Source: Prochlorococcus sp. AG-355-I04
GTDB lineage: Bacteria; Cyanobacteriota; Cyanobacteriia; PCC-6307; Cyanobiaceae
Reading direction: 5' to 3'
NCBI GenBank assembly: GCA_003280915.1
Contig: QCDL01000008.1
Location: 1 to 53,130, forward strand
DNA length: 53,130 nt
Position 1 is the stretch's first letter. Each line of letters starts with the position of its first letter. Shown here one piece after another: positions 1 to 53,130 of this stretch. The notes beneath the pieces are model-generated. The model saw only the letters and a program-made list of their open reading frames with translations, did not search any database and was not told the DNA's origin. A program made the position numbers and the translations under genes.

Positions 1-2
1 TA

Positions 3-488
3 AAAGAACCTAAATCAGAAAAAGTTATCAATATGGATATAAATAAAGGTGATTCTGCTACTAAAGTTGTTATAAAAAATGAAATTAATACTCCCGAAAA
101 ACCTATAACAAAACCCAAAAAAGAACTCCCAGTAGAGAAAAAGCCTTTCCAAGAATTTATTAACATACACCTAATTCCCTCACTTACTGAGGAAATTAAT
201 CAAAGAGGATTAGAAATAAACAATATTAACCTCACCAACACAAATAGACCTATTGCTGGAGACAAATGTTGGGTAATTAATTGTGAAATTAAAGATACAT
301 GTAACTTTTGGTTATCCTTTGAGAAGGATGACATCAGTTCATTAAAAAGTATTTCTTTATCAAAACCTAATCAACAACCCAGTATTATTGAATCTTTTCT
401 TATCGACGAAAAAAGAATTACCCTAAAATTAATAATTTCAAGAGTACTTCAAAGATTGAATGGGCAAAAGTTAATAGGAGTTAATTAG
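3..488 (+). CDS. DUF2996-family protein, 5' end outside window
   Basis: Function is unknown; the DUF2996 family is confined to cyanobacteria as far as I know. The frame is open to the left edge, so the true start may lie outside; the first in-frame ATG is at 33. The first 40 or so residues are Lys/Pro/Glu-rich and look disordered. A compact domain follows, beginning KPFQEFINIHLIPSL, passing a CWVINCEI strand, and ending with the typical SFLIDEKRITLKL and QRLNGQK motifs. No membrane segment or signal peptide is seen. It lies 80 bases upstream of acsF on the same strand. Family assignment is by motif memory and fairly secure; role is unassigned. Confidence 0.75.
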   Translation, partial: KEPKSEKVINMDINKGDSATKVVIKNEINTPEKPITKPKKELPVEKKPFQEFINIHLIPSLTEEINQRGLEINNINLTNTNRPIAGDKCWVINCEIKDTCNFWLSFEKDDISSLKSISLSKPNQQPSIIESFLIDEKRITLKLIISRVLQRLNGQKLIGVN

Positions 489-568
489 AAAAACAATAAC
501 ACCAAGTTAACTTTTCCCTCGAAAATACAAATCATAGTAAATAATAGTATTAATAAACCGAATAAAAA

Positions 569-1741
569 ATGACTCAATCAACTGTTGAATCAAAAAATAA
601 AAAAGATATTAATAATGGAAAGATACCAGCAAAAGAAACAATTTTGTCCCCAAGATTCTATACAACAGACTTTGAGGCTATGGAAAATATGGATTTATCA
701 ATAAACGAAGAGGAATTGGAAGCTATATGTGAGGAATTTAGGAAAGATTACAATAGACATCATTTTGTAAGAAATAGTGAATTTGAAGGCGCCGCAGAAA
801 AATTAGATCCTGAGACAAGAGAGCTTTTTGTTGATTTTCTCGAGGGAAGTTGTACTTCAGAATTTTCAGGTTTTTTACTTTATAAGGAACTTAGTAAGAG
901 AATTAAAGTCAAAAACCCTCTACTTGCTGAATGTTTTGCTCATATGGCCAGAGATGAAGCAAGACATGCAGGTTTTTTAAATAAATCAATGAGTGACTTT
1001 GGACTTCAGTTAGATTTAGGTTTTTTAACAGCCAATAAAGATTACACTTATTTCCCACCAAGAAGTATTTTTTACGCTACTTATTTATCCGAAAAAATAG
1101 GTTATTGGAGATACATAGCAATTTATAGGCATCTCGAAAAGAACCCTGATAGCAAAATTTTTCCACTATTTAATTACTTTGAGAATTGGTGTCAAGATGA
1201 AAATAGACATGGGGATTTCTTTGACGCATTAATGAAAGCACAGCCACGGACTGTTAAATCTTTAAGCCAAAAAATTACAATTGGCGGCTCTACTTTTACA
1301 CACCCATTATTTGACTACTTCCATAGGTTTAGATATTTTTTGAATAATCTTCCATTAACATCCAAATTATGGTCTAGGTTCTTTCTATTAGCTGTATTTG
1401 CAACTATGTATGCAAGGGATTTGGGAATTAAAAAAGATTTCTACAGTTCTTTAGGCCTAGATGCCAGAGATTATGACCAGTTTGTTATTAATAAAACAAA
1501 TGAAACTGCAGCTAGAGTTTTCCCTGTAGTAATGGACGTTTATAATGAATCTTTTTATGGAAGATTAGATAAAATAGTAGAGAATAATAAGGTTCTTTCC
1601 GATATTACAAACAGTGATGTAAATAAAGTATCTAAAACTTTTAAAAAATTACCTAAATATTTATCAAACGGTTACCAGTTATTAAGACTATACTTATTAA
1701 AACCTCTTGATAGCAAAGATTTCCAACCTACGATTAGATAA
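569..1741 (+). CDS. acsF: Mg-protoporphyrin IX monomethyl ester oxidative cyclase (AcsF/ChlE type)
   Basis: Aerobic cyclase of chlorophyll synthesis: it forms the isocyclic E ring of Mg-protoporphyrin IX monomethyl ester, giving divinyl protochlorophyllide, using O2 and reductant at the membrane. The 390-residue protein has the two diiron-binding helix motifs of the family: E130-A-R-H133 and, in D210-E-N-R-H214, E211 and H214. It also carries the conserved N-terminal RFYTTDFE segment and [11 protein letters not shown]. Length is normal. The ATG at 569 follows an 80-base gap with no overlap. It is the only cyclase in the window; chlH, an earlier step of the same pathway, is 13 kb downstream. 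Identification is secure. Confidence 0.95.
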
Positions 1742-1770
1742 TCTTTATAAAGAGAAAAATTTAAACTCAA

Positions 1771-3195
1771 ATGCTTTCGTCACAAATCAAATCAAATGAA
1801 ATAGTTTTTGGTAGTTGTAATAAAGATTTATTAGAAGAAATAATTTTCTATGGGATTGGACTTGGAGCTGATTTTGTAGAAATATTTATAGAAAATACTG
1901 ACAACTCAAGTGTTTTAGCTGAAGAGGATTTTATTACAAGTGTAAGTCCATCATTTGGAAGGGGTGCTGGTATTAGAATCTTCAAAGAAAAAAAGGACGG
2001 ATTTGTAAGTACAAATGACTTGACAAAGCAAGGCTTGATGAGATCAGTTTCACAGGCTATTGAGATGCTAGATATAACAGACAACAAAAAAAGGGAGGTT
2101 TTTAACGGTCTAAATGAACATAGAGACTATAGTTTATCCAAGAAAAAATGGATAAATGAAGTCCCATCTATTCATGAGATAAGTGAAAAACTATTAGTCA
2201 GCACAAAGTCTTTAAAAAAGAATAATAAAATAATAACTAGAAAAGGAAGTTACTCAAGAAATCTCCAAGAGGTAATTATAGCCTCTAGCGACGGAACCTA
2301 TGTCTCAGATATTAGGTTGCATCAAACAGTTGGACTCAACGTAATTGCTAGTGATGCCCAATACAGATCTAGTGGAAGTAGAAGATTCGGATCGTCAGGA
2401 ATGCCCAATGAATTCAGATTATGGGATCATGATAAAGCAGCTAATGATGTGTTTGAAAGTTCAATGAATATGTTGTATGCAGATTATGTTGATGCGGGAC
2501 AAATGCCTGTTGTATTAGCTAATAAGTTTGGTGGCGTTATATTCCACGAAGCCTGCGGTCATTTACTTGAAACTACTCAAATAGAGAGAGGAACAACACC
2601 ATTTGAGAATAAATTGAATGAAAAAATTGCACATGAATCTGTAACAGCTGTAGACGAAGGAATATCAGAAGGATCATTTGGTTCATTATCAGTAGACGAT
2701 GAAGGAATGGAACCAGAAAAATCAGTACTTATAAAAAATGGAATTTTAAAAAAGTTCATATCAGACAGGGCAGGCGAATTAAGAACTGGCCATAAAAGAA
2801 CAGGAAGTGGAAGAAGACAAAATTATTCTTTTGCTGCAGCTTCAAGAATGAGAAATACCTTTATAGCTAAAGGTGAGCACACTAAAGAGGATTTAATCAA
2901 TAGTATTAGTGATGGTCTTTACTGCAAATCAATGGGTGGTGGAAGTGTAGGTGCTACAGGGCAATTTAATTTTGCTGTAGAAGAGGGATATCTTATTAAA
3001 AACGGTAAATTAACTAGTCCAGTAAAGGGAGCAACATTGATTGGTGAGGCTAAAGAAGTTATGCCAAAAATATCAATGTGTGGAAATGACCTCGAATTAG
3101 CTCCAGGATTCTGTGGATCCATTAGTGGAAGTGTCAACGTAACTGTTGGCCAACCTCATATTAAGGTTGATTCAATCACTGTTGGCGGAAGATAG
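1771..3195 (+). CDS. tldD: TldD-type metalloprotease subunit
   Basis: Catalytic half of the TldD/TldE heterodimeric zinc protease (peptidase family U62), known in other bacteria for degrading unfolded peptides, maturing some ribosomal peptides and affecting CcdA/gyrase phenotypes. The zinc motif H259-E-A-C-G-H264 is visible (HExxxH), within VIFHEACGHLLE. The Gly-rich C-terminal region, including CKSMGGGSVGATGQFNF and ELAPGFCGSISGSVNV, is also typical. Length of 474 aa is normal. It is followed after three bases by the partner gene, so the two are almost certainly co-transcribed. The cytoplasmic substrate in this organism is unknown. Confidence 0.92.
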   Translation: MLSSQIKSNEIVFGSCNKDLLEEIIFYGIGLGADFVEIFIENTDNSSVLAEEDFITSVSPSFGRGAGIRIFKEKKDGFVSTNDLTKQGLMRSVSQAIEMLDITDNKKREVFNGLNEHRDYSLSKKKWINEVPSIHEISEKLLVSTKSLKKNNKIITRKGSYSRNLQEVIIASSDGTYVSDIRLHQTVGLNVIASDAQYRSSGSRRFGSSGMPNEFRLWDHDKAANDVFESSMNMLYADYVDAGQMPVVLANKFGGVIFHEACGHLLETTQIERGTTPFENKLNEKIAHESVTAVDEGISEGSFGSLSVDDEGMEPEKSVLIKNGILKKFISDRAGELRTGHKRTGSGRRQNYSFAAASRMRNTFIAKGEHTKEDLINSISDGLYCKSMGGGSVGATGQFNFAVEEGYLIKNGKLTSPVKGATLIGEAKEVMPKISMCGNDLELAPGFCGSISGSVNVTVGQPHIKVDSITVGGR

Positions 3196-3198
3196 GAT

Positions 3199-4551
3199 AT
3201 GAATCCAAGAGAAATTACAGCTCAAATCTCCAAAGCTGCAGATTTCCTAAATCTTAAAAAATGGGATTATGGTGCTAGCTTTTCTAATGACTATTCTGTG
3301 CAAGTAGATAAAGGTGAGGCAAAGCAACTTAAGGCATCACAAAAGCAAATTTTAACTTTAAGAGTTTGGAACGAATCTAATTTAGTTGGCATTACAACAA
3401 CAAGTGATATCAGTGAATCTGGTATTAAAAAGGCTCTTAATCAAGCTAATATTGCATCTGATTTTGGCAACAAGAATGAAAAAACAGAATTCTCTCCACT
3501 AGCCAAGCATCCTATTGAAGTTAAGGAAGCAAAAAAAAGAAATCCTGTTGGAATTAAAAGATTACTTACGATTTTAAGAGAAGCAGAAGTAAAACTATTA
3601 GAAAGCCATGAATCCATAAAATCTGTTCCATATAATGGTCTTTCTGAGAGTTTTTATGAAAGAGTTTATGCAAATAGTGATGGTGCCTTTCGGAGTTATA
3701 TCAAAAGTCAAGCTGCACTTTATTTATATGCAAGAGCAGAAGAGAAAAATAAGAAACCTCGTAGTTCAGGTTCTGTAAAACTTGGATATGGAGTTGAAGA
3801 TATAGATATAGAGTCGTGTATTAAAGACGCTTCTAATAAAACAATTTCTCATTTAAATTATTCATCTATTAAAACTGATAAATATTTAATATGTTTTTCC
3901 CCAGAGTCTTTTTTAACTATCATTAATGCCTTTAGTTCAATGTTTAATGCTAGAAGCATTTTAGATGGAGTCAGCTTATCTAATAAAAATTCTATTGGAG
4001 AGAAGCTATCCACAGAAGCACTTAATATTTATGATGATGGTCTTCACGAAAAGAATATTTCTTCATCACCATTTGATGGAGAAGGAACTCCTACCAAAAG
4101 ACTATGTTTAATTAACAAAGGGAGAATTGAAAATTTTATACATTCTGAATCAACTGCAAGAATATTTAAAACAATCCCTACAGGCCACGCTGGACTAGGA
4201 TCAAAAGTCTCAGTATCTCCTGATTGGATAGTAGTTGAGAAATCAGAGGAAAACACTGATCTAAAAATATCATTAGATCACTCTACTTATGAGGGGGAAT
4301 TTGTTTATATTGAAGAATTAAATGCAATCCATGCAGGTGTTAGAGCAAGTCAAGGCTCATTCTCTCTTCCATTTGATGGATGGCTCTATAAAAACGGTAA
4401 AAAAATCTCAATAGAGTCTGCCACTGTAGCAGGTGATATCAAATATCTTTTGAAAAATATAGTAAATATTGAATCAAGACAGGTGGTAACAACAAATGGA
4501 ATTTCTCCACACATATGGGTAGATAAATTATCAATAACTGGTGACGCGTGA
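3199..4551 (+). CDS. pmbA: TldE/PmbA-type protease partner
   Basis: Non-catalytic partner of TldD in the heterodimeric zinc protease. The 450-residue protein shares the TldD fold (for example the C-terminal SFSLPFDGWLYKNGKK and VAGDIKYLLKNIVNIE segments) but has no HExxxH motif, as expected for TldE. It starts three bases after tldD. Its stop overlaps the GTG start of fmt in a GTGA arrangement, so tldD-tldE-fmt form one translationally coupled unit. The pairing with an adjacent tldD makes the call robust. Confidence 0.9.
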   Translation: MNPREITAQISKAADFLNLKKWDYGASFSNDYSVQVDKGEAKQLKASQKQILTLRVWNESNLVGITTTSDISESGIKKALNQANIASDFGNKNEKTEFSPLAKHPIEVKEAKKRNPVGIKRLLTILREAEVKLLESHESIKSVPYNGLSESFYERVYANSDGAFRSYIKSQAALYLYARAEEKNKKPRSSGSVKLGYGVEDIDIESCIKDASNKTISHLNYSSIKTDKYLICFSPESFLTIINAFSSMFNARSILDGVSLSNKNSIGEKLSTEALNIYDDGLHEKNISSSPFDGEGTPTKRLCLINKGRIENFIHSESTARIFKTIPTGHAGLGSKVSVSPDWIVVEKSEENTDLKISLDHSTYEGEFVYIEELNAIHAGVRASQGSFSLPFDGWLYKNGKKISIESATVAGDIKYLLKNIVNIESRQVVTTNGISPHIWVDKLSITGDA

Positions 4552-5537
4552 GAATTATATTCTGGGGAACGCCTGAATATTCAATTCCGAGCCTTGATAT
4601 TTTTATTAAATCTAAGCACGAGGTAATTGGAGTAGTTAGCCAACCCGATAAGAAAAGATCTAGGGGAAATAAATTAATATCCTCACCTGTTAAAAGCTTC
4701 GCCGAGCAAGAATCTATAAAAATTTATACTCCAGCAAAAATCAGGGACAATATACATTTTATAAATGAACTTAAATCACTATCTTGTGATCTATTTATTG
4801 TTATAGCTTACGGGAAAATATTACCCAAAGAGATATTGGAAATCCCAAAATTTGGATGTTGGAACGCACATGCTTCATTACTTCCAAGATGGCGTGGTGC
4901 AGCCCCAATCCAATGGTCAATAATAAAAGGCGATGAATTTACTGGTGTAGGAATTATGAAAATGAATGAGGGACTAGATACTGGCGACTTACTATTGGAA
5001 GAAAAAATTAAAATTTGTAATGAAGATAATTTAAATACACTATCGGAAAAACTTAGTCTTTTATCAGCAAAATTATTTTTAAATGCTACATCATTACTCG
5101 AAGAAAATATTTATAAAAATACAAATTCAAAATTAACAAAACAAAATTCCCTTGGAAGAGAAATTACTTATGCAAGAATGATTGAAAAATCAGACTTTAG
5201 AATTGATTGGAGTAATGAGGCAATTCAAATTTCTCAAAAAATAAAAGGATTATACCCACGAGCAAATACAACTTTTAGAGGTAAGAACCTAAAAATACTT
5301 AAAATCAAAGTTTTGAGTAGTGAAGAAATTGAAAATGAAAAATACCTTTTAATGAGCAATAATTATTCAAGACCAGGTATTATTCTTGCTGTAATAGAAA
5401 ATGAAGGGATAATAATTTCAACTAAAACTGATCCGATTATTTTGTTAGAAGCAAAACTTGAAGGCAAAAGCATTTCTAGCAAAAAGCAATTGATACAACA
5501 GTTAAAGCCATCAGTAGGTGAATATCTCTCAGATTAA
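4548..5537 (+). CDS. fmt: Methionyl-tRNA formyltransferase
   Basis: Transfers a formyl group from 10-formyl-tetrahydrofolate to methionine on initiator tRNA, needed for bacterial translation initiation. The N-terminal Rossmann-like domain opens with RIIFWGTPEYSIPSL. The catalytic signature is present (H108 within NAHASLLPRWRGAAPIQW), as is the GLDTGD loop. The C-terminal domain, from about residue 210, binds tRNA. Length 329 aa is normal. The start is GTG inside the tldE stop codon, a four-base overlap. The 3' end overlaps the convergent TerC gene by four bases, leaving no room for a conventional terminator. An initiator tRNA gene lies at 28362 in this window. Confidence 0.95.
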   Translation: MRIIFWGTPEYSIPSLDIFIKSKHEVIGVVSQPDKKRSRGNKLISSPVKSFAEQESIKIYTPAKIRDNIHFINELKSLSCDLFIVIAYGKILPKEILEIPKFGCWNAHASLLPRWRGAAPIQWSIIKGDEFTGVGIMKMNEGLDTGDLLLEEKIKICNEDNLNTLSEKLSLLSAKLFLNATSLLEENIYKNTNSKLTKQNSLGREITYARMIEKSDFRIDWSNEAIQISQKIKGLYPRANTTFRGKNLKILKIKVLSSEEIENEKYLLMSNNYSRPGIILAVIENEGIIISTKTDPIILLEAKLEGKSISSKKQLIQQLKPSVGEYLSD

Positions 5538-6244
5538 GTTTTAGATTCTTTTTTAGAGAATCCCCAAATGAAGGCAAAAAGAATCAAAAAATAAAAATAA
5601 TAGTCGGGAAGAATAGATTCTTTAATTAACGTATTTAGTAAAAGTTTAATCCCCACTATTAAAATTGCTATGTAACCGGCTGTTTCTAATCTAGAAAATA
5701 TATCCAGAAGTTTTAGAAAAATCCCGGATGTAAATCTTAAGGCTAATACTCCAATCACTGCTCCAAATATAATTAATATGTATTGATCACTGATAGCTAC
5801 TGCAGTAGTGATACTATCTATGGAAAAAGCAAAATCAGTAATTGAAAGAAGCGCTACAACCCTTAAGAACTTAAAATTATTTTTATTATTATCTGTCCCA
5901 TTTTCAGTGTTTTCTATATCTGAATTTAAAAAAACATTTGAGAAGAATAAGTATATTAAATAAAAACCAGCAAAAACCCTAATAAGAATAAACTTAAGAA
6001 GAACATTAGATAATATGATCAGAATAATCCTAAATAATAAAGATATTGTTATGCCAATATTTAAGGCTCTTGACCTTAATTCTGAACTGTCGAGGGATTT
6101 AGTAAGAGAAGCTAGTGCAACAGCATTATCTGCCGATAATAATAATTCTAGAGCAATTAATATTGGTAAAAGTGTAAAGATTTCGTACCAACTATCTACC
6201 TGATCTAGTGTTGGTATAAAAGAATTTATTGCAGCTGAATCCAT
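5534..6244 (-). CDS. TerC-family integral membrane protein
   Basis: Polytopic membrane protein of the TerC family, whose members are implicated in metal-ion (Mn) efflux, tellurite resistance and, in plastids, thylakoid membrane protein insertion. About seven hydrophobic segments are visible. The family signature EL-LLSADNAVALA lies near residues 33-46, with a second acidic segment SITDFAFSIDSITTAVA in the middle. The ATG at 6244 is preferred over the TTG one codon upstream. It is divergent from mfd across a 74-base gap holding the mfd promoter, and convergent and slightly overlapping with fmt. Family is secure; the transported substrate cannot be deduced from sequence. Confidence 0.85.
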   Translation of the reverse strand: MDSAAINSFIPTLDQVDSWYEIFTLLPILIALELLLSADNAVALASLTKSLDSSELRSRALNIGITISLLFRIILIILSNVLLKFILIRVFAGFYLIYLFFSNVFLNSDIENTENGTDNNKNNFKFLRVVALLSITDFAFSIDSITTAVAISDQYILIIFGAVIGVLALRFTSGIFLKLLDIFSRLETAGYIAILIVGIKLLLNTLIKESILPDYYFYFLILFAFIWGFSKKESKT

Positions 6245-6253
6245 CAAATATTA

Positions 6254-6282
6254 TTCACAATCAGTATAAAATCTAATATAAT
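6254..6282 (+). promoter_or_regulatory. Sigma-70-type promoter for mfd
   Basis: A consensus -10 TATAAT (6277-6282) lies 17 bases after TTCACA (6254-6259), one mismatch from the consensus -35. Transcription would start near 6289, about 30 bases before the mfd ATG. This is the best-matched sigma-70-like promoter I noticed in the window. Confidence 0.68.
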
Positions 6283-6318
6283 AGATCGGATATTTGTAAT
6301 CAAGATTGATAAATATAA

Positions 6319-9300
6319 ATGAGTTTAAATACTTTAGTTGATTATATTTCGAACTCACAAATTACTTCTGAATTAATAAAAAGAATTTCAAAAAATAATG
6401 AATTAAATATTGTCGGTTCAAGTAGATATGCAAAATCAATAATTTTAGATAGCATCGCAAAAAAAGAGGAAAAAAATATATTATTAATTTGTCCTAATGT
6501 AGAAATTGCCTACAAATGGATTGGTTATTTTGAAAGTATAAATGATAAAGCAGTTTTATATTATCCTCCAACAGAACATCTACCATACTCATCAATTAAT
6601 AAATCCAAAGAGATTGAATTTAGTCAGCTTACTGTTTTATCAAAATTAATAAAAAAAGAGAAAAATGAACTTAATATTGTTATATCAACAGAGAGATCAC
6701 TTCAACCTCACCTAATAAATAAAAACTTATTAATTGAAAACAAGTTAGATTTGCAAAAAGGGGTTCAACTCGAGATTCAAGAATTAGCAAATAAACTTAC
6801 TTTGCTTGGCTATACGAAGGATAATATAACTTCAACAGAGGGATTCTGGAGTAGGAGAGGGGAAATAATAGATATTTATCCCGTCAATTATGAGTTTCCT
6901 ATAAGATTAGAATTCTTTGATAATGTAATTGAGAAGATAAGAGAATATGATCCCCATACACAGAAAACATTAGATAATATCAATAATATTGAAATAATAC
7001 AGGTTGGATTTGATTTACTAATAAAAGATAAGTTAAATAATTTTTCTAAGAAAGGTATTTTTAATTCAGAAGATATAAATAAAAATAATCTTGATCGGTA
7101 TTTAGGAATAATTGAAAAACAACCCTCAAATATAATAGATTTTATTGATAGGGAAACAATTCTTGTAATTGATGAATTAGAAGATTGTAAGAAATTTGCA
7201 AATAATTGGTTTCTAGATTCAGAAAGTAATTTTGATAATTGTAAGTATGAATTAAATGAGAACCTTAAAAATAATGATATTAATTTAGAGGCCAAACCTA
7301 ATTTACATTTAAAGTTTGACGAAATTTTAAATTCACTAGAAAATTTTAATTTGATAAAATTTTATGAATTTGAATCTAAAGTCAATATTGATAATAGGTT
7401 TTTGTTAAACGATAAAAGATTAAATTCATACTCTAAAAATATAGGTAAATTATCCAATGATATAAATAAAAATATAAAAAATAATGAAAAAGTATGGATA
7501 TTATCAGCACAACCTTTGAGAGCTAGGACTTTACTTTTTGAGCACGAATGTAATACAAATTTCTTAAACAACCCTAATGATATTGATGAAGCATTTAAGT
7601 CAATAAATAATTCAACTCCTATAATTTTAAAAAATAAGAATAATTATGAAATAGAGGGGTTTTATCTTCCGATATGGAAAGTTGTCCTGATAACAGATAA
7701 AGAATTATTTTCACAACAATCTCTTTTTAATAATGTATTCATAAGAAGAAAAAAAAGAAGTGTCAATTCAAATATAAATGTAAATAAAATTAGTCCCGGT
7801 GATTATATAGTTCATAAGAATCATGGAATAGGAAAATTTTTAAAAATAGAAAAAATTAATATAACTGGAGATTCAAGAGATTATTTAGTCATTCAGTATC
7901 AGGATGGGAAGATAAGTGTTGCCGCTGATCAACTTGGTAGTGTTAACAGATATAGATCAAGCGGAAAAATAAAGCCAAAAATAAATAAATTAGGTGGGAC
8001 AGAATGGGAAAGAATAAAAGATAAAAATAAGAAACAAATCAAAAAAGTTGCTTTCGATATTTTAAAACTTTATGCAAAGAGAGAAAAATTGAAGGGTTAC
8101 ATTTACCCAGAAGATGGTCCTTGGCAAGATGAATTAGAAGAAGCATTTCCTTATCAACCAACACCTGATCAAATTACTGCTGTAGAAGAAATAAAATCTG
8201 ATATGGAAAGCGATAAGCCCATGGACAGATTAGTTTGTGGAGATGTAGGGTTTGGCAAAACAGAAGTCGCTGTTCGGGCAATTTTTAAGGCTATTACATC
8301 AGGCAAACAGGTAATATTACTTGCACCCACAACAATCCTAGCTCAGCAACATTGGAGAACAATAAACAATAGATTTTCACCATACCCAATAAAAGTATCA
8401 TTACTCAATAGATTCAAAACTGTTAATGAAAGAAAGGAAATCTATACAGGTTTGAAAAATAACAAAATTGATTTAGTTGTAGCAACGCACCAAATTTTAG
8501 GAAAAGAAATAGAAATGAAAAACTTAGGACTACTTGTTATTGATGAAGAACAAAGATTTGGAGTAAGGCAAAAGGAGAAAATTAAAAAAATCAAAACCAA
8601 CATAGACGTTTTAACTCTCTCGGCAACTCCAATTCCAAGAACACTTTATATGAGCTTATCTGGACTAAGACAAATGAGCTTACTAAATACTCCTCCTCCA
8701 TCAAGAAGATCAATTAAAACCTATTTATCTGAAATAGATATGGATGTTATAAGAACTGCAATTAATCAAGAACTTGAAAGGGGAGGTCAAATTTTTTATG
8801 TTCTTCCAAGAATTTCTGATATTGATCAGGCTGTAAACAAATTAAGAAATATGATTCCCAGCCTAAAATTTATTGTTGCTCATGGGCAAATGAACGAAAC
8901 AGAGCTTGAAAATGCAATGATAGCTTTTAATAATGGAGAAGTAGATCTAATGATATGCACAACGATAATTGAAAGTGGATTGGACATCCCTAAAGTAAAT
9001 ACAATCATTATTGAAGATTCTCACAAATTTGGCCTTTCACAACTTTATCAACTTAGAGGAAGAGTTGGTAGAAGCGGTGTACAAGCACATGCTTGGTTAT
9101 TTTATCCAAATATAAATAAAATTAATGACGCTGCGAAACAAAGATTGAAAGCAATAAAAGACTTTTCAGAACTAGGAAGTGGATACCAACTTGCAATGAA
9201 AGATATGGAAATAAGAGGTGTTGGGAGCTTACTAGGAGAAGAACAAAGTGGAAAGGTTAATGCTATTGGATATGATTTATATATAGAGATGCTCCATGAG

Positions 9301-9828
9301 GCTATTTCAGAAATCAGTGGGCAAGAAATACCTGAAGTTAACGACACTCAAATTGATCTACCAATAAATGCATTTATACCTGCAACGTGGATATTAAACA
9401 GAGAAGAGAAGCTTGAGGCTTACAAGTCTGCTAGTGAATGTTCAAATAATGATGAATTAACTGAATTAGCTACAGACTGGGTGAATAGATATGGAAACTT
9501 ACCCAAACCTGTTGAGTCCTTAATTATGATAATGAGGCTAAAATTACTAGCTAAAAAATGTGGTTTTAATAAGATCAAGCTCAAAAAGCCAAACATCTTG
9601 ATAGAGACAAAATTAAAAACTTCTACTTTTAAAATTCTTAAAAATTCTTTGGCTAGTAGTGTTCAAAATAAATTTGATTTTAATGAAGCCGAACAATTTT
9701 CAATCATCACTATAAGGGGCTTAGGTGCAACTGAAATTGATAATCAAATTGATCAATTAATGTTGTGGTTCGGGTCTTTTGTAAGAGAAATAAAGAATTT
9801 CGATAAAGAACCTATTAAAAGAGATTAA
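6319..9828 (+). CDS. mfd: Transcription-repair coupling factor
   Basis: DNA translocase that removes RNA polymerase stalled at lesions and recruits UvrA. The 1169-residue protein shows the full architecture: an N-terminal UvrB-like region, a CarD-like RNA-polymerase-binding domain around residues 490-560 (SPGDYIVHKNHGIGKFL), then the RecG-type helicase core. Visible motifs are Walker A G641-DVGFGKT648, DEEQ box D742-E-E-Q745, TLSATPIPRT and QLRGRVGRSG. A C-terminal TRCF domain follows. The middle of the N-terminal half is unusually Asn/Lys-rich, as expected in an AT-rich genome. It is transcribed from its own promoter at 6254-6282. Confidence 0.96.
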   Translation: MSLNTLVDYISNSQITSELIKRISKNNELNIVGSSRYAKSIILDSIAKKEEKNILLICPNVEIAYKWIGYFESINDKAVLYYPPTEHLPYSSINKSKEIEFSQLTVLSKLIKKEKNELNIVISTERSLQPHLINKNLLIENKLDLQKGVQLEIQELANKLTLLGYTKDNITSTEGFWSRRGEIIDIYPVNYEFPIRLEFFDNVIEKIREYDPHTQKTLDNINNIEIIQVGFDLLIKDKLNNFSKKGIFNSEDINKNNLDRYLGIIEKQPSNIIDFIDRETILVIDELEDCKKFANNWFLDSESNFDNCKYELNENLKNNDINLEAKPNLHLKFDEILNSLENFNLIKFYEFESKVNIDNRFLLNDKRLNSYSKNIGKLSNDINKNIKNNEKVWILSAQPLRARTLLFEHECNTNFLNNPNDIDEAFKSINNSTPIILKNKNNYEIEGFYLPIWKVVLITDKELFSQQSLFNNVFIRRKKRSVNSNINVNKISPGDYIVHKNHGIGKFLKIEKINITGDSRDYLVIQYQDGKISVAADQLGSVNRYRSSGKIKPKINKLGGTEWERIKDKNKKQIKKVAFDILKLYAKREKLKGYIYPEDGPWQDELEEAFPYQPTPDQITAVEEIKSDMESDKPMDRLVCGDVGFGKTEVAVRAIFKAITSGKQVILLAPTTILAQQHWRTINNRFSPYPIKVSLLNRFKTVNERKEIYTGLKNNKIDLVVATHQILGKEIEMKNLGLLVIDEEQRFGVRQKEKIKKIKTNIDVLTLSATPIPRTLYMSLSGLRQMSLLNTPPPSRRSIKTYLSEIDMDVIRTAINQELERGGQIFYVLPRISDIDQAVNKLRNMIPSLKFIVAHGQMNETELENAMIAFNNGEVDLMICTTIIESGLDIPKVNTIIIEDSHKFGLSQLYQLRGRVGRSGVQAHAWLFYPNINKINDAAKQRLKAIKDFSELGSGYQLAMKDMEIRGVGSLLGEEQSGKVNAIGYDLYIEMLHEAISEISGQEIPEVNDTQIDLPINAFIPATWILNREEKLEAYKSASECSNNDELTELATDWVNRYGNLPKPVESLIMIMRLKLLAKKCGFNKIKLKKPNILIETKLKTSTFKILKNSLASSVQNKFDFNEAEQFSIITIRGLGATEIDNQIDQLMLWFGSFVREIKNFDKEPIKRD

Positions 9829-9900
9829 ATTATTAAATAATTATTTAAAATCCGCGAATCAGTTTGATTTCGGTTAGGTTTATAAAAATTTATTTATTTT

Positions 9901-10062
9901 ATGGGTGAATATATAGACGTCGGAATACAAACTTCGATTCTACCCTTATCAATTATTCTTTCATCAATTGTATTAGGCATATTTGCATTATTTGGAGAAG
10001 AAACAGAAAATGATGATGATGATTCTGATTCAGGAAGTGGTGGCCTAATGCAGCCTATTTGA
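9901..10062 (+). CDS. Small single-helix membrane protein (53 aa)
   Basis: Not recognised. The short frame begins at an ATG 72 bases after mfd. A hydrophobic stretch covers about residues 12-32 (SILPLSIILSSIVLGIFALF), followed by an acidic run EETENDDDDSDS, a Gly/Ser linker and the terminus GGLMQPI. The layout of one helix, acidic tail and Gly-rich end suggests a small membrane-complex subunit. Compositional order and the clear start make it likely to be a real gene, but no function is assigned. Confidence 0.6.
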   Translation: MGEYIDVGIQTSILPLSIILSSIVLGIFALFGEETENDDDDSDSGSGGLMQPI

Positions 10063-10064
10063 AA

Positions 10065-10433
10065 TTATTTATAAACAATTTGCTTCGACTTTCTCTTAGA
10101 GACCTTAAATAACCTATTAAATGCACCTATCATTAAAATAAAAGCGGTAAAATAAGATACAAAAATAAAAATCACCAAAAATATTTCATAGATATATGAA
10201 AAGAGATCCATCAATAATACAAATGATTTAATAAATGTCGAAGGTAGATTTTGTAATAGCAAATTTTTATTAGGAATTAAATAATTTAAATAAACTAATA
10301 AAACACTCAAAATAAACAAAAAGAAAGATTCAGTAAATAGTCTTCTTTTAGATTTTCTTCTTAAATTTAATTTTTTTTTAAAAATATATTTATCAGGTTT
10401 AATATTCAAATTTGGTATTTTTAAATCTGCCAT
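10065..10433 (-). CDS. Hypothetical membrane protein, two helices (122 aa)
   Basis: Not recognised. A very basic N-terminal third (residues 1-33, KKKLNLRRKSKRR) is followed by two hydrophobic segments, about residues 34-52 and 76-105, and a basic C-terminus. It converges with the 53-aa gene two bases away. The start is ATG at 10433. Charge distribution predicts both termini cytoplasmic. The frame is long for this AT-rich background, so it is probably real. Confidence 0.6.
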   Translation of the reverse strand: MADLKIPNLNIKPDKYIFKKKLNLRRKSKRRLFTESFFLFILSVLLVYLNYLIPNKNLLLQNLPSTFIKSFVLLMDLFSYIYEIFLVIFIFVSYFTAFILMIGAFNRLFKVSKRKSKQIVYK

Positions 10434-10521
10434 AAATCAAAGCTCAAAGAAAAAATTTGAATAAATTTGAAAAGAAATTAACCTATAGTATCGTGTGTGT
10501 ATTTAAGATGCTAATTGCTCT

Positions 10522-11112
10522 TTATTCAGGATTCGTTAGTTCTTTTTTTTCTATATTTTCAAAAGGACTATAAAAATAAATAAAAGGTGAAGATAATAGA
10601 ATTAAAGAGCAAATTGCAAAAAACGGAGCAATAAAGAAATTAAAGAATTTAACTTTTTTATTTAACCCAAATTTTAATTTTTTTGAAATTTTAGTAAATG
10701 TATCTGTTTTTTTTATTCTTACTTTTGGCGATTCATTTAACTGATCAAAACAATTTATGGTATCGGAAAGCAATGAATTACCAATCTTTAGAACTAAAGG
10801 CTTTACATTTGCTTTAGAGCTCTTGAGAACAATATTATGTATGTGGAGATTATCGGCTTTTATATCGATTAATTTAGACTCATATATTGGAATTTCGTTT
10901 TTGATTAAAAGATTTGAATAAATATAAAAAGCATCCATAATAGGCCCTAAATGTTCAATTTTGCCTTCAATAAGTGGTTTATCAACTATGGTTAATTTCC
11001 ATTGAGAAATTATAGATATTTGATCTTTATTTTCATTATTGGAATAATCTGGCAATCCGATTATTTCGAGACTTACTGAAGATTGATGAAATGACAATTT
11101 ATTTTGCATCAT
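10522..11112 (-). CDS. DUF4335-like cyanobacterial protein (196 aa)
   Basis: Probable member of DUF4335, a cyanobacterial family of unknown function. The N-terminal two thirds is a soluble domain with SVSLEIIGLPDY near residues 13-24 and a GKIEHLGPIMDAFYIYSNLL helix. A strongly basic stretch (residues 130-155) precedes one hydrophobic helix near residues 157-183. The protein is shorter than freshwater homologues, as I remember them. It follows the DUF3038 gene with a one-base gap. I recall these two families as neighbours in other cyanobacteria, which supports both calls. Confidence 0.55.
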   Translation of the reverse strand: MMQNKLSFHQSSVSLEIIGLPDYSNNENKDQISIISQWKLTIVDKPLIEGKIEHLGPIMDAFYIYSNLLIKNEIPIYESKLIDIKADNLHIHNIVLKSSKANVKPLVLKIGNSLLSDTINCFDQLNESPKVRIKKTDTFTKISKKLKFGLNKKVKFFNFFIAPFFAICSLILLSSPFIYFYSPFENIEKKELTNPE

Positions 11113-11113
11113 A

Positions 11114-11638
11114 TTAAAAATCGTATAAAAATTTCTTCAACTTTTGATAACCCTTATTTGAAATACAAAAAGATAAAATAAGCAAAGATTTTATTATAAT
11201 CTCACCATTTTCAGCTTGATTTAAAAGCTTTTTCACTCTCATACTATCTACATTAAATCTCTCTTTAATCAACTCAATAAATCTATTATTAAAATCATTC
11301 CAAATAATTGAATTCTCTTTAATATCTTCTTTAGATTTCAATATCTCTCTGATATAAGGATATAAATATTTGGACATTTCAACAGTGATTTTAATTAAGG
11401 CATCGAATTCGTCTACTTTAATATTATTGTTAACATAAGATTTTCTCAATGGATTATTATTCCTTAATTTCCAAATAGTAATTTTATTTGGCAGAATATG
11501 ATTTAAATCAAGTCTATTTGATAAAGCGTAAAGGGATTGAATACCATTTAAATCAATAGTTTCTAGGATTAATAATAATAAATCAAGCTTTTCTATAGAT
11601 TGTCTTGATACTTGATTTCCCTTAGTTAAATCTGTAAT
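11114..11638 (-). CDS. DUF3038 protein with non-standard or disrupted start
   Basis: The reading frame extends well upstream of the first conventional start (TTG at 11449) to a stop at 11648-11650. The upstream part contains SIEKLDLLLLILETIDLNG, the hallmark N-terminal helix of DUF3038, so the gene must start near 11640. No ATG, GTG or TTG occurs there. I place the start at an ATT (11638), but removing the single base at 11646 would create an ATG leading straight into the frame (MRTITDLTKG). Full length is about 175 aa, near normal for the family. The DUF2949 stop, 40 bases away, limits how far upstream the start can be. Function unknown. Confidence 0.65.
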   Translation of the reverse strand: MTDLTKGNQVSRQSIEKLDLLLLILETIDLNGIQSLYALSNRLDLNHILPNKITIWKLRNNNPLRKSYVNNNIKVDEFDALIKITVEMSKYLYPYIREILKSKEDIKENSIIWNDFNNRFIELIKERFNVDSMRVKKLLNQAENGEIIIKSLLILSFCISNKGYQKLKKFLYDF

Positions 11639-11677
11639 TGTTCTCGATTAAAATATAGGAAAATTATAACAGAATTA

Positions 11678-11875
11678 TTAATCCATTTTTTGAAATAAAA
11701 ATGAATATAACTTATCTAGTTCTTCAATAGTTAGCATTCCAAAACTCCATAATAATATTGGTAATGGAGTGTTATTTTTTATAGATAATTTAATACCAAG
11801 TTCAATAGTAGATTCATCTAAACCTAATACATTAAATAAATAATTTATCATTTCTCTAGTTAAATAATTATTCAT
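11678..11875 (-). CDS. DUF2949 protein (65 aa)
   Basis: Small soluble cyanobacterial protein of unknown function. The family pattern is clear: an N-terminal helix (TREMINYLFNVLGLDESTIELG) and then the signature LPILLWSFGMLTIEELDKLYSFL, which matches the DUF2949 LP-LW-GL-QL core. It lies five bases downstream of the UbiH-like gene and 40 bases upstream of DUF3038, within a tightly packed minus-strand unit. Start ATG at 11875. Confidence 0.75.
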   Translation of the reverse strand: MNNYLTREMINYLFNVLGLDESTIELGIKLSIKNNTPLPILLWSFGMLTIEELDKLYSFLFQKMD

Positions 11876-11880
11876 GAATT

Positions 11881-13035
11881 CTATTTAATACTTGAGTAAA
11901 TTAGAGATTTAGTCATTTGATTAAGGACTAATTTTCTTGTAAAAAGAAATTTATTTAAAAGTAAAAATGAAAATTTCCTTATCGGAAATAAAAAAACGTT
12001 TCGATTAGCAAAAATTGATATCAACGAGTCAGTTATAAAAATAGTGACAACAATATCTAAAATTCTGCTTGAAAAATACTTAAATTTAAATAATATCAAT
12101 TGCAATTTAGTAATAGCAGTATTTTTATTAAAAAGATCATAAATAGTATTAACATCTCTCCAGCAAGTATTTAGACCCTGACCACCAACAGGATGAAATG
12201 TATGAAATGCATCCCCTACAAAAACTAATTTTTTAAAATTTAAAACTGGTAAATTTAAGGATAATGAAACAGGAAAAATATTAAATTCGCCAATTATTTG
12301 GTCCAACTTAAATTCATTAGGCAAGATTGTAGATAAATTATCCATCAAAAAATTCTTGTCAGAATTCAACCTTTCAATTGCCTTTAATGTACTGGAAGTC
12401 CAAATTACTTGATATAAGTTTTTTTCTAAAGGTAATAATGCAAGTGGTCCTTCTTTTCTAAAAATTTCATAAGCTCGTTTTTCGCAATGACCTCTAAGAG
12501 AAACTTTAAAAGTTAAACAAGATTGACTATACGATTTTTTTATATCAAAAAAATCTATGGATTTTTTATCAAGTGAGTTTGCTCCTGTTGACAAGAATTG
12601 ATAGTCAAATAATATTTTTTTACGTAACAATCTCTGTGGTGTTATAAAAAAAATATTTTCATTATTGTCAATCTCTTGAAAAAATACATTCATGAGATCC
12701 GAATGTTTAACTACCCAGCCAATATTATCGGCAGAACTTATATCATCATCTAAGTCAGAAGTTGATAAATTGGTGAAAGCAGAAGTTACGCTATCAGAAA
12801 TTGAAAGGGTATCAAAGCCAAATAAAAATGGTTCTAATTTTTCCCAAAGTTTGAATTTAGTTAAGATTTTTCTTGTTGAGTGAGTAATTGCATAGGTTTT
12901 ATCTTTACCAATTAATCTATCTTTTGTTAATAAATCAGTTAAAAAAATATTGCAATCAAATTTTGAAAGTGCAATTGAAAGTAATAAACCTGTGGGACCT
13001 GATCCAACAATTTTAAAATTCAATTTATTTTTCAT
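11881..13035 (-). CDS. UbiH/VisC-type FAD-dependent monooxygenase
   Basis: Flavoprotein hydroxylase of the UbiH/UbiF/VisC group, which hydroxylate aromatic or quinone precursors using FAD, NAD(P)H and O2. The N-terminal FAD-binding GSGPTGLLLSIALSKF motif (residues 11-26) is present, as is the second FAD motif VFVGDAFHTFHPVGGQGLN near residue 270. Length 384 aa is typical. Cyanobacteria make plastoquinone by a route overlapping ubiquinone synthesis, so a quinone-ring role is plausible but is inference. Followed closely by DUF2949. The C-terminus is hydrophobic and basic, suggesting membrane association. Confidence 0.82.
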   Translation of the reverse strand: MKNKLNFKIVGSGPTGLLLSIALSKFDCNIFLTDLLTKDRLIGKDKTYAITHSTRKILTKFKLWEKLEPFLFGFDTLSISDSVTSAFTNLSTSDLDDDISSADNIGWVVKHSDLMNVFFQEIDNNENIFFITPQRLLRKKILFDYQFLSTGANSLDKKSIDFFDIKKSYSQSCLTFKVSLRGHCEKRAYEIFRKEGPLALLPLEKNLYQVIWTSSTLKAIERLNSDKNFLMDNLSTILPNEFKLDQIIGEFNIFPVSLSLNLPVLNFKKLVFVGDAFHTFHPVGGQGLNTCWRDVNTIYDLFNKNTAITKLQLILFKFKYFSSRILDIVVTIFITDSLISIFANRNVFLFPIRKFSFLLLNKFLFTRKLVLNQMTKSLIYSSIK

Positions 13036-13054
13036 TGTTTTATATAGGCATCAA

Positions 13055-13696
13055 CTATCTATTCAGATAAATATAGCAAATTTCCTCAAATGCTGGTCTT
13101 AATAAATAGGGGTACTCACCAACCCATAAGTTAATTTCAGGAAGCCAAGCATCGGTCAAATAAAAATCTCTGTCAAAATTACGGTTATTAGATGTTACTA
13201 AACATCTAATACTCGAACCAACCCTAATTTGACTGTGCTTATTTTCCATAGGAAAACTTAATTTTTCCAAATAACCATCTTCATCTTCTAATTCAAGTAC
13301 TAACCAAGTCCTTTTGTTTTCGACAACTTCTAATCGACCTTGCCTATTAGATTGTTCTCTTGAACTTTCAATCTTTTCTGTTTTATAAATATCTGATACA
13401 TATCCATCAAATATAGAAAAAAATTTATATTTTCTTAATTGCAAGTTTTTTCTACTTGATTCAAGAATAGGGCCCCAGATGATATACAAAAAGAAACCTA
13501 CACATAGGAATAACCAGAAATTATTAGTTTGATCTCCAGTCGAACTAATAATTAATGAGATAAATCCACCAATTGAAGAAACTATTACTCTTTGAAGAAT
13601 TTTTCTAGGATTCCCTAACGCATACTTAAATTGACTTCCGGTACCAACTGCAGGAATAAGTTTTGAAATTTGACTTGAATTAATTGGAATTATCAT
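13055..13696 (-). CDS. Conserved cyanobacterial membrane protein (213 aa)
   Basis: I recognise the overall form from other cyanobacteria but not its function. Residues 1-35 are soluble, including SKLIPAVGTGSQFKYALGNP. Two adjacent hydrophobic helices cover about residues 36-78. A long C-terminal soluble domain has beta-strand character (RTWLVLELEDEDGYLEKLSF, IRCLVTSNNRNFDRDFYLTD). It lies one base from dapB on the same strand and 19 bases upstream of the monooxygenase. Some database entries may carry a phosphate-transporter name; nothing in this sequence supports that. Confidence 0.65.
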   Translation of the reverse strand: MIIPINSSQISKLIPAVGTGSQFKYALGNPRKILQRVIVSSIGGFISLIISSTGDQTNNFWLFLCVGFFLYIIWGPILESSRKNLQLRKYKFFSIFDGYVSDIYKTEKIESSREQSNRQGRLEVVENKRTWLVLELEDEDGYLEKLSFPMENKHSQIRVGSSIRCLVTSNNRNFDRDFYLTDAWLPEINLWVGEYPYLLRPAFEEICYIYLNR

Positions 13697-13697
13697 T

Positions 13698-14546
13698 TTA
13701 AAATATCAATTTTTCAAGTCCGTAAACTAAAGTTTCATAATTACCAATTTTATTAATTGCCTGTAAAACTCCTGGCATATATGCCTTTCTATCAATAGTG
13801 TCATGTTTAATTGTGTAAGTTTCACCTGGTGATCCCATAATTACTAACTGATGAGCGAGTAATCCTGGTAATCGTACAGAATGTATATTGATTCCTGAAT
13901 CTCTGAGCCCGCCGCGTGCACCTTTCAATGACTCAGACTCTTTTACTAAACTCTGATTAAATTTCTTTGGATATTCTTCAATCATTTCTGCAGTTTTTAT
14001 ACACGTCCCACTAGGAGAATCAGCTTTTTGATTATGATGCATCTCAATTAATTCAATATTGTCGTAAAACCTTGCAGCTACAGATGCAGCTTGCTGAAGA
14101 AGAACCATTCCTACTGAAAAATTAGGAATTATTGCACAACCAACCGATGCTTTCTTAGCAAAAACAGACAAATCTTGTATTTGCGAAGGGCTAAGACCTG
14201 TAGTTCCTACAACTGGTGATACACCATATGCAATAGCTGATCTGGTATTTTCATATACAGAATCAGGATGAGTAAAATCAACCAGTACAGGTTTGATATT
14301 TTCGTTTCTATAATTTTGACTAACAGAACATAAAGTTCCTTCAAAATCATTAGAAACAAAAACATCACAATCTTTTACCTTCAATAATTCAGAAATATTT
14401 AAACCATTATTCTTTTCGTTTATGTCGATTGCTGCAACAAGTTCACAATTTTTAGAATTTAATACAGTATTAACAACTTCACTACCCATTCTGCCTAAAG
14501 CTCCGGATACTAGTACTGGTATTGGTTTTTTGGAATTTTTAATCAT
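13698..14546 (-). CDS. dapB: 4-hydroxy-tetrahydrodipicolinate reductase
   Basis: NAD(P)H-dependent enzyme of lysine and diaminopimelate synthesis, supplying peptidoglycan. The N-terminal Rossmann motif [10 protein letters not shown] (about residues 15-24) is followed by the VDFTHPDS segment, the GTTGLS nucleotide-contact loop and the catalytic/substrate motif [14 protein letters not shown]. Length 282 aa is normal. The start is ATG at 14546, facing chlH across a 103-base divergent region. It is followed with a one-base gap by a conserved membrane-protein gene, so the two probably share a transcript. Confidence 0.94.
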
Positions 14547-14649
14547 TTTTTTTAAAAAATTTTTTTTAAAGGTTGTTACACGCTATTTATATTGCACACA
14601 ATAACGTCTTTTCACTCGTAGGCTGGTAGAAATACTTAAAGAAAAATCA

Positions 14650-17600
14650 ATGTTTACGCAGGTCCGCTCAGCAAACCGCAGAGTATCTCCTGTCGAGGAT
14701 AACAAACACAAAGTTGTAATAAAAGCAGTTTATGTTGTCCTTGAGCCACAATACCAAAATTCCTTAACAGAAGCTGCAAAGTCAATAAATAAGATGAATG
14801 GGCCAATAGGTATAGACCTTAGCGGCTATCTTATCGAAGAACTTAGGAATGATAGTAATTTTGAAGATTTTAAAGAAGATATAGCTAATGCAGATATATT
14901 CGTTGCTTCTCTTATATTTATTGAAGACCTAGCTCAAAAAGTTGTTGATGCAGTATCTCCATTTAAGGACAAACTTAAAGCATCAATTGTTTTCCCCTCC
15001 ATGCCAGAGGTAATGAGGTTAAATAAGCTAGGTTCATTTAGTATGGCCCAACTTGGTCAATCTAAAAGTATTATTGGAGATTTAATAAAAAAGAAAAAAG
15101 AATCTGATGGAGCCAGCTTCCAAGATTCAATGTTGAAGTTATTAAATACACTACCTTCGATACTTAAATACCTACCAGTAGAAAAAGCTCAAGATGCTAG
15201 AACATTTATTCTAAGTTTTCAGTACTGGTTAGGTGGTACCACTGAGAACCTAAAAAACTTCTTGTTAATGATATCTGAAAAGTACGCTGTTTCAGAAATC
15301 ATAAAAGATCAAATTGAAGAATTCAAAATTCAAGACCCTGAAACATTCCCAGATTTAGGAATTTGGCATCCTCTTGCTCCTTGCATGTTTGAAAGTCTTA
15401 AAGAATATCAAAATTGGGAAAATAACAGGAAAGATATAAATCCTAAAGATGACAAAACCCCAACAATAGGCTTAGTGCTTCAAAGGAGTCATATCGTTAC
15501 GGGAGATGATGCTCATTACGTTGCTGTTATTCAAGAATTGGAATATAGAGGGGCGAGAGTACTACCTATCTTTTGTGGAGGTCTAGATTTTTCTAAACCA
15601 GTTAATGAATTTTATTATGATTCCATAAATAAAGATCAACCTATAGTAGATGGAGTTGTATCTCTAACAGGATTTGCACTAGTTGGTGGGCCAGCAAGAC
15701 AAGATCATCCTAAAGCTATTGAAGCTTTAAAAAGGTTAAACAGACCCTATATGGTTGCACTTCCATTAGTTTTCCAAACCACACAAGAATGGGAAGATAG
15801 TGATTTAGGTTTACACCCTGTTCAGGTAGCACTACAAATTGCAATTCCAGAGCTTGATGGTGCTATCGAACCTATTATTCTCTCAGGTCGTGATGATGCT
15901 ACAGGTAAGGCGCATACTCTCCAAGATCGAGTTGATGTAATAGCTGAAAGAGCAATAAAATGGTCAACTTTAAGAGTCAAACAAAGAAAGGATAAGAAAT
16001 TAGCCATCACAGTATTTAGTTTTCCACCAGACAAAGGAAATGTTGGTACAGCAGCATACTTGAATGTTTTTGGTTCAATTTATAGAGTACTTCTTGAAAT
16101 GAAATCAAAAGGATATCAAATAGATGAACTTCCAAATAATTCAAAAGAATTAATGGAAAAAGTAATTAACAACCCTGAGGCGATGGATGGCTCTCCAGAG
16201 TTAAATATTGCTCATAAAATGTCAGTTAAAGAATACGAAGAGTTCACACCATATTCTCAAAGACTTGAAGAGAATTGGGGTAAACCTCCTGGAAACCTCA
16301 ATAGTGACGGACAAAATCTTCTTATTTATGGAAAACATTTTGGAAATGTTTTTATAGGTGTTCAACCTACATTCGGTTATGAAGGTGATCCAATGAGGCT
16401 ACTTTATTCAAGAAGTGCTAGTCCTCATCATGGTTTTGCAGCTTATTACACCTATGTAGAAAAAATCTGGGGAGCTGATGCTGTTCTTCATTTTGGAACT
16501 CATGGATCACTTGAATTTATGCCTGGTAAACAGATGGGCATGAGTGAAACTTGCTATCCGGATTCTCTCATTGGATCATTGCCTAATTTATATTACTATG
16601 CTGCGAATAATCCATCTGAAGCAACAATTGCTAAGAGAAGAGGATACGCTTCAACTATTAGTTATCTCACTCCTCCAGCGGAAAATGCAGGACTCTACAA
16701 AGGACTTAAAGAACTAAGTGAACTCGTTGGTTCTTATCAACAATTAAGAGAAAATAGCAGGGGTATTCAAATCGTTAATGCAATAGTTGAAACTTCTAAA
16801 CAATGTAATCTAGACAAGGATGTTGAGCTCCCTTTAAAAGATGTAGAGGAACTCTCAATAGATGAAAGAGATTTATTTGTTGGGAATGTCTATAAACAGT
16901 TGATGGAAATTGAAAGTAGATTATTACCTTGCGGTCTTCATACTATTGGAGAAGCCCCAACAGCAGAAGAAGCTGTTGCAACACTTGTAAATATTGCATC
17001 ATTAGAGAGAGAGCAAGAGGGATTAAGATCTCTTCCTGGATTGCTAGCTGAATCCATGGGTCTAACTATTGAACAAATTTATGATGGTAATAATAAAGGT
17101 GAACTCAAATTTGTAGAGCTAAATGAAAAAATCATAAAGACAGCAAGAGAGTCTATTTTTGCGATGGTCAACTCTTTAAAAATTGTTGATGGCAGAGTTT
17201 ATTTAGAAAAATCACTTCTTTCCAAATTGTTTGACTTTCTTAAAGTATTTGGCTTGAATTTACCTACCCCTTGGCTAAGGGTTTGTAACTTAAATGGATT
17301 TAAGGAAGTTAACCAGAAGGATTTAAATAAATTATTTGATTACTTACTTTTCTGCTTGGAACAGGTCTGTGCTGATAAAGAAATGGATAGCCTCATTAAA
17401 GCATTAGATGGAAATTATGTTTTACCTGGACCAGGTGGGGACCCTATAAGAAATCCAGGTGTTTTACCCAGTGGTAAAAATATCCATGCACTTGATCCAC
17501 AATCAATCCCTACTACAGCAGCCGTATCTGCTGCAAAGTCAGTAGTTGACAAATTAATTGAAAGACAAAAAGAAGAGCAAGGAACTTGGCCTGAAACAAT

Positions 17601-18660
17601 TGCTTGTGTTTTATGGGGTACTGATAACATCAAAACTTATGGAGAATCACTTGCCCAAATCTTATGGTTTGTCGGTGTAAAACCAAAACCAGATTCTGTT
17701 GGAAGAATCAACAAATTAGAATTAATCCCTTTAGAAGAATTAGGTAGGCCAAGAATAGATGTAGTCGTTAACTGCTCAGGAGTTTTTAGAGATCTATTTA
17801 TAAATCAGATGGCATTAATAGATCAGGCAGTCAAATTAGCGGCTGAGGCTGATGAACCACTGGAATCTAATTTTGTAAGGAAACATTCACTAGAACAAGC
17901 AGAAAAAGAGGGTACCTCCATCAGAGAAGCTTCAGCTAGAGTATTCTCTAACGCAAGTGGAAGCTACAGTTCAAATGTTAATTTAGCTGTAGAAAACTCA
18001 ACTTGGGAGGAAGAAAATGAATTACAAGAAATGTATTTATCACGCAAAACATATGCTTTTAATGCTGATAATCCAGGGGAGATGAATCAAAAAAGAGAGG
18101 TATTTGAGTCAGTAATGAAAACAGCAGATGTTACATTTCAAAACCTTGATTCTTCAGAGATTTCATTAACAGATGTAAGTCATTATTTTGATTCAGATCC
18201 AACAAAATTGATTAAGACACTTAGAGATGACGGAAAAGAACCAAGTAGCTATATAGCAGACACTACTACTTCTAATGCTCAAGTTAGAACACTTGGAGAA
18301 ACCATCAGATTAGACTCAAGGACAAAACTTTTAAATCCTAAGTGGTATGAAGGTATGCTTAAATCTGGTTATGAAGGAGTTAGAGAACTTTCTAACAGAC
18401 TTAATTACACTCTTGGTTGGAGTGCGACAAGTGGTCAAGTAGATAATTTTGTATATGAAGAAACTAATGAAACATTTATAAATGACGAAGAGATGAGGAA
18501 AAGATTAATGGATCTTAATCCTAATAGTTTCAGAAGAATTGTTGGAACTTTGCTAGAAGTTAATGGTAGGGGATATTGGGATACATCAGATGAGAATATT
18601 GAACAGTTGAAAGAACTTTACCAAGAGGTAGAGGATAAAATTGAAGGAGTTAAAGAATAA
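14650..18660 (+). CDS. chlH: Magnesium chelatase subunit H
   Basis: Large porphyrin-binding subunit of Mg-chelatase. With ChlI and ChlD it inserts Mg2+ into protoporphyrin IX, the first committed step to chlorophyll. At 1336 aa it is full length for cyanobacterial ChlH. It has the CobN/BchH-type core with [20 protein letters not shown], the [17 protein letters not shown] block and [18 protein letters not shown] near residue 930. The start ATG at 14650 begins [12 protein letters not shown]. It ends eight bases from the convergent folP. Its presence with acsF marks a chlorophyll-producing organism. ChlI and ChlD are not in this window. Confidence 0.97.
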
Positions 18661-18668
18661 TAAATTTA

Positions 18669-19523
18669 TTATTTTCTGTAAATCTTATCAGCTACTTTCA
18701 GGATTTGATAATTTAGTTTGACGTTGTGAACCCTCACGATGTCAATATTAAATTGAGAACAAAGACAACTTATTGCAAGAGTTCCTATATCTCTTTCTTT
18801 GGGATTTTTCTCATTCAAAATTTCTCCTATAAATCTCTTCCTAGATGCACCTATCAAAATTGGCAAATTCCATTTTTTAAATACATCTAAGTTTCTCAAG
18901 ATTTCCAAATTATGAATGATATCCTTTGAAAAACCAATTCCAGGATCCACTATTATATTTCTTTCAGATATATTTTTTTCTAAAGCATTTTTTATTAAAT
19001 TATCAAGCGAGAACTTAACATCACTCAATACATTCTGGTAATTAGAGAGTTGATTCATATTTTGACTATTACCACGACTATGAGTTATGACGAATGGACA
19101 GTTGAATTTTGATACAACATCCAAAATTTTTATATCTCTTCTTCCTCCCGTGACATCATTTATCCAGTTAGCACCATTTAAAAGAGCTTCGTAAGCCACT
19201 TCAGAATTAAAAGTATCAATAGAAATTAAAACATCTGGAAATTCAGATTTTATCAATTTTAGATATGGAATCAATCTTTTTATTTCTTTACTAGAGCCAA
19301 CTTCTTCAGCTCCAGGTCTCGTACTTTGAGCACCAAGATCAATAACATCAACACCATTGCTCAAGAAATGGTCTACTTGATCTATAACTTTTTTTGAGGA
19401 GTTTAATTCCCCACCATCACTAAATGAATCAGGAGTTAAATTAATAACTCCCATAATTGAAGTTTTTTGGCCCCACCCTTTTGGCCATGGATTATTCTTA
19501 TTGGTAATTTGCAATTCTCGCAA
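18669..19523 (-). CDS. folP: Dihydropteroate synthase
   Basis: Joins p-aminobenzoate to the pterin pyrophosphate in folate synthesis (the sulfonamide target). Family signatures are clear: [15 protein letters not shown] near residue 25, [26 protein letters not shown] and DPGIGFSK. Length 284 aa is normal. The start is a TTG at 19523 inside the end of tpiA (26-base overlap); another TTG at 19514 is possible, and the first ATG is too far inside the domain. The overlap implies translational coupling to tpiA. Confidence 0.94.
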
Positions 19524-20223
19524 AACTAGTCGGATCTAATGAAGCCCCTCCAACTAACACCCCATCTATATCACTCATTGACATGATTTCGTCAATATTA
19601 TTAGGTTTAACAGATCCACCATATTGAATAATTAGATCATCAAAACCTATTAATTTCCTAATCAAAGAACATATCTTATTAGCGTCTTTAGCTTCACATG
19701 TTTTACCAGTGCCAATAGCCCATATTGGTTCATAAGCAACAATTAAATTAGATGGATCTGTATTTTCTAATCCTTGTTCAACCTGTCTAGTAATAACTCT
19801 ATCAGCTTCTCCTCTCTCTCTTTGTTCTAATGTTTCTCCTACACAAACTATTGGAGTAAGTCCACTGGATTGAGCAAAAACTGCTCTTTTATTAATTTGT
19901 TCATCACTTTCACTAAAATATTTCCTTGGTTCACTATGTCCAACAATTGCATATGTGACGCCATGTTCAAGAAGCATTTTTGGAGATATTTCTGCAGTAA
20001 ATGCTCCTTGATCTTCCCAATGAATATTTTGACTAGAAATTTCTAAATAATCAAAATCAGAATGCTCAGAAAAGGTTGAAATAGCTGTAAAAGGTGGAGC
20101 AATAACAATTTTACGATCGTCTCTTATATTTTTTATTAAAGGGATAAACTCTTCTAAAAAGGACCTAGCTTCAGCACAAGTCATGTGCATTTTCCAATTA
20201 CCAGCAATTACAGATTTTCTCAA
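19498..20223 (-). CDS. tpiA: Triose-phosphate isomerase
   Basis: Interconverts dihydroxyacetone phosphate and glyceraldehyde 3-phosphate in glycolysis and the Calvin cycle. The TIM-barrel catalytic residues are all visible: Lys in AGNWKMH near the N-terminus, His in [11 protein letters not shown] and Glu in [12 protein letters not shown], plus the phosphate loop GGSVKPNN and [10 protein letters not shown]. Length 241 aa is normal. ATG start at 20223. The 3' end overlaps folP by 26 bases, an unusual partnership of central carbon metabolism with folate synthesis. Confidence 0.96.
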
Positions 20224-20275
20224 AATACTATCTCCAAGAAAAATATATTAATACAAAGTGAGTTGAATAAGCTAT

Positions 20276-20452
20276 CTATTCAAAAATTAATTCATTTTTT
20301 AGAAATATTACTTTATCTCCCTTGATCAACTTCCTTCCTCTCCTAGTCTCTATTACACCATTAACCTGAACAGATCCGGATTTAATAATAATTTTTGCTT
20401 CTCCACCAGAAGATACCAAATTTTTCCATTTTAAGAATTGATCCAATTTCAT
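20276..20452 (-). CDS. Small S4-domain RNA-binding protein (58 aa)
   Basis: A stand-alone S4 RNA-binding domain, similar to YbcJ/YaaA-type proteins that contact rRNA or tRNA. The characteristic layout is present: MKLDQFLKW, then LVSSGGEAKIIIKSGSVQV, then NG followed by a basic cluster TRRGRKLIKGD and a final beta strand. It is only 58 aa. ATG start at 20452. It is upstream of tpiA on the same strand with a 52-base gap, and divergent from the ABC exporter, 57 bases away. Confidence 0.78.
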   Translation of the reverse strand: MKLDQFLKWKNLVSSGGEAKIIIKSGSVQVNGVIETRRGRKLIKGDKVIFLKNELIFE

Positions 20453-20509
20453 TGTTTTTAAATATAAAGATATTGATAAAGTAGGATAATCAATTAAATA
20501 TATATTATC

Positions 20510-22216
20510 TTGAGACTAATACCATCAGTCAGGCCATATTCAAGTAGGTTTATAAAAGGTTTTATATGCATGCTTATCTACGTAGCTTGTTGGCCTTTAT
20601 TAGCTTATTTAGCTGGAAACTTAATCCCAGCAATTGGATCTGGTGATCTCTCAAAAGTTTCTAGCATAATAATTAAGTCTTTATTTGTATTTTTAGTTCA
20701 GAAAACTGCTCAATTTGGACAAGATGTATTCATAGCAAAACCATCTTTAGAAATTAGTGAAGTAATGAGAGGAAATTTATTTAGCAGAATTCAAAAAATA
20801 GAGATGAATTCAGTTGAAAAGATTTCAGCAGGGGACATCACATACAGACTTACAGAAGATGCAGACAGAGTAAGCGAAGTTATATATAAAACAGCCCAGG
20901 ATACTATTCCATGCACTTTGCAGTTGTTAGCGGTAATAATCTATATGTTTTATTTAGACTGGTCACTAACATTATCAGCTTTTATTTTAGCACCATTGAT
21001 TATTCTTTCAGTTAATAGTTTTGGGAGAAGAGTTTTACTAGCATCTGAAAAAAGTCAAGAATCAACAAGTGATTTAGCAGGTTTAATAGGTGAATCTATA
21101 AATGGAATGTCTACGATAAGAGCTTTTGCTGCAGAAAATTGGATTGTGAATAGATTTTATAAAAGATTAAGTACAAATAAAAAAGCAAAATATAAAACAT
21201 TAAAATTACTTGCATTTCAACATCCAGTTGTAGGATTTGTTGAAGCCTTTGGAATATTAGCAATATTAGGTTTAGGAGCTGCAAGAATCAATCTAGGACT
21301 ACTATCAAGCGAAGAATTTAGTAGTTTCTTTGCCGCAATATTGATGCTTATTGATCCAATAAGTCATGTAAGTACAAATTTTAATGACTATAAACAGGCA
21401 GAAGCCTCTATAAAAAGGTTAAAAAAAATAAATCTAGAACCTATCGAAGATAATAAAGGAAATTTAAAAAGGATCTCCAATATAGAAGGCAAAATAAGTT
21501 TCAAGAAAGTTAACTTCGCTTACAAAAAGGATAATCAAGTTCTTAAAAATATCAATTTAGAAATTAAAAAAGGGGAAGTCACAGCTTTCGTAGGAGCTTC
21601 AGGGGCTGGTAAAAGTACAATGTTAGCTTTGATATTAAAATTTATAACTCCAAATAATGGAAACATTTTTATTGATGATAAAAATCTCAAATTATTAAAA
21701 ACAAAAGACATCAGAAAAAACATTGCATTAGTACAACAACAACCATTTTTGTTTTCAGGAAAAATTATCGATGTAATAAGGATGGGAAGAAATTTTACAA
21801 AAGAAGAAGTTATTGAATCTGCAAGAAAAGCAAACGCTCACAATTTCATTCAAAAGCTTCCCGAGAAATATGAAACTAAGATGTCTGAAAGAGGGTCAAA
21901 TTTCTCAGGGGGGCAGATTCAGAGAATAGCAATTGCAAGAGCAATACTTGGAAACCCATCAATTCTCCTTTTAGATGAGGCCACAAGTGCGTTAGATGCA
22001 GAATCAGAATCTGAAGTCCAAGAAGGACTTAATAGAGCTATGAAAGATAGAACAGTTATTGTAATTGCTCATAGATTAGCCACTACTCAAGAGGCCGATA
22101 AAATTGTGGTTTTCGATAAAGGGGAAATTATTGAAGTTGGGAGACATATTGATTTGATCAATAAAGATGGGATTTATAAAGAATTATGTGAAAAACAATT
22201 GATTAAAAAAATATAA
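20510..22216 (+). CDS. ABC exporter, fused permease and ATPase
   Basis: Half-transporter of the multidrug/lipid exporter type. The N-terminal ~300 residues form a six-helix membrane domain; the C-terminal ATPase has Walker A GASGAGKST, signature FSGGQIQRIAIARA and Walker B ILLLDEATSALD. The substrate is unknown; lipid, drug or peptide export are all possible. The 568-aa reading starts at TTG 20510 (LRLIPSVRP...), giving a family-like N-terminus. The first in-frame ATG lies inside the first predicted helix, so TTG is preferred. Likely works as a homodimer. Followed 23 bases later by a small DUF6447-like gene. Confidence 0.88.
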   Translation: MRLIPSVRPYSSRFIKGFICMLIYVACWPLLAYLAGNLIPAIGSGDLSKVSSIIIKSLFVFLVQKTAQFGQDVFIAKPSLEISEVMRGNLFSRIQKIEMNSVEKISAGDITYRLTEDADRVSEVIYKTAQDTIPCTLQLLAVIIYMFYLDWSLTLSAFILAPLIILSVNSFGRRVLLASEKSQESTSDLAGLIGESINGMSTIRAFAAENWIVNRFYKRLSTNKKAKYKTLKLLAFQHPVVGFVEAFGILAILGLGAARINLGLLSSEEFSSFFAAILMLIDPISHVSTNFNDYKQAEASIKRLKKINLEPIEDNKGNLKRISNIEGKISFKKVNFAYKKDNQVLKNINLEIKKGEVTAFVGASGAGKSTMLALILKFITPNNGNIFIDDKNLKLLKTKDIRKNIALVQQQPFLFSGKIIDVIRMGRNFTKEEVIESARKANAHNFIQKLPEKYETKMSERGSNFSGGQIQRIAIARAILGNPSILLLDEATSALDAESESEVQEGLNRAMKDRTVIVIAHRLATTQEADKIVVFDKGEIIEVGRHIDLINKDGIYKELCEKQLIKKI

Positions 22217-22239
22217 GTCTATTTTATTTATAAAAAACT

Positions 22240-22464
22240 ATGTCTATGAGCGAAAACACAAACGATCCTGCGAATCCAGTATTAACCTTTGAAGGAAAAA
22301 AATATTTAATAAATGAACTTTCTAATGAAATAAAAGAATCTATAAAAGTATTACAAATAGCGGAAACCCAACTTAAGATGCATCAGGATACTCTCAATTT
22401 ACTTTCAATCAGCCGAAACTCAATAGCTAATCAACTAAGAAAAAAACTAAAAAACTTAGAATAA
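22240..22464 (+). CDS. Small DUF6447-like protein (74 aa)
   Basis: Short soluble protein resembling the DUF6447 group found in bacteria and cyanophages: a beta-like TFEGKKYLINELSNEIK segment followed by a long heptad-like helix (VLQIAETQLKMHQDTLNLL) and a terminal basic helix. It probably forms a coiled coil. Function unknown. It follows the ABC exporter in the same direction and ends five bases before convergent carB. Two ATGs (22240 and 22246) could each be the start. Confidence 0.6.
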   Translation: MSMSENTNDPANPVLTFEGKKYLINELSNEIKESIKVLQIAETQLKMHQDTLNLLSISRNSIANQLRKKLKNLE

Positions 22465-22469
22465 AAATT

Positions 22470-25400
22470 TTAATAATTATGAATTTCTTGTAGTGAATAA
22501 GTGTCAATCTTATTACATCGCAAAGCTTTGATTGCTTTAATGGCTGCCTTTGCTCCAGGAATAGTTGTAAAAGTTGGAATATTATATTCAAGAGCAGCAC
22601 GTCTTAAATAAGCGTCATCATGAAGAGCTTGAGAGCCGATTGGAGTATTAATTATTAATTGAACAAGTCCCGAGCGAATTAGATCCTCAATATTTGGCCT
22701 ACCTTCATGAACTTTTAGCACTTCTTCAACTTTTATGCCTAAATTAAATAAATATGCAGCTGTACCTTTTGTTCCTATTAATTTAAACCCTAAAATCAAT
22801 AATTCTCTAGCAACCTCCTCAAGATTTTTTTTATCTAGATCATTTGTAGACAAAAAAGCTACTCCTTCTGAAGGTACGCCATTTCCTGCTGCCAATTCCG
22901 ACTTAGCATATGCAATGCCAAAATCTTTAGCTAAACCCATGACTTCTCCAGTAGATTTCATTTCAGGGCCAAGTAATGTATCAGATCCTGGAAATCTTTT
23001 AAAAGGTAAAACAGCCTCTTTTACTGCTTGATATTTTGGAAAAAATTCTTTTGTGAAATTAATATCTTCTAATGTAAATCCTTGCATTAACTGCGTAGCT
23101 AATTTTGCAACTGGTTTACCAATTGCTTTTGAAACAAATGGGACTGTCCTAGAAGCCCTTGGATTTGCTTCAAGAATAAATAATTTATTTTCTTTGATAT
23201 TTGTATTTATCACTGCAAATTGCAAATTAATTAAACCAACAACATTTAACCTTTGTGCAATTAATTTAGTCCAGTTCCTTACATTTTCTATTGTTGATGT
23301 TGAAAGCGAGATGGATGGCAAACAACAAGCTGAATCTCCAGAATGAATTCCTGCAGGTTCCACATGTTCCATTAGACCAGCGATTACAACCGAACCCTCT
23401 GAATCACACAAAGCATCAACATCTATCTCAATAGCATTATTCAAATATTGATCAAGAAGAATAGGATGATCAGGTGATACCTTAACTGCTTCAGAGATGT
23501 ATCTCGATAATTCATTCTCATCTTTAACAATTTCCATTGCCCTTCCTCCTAAAACATAGGAAGGTCTTACAACCAAGGGGAAACCTATATTTTTTGCAAC
23601 TATTTCTGCTTCATTTTGATTACGTGCAATACCGTTTAAAGGTTGTCTAATATTTAATTCTTCAAGTATTTTTGTAAATTCCTCCCTATCTTCTGCTAAA
23701 TCTATAGATATTGGAGAAGTCCCAAGAATTTTTGAACCAGTTCTAATTCCATCATTAGATTTAAGCCATTCAAATAAAGGCAATGATAATTTCAGTGGAG
23801 TTTGACCTCCAAATTGAACAATCAAACCATAAGGATTTTCAGCTTCTATTATATTGAGCACATCCTCCAAAGTTACAGGCTCAAAATATAAAATATCGCT
23901 GGTATCATAGTCTGTAGATACAGTTTCAGGATTACTATTAACCATTATTGTTTTATAACCACTTGTAGAGGCCTGATAAGAAGCATGACAACAACAGTAA
24001 TCAAATTCTATTCCCTGACCAATTCTGTTTGGACCTCCTCCTAGAATCATAATTTTTTTTGATTTACTATCATCTAAAATCTCGCTATCAAAAATTTGAG
24101 AATTAAAATTAAAGAAAGATTCTTCATAAGTTGAATAATGATAGGGAGTTGAGGATGAGAATTCTGCTGAGCAAGTATCAACAGTTTTATAAATAGGTAT
24201 TATTTTTAATTTTTTTCTATATTTTCTCACTTCAAAGAACTCAGAATTAGTTAACTTCGCTATCTGTTGATCTGAAAAACCTAATTGTTTAGCATGTAAC
24301 ATCAAATCCCTATCAAGAGAGTAAAGTTCCTTTTCTTTCAAAAAGTCATTTTCAAAATTAAAGATATTACGTAGTTTTTCAATAAACCATAAATCTATAT
24401 TTGTGACTTCATGAATATATGAATTAGATTTCCCAAGCTGCATAGCTTTTTTAACTAAGAGAATTCTCTCAGATGTAGGGTTTCTTAAACTATTTTTAAT
24501 ATGACTCTCGTTTTTAAATTCATCTAATGAATCACATTCCCATCCAAAAACTCCTACTTCTAATGACCTTAATGCTTTCTGAAATGATTCTTCAAAAGAA
24601 CGACCTATAGCCATTGATTCACCAACGGATTTCATGGCAGTGCTTAAAGTATTAGAGGATCCTTTAAACTTTTCAAAGGCAAATCTTGGAATCTTAGTTA
24701 CTACGTAATCAATTGATGGCTCAAAACATGCAGGTGTTTTTTTTGTAATGTCATTAATAATCTCATCAAGTGTATAGCCAACAGATAATAAAGCAGCAAT
24801 CTTAGCAATGGGGAATCCAGTTGCTTTACTTGCTAAAGCAGATGATCTACTCACACGGGGGTTCATTTCTATTACAATTACCTCTCCATTAGTTGGATTA
24901 ATTGCAAATTGGATATTACTCCCTCCTGTTTCAACTCCTACCTCTCTAATGATTTTTAATGACAAATCTCTCAATCTCTGATACTCCTTATCTGTCAAAG
25001 TCTGAGCAGGAGCTACAGTAATTGAATCTCCAGTATGGACACCCATTGGGTCTAAATTTTCAATACTGCAAACTATTACTACATTGTCAGCAGTATCTCT
25101 CATAACCTCTAGTTCAAACTCCTTCCATCCAATAAGTGATTTTTCAATCAATATTTGATTACTTGGACTTTCCTCTAAACCTGATTTACACAATTCAACA
25201 AATTCTTCAAGGTTAAAAGCAATTCCACCTCCTACACCACCCAATGTAAATGCAGGCCTTATTATAAGAGGATAGGAACTAATTTTTTTTGATACCTCCC
25301 TAGCCTCATCCAAGTTAGATGCAATCCCAGATGGACAAACATTCACATTTATTTTCTCCATAGATTCTTTAAACAATTTTCTATCTTCAGCTTTGTTAAT

Positions 25401-25766
25401 TGCTCTTAAATCCGCACCAATTAATTCAACATTATTTTGTTTTAAAAAATCTGACTCTGATAATTTAACCGCAAGATTCAAAGCGGTTTGACCACCCATA
25501 GTTGGAAGAATCGCATCAGGTTTTTCTCTTAAAATAATCTGAGAAACAATTTCAGGGGTTAATGGTTCAATATATGTTTTGCTTGCGATCTCGGGATCAG
25601 TCATTATTGAAGCTGGATTTGAATTTATCAAGACAATTTCATAACCAGCTTTTCTTAAAGCTTTGCAAGCTTGAGTACCGGAGTAATCAAATTCGCATGC
25701 TTGTCCTATAACAATCGGTCCCGAACCTAGAATAAGAATTTTTTTAAGATCACCTCTTTGAGGCAT
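22470..25766 (-). CDS. carB: Carbamoyl-phosphate synthase, large subunit
   Basis: Makes carbamoyl phosphate from glutamine-derived ammonia, bicarbonate and two ATP, feeding arginine and pyrimidine synthesis. The 1098-aa protein contains two homologous ATP-grasp halves, the first beginning [23 protein letters not shown] and the second around residue 570 with [22 protein letters not shown]-terminal MGS-like allosteric domain follows (about 950-1080, [14 protein letters not shown]). Length and both halves are intact. ATG at 25766, divergent from the DUF3318 gene across 107 bases. The small subunit CarA is not in this window. Confidence 0.97.
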
Positions 25767-25873
25767 AATTTAAACATTCATTTATCTCATGCTACTTATA
25801 AATCATCAGATGTTAATCAAGTTACTTGAAAAGCAACATTTGTTTCTATATTATTGAAAGAAATTAATTTTTT

Positions 25874-26512
25874 ATGAGCGAACTTCAGCGACTTAAAAGT
25901 TTGTTGCCTCCAGAGAATGAAAGTTGGGTATTTGTTGAAGCTGCTGCAGCGATAGATCCACCTTTAATAACACTTGAGGAAATAGGTCGTGATGAAGTTG
26001 AAATTCAAATAGATTTAGATGAATGGGATAACTTTGCTATTGACCACAGAAATTTACTATTTTGGCACGAGGTTGGTAAAATTCAAAATGACGCAATCCC
26101 CAGAGATGGATGGGAGATGGCAGCTCTTGCAATAGGACTTGGAGGGGCGATAGGAGAGTTATGGGTACAAGATGGACTACTTTTATTACTTGCTCTAGGT
26201 TTATCAAGTTTTGCAGGATATAGATTATATCTAAAAAATAATTCTGAAAAAAAACTTCAAGATGCTATTTATGCAGATGAAAGAGCTATAGATCTTGCTT
26301 GTAGATTTGGATACAGCATTCCAAATGCTTATAAAAGTCTTGGAGGAGCTTTAAAGGAGTTAATAGATAAGACACGAAAAAAGAAAAAAAGAAGTTTTTT
26401 TGAAGATAGGTTAGATGCTTTAAGAAAAAGTGCAGAAAAAGCAAGATCCGAATTATCCCAGCAAGAAGGTTCAGAAAAATCAGTTTCAAGCGAAAATGTT
26501 TATGGACAATAA
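25874..26512 (+). CDS. DUF3318 cyanobacterial protein (212 aa)
   Basis: Cyanobacterial family of unknown function. The N-terminal half carries the family signature (LLPPENESWVFVEAAAAIDPP, DEWDNFAIDHRNLLFWHEV). Two short hydrophobic segments lie around residues 82-116 (AALAIGLGGAIGELWV, GLLLLLALGLSSFAGYRLY), so it is membrane-anchored. The C-terminal third is a charged helix, KKKKRSFFEDRLDALRKSAE. The 3' end overlaps rsfS by 17 bases, so these are coupled in one operon with DUF1230 and the asparaginase gene. Confidence 0.8.
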   Translation: MSELQRLKSLLPPENESWVFVEAAAAIDPPLITLEEIGRDEVEIQIDLDEWDNFAIDHRNLLFWHEVGKIQNDAIPRDGWEMAALAIGLGGAIGELWVQDGLLLLLALGLSSFAGYRLYLKNNSEKKLQDAIYADERAIDLACRFGYSIPNAYKSLGGALKELIDKTRKKKKRSFFEDRLDALRKSAEKARSELSQQEGSEKSVSSENVYGQ

Positions 26513-26846
26513 AAATTTGGTTTTAATGGCGGCTAAAGCATGTGATGAAAAAAAGGCTAAAGATATAAAACTTATAAAAATTGACAAAGTATCATTTATA
26601 AGTGAATGGATTTTGATCGCTGAAGGATTATCTGATGTACAAGTTAGATCTATTACTAACTCTGTAGAGGGAGAGCTTAGAGAGAAGGCTAAAATCGAGC
26701 CGATCCGAAAAGAAGGGATTAACGAAGCAAAATGGGCTTTACTCGATTATGGAGATTTGATCGTAAATATTTTTCAACCAGAAATAAGAAAATTTTATGA
26801 CCTTGAATCATTCTGGAGTAATGGAGAAAATCTTATTTTTCCATAA
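26496..26846 (+). CDS. rsfS: Ribosomal silencing factor RsfS (Iojap family)
   Basis: Binds ribosomal protein L14 of the large subunit and blocks subunit joining, limiting translation during starvation. The Iojap domain is complete: AAKACDEKKAKDIKLIKID, then SFISEWILIAEGLSDVQVRSI, and WALLDYGDLIVNIFQPEIRKFYDLE. The frame extends upstream to ATG 26430, but that would overlap the DUF3318 gene by over 80 bases with non-family sequence. ATG 26496 (or 26502) gives the normal length, about 116 aa, with a small overlap. It sits between DUF3318 and DUF1230 in one operon. Confidence 0.9.
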   Translation: MFMDNKNLVLMAAKACDEKKAKDIKLIKIDKVSFISEWILIAEGLSDVQVRSITNSVEGELREKAKIEPIRKEGINEAKWALLDYGDLIVNIFQPEIRKFYDLESFWSNGENLIFP

Positions 26847-26855
26847 TTTTAATTT

Positions 26856-27350
26856 ATGAACGAATCAAAATGTCCGGTCCCCAGAGAACAACAACCCACA
26901 AATGAATTTATAGAATTATCAAAATCTAAAATTTTTTCTTGGCCAAAAACAAAAAAATCGTTTATTTTTATTTTGATAAAATTCTGGGTAGGAACTTTTG
27001 TTATATTTCTTGTTATTTCTTCAGGAAGTGTATATTTTAAAACTTCTTTATTAAGATATATTCTATTAAGTTTTTTTAGCAGCTTATCAATACCTTTTTT
27101 AATTTCAATAAGGTTATATTTAGGTTGGAAGCATATATTTAATAGGCTAACATCTGAAAAAGTTGAATATGAGGAATCGGGCTGGTATGACGGTCAAATT
27201 TGGGAAAAACCACTAGTTTTGAAAGAAAAAGAATCACTTATTGCCTCAATTGAGGTAAAGCCTATCTTAAAAAATTTAATTCAAATTTTTTCTATTATTT
27301 CAGTTTTAGCTTTGTCTGGCATTTTGATTTTTCAAAACATTAATTTCTAA
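26856..27350 (+). CDS. DUF1230/CGLD27-family membrane protein
   Basis: Member of the green-lineage conserved family CGLD27 (DUF1230), in cyanobacteria, algae and plants; I recall a plant homologue linked to iron or photosynthetic acclimation, but the biochemical role is unsettled. Family signatures: CPVPREQQPTNEFIELSKS near the start, and YEESGWYDGQIWEKP in the middle. Three or so hydrophobic helices lie at roughly residues 38-62, 66-86 and 140-160. ATG start at 26856. The following asparaginase ATG comes immediately after its stop codon. Confidence 0.85.
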   Translation: MNESKCPVPREQQPTNEFIELSKSKIFSWPKTKKSFIFILIKFWVGTFVIFLVISSGSVYFKTSLLRYILLSFFSSLSIPFLISIRLYLGWKHIFNRLTSEKVEYEESGWYDGQIWEKPLVLKEKESLIASIEVKPILKNLIQIFSIISVLALSGILIFQNINF

Positions 27351-28316
27351 ATGAGTTCTAATTTCAAAAACCTCTACACTTCGAACAATCCTCCTTTACA
27401 AGCGACCTTAATGAGAGGATCAAATATTGAGTCAATCCATAAAATTCATGCTGTTATAACTGATAAAAAAGGGAGGGTTTTAATGTGTGCAGGAAATCCA
27501 GAATATAAAAGTTTCATCAGGTCAGCACTTAAACCATTTCAAGCAATACCTTTCGTTAGTAGTGGAGCTGCATCAAAAATTAATAATGAATCAAAATCAA
27601 TTGCCTTAGCATGCGGGTCACATAGTGGATCAAAATTTCACTCAAGAGAAGCCTTCAAAATTTTATGGGAATATGACATAGACATTAATAGTCTGAAATG
27701 TCCAAAATCTAAAACAAGTCCATTAGAACATAATTGCTCAGGTAAACATGCTGCTTTTTTAGCTACATGTAAAAAAATGAATTGGCCACTAGATAGTTAT
27801 TTAAAGGGAGATCATCCACTTCAAATCGAAATATTCAGAATAGTTTCTGAATTACTTGAAATTCCGACATCCGAAATAAACGCAGAACGCGATGATTGTG
27901 GTGCTCCCACTCTTTATTTAAAACTATTAGAAATGTCTAGGTTATATTCACTTCTAAGCAGTTCCGAAAATGCTGAATTAGAACAAATCAGTAGAGCCAT
28001 GACAATAAACCCAACAATGATAAGCGACAATAATAAATTTGATACAGAAATAATTAAGTCTTCTCATGGGAAAGTTATAGGTAAAGGTGGTGCAGAGGGA
28101 ATACAGTGCCTATGTAAGGTAAATGAAGGGATAGGGTTAGCTTTAAAAGTAGAAGACGGTTCAAAAAGAGCAAAGCATGCTGTTAGTCTTCACTTACTTA
28201 AACAGTTAGAGTGGATATCTGATCTAAGAATTCAAGACATCGAAGAAAAGGTTTTTAATTTTTCTGAAGGAGTGAGACTTGAAGTTAAAGGTAAATTAAA
28301 ATTCCAAGAATCCTAA
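27351..28316 (+). CDS. L-asparaginase II family protein
   Basis: Belongs to the asparaginase II family (COG4448 type), distinct from E. coli AnsA/AnsB. Family blocks seen are SFIRSALKPFQAIPFVSSG, LACGSHSGSKFHSREAF, EHNCSGKHAAFLATCKKM, ERDDCGAPTLYL and GKGGAEGIQC. Hydrolysis of asparagine to aspartate and ammonia is the expected reaction, giving a nitrogen-recycling role, but is not shown here. Length 321 aa is normal. The ATG directly abuts the stop of the DUF1230 gene, so it is the last gene of the DUF3318-rsfS-DUF1230 operon. Confidence 0.86.
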   Translation: MSSNFKNLYTSNNPPLQATLMRGSNIESIHKIHAVITDKKGRVLMCAGNPEYKSFIRSALKPFQAIPFVSSGAASKINNESKSIALACGSHSGSKFHSREAFKILWEYDIDINSLKCPKSKTSPLEHNCSGKHAAFLATCKKMNWPLDSYLKGDHPLQIEIFRIVSELLEIPTSEINAERDDCGAPTLYLKLLEMSRLYSLLSSSENAELEQISRAMTINPTMISDNNKFDTEIIKSSHGKVIGKGGAEGIQCLCKVNEGIGLALKVEDGSKRAKHAVSLHLLKQLEWISDLRIQDIEEKVFNFSEGVRLEVKGKLKFQES

Positions 28317-28361
28317 AAAAACAGGAAAAATAACCCTTTCAGATGTATGCTATGTATATGT

Positions 28362-28438
<77 letters not shown>

Positions 28439-28444
28439 TTTAGA

Positions 28445-28467
28445 AGCAGCTTCACAGCTGCTTTTTT
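28445..28467 (+). terminator. Rho-independent terminator after tRNA-fMet
   Basis: AGCAGCT (28445-28451) pairs perfectly with AGCTGCT (28456-28462) around the loop TCAC and is followed by a run of T. It lies six bases after the tRNA. One of few clear factor-independent terminators in the window. Confidence 0.85.
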
Positions 28468-28540
28468 AGTATTTGTAGTAATTAAAGCAACTATAAAATA
28501 AAAAATTATAATGTCTTAACTAAAAAAAGTTTATTAAAAA

Positions 28541-28642
28541 TTATTCGAGATCTTTTTGAATAGAAAATTTCAAGTCAACTCTAACTAATAAGCCAGTAAT
28601 GATAAAAAGTATTCCAATGTATGAATTTAAAGATAGGTCCAA
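28541..28642 (-). CDS. Possible 33-aa single-helix micro-protein
   Basis: Open frame from TTG 28642, preceded in frame by a stop a few codons upstream. It encodes 33 residues with one clean hydrophobic segment, NSYIGILFIITGLLV, flanked by acidic N-terminal and mixed C-terminal residues. The layout resembles photosystem or cytochrome b6f micro-subunits, but no specific family is recognised. It occupies the otherwise empty gap 28468-28799. Low confidence because of the TTG start and small size. Confidence 0.3.
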   Translation of the reverse strand: MDLSLNSYIGILFIITGLLVRVDLKFSIQKDLE

Positions 28643-28799
28643 AATATTAAATTAATTTCTAACTGAATTCTAACTTACAAATCATATCTATTAAATACGT
28701 CAATAAAAAAGAAATTAAAAAATCTGAATTTTGAACATTTACATCTTTAATAAGTTACTTACTAAAGTAGAGTAAAATTTATCTAATTTAGAAAATTAT

Positions 28800-28946
28800 A
28801 TGCAAAATTTGCTACAGCGTGATTTAGGTTCAAGCATGTTATCAATAGCTGTCATATTAGGTTGGTTAGGTCTGTTTTTTGTATTTTTGAGAGTATTAAC
28901 AATTTCAATAAAGAGAATCCTTGAAGCGATTTTAAAAAAATCATAA
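28800..28946 (+). CDS. Small single-helix membrane protein (48 aa)
   Basis: Not recognised. ATG at 28800. The sequence opens MQNLLQRDLGSS, then has a continuous hydrophobic helix at residues 13-31 (MLSIAVILGWLGLFFVFLR) and a basic amphipathic tail (SIKRILEAILKKS). The ordered soluble-helix-basic layout and position between the tRNA and the DUF2862 gene suggest a genuine small protein with the tail on the cytoplasmic side. Confidence 0.5.
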   Translation: MQNLLQRDLGSSMLSIAVILGWLGLFFVFLRVLTISIKRILEAILKKS

Positions 28947-29001
28947 TTATTGAAATAAATCAATTATTCTGAATTAATCGCATAAATCCTTTATCACTAG
29001 G

Positions 29002-29007
29002 TATAAT
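29002..29007 (+). promoter_or_regulatory. -10 element of a near-leaderless transcript
   Basis: A perfect TATAAT ends ten bases before the ATG of the DUF2862 gene. Initiation at the usual distance would leave a leader of only about 4 nt, too short for a Shine-Dalgarno. No convincing -35 is visible at 16-18 bases. Confidence 0.42.
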
Positions 29008-29017
29008 AACCTAAAAA

Positions 29018-29407
29018 ATGTCAATTTTAGATAAGGTTAAGATAGGAAATTCTGTTCAGGTTAACCTAGAACTATCTAAGGATAGACTTAAAAAAGAAAC
29101 TATAGATGCAATTAATGTTTCTTCATTAGGTAAGGTAAGTGATTTCAGAATAACTGATGGCAAAGGTATTGGCGTTGTCTTGCAATTATCTAATGGCCAA
29201 GAGCAATGGTTTTTTGAGGATGAAATTGATCTTCTCGACGAAAAAGGTAATGTAATAAAGAAAAATAATGATAAACAAGAGAATAGTAATTTTATATTTG
29301 ATTTTTTAAGAGGATTAAATTATGAAAATAAAAATAACGTTAGCGAGTTACTTAATCCAATCAACTTTTTTATCTGGCTGGTTGTATCGTTTAAAGATAT
29401 TTTTTGA
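29018..29407 (+). CDS. DUF2862-domain protein with hydrophobic C-terminus
   Basis: N-terminal half is a DUF2862 domain, a small beta-rich cyanobacterial module of unknown function: KIGNSVQVNLELSKDRLKKE, then GKVSDFRITDGKGIGVVLQL, and the signature QWFFEDEIDLLDEKGNV (about residues 65-82). An Asn/Lys linker follows, and then a hydrophobic C-terminal stretch NPINFFIWLVVSFKDIF that could be a membrane anchor. Length 129 aa is longer than the domain alone. A TATAAT box sits ten bases upstream of the ATG. It precedes the ABC-2 cluster by 77 bases, probably a separate transcript. Confidence 0.75.
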   Translation: MSILDKVKIGNSVQVNLELSKDRLKKETIDAINVSSLGKVSDFRITDGKGIGVVLQLSNGQEQWFFEDEIDLLDEKGNVIKKNNDKQENSNFIFDFLRGLNYENKNNVSELLNPINFFIWLVVSFKDIF

Positions 29408-29484
29408 TTAGTAAAAAAATTTTCTAAAATAAAATTAATTTAACAATTTATTTAAATATTAAAATTCAGTAATTAAAAATTTAA

Positions 29485-30480
29485 ATGGTACAAAATATTA
29501 TCGATGTAAAAAATTTATCTAAGTCATTTGATATCTCTTCCAAAGAACCAGGCCTAAAAGGAACAATTAAACATTTTTTTAGAAGACAAACAAAAAGTAT
29601 AAAAGTTATAAAAGATATAAGTTTTGAAATTAAAGAAGGAGAAATAGTAGGTTTTCTGGGTGCTAATGGAGCCGGGAAAACAACAATATTAAAAATGCTT
29701 TGTGGATTAATTTATCCAAGTGAAGGTTCGATTTTGGTTTCAGGCTATTTACCTTTCAGGAGAAAAGAAAATTTCCTAAAGAATATCACCTTAATAATGG
29801 GACAAAAGCAACAGCTTATATGGGATCTTCCACCAATTGAATCATTCTATTTGAATGCATCAATATATGACATAGATAAGTTCGAAGCTAAAAAGAGAAT
29901 AAAAAAACTATCGGAAATGCTTGAAATTGATGAAGAGCTTTTCATACCGGTTAGAAAACTTTCACTAGGGCAGCGTATGAAATCAGAATTACTAGCAGCT
30001 TTGATACATGAACCAAATATTCTATTTTTAGACGAGCCGACACTTGGATTAGATATTAATGCACAAAGAAATTTAAGAAAATTCCTTCAAAAATATAATA
30101 AGGAAACTAATGCAACGATATGCCTAACAAGTCATTACATGAAAGATATTACATCGCTATGCAAAAGAGTTATATGTGTTCATGAAGGGGCGATCTCATA
30201 TGATGGGAAACTTGACCTGTTGTTAAAAAAACTTTCTCCTGTTAAAGAAATATTAATAGTTTGTCGATCAGAAGAGGATGCAATTAAATTAGAAAATTCC
30301 GGTTTTACTGTTAAAAATAAAATAAAGAATGAAATCACTTTAAAAATTGAAAACAACTTTATTACCTCTTCACTAAAAAATATTCTAAATAATTTTGATA
30401 TTGAAGACCTTTTTATAAATGAACCACCCATTGATGAAGTTATTGGGAAGGTATTAATCAAAAAAGATTATGATATCTAA
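29485..30480 (+). CDS. ABC-2 type transporter, ATP-binding subunit
   Basis: ATPase of a three-gene exporter of the COG4586 group. Motifs: Walker A GANGAGKTT near residue 60, signature LSLGQRMKSELLAAL, Walker B ILFLDEPTLGLD, and the switch His in CLTSHYMKD. The 331-aa length includes about 90 C-terminal residues beyond the ATPase core, typical of this group. The stop overlaps the next permease gene by 11 bases. The substrate is unknown; related systems export polysaccharide, lipid or peptides. ATG start at 29485. Confidence 0.9.
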   Translation: MVQNIIDVKNLSKSFDISSKEPGLKGTIKHFFRRQTKSIKVIKDISFEIKEGEIVGFLGANGAGKTTILKMLCGLIYPSEGSILVSGYLPFRRKENFLKNITLIMGQKQQLIWDLPPIESFYLNASIYDIDKFEAKKRIKKLSEMLEIDEELFIPVRKLSLGQRMKSELLAALIHEPNILFLDEPTLGLDINAQRNLRKFLQKYNKETNATICLTSHYMKDITSLCKRVICVHEGAISYDGKLDLLLKKLSPVKEILIVCRSEEDAIKLENSGFTVKNKIKNEITLKIENNFITSSLKNILNNFDIEDLFINEPPIDEVIGKVLIKKDYDI

Positions 30481-31264
30481 TTTAATTAAACGTAAAATAT
30501 TCACTTTATTACAAGTCCAATATTCAAACATGTTGGAGTATAGGGTAGAAATTGCATTGTGGGCAATTTCAGGGATTATTCCTTTTTTCATGTTAAACAT
30601 TTGGACAAATAATAATCTAAATGAATCAATAAACATTAGTAATACAATGCTTTCTAGGTATTTCTTATGTGCTTTTTTTGTAAGACAGTTTTCTGTAGTT
30701 TGGGTTGTATTTAGTTTTGAAGAAGATTCTCTTATGGGGAAGGTATCTCCGTATTTAATTCAACCTTTAAATCCATTTTTCAGATATTTTGCACAACATC
30801 TTGCAGAACAAATAACAAGATTTCCTTTCGCACTAATAATTGCATTTTTCTTTTTTATTTTTAATCCAGAAAGTATATGGATACCAAATTTAGGTATTTT
30901 ACTTTTATCGATAGTATCTACTTTCTTATCCTTCTTGATTCAATTTTTAATTCAGTCAATAGTTGCATGTTTATGTTTCTGGACAGAGAAAGCGTCATCG
31001 ATAGAAAGATTGTTATTTATTCCAACTTTATTTCTCTCAGGTCTTTTAGCACCAGTAGTTTCATTTCCCGCATATGTTAAATCTTGGATTTATTTGACTC
31101 CTTTTCCATATCTAATTGATTTCCCTGCAAACTTACTTTCAGGTAATGAAACAAATATTAGTAGAGGCTTAATTATGCAAATTCTATGGATTTTAATACT
31201 TTTCCCATTATTTAAGAAAATCTGGTCTGAAGGAACAAAAAAATATACAGCAATGGGGTCATGA
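30470..31264 (+). CDS. ABC-2 type permease subunit 1 (COG4587-like)
   Basis: Six-helix membrane component of the ABC-2 exporter. The 264-residue protein begins with a short amphipathic segment (LIKRKIFTLLQVQYSNMLEYRVE). Strongly hydrophobic stretches lie at about residues 28-48, 58-80, 110-130, 138-165, 176-196 and 230-250. The ATG overlaps the end of the ATPase gene by 11 bases. Its own stop overlaps the second permease by four bases (ATGA), so all three are translated as a coupled set and probably assemble as a heterodimeric permease with an ATPase dimer. Confidence 0.85.
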   Translation: MISNLIKRKIFTLLQVQYSNMLEYRVEIALWAISGIIPFFMLNIWTNNNLNESINISNTMLSRYFLCAFFVRQFSVVWVVFSFEEDSLMGKVSPYLIQPLNPFFRYFAQHLAEQITRFPFALIIAFFFFIFNPESIWIPNLGILLLSIVSTFLSFLIQFLIQSIVACLCFWTEKASSIERLLFIPTLFLSGLLAPVVSFPAYVKSWIYLTPFPYLIDFPANLLSGNETNISRGLIMQILWILILFPLFKKIWSEGTKKYTAMGS

Positions 31265-32055
31265 ATTTAAGAAAATATCTAAAAGTTTATAAAAAATTCT
31301 TACATACTTCTTTAGCTTCTGAATTGGAGTATAAGACAAATATATTAGTTGATTTAATTACTGCAATTTTAAGTTTAGTAGGGAGTATTTTTCTATTATC
31401 TATTTTCTTTCAAAATAGTGGATATATTGGAGGGTGGAAATTTGAACAGGCACTAATAATCCAAGCTATTTATACAATTCTAAATGGAATAACAAATACA
31501 TGGTTCAACCCTAATCTTACAGAAATAGTTAAACATATAAGAGAAGGAACATTAGACTTCGTACTTTTAAAACCTATTGATAGTCAATTTTTTATTTCAT
31601 TAAAAAAAATAAATCCATCTGGGTTTTTAGAAATAATGCTTGGATTTTTATTGTTGCTCTTCTGCATAAGGATAAATCAATTAAATTTAAATTTAAGTTT
31701 TCTGAGCCTATCCTTGATTACTATAAGTTGCTCAATTTGTATTCTATATAGCTTATGGTTTTTTATCTCTACTACTACTATTTGGTTTGTTAAAACTTGG
31801 AATGCAATAGAAGTATTAAGATCATTCCTTTATATTGGAAGATTTCCTCTAAGTTCATTTTCATTTTCTTTAAGAATCTTTTTTAGTGTTTTTATTCCTA
31901 TTGCCTTTATAACTACAATTCCTTCTGAAGTTTTTCTAGGACTTTCTGTATTTTGGAAAATATTGCTTGAAATTATTGTGGCGACAATATTTCTTATTAA
32001 TTCAAGAAAGTTCTGGTTATTTGCATTAAAATTCTATTCATCAGCCTCTAGTTAA
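31261..32055 (+). CDS. ABC-2 type permease subunit 2 (COG3694-like)
   Basis: Second membrane component of the exporter, also 264 aa, but dissimilar in sequence to the first. It shows the family start (LRKYLKVYKKFLHTSLASELEYKTNI), a REGTLDFVLLKPIDSQFF loop characteristic of the COG3694 group near residue 95-115, and five to six hydrophobic segments. Four-base ATGA overlap with permease 1. It ends three bases before a convergent small gene. No terminator is apparent between them. Confidence 0.85.
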   Translation: MNLRKYLKVYKKFLHTSLASELEYKTNILVDLITAILSLVGSIFLLSIFFQNSGYIGGWKFEQALIIQAIYTILNGITNTWFNPNLTEIVKHIREGTLDFVLLKPIDSQFFISLKKINPSGFLEIMLGFLLLLFCIRINQLNLNLSFLSLSLITISCSICILYSLWFFISTTTIWFVKTWNAIEVLRSFLYIGRFPLSSFSFSLRIFFSVFIPIAFITTIPSEVFLGLSVFWKILLEIIVATIFLINSRKFWLFALKFYSSASS

Positions 32056-32058
32056 ATA

Positions 32059-32325
32059 TTATTTATTAACCTCGCTACAAAATTTCCAAATTTTTTGTTT
32101 ACTTTTCAAATTAGAAAGCCTAGATAATTTTTTAAAGTAAGTTTTAGATTTTTCAACAGATAAAAGCCTGCAGTTGTATTCAATTTTATGATTTCTAGAT
32201 ATGATTCCTAATTTGAGTGCTACATCACTAAGGATAATTATTAAAGTAAGAAAAAAAAATATACCGAAAAATTGTAAAAATGATTTTGAATAATTTTCTT
32301 TTTCAGTTTTTAATTCAAACTTCAT
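32059..32325 (-). CDS. Hypothetical one-helix protein (88 aa)
   Basis: Not recognised. One hydrophobic helix at about residues 15-38 (FLQFFGIFFFLTLIIILSDVA) is followed by a highly basic tail with two Cys (NCRLL and KFCSEV). Its ATG shares bases with the stop of the upstream gene (TAATG), indicating translational coupling to the 75-aa protein. Convergent with the ABC-2 operon. Confidence 0.5.
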   Translation of the reverse strand: MKFELKTEKENYSKSFLQFFGIFFFLTLIIILSDVALKLGIISRNHKIEYNCRLLSVEKSKTYFKKLSRLSNLKSKQKIWKFCSEVNK

Positions 32326-32552
32326 TACTTAACTATATGCTGAGGGCACTTAATTGCAGCAATAGCAACAGCCGTAACTTTAAAATTTTCAGACTTCTCA
32401 ATAACCTTTTTAACCTCTAATGGACCAAACTTATTACTTGCATCACTGTAGGAAAGAAGTAAAGATTTATAGTTATCATGACCTAGATTTCTATACTCAC
32501 AGAAATTATCACCAACATAATTCAAAAGAGTTAGTAAAGTTAATTCAATCAT
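32325..32552 (-). CDS. Hypothetical small soluble protein (75 aa)
   Basis: Not recognised. Begins MIELTLLTLLNYVGDNF from ATG 32552; mixed composition with the segment LEVKKVIEKSENFKVTAVAIAAIKCPQHIVK at the C-terminus. No membrane helix is certain, although AVAIAAI is hydrophobic. The stop overlaps the start of the next gene (TAATG), supporting a two-gene unit. Confidence 0.5.
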   Translation of the reverse strand: MIELTLLTLLNYVGDNFCEYRNLGHDNYKSLLLSYSDASNKFGPLEVKKVIEKSENFKVTAVAIAAIKCPQHIVK

Positions 32553-32714
32553 TAAAACTTTTTACTAGCGAAGTTCTTACGAATGATACTGTGCAGTACA
32601 TTTTTAACAAGTAAAATTACCAAAAACATTTGAAATTATGAAATTAGATTTAAATAGATAAAATTTAAAGTTTCAAAATTTTCTCAGAATTTATTGATTC
32701 AAGTATAAGAAAAT

Positions 32715-32847
32715 CGTTAAAGCACTATCTGTAGTGTATCCCCCTATCAAAAATTACGCTACAGATAGGGGGTTGCATTTTTAAAGAAATTGGTTTAAAA
32801 ATAAGGTTCCCCATCACCCGGCCCCACATTTGTGAGGCCTTTTTTTA
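32715..32847 (+). ncRNA. Candidate structured small RNA with alternative hairpins
   Basis: The gap 32553-33001 has no convincing gene but carries dense secondary structure. CTATCTGTAG (32725-32734) is exactly complementary to CTACAGATAG (32759-32768), while CCCCCTATC (32740-32748) is exactly complementary to GATAGGGGG (32764-32772). The two pairings share bases and exclude each other. Further on, GGCCCCAC/GTGAGGCC (one mismatch) encloses a 4-nt loop and is followed by T7, ending at 32847. Strand is assigned from the T-run. The 5' limit is a guess, placed after a TATAAG at 32704. No family could be assigned. Confidence 0.45.
32820..32847 (+). terminator. Intrinsic terminator in the 32.5-33.0 kb gap
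   Basis: GGCCCCAC ATTT GTGAGGCC forms an 8-bp stem with one C/A mismatch and is followed by seven T. It is G+C-rich against a very AT-rich background. No plus-strand protein gene lies just upstream, so it probably ends an RNA gene. Confidence 0.7.
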
Positions 32848-33001
32848 TGGTTTTTAAACTAAAACATCTTTAAAAGTTTTATTTAATAAAAAGAGTAATT
32901 AATCCCTTTAAAAATGAATAAAGATAATAATTTATTTATTTTTTAATTTATAGTCCTGCTTTAGGATGTCTACCAAAATGTACTGTTATCCTCAAATAAT
33001 T

Positions 33002-33814
33002 TTATAAAAAGCTTTTTATGGATTTAATCAACAAGCTAATACCAACTAAAATACAAACCGTTATAAAAGTTTTTTTAATAAGAATATTCCCATTTAATTT
33101 TGACAGGTGAGCTCCGAAAAATCCTCCTGTAAAGGAACCAATTATTAAAACTATCAATAAATTAAATGGAACCGATCCTATTCTTGCCAAAAATACTGCT
33201 CCGACAAAATTCCAAAAAATCCCAACAGTAAAAAATGTCATACTTATTGCTCGAAGAAAATCCATTTCAAAAGTTTTTATTAATAGAATTGTCACAAGCA
33301 GTCCAGTTCCTGAAGAAATAGAGCCATTTAATATACCTATAAAAAAAATAAAAAATAAAAATCTAATTTTATGAACAAAATCAAGCTTTTTATTACCAGA
33401 TGACATTCCTAAATCTGGTTTAAGGAATGAGTAAAAAGCTAATAATATGGATATTATTCCTAAAATTAAGTATAAGTACTTTTCTGATATATATTCAACT
33501 ACAGAAGCTCCAAAAATTACTCCTGGTAATCCAAAAATTAAAATTTGCCAAGCAACACTTAGATCATTACCTAAAGATTTGTAATTTCTTAAGGAACCCC
33601 CTATTCCTAGTGCTACTGTTGCTAGTTTATGGCTAGCCAGAGCCTGATAATAAGGAAATCCAGATAAAATCAATGCTGGCAATTGTAATAATCCTGCTCC
33701 TCCTCCAGAAATCGCTGAGAAAGTATTAGAAAAAAACGATATCAAAAAGATATAAATACTTTTAAATAAGGAATGATCAAAATTTCCTAATAATATTGTT
33801 AATAAATAAAGCAT
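33002..33814 (-). CDS. TauE/SafE-family (DUF81) membrane transporter
   Basis: Polytopic membrane protein of the TauE/SafE anion exporter family, members of which move sulfite, sulfoacetate or related anions. The 270-residue sequence has about seven to eight hydrophobic segments and the two family repeats: SAISGGGAGLLQLPALILSGF near residue 35 and GILNGSISSGTGLLVTILLI near residue 160. The repeat GG(F)FGAHLSK motif is present toward the C-terminus. ATG start at 33814. It is isolated, with 135 bases before the divergent HNH gene. Substrate unassigned. Confidence 0.85.
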   Translation of the reverse strand: MLYLLTILLGNFDHSLFKSIYIFLISFFSNTFSAISGGGAGLLQLPALILSGFPYYQALASHKLATVALGIGGSLRNYKSLGNDLSVAWQILIFGLPGVIFGASVVEYISEKYLYLILGIISILLAFYSFLKPDLGMSSGNKKLDFVHKIRFLFFIFFIGILNGSISSGTGLLVTILLIKTFEMDFLRAISMTFFTVGIFWNFVGAVFLARIGSVPFNLLIVLIIGSFTGGFFGAHLSKLNGNILIKKTFITVCILVGISLLIKSIKSFL

Positions 33815-33949
33815 TTACTATAAATTGCTCTTTGTATTAATGAGTGAAAATTATTTTTTTCATAAGAAGCATTTGCTTTAAGAAGTCTTATCTTTTTCAA
33901 TCATACTTTAAAAAAAACTGTTATTATCAGAAAAATTATCAAGAATCTT

Positions 33950-34291
33950 ATGCATAGACAAGATGCAATTTACCTTGATCAGTTTTGTCCCAAGATAAGT
34001 AATAAAAATTGGAGAGAGTCACTTAATAAAGTCACTAATTATAAATGTATTTATTGCGGTAAACCCTCAGAATCACTCGATCACCTTCACCCAATGTCAA
34101 AAGGGGGAATAAGCAGTACAAGTAATTGCGTACCATGTTGTTTGTCATGTAATGGGAAGAAATCAGATTCAGAAGTTCTTAGTTGGTACAGAAAACAAAA
34201 TTTTTATGATCCTCGAAGAGCTATGGCGATACGAGCATGGTTTAATGATGATTTAAAACTAGCGTCAGTTCTTTTAAAATACTTAAATTAA
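33950..34291 (+). CDS. HNH endonuclease-like protein (113 aa)
   Basis: Stand-alone HNH nuclease domain with a structural zinc site. Visible residues: C33-x-x-C36 and C64-x-x-C67 for zinc, and the catalytic strand D44-H45 within LDHLHPMSKGG, followed by N59 and N68. A basic/aromatic C-terminal helix (DPRRAMAIRAWF) probably contacts DNA. No partner methylase, recombinase or phage gene is adjacent, so it may be a free-standing or homing-type nuclease, or a housekeeping HNH protein seen in many cyanobacteria. ATG at 33950. Confidence 0.82.
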   Translation: MHRQDAIYLDQFCPKISNKNWRESLNKVTNYKCIYCGKPSESLDHLHPMSKGGISSTSNCVPCCLSCNGKKSDSEVLSWYRKQNFYDPRRAMAIRAWFNDDLKLASVLLKYLN

Positions 34292-34378
34292 AAAATGAAT
34301 GATAAATTGATTGAGATTCGAAAAATATTTTTGTATGTCCTTGAATAGGATATTTTACTTTAGTAGGCAATATTTTTA

Positions 34379-34573
34379 TTAAATTATTCTTATTCTTTCT
34401 GAATTTATATTATTGCTTTTAAAAATGGAAATATTAGAATAATCATCTTTCCACATTATTGGTGAATCTATAACCTTTCTTTCTGGAGACTTTACTGAAA
34501 AAATCAATCCAAATACAAAAAGAATAGTAATCAATATGATTGTCATTACTAATTTGTCTGAAATATTATTCAT
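34379..34573 (-). CDS. Hypothetical one-helix protein (64 aa)
   Basis: Not recognised. One N-terminal hydrophobic segment (residues 8-27, LVMTIILITILFVFGLIF) and a soluble tail ending NSERIRII. It follows the secreted 133-aa gene by nine bases on the same strand, so the two are probably co-transcribed. Start ATG 34573. Confidence 0.5.
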   Translation of the reverse strand: MNNISDKLVMTIILITILFVFGLIFSVKSPERKVIDSPIMWKDDYSNISIFKSNNINSERIRII

Positions 34574-34582
34574 TTACATAAT

Positions 34583-34984
34583 CTATCTTGAAAAATTTTT
34601 GTCAGGAGTAGTTTTTTCGTAAATTTCTAGAAAATATGATTTAAAATAGTTAATCCCCTCATTTCCAATCAATCCAATTGACCGTCCGCAATCATTTACT
34701 ACTTGTGATGAAATTTGATTTGCCAAGTCACTTTTCTCAATCCATTTTTTCTGAGGATTGTAAGAGAAAGATATAATGTTTTCAGTTTTCACAATAGCTG
34801 ATTTCATTGCTTCATCTTTAGAAAGACCATTTTGTATAGCATTGCAATATTTTTTAGAGAAATTATTAGAGATCCTATTTTGTAGCAAACTAACACTAGG
34901 ATCGGACGTATCAAAAGCTAAACCTATTGCAGGTTTTAATTGAAAAATTATAAATAAAATTAAGACAAAAAATAATTTCAACAA
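34583..34984 (-). CDS. Predicted secreted protein (133 aa)
   Basis: Not recognised. The N-terminal 23 residues form a classical signal peptide (LKLFFVLILFIIFQLKPAIGLA, cleavage plausible before FDTS). The mature part has two Cys (near 47 and 98), possibly a disulfide, with helical composition (SKKYCNAIQNGLSKDEAMKSAIVKTENII). The start is one of two adjacent TTG codons (34984, 34981); there is no suitable ATG. Periplasmic or thylakoid-lumen location is inferred. Confidence 0.58.
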   Translation of the reverse strand: MLKLFFVLILFIIFQLKPAIGLAFDTSDPSVSLLQNRISNNFSKKYCNAIQNGLSKDEAMKSAIVKTENIISFSYNPQKKWIEKSDLANQISSQVVNDCGRSIGLIGNEGINYFKSYFLEIYEKTTPDKNFSR

Positions 34985-35148
34985 CAGCTATTAGTCAATA
35001 GTTTATAAGTAATATAATAGTATTTTTAAATTGTCTTTTCAATTAAATCTGATAATTATTAAAAGCTAATTAAATTTCAATTTATTAATAATTAAAAGTA
35101 TTGCGATAAGTTCAGTGATAATAGTCAGAGGTTTATTTGACTACAAAT

Positions 35149-35370
35149 ATGTACGAATCATTGATGACATTGCTATTTTTTCCTGATTGGACAAATGGAT
35201 TACCTTCAGATTTCTTAATTCTTCATTTTTTTGTAGGAGCTGTTATTTTCCCATTCAACATGATTCATGCAAAAGCAAGAAAAATTGATAGTCAAAATCC
35301 ACAGGAAGCCGCTAATGGGTATAAAAATTCAGATAATGCAACATTTTTTGGATACGAGGAAATCAATTAG
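35149..35370 (+). CDS. Small hypothetical membrane protein (73 aa)
   Basis: Not recognised. ATG 35149 is preferred over a TTG four codons upstream. The first 45 residues contain two short hydrophobic stretches (ESLMTLLFFPDW and FLILHFFVGAVIFPFNMIHA) around a Pro/Gly turn. The C-terminal part is polar, ending NATFFGYEEIN. It precedes another small membrane protein by 36 bases. Confidence 0.5.
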   Translation: MYESLMTLLFFPDWTNGLPSDFLILHFFVGAVIFPFNMIHAKARKIDSQNPQEAANGYKNSDNATFFGYEEIN

Positions 35371-35406
35371 ATTTCCATAAAATTTATTTAAGGAATTAGT
35401 TTATTG

Positions 35407-35631
35407 ATGATAATTTCCCTAAATACAGCTTTAGATCTTAAGATATTCAGTCCCAGTGAACCTATAGGAATATTCATAATTTTTGTAGGATTAATATTTA
35501 CTGGCATGATTTTCTATATTATTTATGCTGTAAGTACTAACAAAGAATCCTTAGAAGACAAAAAAATAAGAAATAAAAAGGAGTACTTGCAAAAGGAGAG
35601 GATAGGAAAATTATTTCCTAAGAAAAAATAA
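35407..35631 (+). CDS. Small hypothetical one-helix protein (74 aa)
   Basis: Not recognised. The ATG at 35407 follows a TTG that could also start. One hydrophobic helix spans about residues 21-43 (IGIFIIFVGLIFTGMIFYIIYAV), then a highly charged coiled-coil-like tail (KESLEDKKIRNKKEYLQKERIGKLF). The type of layout is common among small photosynthetic assembly proteins, but no function can be given. Confidence 0.5.
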   Translation: MIISLNTALDLKIFSPSEPIGIFIIFVGLIFTGMIFYIIYAVSTNKESLEDKKIRNKKEYLQKERIGKLFPKKK

Positions 35632-35731
35632 ATTTAATTGCTTTATTACTATAAAGATATTTATTTATATTATTAATTATTAAATCAGTAGGATCTAAAA
35701 ACATTAGTTTTAGTTCTCTTAAATCAAACAT
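35618..35731 (-). CDS. Possible 37-aa micro-protein
   Basis: ATG at 35731 opens a 37-codon frame with ordered composition (MFDLRELKLMFLDPTDLIINN, then a Lys/Tyr/Phe-rich tail). It overlaps the 3' end of the preceding plus-strand gene by 14 bases. No family recognised; it is the only coding candidate in the gap 35632-35856. Low confidence because short open frames are frequent in AT-rich DNA. Confidence 0.25.
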   Translation of the reverse strand: MFDLRELKLMFLDPTDLIINNINKYLYSNKAIKFIFS

Positions 35732-35856
35732 TTTCTCAAAAATTTAACTTTAACAACAAAATATATTTTTCGAGGACTTCATATTGTTAATTGCACAGCT
35801 ATATCATTTTCATATCAGGCAAAAAATGTTAAAAATGGAAAAAATAATTTGAAATC

Positions 35857-36360
35857 TTGGAGAATTCACCTCAATATCTATTTCTTGCCAGTGGAGTTAA
35901 TAATGGAGAAGGGTTTTGGATTGTGGGAATAAAAAATTGTGATGATAATATCCTTGAGGATAAAAATCTTTTAGATTGCCATAGAAAAGAATTAATAGGT
36001 AGTGAATCAGCAAAAGATATTCTTTTAGCTATTAATTTAAACGTAAATAATTTATTAAATGAACTAAGAAACAAAAAATATTTAGTTACAAAACCTTCAA
36101 TGGGGATTCCATTTGATATCCCTTTAGAAATCTTGGAAAATATTTTTGATTTTTGGTTAGATATTTATAAAAATCATGAAGCCTGGGAAGCTTGTTTAGG
36201 ACTTCTTAAAGTTAGAAAAAGGATTCCTCTAACAAACCTAATTGAAAGCGAGAGTTTAAGAGGAAATTCTAAAAAATGGGCTATAAAAATTGAAGCTTTA
36301 CATACTTATGTTCCTTCTTCATTTAAAAATGAAAAATTAAATAACCCCATGTGGGAATAA
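35857..36360 (+). CDS. Hypothetical protein heading a nucleoside operon (167 aa)
   Basis: Not recognised. A soluble protein with the distinctive segments PQYLFLASGVNNGEGFWIVG, KPSMGIPFDIPLEILENIF and LDIYKNHEAWEACLGLLKVR. The only start in the right place is TTG 35857; the nearby ATGs are in another frame. It is followed on the same strand by a 61-aa protein, a phosphoribosyltransferase and a deoxyribosyltransferase, all tightly spaced, which suggests a linked function in nucleobase metabolism (inference only). Confidence 0.6.
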   Translation: MENSPQYLFLASGVNNGEGFWIVGIKNCDDNILEDKNLLDCHRKELIGSESAKDILLAINLNVNNLLNELRNKKYLVTKPSMGIPFDIPLEILENIFDFWLDIYKNHEAWEACLGLLKVRKRIPLTNLIESESLRGNSKKWAIKIEALHTYVPSSFKNEKLNNPMWE

Positions 36361-36434
36361 TTTTATCTTTAAATAATAAAAATATTTACTTCGTTGGATA
36401 TTTAAGTAAAAATAAAATAAATGATAATTTAAAA

Positions 36435-36620
36435 ATGAATAACCCATATTCTTTTAGTATCGATCAAATGAACGGGATAGTTGAGGATACATATGCCAAG
36501 ATAATAAATGAATGTGAAAATTTAAAAAAAATTACTAATTGTCCAAATGAGCAAGTCGTAGCACTTTTAAGTGTAATTGCTTCAAATTACGCTACTACAA
36601 CAGAAAAAAACCAAAATTAA
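36435..36620 (+). CDS. Small hypothetical protein (61 aa)
   Basis: Not recognised. From ATG 36435 it encodes a small, probably helical protein (SFSIDQMNGIVEDTYAKIIN, then ENLKKITNCPNEQVVALLSVI). The same frame is open back to GTG 36351, which would overlap the previous gene by ten bases; the extra residues are low in complexity, so I prefer the shorter form. It ends one base before the phosphoribosyltransferase ATG, strongly implying translational coupling. Confidence 0.55.
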   Translation: MNNPYSFSIDQMNGIVEDTYAKIINECENLKKITNCPNEQVVALLSVIASNYATTTEKNQN

Positions 36621-36621
36621 G

Positions 36622-37017
36622 ATGATAAGTTATTTTACTTGGAGCGAATTTGATAAGAGCGTAGAACAAATAGCTAATAAATGTAGGTTTAAGGAATTTT
36701 CTGGAATATATGGAGTTCCTCGTGGCGGATTATGTCTTGCTGTAGCACTAAGCCATAAATTAAAAATTGAATTAATTTCAGAACCAATAAAGAATTCACT
36801 AATAGTAGATGATGTTTATGAAACAGGCATTACATTGACGACCTTCAAGAATATTGAAGGAGCAATGTTTTTTGTATTATTTAGTAAAATCAAACCTACA
36901 TGGTGGAATACAGTACATTTAACAAAAAAAAGTCAATGGATTGTTTTCCCTTGGGAAAATACTTTAAATTCAAAAAGTGACCGCGAAGATTACATCAAAA
37001 AAAGAGGTTTAAGTTGA
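36622..37017 (+). CDS. Phosphoribosyltransferase-domain protein (131 aa)
   Basis: Type I phosphoribosyltransferase fold. The PRPP-binding signature I61-V-D-D-V-Y-E-T-G-I-T71 is intact, as is the earlier GVPRGGLCLAVALS loop (residues 31-44). The C-terminal KSQWIVFPWE resembles the base-binding hood of xanthine/guanine-type enzymes. At 131 residues it is short for the family. The frame extends upstream to 36577, but ATG 36622 is preferred because it follows the previous stop by one base. Its stop overlaps the TTG start of the next gene. Substrate unproven; a purine base is likely. Confidence 0.8.
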   Translation: MISYFTWSEFDKSVEQIANKCRFKEFSGIYGVPRGGLCLAVALSHKLKIELISEPIKNSLIVDDVYETGITLTTFKNIEGAMFFVLFSKIKPTWWNTVHLTKKSQWIVFPWENTLNSKSDREDYIKKRGLS

Positions 37018-37472
37018 GAAAGAAATTATATTTAGCTAATCCATATGGATTTTCAAAACAAACTAAAACCCTCTTATATGAATTTATTGAAATCTTCAAT
37101 GATTTAAATGTAGAAGTATATGAACCTTTTGAGAGAGCAAAACCATTAACTCAAAAGAAAAGTCAATGGGCATATGAAGTTGCAAATAGTAATTTCCATG
37201 ATTTAAAAGAATGTGATTGTATTTTTGCGATTGTTAATGGAAATCCTCCAGATGAAGGGGTAATGATTGAATTAGGTATCGCAATTGCTTTAAAAAAGGA
37301 AATCTTTTTGTTCAGGGATGATTTTAGAAATTGTTCTGATAGCGATCAATATCCATTAAATCTAATGTTATTTCTTGGCCTGCCTAAAGATAATTGGGAA
37401 AAATATTATTTTGAATCATTACAAGACATAAAAAGTAATGAAAAAAGATTTGTGGAGTGGGCAAAAAATTAG
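37014..37472 (+). CDS. Nucleoside 2-deoxyribosyltransferase-like protein
   Basis: Member of the nucleoside 2-deoxyribosyltransferase family, which exchange or hydrolyse the base of deoxynucleosides or deoxynucleotides. Family pattern: LYLANPYGFSKQTK at the N-terminus, DCIFAIVNGNPPD, and D80-E-G82-x-x-x-E86, where E86 is the expected nucleophile (EGVMIELGIAIAL). Length 152 aa is normal. It starts at TTG 37014 within a TTGA overlap with the phosphoribosyltransferase. The pair could salvage bases in two steps; whether it is a transferase or a hydrolase cannot be told. Confidence 0.82.
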   Translation: MRKKLYLANPYGFSKQTKTLLYEFIEIFNDLNVEVYEPFERAKPLTQKKSQWAYEVANSNFHDLKECDCIFAIVNGNPPDEGVMIELGIAIALKKEIFLFRDDFRNCSDSDQYPLNLMLFLGLPKDNWEKYYFESLQDIKSNEKRFVEWAKN

Positions 37473-37529
37473 CTAAATAAACCATTAACCCTCAATTAAT
37501 AGTTTTGATTTTAAATTTATCTGTTGAGG

Positions 37530-37538
37530 TGCTAAAAT
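37530..37538 (+). promoter_or_regulatory. Extended -10 promoter for rpsU
   Basis: TGCTAAAAT matches the extended -10 pattern TG-n-TAnnnT. Initiation near 37545 would leave a 13-nt leader to the TTG start of rpsU. No good -35 is required for this promoter class. Confidence 0.42.
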
Positions 37539-37557
37539 GATATTTATTTAGAAAATT

Positions 37558-37734
37558 TTGACACAAGTTACAGTTGGAGAAAACGAGGGAATTGAGTCAG
37601 CCCTTAGAAGATTTAAAAGACAAGTATCTAAGTCGGGCATCTTTGCAGATTTAAAAAGACTTAGACATCACGAAACGCCTATTGAAAAATATAAAAGAAA
37701 GTTGCAACAGAGAAGAAAAGCAAGAAGAAGATAG
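37558..37734 (+). CDS. rpsU: 30S ribosomal protein S21
   Basis: Small-subunit ribosomal protein needed for initiation-complex function. The 58-aa sequence is typical: [20 protein letters not shown], an [13 protein letters not shown] segment and the Arg/Lys-rich terminus QQRRKARRR. It starts with TTG at 37558, which restores the correct N-terminus; no ATG is available in frame. It is on the same strand as the preceding nucleoside operon with an 85-base gap containing a likely promoter. Confidence 0.93.
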
Positions 37735-37812
37735 ACCTATATAGCTCATAAATTTTTGAATATGAGTTGAAACTAAAAATTTCTTTAGAAAGGTTTAAAA
37801 ATAAAATTTTAA

Positions 37813-38142
37813 CTACTTAAGCTTTTTAAGCTTCTTAACAAGATTTATTCCGACTCCTGACACAGCAAGGAGATCTTTTTCATCTGCAGCGATAACTGCT
37901 TTTGTCGTTTTAAATCCAGCCTCATACAAAGCTTTAGCGCCTTTTGCTCCAACACCTGGAAGTGTAGTCAAAGTTTCAATATTTTTCTTAGAATTTACCG
38001 CTTTGGTTTTTGTTTTTGTTTTTGTTTTTGTTTTTGTTTTTGCAGACTTTGCTGCTTTTTTTTCTTTCTTTAAAGGAGTTTCAGAAGTTACTGCACTTTT
38101 AAATAAAATTGATTTTAGTTTGCTGAGAAATTTTGAAATCAT
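37813..38142 (-). CDS. Helix-hairpin-helix protein with Lys-Thr repeat
   Basis: The C-terminal 55 residues form a pair of helix-hairpin-helix motifs (LTTLPGVGAKGAKALYEAGF and AVSGVGINLVKKLKKL), the non-specific DNA-binding type found in DUF4332/RadA-like and nucleoid-associated proteins. The N-terminal half is a Lys-rich linker with six successive Lys-Thr units encoded by a hexanucleotide repeat. Overall 109 aa, very basic. A DNA-binding structural role is plausible. ATG at 38142; the gene converges with rpsU 78 bases away. Confidence 0.72.
   Translation of the reverse strand: MISKFLSKLKSILFKSAVTSETPLKKEKKAAKSAKTKTKTKTKTKTKAVNSKKNIETLTTLPGVGAKGAKALYEAGFKTTKAVIAADEKDLLAVSGVGINLVKKLKKLK
38006..38041. 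repeat. Hexanucleotide tandem repeat, six copies of GTTTTT
   Basis: Six perfect consecutive copies of GTTTTT on the plus strand lie inside the helix-hairpin-helix gene, encoding alternating Lys and Thr on the minus strand. Because the unit is six bases, copy changes would alter linker length without shifting the frame. Confidence 0.95.
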
Positions 38143-38408
38143 TGCAATATATAAGTAATAAAATTAGCTATTCAGTTTAATATTATCAAATTCCAGAGGA
38201 ATTAATTACAAGATAAAAACTAACTGTATAGAAATAATTTATTTACAATTATATAAAGACACACATTTAATATTTATGCAAGCTTTCGAGCCATTGCAAG
38301 GTATTCTAAATTATTTTAAAAACTTAAAAAAGTTAAAATGAATATTCAAAATTTAAAGGTATTTATTAATAGTAAAGTTAAAATCATCTTAAAGAACAGA
38401 TCATAAAA

Positions 38409-39005
38409 ATGAAGCTTATTTTTATAAGTGGACCTTCCGGAAGCGGGAAAACAACTTTATCTAATCAAATAATAAAAAAAAATAAAAATGGCATTGTGTT
38501 AAGTACTGACAATTACTATAAGACAGGTTTAATAAGTAAAATACTACCAAAATTTATAGAAGGTTTTTTTGATAGAAGTATTAGTTTTAATAACAAACTA
38601 TTCAAAAAAGATTTTGATTTCATTTATAAAAATGGAATTTCAATCTGCGATCGTTACTATAATTTCGAAAAGAAAACAATTCAAAATATCTTAAACAAAA
38701 CAAACAATATTAGTTTTTTAATTGTTGAGGGTATATTTGCTGAAGAATTCTCAAACACTTTAAATAATAAAGATTATATTTTTTTAGAAATAAAAACTAA
38801 AAAAAATGAGTGCATGAAAAGAGTTGTCCAAAGAGATATTAAAGAAAGGGGGAAGAAAAAAAAACAAGCTGAGAATGATTTCTTAAAATCATGGAGCATT
38901 TATTATGAAAAATTCAAACCTGATAGCACAAAAAATAATACAAATAAATTCATTATTGAAAAAAACACTGATATAGATCACATTCTGAAAAAATTATTTA
39001 ATTAA
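38409..39005 (+). CDS. P-loop kinase of the uridine kinase type
   Basis: P-loop nucleoside kinase similar to uridine kinase. The Walker A loop G8-PSGSGKTT is at the N-terminus, then STDNYYKTG resembling the uridine kinase DSFYK motif, and ICDRYYNFEKKT. An IVEGIFA segment and a lid-like Lys/Arg-rich region (KRVVQRDIKERGKKKKQ) follow. Length 198 aa is normal. The 3' end overlaps the convergent FAD protein by 12 bases. Salvage phosphorylation of a pyrimidine nucleoside is the likely activity but substrate is not certain. Confidence 0.75.
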   Translation: MKLIFISGPSGSGKTTLSNQIIKKNKNGIVLSTDNYYKTGLISKILPKFIEGFFDRSISFNNKLFKKDFDFIYKNGISICDRYYNFEKKTIQNILNKTNNISFLIVEGIFAEEFSNTLNNKDYIFLEIKTKKNECMKRVVQRDIKERGKKKKQAENDFLKSWSIYYEKFKPDSTKNNTNKFIIEKNTDIDHILKKLFN

Positions 39006-40157
39006 GTTTCTAATTTTTTTCTCTAATATTAAAGCACTTAAAATTGAGCCTTCAATTCTGCCAAATCCATTTCCTTCAAACCAGTCTCCGCAAAATCCAA
39101 TTTTAGATTTTCTACTAAATTGTAAAGATAATGGTACGGCAAGGCCAGAAGGCTGTGAAGCTCTCCATTTCATAATAGATATTTTTTCATCAAAAGTTAA
39201 TTTATTTACTAAAGAATTCTCTTCAAACAATTTATTGAAATTTTTAATTATTTTTTGTTTAAAAACTTCTTCATCTTTCGCACTTATATAAGAATTTATT
39301 AACTCTGCATTTTTTGAATGTACAACAATTCCTAATTTATTATCTTGCAGCTGAAATATAATTCTTTCAAATCTATATTTTTTTTCTAAATTATTATTTA
39401 AATAAAAATACCTCTGTTTTTTAGAATAATTATCTTTATAACTATAATTTTTATTTGTATAAATTAGAAAAGTTAATCTGGGAATAAATGTTTGTTCTTC
39501 TAATAAATTTAATAGTAAATCTATTTTTTTATCACTATTAATAGGAATTGCCTTTCTTAATGGAATTTGATTTACGTTTAATATTTTTAAAGACCTCTTA
39601 TGTAACAATAAATTAGTTGAGCAAATAACAAATTTAGACTTGAATTTGTCGCCATTTTTTGATGTTAGTAACCATCGCTTATCATTAAACTTCATATCAA
39701 CTATTAAAGTTTCAAAGAAAAAATCAATTTCATCTTTTAAATTATTTGACTCAATTATCTTTTTCGATAATTCACTCATGGAATCTAAAGATAAATAATT
39801 AACCCCGGAAGAAAGTTCAGATTTTTTTTTGGTTTCTAAATTAAAATCTTCATTTAAAAAAAATATTTCTGAGTCGTCAATTTTTATATATTTATTTTCC
39901 AATAATTCATCAATATATCTTTGTAATAGATGATTATTTTTACTATTAGATATATTAAAATTTGGAGAACCATGATTTAGTTTCCATCCTTCATATTTTT
40001 TGCTTATTCTTGTACTTGATCTCCCTCCAAGTCCACGACCAATTTCAATTAATCCAACTTTTTTTGTTATATTATTTTTCAGATACTTCGAAGCGAAAAC
40101 ACACGCAGATATACCACCGCCTATTATTAATAAGTCGTATGTAACATCACTTTTCAT
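38994..40157 (-). CDS. Renalase-like FAD-dependent oxidoreductase
   Basis: FAD-binding amine-oxidase-like protein resembling renalase, a family of NAD(P)H/dihydropyridine oxidases. The Rossmann dinucleotide motif IIGGGISACVFASKYL is near the N-terminus, followed by GLGGRSSTRISK and GSPNFNIS, with the C-terminal FAD-contact segment IGFCGDWFEGNGFGRIEGSI. Length 387 aa is normal. Central region is very Lys/Asn-rich. It is upstream of the kinase (convergent) and downstream of an MTHFR-like gene, 20 bases apart on the same strand, so the two minus-strand genes are probably co-transcribed. Confidence 0.75.
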   Translation of the reverse strand: MKSDVTYDLLIIGGGISACVFASKYLKNNITKKVGLIEIGRGLGGRSSTRISKKYEGWKLNHGSPNFNISNSKNNHLLQRYIDELLENKYIKIDDSEIFFLNEDFNLETKKKSELSSGVNYLSLDSMSELSKKIIESNNLKDEIDFFFETLIVDMKFNDKRWLLTSKNGDKFKSKFVICSTNLLLHKRSLKILNVNQIPLRKAIPINSDKKIDLLLNLLEEQTFIPRLTFLIYTNKNYSYKDNYSKKQRYFYLNNNLEKKYRFERIIFQLQDNKLGIVVHSKNAELINSYISAKDEEVFKQKIIKNFNKLFEENSLVNKLTFDEKISIMKWRASQPSGLAVPLSLQFSRKSKIGFCGDWFEGNGFGRIEGSILSALILEKKIRNLIK

Positions 40158-40177
40158 AATTTTAATATTGACAAAAA

Positions 40178-40981
40178 TTATCTCTCATTTTCTAAAAAAC
40201 TATAAACAGAATCAAGTTTCTCTGATGATGAAAAATCAGATTCAATTACAGGTGTAATATTATTTTTTTTATAAAAACCAACTAAATCTTTTGTGAAATC
40301 AAAAAAATTCTCCAAGGCATATAAACACTTTTCAGAAATATATACCTCTTTCCAAGGACGAAATTTAAACCGTGCTATAAATTGTTTAGAAGGAATAAAT
40401 AAACTTCCAAATAAATTTAATTTTTCTTCTTTTGCTACGTTTTTAAGATAAGTCACCTCATTCTGAAGAACTTTAATATCTGTACCATATTGAAACCAAA
40501 TTGAATTTATTAAACCAGTCGAAAGTTTTTTTTCGAACCTTTCTCTTTCTGAAGAAATATTATAGTATTTTTTCAAATATGGATTGTAAGCTATACCAAA
40601 TTTACCTTTTAAATTTTTTTCTTTTTGTAAATAAGCTAATACATCAACTGAGTCAAAGTTTTTTTTCTTATTTGATCCCGAGACCAGCAGAATTTCATAA
40701 TTTTTATTAGCCTGAGAACTTTTAATAAATTCTAAAAATTCCTGATAAGATTTTTCTTTATTTTTTGAATATTGATGATAAAGACTATAGTGATAGGTCA
40801 CATTAAATTCACTATAGTTTTTAGATATATATTTAATAGTTGAATTAAATAAATCCTTCTTTATAAGACCTTTACATGGAATATTAATATCTTTTATATT
40901 ATTTAATTTGCAGAAATTAAGTTTATTGTCTAACTGAGAGATATTTTTAAATGATAATTCAAATCTTATATTATTGTTCAT
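40178..40981 (-). CDS. MTHFR-like TIM-barrel protein (267 aa)
   Basis: Distant resemblance to the methylenetetrahydrofolate reductase fold: a beta-alpha barrel pattern beginning FELSF, a NVTYHYS strand, then YEILLVSG, KFGIAYNPYLKKY, and INSIWFQYGTD, equivalent to the family's KVDAGADFIITQ segment with the flavin-contacting Gln. The typical full-length enzyme is about 290-300 aa. Substrate pterin residues are not certain, so it may be a repurposed paralogue rather than a real reductase. Co-oriented with the renalase-like gene, 20 bases apart. Confidence 0.5.
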   Translation of the reverse strand: MNNNIRFELSFKNISQLDNKLNFCKLNNIKDINIPCKGLIKKDLFNSTIKYISKNYSEFNVTYHYSLYHQYSKNKEKSYQEFLEFIKSSQANKNYEILLVSGSNKKKNFDSVDVLAYLQKEKNLKGKFGIAYNPYLKKYYNISSERERFEKKLSTGLINSIWFQYGTDIKVLQNEVTYLKNVAKEEKLNLFGSLFIPSKQFIARFKFRPWKEVYISEKCLYALENFFDFTKDLVGFYKKNNITPVIESDFSSSEKLDSVYSFLENER

Positions 40982-41013
40982 TATTTATTAGTCATATTCA
41001 ATCACTAACCATA

Positions 41014-41247
41014 TTAACGAAAACAAGCATCTGCTACGATTCTAATTTTTGAGGTCGTCTTTTTATTCTTAGCTTTTAGAAAATAACTGGGGGAAATTTC
41101 TAATGCAGCTTTTACAGAAATTTTATCTTCTGCAGATTTTGCAATAATTTGATTAAAACATTTCCAGTTTTCTGGTATTACTATACCTGGCCATGATAAA
41201 TAAAGACCTACAAAAATCCCTATAAATAAAAATAAAAAAAACCTCAT
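41014..41247 (-). CDS. Small predicted exported protein (77 aa)
   Basis: Not recognised. N-terminal hydrophobic helix (FFLFLFIGIFVGLYLSWP) that may be a signal peptide or anchor, followed by a basic soluble domain with two Cys (NWKCFNQIIAKSAEDKIS and ADACFR). It lies 32 bases upstream of the MTHFR-like gene on the same strand and may belong to that unit. ATG at 41247. Confidence 0.5.
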   Translation of the reverse strand: MRFFLFLFIGIFVGLYLSWPGIVIPENWKCFNQIIAKSAEDKISVKAALEISPSYFLKAKNKKTTSKIRIVADACFR

Positions 41248-41414
41248 AACAAATAAATTTTTTTATTTTACTAATTAAAATAAAAACAACAGTTTAATTG
41301 TATTGGAAAATAATTAATAAATTATTTTCTTTCTTCTTATCGCAGATATTTAAATCATGAAAGATTTTCATGAACTTGAGAGGTTAGAATAACAAAAAAG
41401 TATTATTTTAGAAT

Positions 41415-41819
41415 ATGGCTAGCCAAGATTATCTAATTGCAATAGCTTTAATTGAGCAAAACCTAGTTAGAGCAATGCCTCTTGGAGGTAAAGAGATTAA
41501 AGATAATTTAGAGGAATTAGAAAATTTCAAAAAACTTGGAGAAGAAGTAATTTTAAATCTTCTAATGAGAGTGTTTCAAAGAAGTGATGAAGGTGCTTTA
41601 AAAAGGGCTTCTGAAGAAAACGGTTTGCTCCTTGTTCATATGCATCCTAAAAGAATGCAGAAAGAGCTTCCATTCATAAAATCTGAATGGATAAGAGATG
41701 GAGATACAAAACAGTTTCTAAAATACCTTGGCAATCTCTCAAAAGAGGTATGGACAGCATCTTTCGTAAAATACAAAGGGATTGAATTTACCTCTATCTC
41801 GAAGAATGATGAGATCTAA
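41415..41819 (+). CDS. Conserved hypothetical soluble protein (134 aa)
   Basis: Not assigned to a family. All-alpha-looking soluble protein: YLIAIALIEQNLVRAM, then EELENFKKLGEEVILNLLMR and ENGLLLVHMHPKRMQKELPF. No membrane helix. It has its own 167-base upstream gap and converges with peptidase E (23-base gap). ATG at 41415, well placed. Confidence 0.6.
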   Translation: MASQDYLIAIALIEQNLVRAMPLGGKEIKDNLEELENFKKLGEEVILNLLMRVFQRSDEGALKRASEENGLLLVHMHPKRMQKELPFIKSEWIRDGDTKQFLKYLGNLSKEVWTASFVKYKGIEFTSISKNDEI

Positions 41820-41842
41820 AATATATTAAAAATATTTTCATT

Positions 41843-42523
41843 TCAAAGAATTTCTTTCTTTACAATATTATTTTCCCTTGTAACTCTAAAGCAGTTTTTA
41901 CCATTACCAAAATCAATTGAGGAATAATCAAAATCATTTTTAATATGCAGGGCACAATTTCCCTCAATACATATACAAGATTCAATAATTTCTCTCTGAA
42001 TAACATCATTAACGTAAGGTTCCCTCTCCTCCTCTTCATCAAAATGCGGGCAGGCAATACCTTCAACTATACCTAAGCAATCAATTACGGCTAATTCATT
42101 AGCATAAGAATCAGTTATACCTTTATCAAACCAACAAATAGCCCCGGCACTTACCCCACTCATTACTATTCCTTTTTCATAAGCATTTCGCAAAATTTTA
42201 TGTAAATTCCATTCTTTCCAAACAGCTAACATACTTTTTGTATTTCCTCCGCCAACATAAATGATGTCTTGAGTTAAAACTTTCTCTTCTAAGTTTTCTG
42301 TTCTAGAGAAGAAATCAATATGGCTTGTTATACAATCAAGTTTAGAAAATGCTCTATAAAAATTTAGTTTGTACAAACTACTATCGCCAGATGCCGTTGG
42401 AATAAAGCAAATTTTAGGTCTTTTATTATTACTTAAAGAAACTATATATTTTTCAATTTCAAGAGAGCCTAATGAACGTCCAAACCCTCCTCCCCCAATT
42501 GCGACTATATTTTTAATAGGCAT
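41843..42523 (-). CDS. pepE: Peptidase E-like S51 serine peptidase
   Basis: Alpha-aspartyl dipeptidase type (family S51), related to cyanophycinase. The catalytic Ser is S125 in MSGVSAGAICW, with IIYVGGGNTKSML and the CPHFDEEE segment matching the family. Length 226 aa is normal for PepE, shorter than cyanophycinase (about 270), so cleavage of Asp-X dipeptides is more likely than cyanophycin breakdown; this is inference from size. ATG at 42523; divergent from the acetyltransferase 20 bases away. Confidence 0.83.
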   Translation of the reverse strand: MPIKNIVAIGGGGFGRSLGSLEIEKYIVSLSNNKRPKICFIPTASGDSSLYKLNFYRAFSKLDCITSHIDFFSRTENLEEKVLTQDIIYVGGGNTKSMLAVWKEWNLHKILRNAYEKGIVMSGVSAGAICWFDKGITDSYANELAVIDCLGIVEGIACPHFDEEEEREPYVNDVIQREIIESCICIEGNCALHIKNDFDYSSIDFGNGKNCFRVTRENNIVKKEIL

Positions 42524-42543
42524 ATTAAATAATAGATTTATAT

Positions 42544-43014
42544 ATGAATTTAAGACAAATTACTATTAAAGATCAACTGGAATTAAAGAAGGTTTATTTT
42601 GATTCAATTCAATCTTTAGATGAAAAAATTTATAGTCAAGTACAAAAAAGAGCCTGGTCAAGCCAAGCTTGGAATAACCCAAATTTTGATAAGTCAATAA
42701 TTAAAGGAAAAGGATGGCTTATAAGTAAACAAGGAATTATTATTGCTTTTGCTATAAGATATCCCACCGATAGAATTTCGCTATTTTACTGTAAAGGTAA
42801 ATTCCAAAGAAAAGGTTACGGATCTAAGTTACTGTATAAATTAGAAGATGAAGCAAAGAAAGAGGGTTTAGACTCTCTTTATACCGAAGCGAGCTTAATA
42901 AGTTATGAATTATTTCTTAAAAATGAATGGAAAGTTATACTTAAAGAAAAAGTTATGATAAACAACATTTTTTTTGAAAGATATAAAATGACTAAAATTA
43001 TAAAAGTAAATTAA
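42544..43014 (+). CDS. GNAT-family N-acetyltransferase
   Basis: Acetyl-CoA-dependent N-acetyltransferase fold. The acetyl-CoA-binding loop is Q88-R-K-G-Y-G93 in KFQRKGYGSKLLYKLE, followed by SLYTEASLISYELFLKNEW, the standard C-terminal GNAT strand and helix. The substrate is unknown. Length 156 aa is normal. ATG at 42544, 20 bases from divergent pepE; followed six bases later by a small membrane protein. Confidence 0.85.
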   Translation: MNLRQITIKDQLELKKVYFDSIQSLDEKIYSQVQKRAWSSQAWNNPNFDKSIIKGKGWLISKQGIIIAFAIRYPTDRISLFYCKGKFQRKGYGSKLLYKLEDEAKKEGLDSLYTEASLISYELFLKNEWKVILKEKVMINNIFFERYKMTKIIKVN

Positions 43015-43020
43015 TTAATA

Positions 43021-43344
43021 ATGTCTAACAAAAGCAAGAAATTAATTCTAATTCAAAGAGTTCTAATTTGGACGTTATACTTTTTTTCAGGATTTGTACT
43101 TTATTCAACTAAAGGTATTTTACCTTCTATATTAATTACTTTCACGAGGATTATTTATCCTTTATCTATCTTTTGGCTACAAATAAGAATCAAAAAAAGA
43201 ACCAATTTTCTGCCTATTAATTCAAAAATGACAACTTCTCAATTATGGTTTAATTTATTACCCGTAATTGCGTCATTATCAACTGTAATTTTTTCTTTAA
43301 CTAATACATTTTTATATATTCTAGAAAAATTAATTAACTCTTAA
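43021..43344 (+). CDS. Hypothetical membrane protein (107 aa)
   Basis: Not recognised. Three predicted helices at about residues 11-31, 35-55 and 77-100, with basic residues after helices one and two (IRIKKRTNF). It begins six bases after the GNAT gene and is probably co-transcribed. Ends before a 315-base region with one small frame. Confidence 0.55.
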   Translation: MSNKSKKLILIQRVLIWTLYFFSGFVLYSTKGILPSILITFTRIIYPLSIFWLQIRIKKRTNFLPINSKMTTSQLWFNLLPVIASLSTVIFSLTNTFLYILEKLINS

Positions 43345-43453
43345 ATAAATATTTTCTAGTTGCTTTAGAAATTTCTCTCATAAAAAACATAATGTAAAGA
43401 AATTTGCTTCTTACTGATAATTGTTTAAATTTTAATTAGTGATCATTACAATC

Positions 43454-43603
43454 ATGAAAAATATTTCATTAAAAGGAAATATTAATTTTGACAAGAAGAA
43501 AGGTATAAATGATTATGAATTATTCTCTTTAAAAATCACAGATAGTTTATATAAAAAAGATATTGGAAAATTTCTTGAGACCCTCTCCTCTCACTTTATT
43601 TAG
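43454..43603 (+). CDS. Possible small protein (49 aa)
   Basis: ATG 43454 opens a 49-codon frame with mixed polar composition (MKNISLKGNINFDKKK, then YELFSLKITDSLYKKDIGKFL). No recognised family. It is the only coding candidate between the 107-aa membrane gene and the DUF3303-like gene; the rest of that gap shows nothing else. Confidence 0.35.
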   Translation: MKNISLKGNINFDKKKGINDYELFSLKITDSLYKKDIGKFLETLSSHFI

Positions 43604-43695
43604 GAAAGCATTTTTTTTCTAATCTTCAAATTCAAACAGTACTATTAATAAATAGAAATTTGAGGGATAATAAGCAAAATCTTCAGAATACTCCA

Positions 43696-44013
43696 ATGCA
43701 ATTATTTCTTGCTGACTGCCAATTCCCAGATATTGAGAATCAAGTAAAAGCTTATCAATTATTTGTAGAGGCCTGGGAAAATGGTGAAATTGCGAAATCG
43801 GATAAAACAGACAAATTTGAGATGTTATTTAGAGTTCATGCTCCTGGGGAAGGAAGGGTAGTTTGTTTATGTAAGGCACATAGTGATAAAGAAATTTTTG
43901 GGCATTTTGCTCCATGGAGAGCTAAATTTGGCATTCATATGGAATTTACACCTGTAATAAGTTGTCAAAATGTTGTTGATTACCATAAAGATTTATTCAA
44001 AACTTTAGGGTAA
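43696..44013 (+). CDS. DUF3303-like small protein (105 aa)
   Basis: Small alpha-beta protein resembling DUF3303 (ferredoxin-like, dimeric alpha-beta barrel type): MQLFLADCQFPDIENQ, GRVVCLCKAHSDKEIFGHFAPW and FTPVISCQNVVDYHKD. The frame extends to TTG 43660, but ATG 43696 places the N-terminal beta strand correctly and is preferred. Four Cys are present (near 8, 57, 59 and 91 by this start), more than usual in a 105-aa cytoplasmic protein. Function unknown. Confidence 0.6.
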   Translation: MQLFLADCQFPDIENQVKAYQLFVEAWENGEIAKSDKTDKFEMLFRVHAPGEGRVVCLCKAHSDKEIFGHFAPWRAKFGIHMEFTPVISCQNVVDYHKDLFKTLG

Positions 44014-44036
44014 TTAGCTTAGATATCAAATTTATC

Positions 44037-44213
44037 GTGATTAAACCTTTTCCCAATCTTCTATCTAAAAGAGATAGCAACTTAGCATCTTCTAAAAATA
44101 GCCCAAAAAAAGAAGCAAACGTTAAATCTAAACCATTAATAATATTTGGTTTTGTCCTCTCACTAACTTCCATATTTTTACTACTATTTACTATTAATAA
44201 TAAATTTGGATGA
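44037..44213 (+). CDS. Small tail-anchored-like protein (58 aa)
   Basis: Not recognised. A GTG start at 44037 opens a 58-aa frame: basic, Ser/Lys-rich N-terminal half, then one clean hydrophobic helix near the C-terminus (IIFGFVLSLTSIFLLLFTI). The layout of a polar N-terminal domain with a C-terminal anchor is unlike random sequence. Follows the DUF3303-like gene by 23 bases. Confidence 0.5.
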   Translation: MIKPFPNLLSKRDSNLASSKNSPKKEANVKSKPLIIFGFVLSLTSIFLLLFTINNKFG

Positions 44214-44282
44214 TATATGAGTAATTAGAACTATTACTTTGGAAGAAATATGTCCTATTATTAAATAAGAATAACTAACTAT

Positions 44283-44399
44283 ATGGCATTTAACGAGGGG
44301 GGTATGGCATCGGGTCTTCTGATTATCGCAATATCAATAGTTTTTGCTGCGGGTTTTGGATTTTTAGTGTTACATTTTGTCCCTGGAACCCCATTTTAG
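44283..44399 (+). CDS. 38-aa single-helix micro-protein
   Basis: Too short for normal gene calling. ATG 44283; sequence MAFNEGGMASG, then hydrophobic helix LLIIAISIVFAAGFGFLVLH and the terminal FVPGTPF. G+C and Gly content are higher than in surrounding random DNA, as is usual for conserved small photosynthetic membrane subunits. It is not PsbM, PsbT, PsbX, PsaM, PetN or another small subunit I can recognise. Probably a real membrane micro-protein of unknown role. Confidence 0.55.
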   Translation: MAFNEGGMASGLLIIAISIVFAAGFGFLVLHFVPGTPF

Positions 44400-44431
44400 G
44401 TTATCCAACTGTATTGAATTCACAAAATATT

Positions 44432-44701
44432 TTAAATATTAACAGTTTCTAAATCCTGCATTTTATTATCATCAGTATTGTCCTTCTTCTTTAATCGATA
44501 GGCATAAACTAAAGATCCTAGAGCTATGGTACTAGAAGCTAAAATTCCTGATATTAGAATCAAGGCAAAAAGACCACCTATTAGTCCCCCTTTTAATCTA
44601 AGCAAATTTGATTTAATTAATAGTATTGATAAAAAAACAATAGTGGCTTTTAGAGAAGAAATTTTCAAAAAAGTAAATGGATAAAAAGGATTCAACAACA
44701 T
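44432..44701 (-). CDS. Hypothetical membrane protein (89 aa)
   Basis: Not recognised. Two hydrophobic stretches, about residues 17-31 (ATIVFLSILLIKSN) and 38-66 (GGLIGGLFALILISGILASSTIALGSLVYAY), and a polar acidic tail (KKKDNTDDNKMQDLETV). ATG 44701. It is preceded on the same strand by a terminator at 44755-44781, so it has its own promoter. Confidence 0.5.
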   Translation of the reverse strand: MLLNPFYPFTFLKISSLKATIVFLSILLIKSNLLRLKGGLIGGLFALILISGILASSTIALGSLVYAYRLKKKDNTDDNKMQDLETVNI

Positions 44702-44754
44702 TTCTTTAACAGGGTATGGTCAGACCGATTCTAAAAATAAATTTTAAAAACTGC

Positions 44755-44781
44755 AAAAAAAAAGACTCAAATGAGTCTTTT
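44755..44781 (-). terminator. Intrinsic terminator of the 45-aa gene
   Basis: AAAGACTC (44761-44768) pairs with GAGTCTTT (44773-44780) around the loop AAAT. On the minus strand the stem is followed by a run of T, matching termination of the small gene at 44806-44943. The symmetrical U-runs could work in both directions. Confidence 0.75.
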
Positions 44782-44805
44782 AAAATCTATGTAAAATTTG
44801 ATGAT

Positions 44806-44943
44806 TTATGCATCAGGGTCAAAATTCTTTAGGTTTGGACCAGCGACAAGACCAACAAGACCAAAAAGGACTAAAGAACCAATTCCAAAGCCTGCTGCCC
44901 AAGGATTGAACCCACCTAAAGCAAATGAAGCTAATAAATTCAT
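44806..44943 (-). CDS. 45-aa single-helix membrane protein
   Basis: ATG 44943; sequence MNLLASFALGGFNPWAAGFG, then helix IGSLVLFGLVGLVAGPN and polar end LKNFDPDA. The Gly/Phe/Trp-rich content, single helix and own terminator are typical of a highly expressed small photosynthetic subunit. I do not recognise the family. It stands alone on the minus strand with a dedicated terminator, so it is likely to be transcribed independently. Confidence 0.62.
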   Translation of the reverse strand: MNLLASFALGGFNPWAAGFGIGSLVLFGLVGLVAGPNLKNFDPDA

Positions 44944-45142
44944 GATTTAAAACGTAATATCTTCGAGTAAGCATACAGATTTTTATGAAAAATATAACTA
45001 TTTTGAGACATTTCTTCGTAATTATGAGAATCTTTTGACTATCACTTTATTAGAAATCCACAAAATTTTTATTTTTTGTTTTATTATCAATCTATAGCTC
45101 TTATGTTGGGGTTATTTAAGACGATTAAAACTTTTTTTTCTA

Positions 45143-45523
45143 ATGACTTCCAACTTTACTTTTATTTATGATGGAGAATGCCCATTCTGCAACCATTTTG
45201 CTGAGCTCCTAGAAATCAAAAGTAAAATAAATAATATCAAAATTATTGATGGCCGTAAAAATTTAACTCTAATAAAATCCCTTTTTGATAAAGGTTATGA
45301 CCTAGATAAAGGAGCTATTCTCCTGAAAGATAAAGATATCTTTCATGGGGCAGATGCAATTAATACTATTTGCAAAGAGATAAAAAACCCCTCAAGTAGT
45401 TTACTTTTTTTACTTTCTAGAGTGTTTAAATCAAATAAACGAACAAATGTGATATTTCCTTTACTAGTCAGAGCTAGAAGATTCGCATTGATATCAAAAG
45501 GTATTTCAATATCTCTAGTTTAA
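45143..45523 (+). CDS. DCC-family thiol-disulfide oxidoreductase (DUF393)
   Basis: Small thioredoxin-like protein with the DUF393 hallmark: YDGECPFC (residues 9-16), giving Cys13 and Cys16 as a redox pair, followed by KIIDGRKN, GAILLKDKDIFHGADAINTI. Length 126 aa is normal. Role as a thiol-disulfide oxidoreductase is predicted; the partner is unknown. ATG at 45143. The 199 bases upstream contain only a 22-codon frame that I do not believe. Confidence 0.83.
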   Translation: MTSNFTFIYDGECPFCNHFAELLEIKSKINNIKIIDGRKNLTLIKSLFDKGYDLDKGAILLKDKDIFHGADAINTICKEIKNPSSSLLFLLSRVFKSNKRTNVIFPLLVRARRFALISKGISISLV

Positions 45524-45630
45524 AAATAAAAACTTTCTAAATATTAAATAACATATTTATAAGCTTATGTATCAATAAATGATAATTTATTATTTCTTAG
45601 CTAGAACTAGGGGGTGACATCAAGTATTAA

Positions 45631-45816
45631 ATGATAGAAAACTTCAATCCCTTTATTTCATTAGGTGGTGACAACCAAAAAGTTAATCATATGGCTGAAG
45701 CAGCACTTGAAATGAATTTAACCTGCAATGATTTAAAGAAGGATTTAGATTTAACTGATGGAGATGTAGTTGATATGTTGCAACTAGTAATGGATAGGTT
45801 TAAAAATAGTAATTAA
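45631..45816 (+). CDS. Hypothetical soluble protein (61 aa)
   Basis: Not recognised. Small acidic protein: NPFISLGGDNQKVNHMAEAALEM followed by an amphipathic LKKDLDLTDGDVVDMLQLVMDRF. The helix-turn-helix-like arrangement of the second half is possible but not convincing. A purine-rich AGGGGGTGA lies 19-27 bases upstream of ATG 45631. Co-oriented with the next gene. Confidence 0.55.
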   Translation: MIENFNPFISLGGDNQKVNHMAEAALEMNLTCNDLKKDLDLTDGDVVDMLQLVMDRFKNSN

Positions 45817-45861
45817 GTTTATATTGTTATCAATTAATCACTATATGCCCTATATTTTTTA

Positions 45862-46164
45862 ATGAAAACAATACAAATTGAGTTTTCGAAATATGAATCA
45901 GTTAACTTTTTATGGTCTGAATTAATAGAAGATTACGGATTTGACAAAGCCAGGAAAATAGTTTCTCAAGCTATTGATTTACAAAAAATGAATGGGACGA
46001 AAAATGACACAATGCCAATCATATTTTCAGGAACAGGTGGATTAGCCTTAATCCCAATACAAATGCTTGAAAAAGACGACTTTAAAATTAGCTGTAAAGA
46101 TAACCAAGTTTTAATATTTAATTTAAAAAGAAAGTCATTTCAAATTTTAAATGAAGCAACCTAA
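45862..46164 (+). CDS. Hypothetical soluble protein (100 aa)
   Basis: Not recognised. Alternating helix and strand pattern (SVNFLWSELIEDYGFDKARKIVSQ, FSGTGGLALIPIQMLEKDDFK, NQVLIFNLKRKSFQILNEAT) suggests a compact alpha-beta domain. No membrane segment. It follows the 61-aa gene by 45 bases and precedes the MBL-fold gene by 66 bases. Confidence 0.55.
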   Translation: MKTIQIEFSKYESVNFLWSELIEDYGFDKARKIVSQAIDLQKMNGTKNDTMPIIFSGTGGLALIPIQMLEKDDFKISCKDNQVLIFNLKRKSFQILNEAT

Positions 46165-46230
46165 TCTAAATTACTAATTTCTCGGTAAAGCTGAAATTAC
46201 TTTATAGTCTATTAAAGTAATCTATCGATA

Positions 46231-46947
46231 ATGACTTTTAAAGCGACCTACCTTGGATCTAATGGTTGGCTTATGAAATTCAATAAAACCAATTTAATTA
46301 TTGATCCCTGGCTCAAAGGAGATTTAATATTTCCACCTGGTGAGTGGTTTTTTAAAGGATCATTAGAAAAAGAAATTTTAATTGATAAAGAAATAGACAT
46401 AATTTTATTAACCCAAGGCTTACCTGATCACTGTCATGTTCCAACATTAGAAATGTTCAGAAAGAATATCCCCATAATTTGTCCTAAAAGTGCTGTTGAA
46501 ACATTAGAAAAAATTGGTTTTAGTGCAATTAAAATGCTTAAGCCAACTGAAAAAACTAAGCAATTTAATTTAAGTTTTGAAGCCACCGCTGGTGCTCCCG
46601 TACCTCAAATAGAAAACGGATATATTGTTAAAGACGACCAAGATAATGGTTTTTATATAGAACCCCATGGATATCTTGATGACAGTTTAAACAAACAAAA
46701 TCTTGATGCAGTTATTACTCCTACAAAAAATTTAGAATTACCCCTAGTTGGTTCTTTTGTAAAAGGTGCTGATGTAATACCTAAATTGATTAACAAATTC
46801 AATCCAAAATTTATACTTTCTAGTACAGTGGGAGGAGATGCAAAATATTCCGGTTTTTTAAATAATTTTATTTCGGTACATAATTATGAAGAAGAATTAA
46901 ATTGTAATCTCGTAGATCTAAAGAGTATGCAATCTATTATGATTTAA
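46231..46947 (+). CDS. MBL-fold protein lacking canonical metal ligands
   Basis: Metallo-beta-lactamase fold: ATYLGSNGWLMKF, NLIIDPWLKG and the usual core strand IDIILLTQGLPDHCH, followed later by ENGYIVKDDQDNGFYIEPHG. The canonical metal site T-H-x-H-x-D-H is here T61-Q-G-L-P-D66-H67; both upstream His are replaced (Q62 and L64), although Asp66-His67 remain. It is either a degenerate enzyme, a one-metal variant, or a binding protein. Length 238 aa is normal. ATG at 46231. Confidence 0.78.
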   Translation: MTFKATYLGSNGWLMKFNKTNLIIDPWLKGDLIFPPGEWFFKGSLEKEILIDKEIDIILLTQGLPDHCHVPTLEMFRKNIPIICPKSAVETLEKIGFSAIKMLKPTEKTKQFNLSFEATAGAPVPQIENGYIVKDDQDNGFYIEPHGYLDDSLNKQNLDAVITPTKNLELPLVGSFVKGADVIPKLINKFNPKFILSSTVGGDAKYSGFLNNFISVHNYEEELNCNLVDLKSMQSIMI

Positions 46948-47020
46948 AATGATCCATATAAAGATCTTTTATTTAGTCATTTAGCCTGAAACTTAATTCA
47001 CTATAAAGGGAGTTCAAAAA

Positions 47021-47386
47021 ATTCATTTATTTTTTATTACCTCAATACTTTTATTAGCTTTAAATAATGGCTATGTTTGTGGGAATTCAAAGCTTAATCT
47101 TGTCATGAGAAATAATATTAATGGTGACTTTTCCATAGTAGAAAAGATTTCTGAATTAAAGCCAGGAGCATTTGTAAATATTTATTGGAATAAAAAAAAG
47201 CTAATGCTTCCATACTCTTTAAGAAAAGATTATATTTCCTTTACAGATAAAAAATGGGACTGGAGGTATCAATTTAATAAGGAAGGATCGCCTGATATTA
47301 ATAATCCTTCTTTATACGAACTACTTCCTTCTGGAGAAGTTAAAGCACATTTTTGTCAATCAGAAGATAAAAGTCCTAACTTATAA
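47021..47386 (+). CDS. Predicted secreted protein with ATT start (121 aa)
   Basis: Not recognised. An ATG at 47105 would give 93 aa without a leader. But the frame is open upstream to a stop near 46994, and that part encodes a textbook signal peptide (HLFFITSILLLALNNGYVCGN). No ATG, GTG or TTG occurs there. The Shine-Dalgarno AAAGGGAG (47005-47012) ends eight bases before an ATT (47021), the ideal spacing. I therefore place the start at that ATT. The mature part (KPGAFVNIYWNKKKLMLPYSL, KKWDWRYQFNKEGSP) is a small beta-rich domain with one Cys near the end. Confidence 0.6.
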   Translation: MHLFFITSILLLALNNGYVCGNSKLNLVMRNNINGDFSIVEKISELKPGAFVNIYWNKKKLMLPYSLRKDYISFTDKKWDWRYQFNKEGSPDINNPSLYELLPSGEVKAHFCQSEDKSPNL

Positions 47387-47432
47387 TTTTAAAAAAGTAT
47401 TCTAGATTATTTAACTTCTGAACTTCTTTGTA

Positions 47433-50042
47433 ATGATGAAAAATCCAAAAGATCAAAAGAGTATTTCAAAATACGTAAAACTTGAAGATTACAAAGTTTT
47501 TGATTATGAAATTCCAGAAATTTTTTTGGACTTCGTAATTAAGAAAAATGCTGTTAATGTTACAACGAAGCTAAAGTTAAAAAAAAAAAACTATCATACC
47601 AGAAATCTTATTCTTGATGGTACGGATATAACAATAAAAAAAATATTTATAGATGACTCTCTTCTAGAAGAGGAATACTATGAACAACAAAAAAATAACT
47701 TAAAAATTAAAAATATAAATAAAGATAATTTTTTAATAAAAATAGAAGGAGTGATTAAACCTAAAGAAAATACATCCCTTTTAGGCATGTATGAAAGCAA
47801 TGGGATTATAACTACTCAATGCGAGGCAGAGGGATTTAGAAGGATAAGTTTTCACTGTGATAGGCCTGATATTCTAAGCAAATACACTGTGAGAATTGAG
47901 GCAGACAAGAATGATTATCCTGTATTACTTTCAAATGGTAACGTCGTAAAAGAAAATAATCTTAAAAATAATCGACATGAAATAATTTGGGAAGACCCAT
48001 ATCCGAAACCCTCATATCTATTTGCATTGGTAGCAGGGAAACTTAATTGTGTAAAAGACAATTTCATTACAAAATCGAATAAGAAAGTAAAAATAAATAT
48101 TTATGTTGAGTATGGCGATGAAAAATATGTTCAACATGCAATAAGTTCCTTAAAGAAATCTATGAGATGGGACGAGGATAAATATGACCTTGAATACGAT
48201 TTGTCATTGTTCAATATAGTTGCAATAAGGCACTTTAATATGGGAGCAATGGAAAATAAAAGTCTCAATATTTTCAACTCAAAACTAATACTCGCAAATT
48301 CTGAAACAACAACTGATGAGGAATTAGAAAGGATAGAGGGTGTGATCGCCCATGAATACTTTCATAATTGGACGGGTAATAGAGTGACTTGTAGGGATTG
48401 GTTTCAATTATCTCTAAAAGAGGGGTTAACAGTATTTAGAGATCAACAATTCACTGCAGACCTTCATAATCAAGCAATCAAGAGACTTGAAGATGCAAAA
48501 TTTCTTAGAAGAAATCAATTTAGAGAGGATTCTGGTCCAACATCTCATCCTGTAATGCCAGAAAAATATCAAGAAATAGACAATTTCTATACGACCACAA
48601 TATACGAAAAAGGATCAGAAATAATTAGAATGCTTTACAAACTTGTAAAAGATGAAAATTTCTATAAAGGATTTAGTAATTACATCTCAACATATGATGG
48701 GAAGGCCGCAACAATAGACCAATTTGTCGATAAAATTTTAGAGCACAATAAGGAAATCCATCCTGAAGAATTTAAAGTTTGGTACAAACAAAATGGCACA
48801 CCAAAAGTTAAATTTAAGAGAATCTGGGATCAAACAAATGAAAAACTTACAATTCAAGCCTCTCAAAGTAATCCAATAAAAAAGAATCCATATAATGACT
48901 TACCTTTAATAATTCCTATAAATCTGGCTATATTCTGCGGTAAAAATAAATTAATAGAAAAAACAGTTGTTTTAAAGACAAAAAAACAAGAATTTATTTT
49001 TAGGAATATAAGATCTCACTCCCAAATCCCTTTTTTAACTTATTTTCGCGAATTCTCTTCACCAGTAGAATGGGAATCTGACACTACCTTGGATGAAAAA
49101 TTCTTAATCTTAAAATATGAAAAAGATTTTTTTACGCTATCTAATACTATAAACGTATTTTATAAAAAAATTATTTTATGTAGATTAGATGAAATACCAG
49201 ATCATAAAATTGAAAATAAATTAATAAGCACCTTAATATCATTTATAAAAAATAAAAATATTAATTTATCTCTCTTATCAGAATTACTAAGTATTCCGAC
49301 ATTTGCTGAAATTGAATCAGAGATGAAAAATATAGACCCTTTAAAAATATATAAAACTATTGACGAATTAAATTATTTATTTGGTACGAAATTAAAAAAA
49401 GAATTATATATTAGGCTCCAAGAAATAGAGAAAAATATAGATAAAGTTTGGCCAGAAGGGAAAAATGAAAGAAAACTAATTGAAACCATTTGGAAACTGC
49501 TCTTACACAGTGATGATGAGGAAATTAAAAGCAAAATAATAAATTATGTCGATAGTAATTCAATGACGTTAGCAAAAGCTGCATTGAATTCTTTCAGTAG
49601 GATTAATTGTCCTGAAAGAAAAATTATTTCAAATATATTCTTCAATAAATGGAAAAATAATAGTGTCGTTTTGGATAGTTGGTTCTCATTCAATGCATCT
49701 ATAGAAATAGATGAAAAAACAAGCAGTATTGAAAAATTATTTGAAAATAAATTTTTTGATTCAAAATCTCCAAACACTTTAAGAGCTATATTAAATACTT
49801 TCGTAACAAGAAATAGTACTTTTCATGCAATGGATGGTTCTGGTTATAAATATATTGCAAAAAAGATAATTGACTTTGATAAATTAAATCCAATCGTAAT
49901 TTCCCGTTTTGTGAAAATATTTAGTAGATACAATTATTATTCAGAACCTTACAAAAATAATATGATAGAGACTATCAAGTACATTAAAAAAAATAAACTA
50001 TCAAAAAATACTAAAGAAGTATTAGATGCAATAATAGAGTGA
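47433..50042 (+). CDS. pepN: Aminopeptidase N (M1 family)
   Basis: Zinc aminopeptidase removing N-terminal residues from peptides. The zinc site is H307-E-Y-F-H311 with E330 (SLKEGLTVF), and the substrate-binding GAMEN motif lies upstream (FNMGAMENKSLNIF). The N-terminal beta domain, catalytic domain and long helical C-terminal domain are all present. At 869 aa it matches the PepN type found in Gram-negatives and cyanobacteria. ATG ATG at 47433; either could start. No partner gene. Convergent with a small zinc-ribbon gene. Confidence 0.94.
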   Translation: MMKNPKDQKSISKYVKLEDYKVFDYEIPEIFLDFVIKKNAVNVTTKLKLKKKNYHTRNLILDGTDITIKKIFIDDSLLEEEYYEQQKNNLKIKNINKDNFLIKIEGVIKPKENTSLLGMYESNGIITTQCEAEGFRRISFHCDRPDILSKYTVRIEADKNDYPVLLSNGNVVKENNLKNNRHEIIWEDPYPKPSYLFALVAGKLNCVKDNFITKSNKKVKINIYVEYGDEKYVQHAISSLKKSMRWDEDKYDLEYDLSLFNIVAIRHFNMGAMENKSLNIFNSKLILANSETTTDEELERIEGVIAHEYFHNWTGNRVTCRDWFQLSLKEGLTVFRDQQFTADLHNQAIKRLEDAKFLRRNQFREDSGPTSHPVMPEKYQEIDNFYTTTIYEKGSEIIRMLYKLVKDENFYKGFSNYISTYDGKAATIDQFVDKILEHNKEIHPEEFKVWYKQNGTPKVKFKRIWDQTNEKLTIQASQSNPIKKNPYNDLPLIIPINLAIFCGKNKLIEKTVVLKTKKQEFIFRNIRSHSQIPFLTYFREFSSPVEWESDTTLDEKFLILKYEKDFFTLSNTINVFYKKIILCRLDEIPDHKIENKLISTLISFIKNKNINLSLLSELLSIPTFAEIESEMKNIDPLKIYKTIDELNYLFGTKLKKELYIRLQEIEKNIDKVWPEGKNERKLIETIWKLLLHSDDEEIKSKIINYVDSNSMTLAKAALNSFSRINCPERKIISNIFFNKWKNNSVVLDSWFSFNASIEIDEKTSSIEKLFENKFFDSKSPNTLRAILNTFVTRNSTFHAMDGSGYKYIAKKIIDFDKLNPIVISRFVKIFSRYNYYSEPYKNNMIETIKYIKKNKLSKNTKEVLDAIIE

Positions 50043-50056
50043 TTTATTGATGATAT

Positions 50057-50278
50057 TTAATTAAATATAATAATAACAACTGTAAGTATTAAAAATAATA
50101 TAAATATAAAATACTTATTAATAAAAAAATAATCAAATATATCTTTATTATTATCTTTACTCCATTTTTTATTGACGTATTCCTTAGTTATAAATTTATT
50201 AGGTCTGCCACAATATAAACATGTTGGAGAGGTTTTTAAAATTAAATTTTTACATTGGGGGCACTTTTTTGTTTCCAT
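50057..50278 (-). CDS. Zinc-ribbon one-helix membrane protein (73 aa)
   Basis: N-terminal zinc ribbon with two CxxC pairs (CPQCKNLILKTSPTCLYCGRP, Cys 6, 9, 20 and 23), a polar linker, then one C-terminal helix (YFIFILFLILTVVIIIF). A membrane-anchored zinc ribbon, layout like zinc_ribbon_2-type proteins. Function unknown. ATG at 50278; convergent with pepN. Confidence 0.7.
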   Translation of the reverse strand: METKKCPQCKNLILKTSPTCLYCGRPNKFITKEYVNKKWSKDNNKDIFDYFFINKYFIFILFLILTVVIIIFN

Positions 50279-50441
50279 AATTTAATCTTAATGAATAAAG
50301 TTAAAATCAGAAACAATAAAATAAGTAATTTATAAATTTAATTAATTTTATTTTGAATAATTAAATATCATTGCAGAAAAAAATTTGATTCAATTTATTT
50401 AAAAAAATTCAATATAATAAAAAATTAGTATTTTGTTTGAA

Positions 50442-50603
50442 ATGTTTGCTATTGCACTTGGAATGTCCCCTATCGAAAAAATCACTGTCGCAATATCTGC
50501 TTCAATTTTTATAATCGCTTTTACATGGGTCTCAATTAAGGGAGATTTAAGAAAACTTGCTAATGAACTAATTGAAGATAATGAAAATAATCAGGATAAT
50601 TGA
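50442..50603 (+). CDS. Small one-helix protein (53 aa)
   Basis: Not recognised. ATG 50442 opens MFAIALGMSPIEK, then helix ITVAISASIFIIAFTWVSI and an acidic tail (ANELIEDNENNQDN). The second Met (residue 8) is an alternative start. The layout of a single helix with an acidic tail repeats the pattern of the 53-aa gene at 9901. Convergent with the 66-aa gene 14 bases away. Confidence 0.52.
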   Translation: MFAIALGMSPIEKITVAISASIFIIAFTWVSIKGDLRKLANELIEDNENNQDN

Positions 50604-50616
50604 AAAATCCTTAAAC

Positions 50617-50817
50617 CTACTTTGCGTACAGACTAGGATAATCAATAATATGCCTAATTTGCTTTAGAGAAGAGCCATAAATTTTTTCACCATTTAAGTG
50701 AACACCAATCCATTTTTTCTCTTGATTAAAAAATTTACTTTTAGTAGTATCCCTCTCGAGATAATATTTACTATCCCAATTTAAAGTTATATCCCAACCT
50801 TTATAATTTTCTATCAT
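50617..50817 (-). CDS. Small hypothetical soluble protein (66 aa)
   Basis: Not recognised. Compact beta-rich-looking protein: NYKGWDITLNWDSKYYLERDT, WIGVHLNGEKIYGSSLKQIRHIID. No Cys, no membrane segment. The KGWDI start recurs in other small cyanobacterial proteins in my memory, but no family name can be given. ATG 50817. Confidence 0.5.
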   Translation of the reverse strand: MIENYKGWDITLNWDSKYYLERDTTKSKFFNQEKKWIGVHLNGEKIYGSSLKQIRHIIDYPSLYAK

Positions 50818-50910
50818 TGAGAAAGAGAGATCATACTCAAATAATACCCAGAGAATCAGATAACAAAAACAAAGGAAATAAGTATTTTTTTCGTTATTTT
50901 TATTTAATGT

Positions 50911-52086
50911 TTACTCAGTAATGACTTTTATTTTACGAGCAGCTTCATCTGCATTTTTTCTAGCTAAATTAATGTCAGAATTTGATGAGAGAACAATGCC
51001 CATTCTTCTCCCTTTTCTGGAAACTGGTTTGCCAAAAATGAGCACTTTAGTCTTTTCAAATTCTAATGCTTCATTAAGACCCTCATATCTAGGATTTATA
51101 CATTCTTGGTTAGAAAGGATAACTCTGGTTGCAGAGGGTTCTATTAGATCTATATTCGGTATTGGTAAATTTAAAAAAGCCCTTAAATGTAATTCAAATT
51201 CATTAATATTTTGACTAACTAATGTAACCATACCGGTGTCGTGTGGTCTTGGAGATAATTCTGAAAATATAACCTCACTTCCTTTTATAAAAAACTCTAC
51301 TCCATATAATCCAGCTCCATTAAGGTTATTTAATATTCTACTTGCCATTCTCTTAGCTTCAATAATTAAGGACTCTTTGATCTCCATAGGTTGCCAACTA
51401 CATTGATAGTCCCCATTAGATTGAAGATGTCCAATTGGTAAACAAAAAATATTTTCACCACTTTCTTTTCTTACACTTAAAAGAGTAAACTCGAAATCAA
51501 AATTAATAAATTCTTCAATAATTACACCTTTAACCTTTCCTCTTGAATTTGCTTGTGCCTGTTTCCAAGCATTTTGTAAATCATTTTTTGTTTCAACCAA
51601 ACTCTGTCCCTTTCCTGAAGAGCTCATTAAAGGTTTAAGTAAAAGTGGGAATCCGATTTCATCTGCTTTTTTCTCTAAATCATCAAATTCAAAAATATAA
51701 TCAAACTTCGCAGTTTTTATTTTTAAATCTCTAGAAGCTAAATCTCTAATTTTATCTCTATTCATTGTTACTTCTACAGTTCTGGCGTTTGGAACAATAT
51801 TGAATCCTTCATCCTCTAGTTCTTTTAGGGCCTCAATTGAAAGTGCCTCTATTTCTGGGACAACATGGTCAGGATTAAATTCTTTTATAACATTTTTTAA
51901 AATATTTTTATTTCCCATATCAATTACTCTTGAATAATCAGCGACTTGCATTGCAGGTGCTTTTTCATATCGATCAATTGCAATAACTTCTAATCCTAAT
52001 CTTTTGGATTCTATTACTAATTCTTTTCCAAGCTCGCCACTACCAAGCAATAAAATTCTTTTTTTAGAAAAAATTGAATCTTTCAT
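50911..52086 (-). CDS. purT: Formate-dependent GAR transformylase
   Basis: Phosphoribosylglycinamide formyltransferase 2, which uses formate and ATP rather than formyl-tetrahydrofolate in step three of purine synthesis. ATP-grasp protein of 391 aa. Motifs: N-terminal ILLLGSGELGKELVIE, then HVVPEIEALSIEAL and a central KPLMSSSGKGQS phosphate loop, GVIIEEFINFDFEFTLL, and the conserved ELSPRPHDTGMVTL near the C-terminus. Length and all blocks normal. ATG 52086. It runs ahead of an 80-aa gene (12 bases upstream) on the same strand, suggesting an operon. Confidence 0.94.
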   Translation of the reverse strand: MKDSIFSKKRILLLGSGELGKELVIESKRLGLEVIAIDRYEKAPAMQVADYSRVIDMGNKNILKNVIKEFNPDHVVPEIEALSIEALKELEDEGFNIVPNARTVEVTMNRDKIRDLASRDLKIKTAKFDYIFEFDDLEKKADEIGFPLLLKPLMSSSGKGQSLVETKNDLQNAWKQAQANSRGKVKGVIIEEFINFDFEFTLLSVRKESGENIFCLPIGHLQSNGDYQCSWQPMEIKESLIIEAKRMASRILNNLNGAGLYGVEFFIKGSEVIFSELSPRPHDTGMVTLVSQNINEFELHLRAFLNLPIPNIDLIEPSATRVILSNQECINPRYEGLNEALEFEKTKVLIFGKPVSRKGRRMGIVLSSNSDINLARKNADEAARKIKVITE

Positions 52087-52097
52087 ATTTAATTAAC

Positions 52098-52340
52098 TTA
52101 TTCGTCATCACTTGAAGGTTGAGAAGATATGTCATCTGAATTTTTTTTATCTTTGGAATAACTAAAAAAAATTTTTCTACCAAACAAATTTTGAATACGC
52201 ATACTACTAGTTATTGATCGTAAGATTGCTCCTAAAAAAAAGACTCCAATTATTGTCCAAATAATTCTTTCTAAAGCAATTGCAGGTGAAAAACCTTGAC
52301 CTGATTTAATTATTTCAGTAAGTGGGTCTAAAGGGTCCAA
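52098..52340 (-). CDS. Small one-helix protein (80 aa)
   Basis: Not recognised. Starts at TTG 52340 (DPLDPLTEIIKSGQGFSP...), one hydrophobic helix (ERIIWTIIGVFFLGAILRSI), then a basic stretch and an acidic Ser-rich end (NSDDISSQPSSDDE). No ATG is available before the helix, supporting the TTG. It ends 11 bases before the purT start. Confidence 0.5.
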   Translation of the reverse strand: MDPLDPLTEIIKSGQGFSPAIALERIIWTIIGVFFLGAILRSITSSMRIQNLFGRKIFFSYSKDKKNSDDISSQPSSDDE

Positions 52341-52486
52341 ATTTAAATTGATTAATATAATTAATTATAAAGGTTTTAAAGAAATTAAAAATTAAAACTT
52401 ATAAAAGAAATAACCAAAACCAACATAAAAATTAAACACAATAGAGTCTATACAATGCTATCTTCAAAGGGTGAATTTTTTTAGAC

Positions 52487-52966
52487 ATGCAAGTTGACGT
52501 ACAAAATACTACTGTTCTTTCCGCAGATGGATCATCCATAAAACTAGGTGAATATTCAGGGGAAGTAATTTTAGTTGTTAATGTAGCTAGTTATTGCGGA
52601 AATACTGCTCAGTATGAGGATCTTCAAAAGCTACATGATTTATATTCAAGCAAAGGCCTAAGAATACTGGCATTCCCTTGTAATGATTTTGGAAAACAAG
52701 AACCTGACTCTCTTTCAGAAATTAAAGATTTTTGCACAACAAAATATGGAGTTAAGTTTGAAATCTATGAAAAAGTTCATGCCAAAGGCAACACCACAGA
52801 ACCATACACAACCCTTAACAAAGTTGAACCTGAAGGAGATGTTGAATGGAATTTCGAGAAGTTTCTGATAGGGAAAGATAGTAAAGTAATTGCAAGATTC
52901 AAGCCAGGTGTTAAACCATTTGACGAAAACTTAATAGCAGCTATCGAAGTAGCTTTAGATTCATAA
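52487..52966 (+). CDS. Glutathione peroxidase-family protein
   Basis: Thiol peroxidase of the glutathione peroxidase family, reducing hydrogen and lipid peroxides. Active-site block NVASYCGNT has C37 at the peroxidatic position (a Cys-type enzyme, no selenocysteine). The FPCNDFGKQEP segment and the late VEWNFEKFLI Trp complete the family core. The usual Gln in FPCNQFG is Asp here. Length 159 aa is normal. In Cys-type Gpx the reductant is often thioredoxin. ATG 52487. Confidence 0.9.
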   Translation: MQVDVQNTTVLSADGSSIKLGEYSGEVILVVNVASYCGNTAQYEDLQKLHDLYSSKGLRILAFPCNDFGKQEPDSLSEIKDFCTTKYGVKFEIYEKVHAKGNTTEPYTTLNKVEPEGDVEWNFEKFLIGKDSKVIARFKPGVKPFDENLIAAIEVALDS

Positions 52967-53130
52967 CAACCATCTTATAATTCAAATTAAAATATTTAAA
53001 AATAAAGACCCTTTATATTTAATTTAAAAATAACCAAATTATTCTATAAAAAATTTTTTATAAGTATTCAAGAAAGTCTAGTATTATTTAATTTCATGTA
53101 AAATCTTATCAATTATCAGAATCAACTTCT
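52967..53130. other. Intergenic right edge, no gene seen
   Basis: AT-rich sequence after the peroxidase gene. No frame longer than about 20 codons, hairpin terminator or tRNA was recognised. Confidence 0.6.

Follow-up and report, generated by a model that had tools for sequence, protein, structure and literature searches.

A small Prochlorococcus gene whose product is probably an exported protein very likely starts translation at an ATT codon. In the window (the whole stretch of 53,130 nucleotides that was analysed), this codon lies at position 47021. We are highly confident in a joint reading in which translation would begin at this ATT, the codon would descend from an ancestral ATG that changed once, a Shine-Dalgarno (SD) sequence would compensate for the change, and output would be low and capped. 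The features of the locus are:

46994..46996, + strand: in-frame stop TAA, the upstream boundary of the frame
47005..47012, + strand: Shine-Dalgarno tract AAAGGGAG (most relatives have AAGGAG), placed by the position of GGA in the genus and by the 16S anti-SD
47021..47023, + strand: putative ATT initiation codon, read as fMet, from comparison within the genus and with other genera
47021..47080, + strand: N-terminal hydrophobic segment resembling a signal peptide and ending at Cys20, delimited by eye and homologous to a segment that starts with ATG elsewhere
47021..47386, + strand: complete coding sequence (121 codons and the stop), with a predicted beta barrel resembling MliC/PliC
47105..47107, + strand: internal ATG, the start given by a search for ATG, GTG or TTG (93 aa); 60 of 187 genomes lack an ATG at this place

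The open frame that contains the ATG at 47105 begins after the TAA at 46994-46996, and no ATG, GTG or TTG occurs in it upstream of 47105. Reading of this frame confirmed the original prediction that a segment resembling a signal peptide is encoded there without any of these codons, and the coordinates bear out that the purine tract AAAGGGAG (47005-47012) ends 8 bases before the in-frame ATT at 47021-47023. The sole further ATN codon between the stop and the ATT is an ATA at 47003-47005, which overlaps the beginning of the purine tract and lacks an upstream SD. A start further upstream, joined to this frame by a frameshift in an A-run, was rejected since the nearest ATG found by eye (46949) meets a stop at 46982-46984 before the SD. 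The gene is flanked by one for a beta-lactamase-superfamily protein upstream and by aminopeptidase N (pepN) downstream. A gene search limited to ATG, GTG and TTG would return a fragment of 93 residues, and the probable export of the protein would stay hidden.

The gene is present in 188 of 266 Prochlorococcus genomes, counted as one locus per genome, and the start can be read in 187 of them, one locus (L134) being truncated by a contig end. An alignment of homologues, which the original prediction had left to decide between ATT and another codon, came out for ATT, which stands at the start place in 181 of the 187 genomes, with ATC in 2, GTT in 3, an out-of-frame ATT in 1 and ATG in none. A codon other than ATG, GTG or TTG is therefore conserved at this place across species, and because the same ATT is common to 181 genomes, an assembly error is excluded. 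These 181 consist of 180 ungapped genomes and one (L311) with a whole extra codon in the signal region. Two isolates of the genus, MIT 9401 (L070) and MIT 9314 (L075), are among the carriers of the ATT. The two genomes with ATC are L301 and L224, the latter with ATA and ATC side by side. All three with GTT (L133, L322 and L326) have a TTG two codons downstream, and their present start may be either GTT or TTG, a possible move to TTG. In L115 the ATT is present and falls out of frame with the remainder owing to the length of a T-run. A smaller set restricted to the closest relatives gave ATT in 111 of 111 (114 loci, 3 of them unrelated; duplicates included). An in-frame ATG, GTG or TTG precedes the start place in 6 of the 187 genomes (L017, L136, L137, L212, L236 and L315).

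The gene is absent from the other 78 of the 266 genomes. A search with the first 170 residues of pepN, run without a positive control, found no match in 9 of these 78 (G067, G096, G114, G113, G149, G246, G125, G105 and G169, each at least 93% complete), so the whole segment seems to be missing there, rather than the start changed.

Within the 182 ungapped genomes, where ATT is found in 180 and ATC in 2, the start is the sole degenerate column from -28 to +77 in which at least 98% of the genomes share one codon. At other isoleucine columns, ATT shares the place with ATA and ATC (column 25, for example, has ATT 148, ATA 27 and ATC 6). A tree of 185 genomes, built from the downstream domain, gave 2 third-base changes in the start column; for 100 other degenerate columns the median was 13 and the minimum 2. 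Downstream of the ATT the frame is intact in every genome but L115 (186 of 187), whereas the spacing to the SD drifts. Estimates of pN/pS were 0.45 for the signal region, 0.20 for the core domain and 0.91 upstream of the ATT, all of them rough and the upstream value especially so, since indels in that part are unaligned.

In orthologues outside the genus, the same segment begins with a canonical start. A sample of 400 genomes of the family contained the protein in 156, of which 97 were from other genera, and we compared 60 of these 97, picked by score and for spread across genera. All 60 have a canonical codon there (ATG in 57, TTG in 3), which lies 20 to 45 codons before the core and exactly 30 or 31 codons before it in 53 of them. 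Judged by eye, their N-termini resemble that of the window protein read from the ATT, with few charged residues followed by a hydrophobic stretch. The simplest history would be a single change of the ancestral ATG to ATT before the radiation of the genus, and the relatives that start with ATG provide a natural control for the ATT-started genes of Prochlorococcus.

Conventional annotation would instead place the start at the ATG at 47105, or at an adjacent GTG or ATG, giving a 93-residue cytosolic protein with an untranslated leader upstream. This is the first ATG, GTG or TTG of the frame in the window, and 127 of 187 genomes have ATG at the place, but the other 60 lack it. In 151 of 186 genomes no canonical codon occurs in the frame before codon -2, where the signal segment ends, and 23 of 186 have none before codon +18, within the domain. 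In 5 of 187 genomes the frame reads TAA AAA ATT, that is, a stop, one codon and the ATT, so only AAA or ATT could start translation before the signal segment. The 28 codons upstream of 47105 are also conserved in frame with a reduced pN/pS, they correspond to the segment headed by ATG or TTG in all 60 orthologues compared from other genera, and the SD stands before the ATT. We therefore reject a start at 47105 and consider it very improbable.

The strength of the SD was taken as the longest unbroken match to TAAGGAGGTGAT. By this measure 157 of 187 Prochlorococcus genomes have a match of at least 6 bases before the start place and 168 have one of at least 5. Among 141 unambiguous ATG genes of at least 200 residues within 438 kb of the present genome, matches of at least 6 bases occur in 3 and of at least 5 in 6, in agreement with the original prediction that a strong SD is unusual here. 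The orthologues from other genera have a match of at least 6 bases in 1 of 60. Given this excess relative to both the ATG genes and the ATG-started orthologues, the strong SD goes with the ATT. The distance from the end of the GGA to the start is 7 to 11 bases in 175 of the 187 genomes. The anti-SD sequence GGCTGGATCACCTCC was found in 4 of 4 genomes tried, with its core CCTCC at a 16S-like site; longer patterns had no match.

A strong SD is thus conserved together with the start in most of the genus, with exceptions that include the window. The SD had been described as ideal, and in the window this did not hold, as its longest match to TAAGGAGGTGAT is just 4 bases (AAGG) because one extra G interrupts the tract. 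In a subgroup of 8 genomes (L137-L144) the ATT is kept and the SD is weak, with only GG or GGA by eye; judged from this subgroup, a strong SD is not universal in the genus. The same subgroup stands at 50-56% protein identity, has a TGG a few codons before the ATT in each member and, in several, a long open upstream frame. A further genome (L315, G261:C26:2200-3500) reads AAAATGAG at the place of the SD and has an in-frame ATG four codons upstream of the start place; none of the other 187 genomes with a readable start has an ATG in frame anywhere before that place. This genome appears to have escaped naturally to a canonical start, through a change that also removed the SD. Overall, the use of ATT as the start is backed by the alignment, the ATG or TTG of other genera, the invariance of the codon, the strong SD and the missing canonical codons in many genomes.

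A conserved ATT might still be a neutral relic, in which the ATG was lost, the SD arose by chance and the AT-rich genome makes reversion to ATG slow. Such a reversion requires a T to G change, and we examined 10 fourfold degenerate control columns with a majority of T. Nine of them show at least one change to G, with 37 gains in total, against 0 at the start place. This is suggestive of selection against ATG there and not proof of it, since T to G is likewise absent from 1 of the 10 controls, so that the lack of ATG taken by itself would also suit a relic. A relic would not account for ATT almost never becoming ATA or ATC, nor for the excess of SD matches before it, and we regard it as unlikely.

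Capped, SD-dependent initiation at AUU is the mechanism we consider most likely. The SD would pair with the 16S anti-SD and so place the initiator tRNA (fMet) on the AUU despite the mismatch, and the full-length protein with its export signal would be produced at a low, capped rate. IF3 would be expected to discriminate against initiation at AUU, and output may track IF3 activity. AUU and SD would then be retained by selection as a pair.

AUU starts are IF3-sensitive in E. coli, and control of the ATT gene by IF3 discrimination is plausible. Starts of infC with AUU, AUC or AUA have been reported for E. coli, Streptomyces and Staphylococcus. In Prochlorococcus, infC was found in 25 of 31 genomes sampled, and in all 23 where the start can be read (two are cut) the start is an ATG that immediately follows a TGA, with no strong SD evident (L333-L349, L351-L356). 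The classical AUU-infC loop is therefore absent from these genomes, while IF3 itself is present. The ATT gene is not infC and matches no family, and with infC starting at ATG we rejected IF3 autoregulation as an explanation of the ATT.

AUU and its compensating SD could act as a constant low-output setting, with variation in IF3 too slight to regulate. This is the default part of our best explanation, and we lean slightly towards it. It explains the data as well as control by IF3 does, it fits with the ATG start of infC in the genus, and it resembles the AUU of cvfC1 in Staphylococcus aureus, which gives about 10% of AUG output without an effect of medium (PMC13009471). On its own, a constant setting leaves the near-absence of AUA and AUC at the start place unexplained. 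Regulation proper, with output tracking IF3 activity or growth state in the manner of infC and Streptomyces sigR, is a possibility to which we give less weight. In its favour, sigR, described as IF3-repressed (PMC5472188), has the same anatomy, pairing a strong ribosome-binding site (RBS) with a non-canonical start that is conserved; a constant setting explains the data equally well. More doubtful is the idea that the AUU and SD form a dedicated translational switch outside infC, responding to IF3 or to how stable the initiation complex is. Were this true, the exported protein would be made only under permissive initiation, in a genus where the SD is rarely strong.

Read from the ATT, the protein of 121 residues has a hydrophobic N-terminus, Cys20, a conserved domain and Cys112. 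Both cysteines are invariant in 40 aligned sequences and could form a disulfide. AlphaFold2, run with the window protein and 39 close relatives, predicted a beta barrel with a mean pLDDT of 83.7 (57-67 for the other four models). The first six rows returned by VIA-align for this model are chains of PliC, PhiA and MliC, with Z from 10.3 to 8.2; the alignment with 4mir_C has Z 10.3, rmsd 2.2 and 81 aligned. PliC is a periplasmic and MliC a membrane-bound lysozyme inhibitor. Foldseek gave no match at E of 0.001 or below, its best being an unrelated anti-sigma factor at 0.042, with the PliC chain 4mir_C at 0.049.

Searches by sequence gave no family for this protein. The window protein matched no Pfam family at E up to 0.1 and no NCBIfam family, six orthologues matched no Pfam family at E up to 10, and a sequence search of solved structures returned no match. 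The Pfam profile PF09864 (MliC) matched nothing in the genome itself, this gene included; as a control, it matched in 3 of 14 genomes. We take the predicted MliC/PliC-like fold, despite the lack of a matching sequence family, as a lead on the fold and not on the function.

Folding of the 121-nt start region was no better than that of shuffled sequences (z 0.80), and a promoter scan gave 2 sites against 3.9 expected. A match to the Rfam family STnc410, an enterobacterial RNA, lay on the opposite strand with E 0.0027 and 25.4 bits against a gathering score of 50, and was taken as chance. A crude screen for an SD followed by ATT, ATC, ATA or CTG, over the 438 kb made up of the window and a further 385 kb (about 28% of the genome), gave 6 sites from 1,109 open frames, the ATT gene among them. 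The two best-scoring sites are neighbouring codons of a single frame, which faces a frame of 427 codons on the complementary strand, and the remaining three had low scores.

In E. coli, infC has an AUU start and is autoregulated; the gene described here shares the AUU and is a different gene, in a genus whose infC starts with ATG. One paper describes infC and pcnB as the two AUU genes of E. coli (PMC9410913). Expression of pcnB is described as limited by its AUU start, the feature common to the two genes, although pcnB encodes poly(A) polymerase. The product may share a small exported beta barrel with MliC and PliC, but it gave no match to the Pfam MliC sequence family.

It is extremely rare for an AUG start to turn into AUU: Belinky et al. 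give one such case among 61,358 ancestral AUG starts, and also report that stronger SDs accompany GUG and UUG starts (PMC5622118). The AUU described here is kept in nearly all genomes of the genus that carry the gene, mostly with a compensating SD. We found no cyanobacterial case of a conserved AUU start, and no report on this gene, in the open-licence literature; a paper on start sites in Synechocystis mentions AUU merely in general in its available text (PMC13339759). Compensation between start codon and SD, and discrimination by IF3 outside infC, become directly testable with this gene.

Streptomyces sigR, a gene under repression by IF3, has a strong RBS that is conserved, and its start is GTC in 32 of the 34 species compared and GTT in the other 2 (PMC5472188). 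The Prochlorococcus gene likewise has a non-canonical start that is conserved along with a strong RBS, and rare GTT variants occur in both; the codon here is ATT in place of GTC, and control by IF3 has been demonstrated for sigR. Similar in design are Staphylococcus cvfC1, with AUU, and ccpN, with AUA, in which an extended SD is conserved between species and output in poor medium is about 10% of that from AUG (PMC13009471). There, as here, a non-canonical start and a strong SD are both conserved between related species. The starts of cvfC1 and ccpN were shown by ribosome profiling and reporters, whereas ours comes from comparison of genomes; the host here is a cyanobacterium in which the SD reaches 6 bases in so few ATG genes, and the product is probably exported. 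A conserved AUU with a strong SD is thus already known from Staphylococcus, and the Prochlorococcus gene adds a well conserved example.
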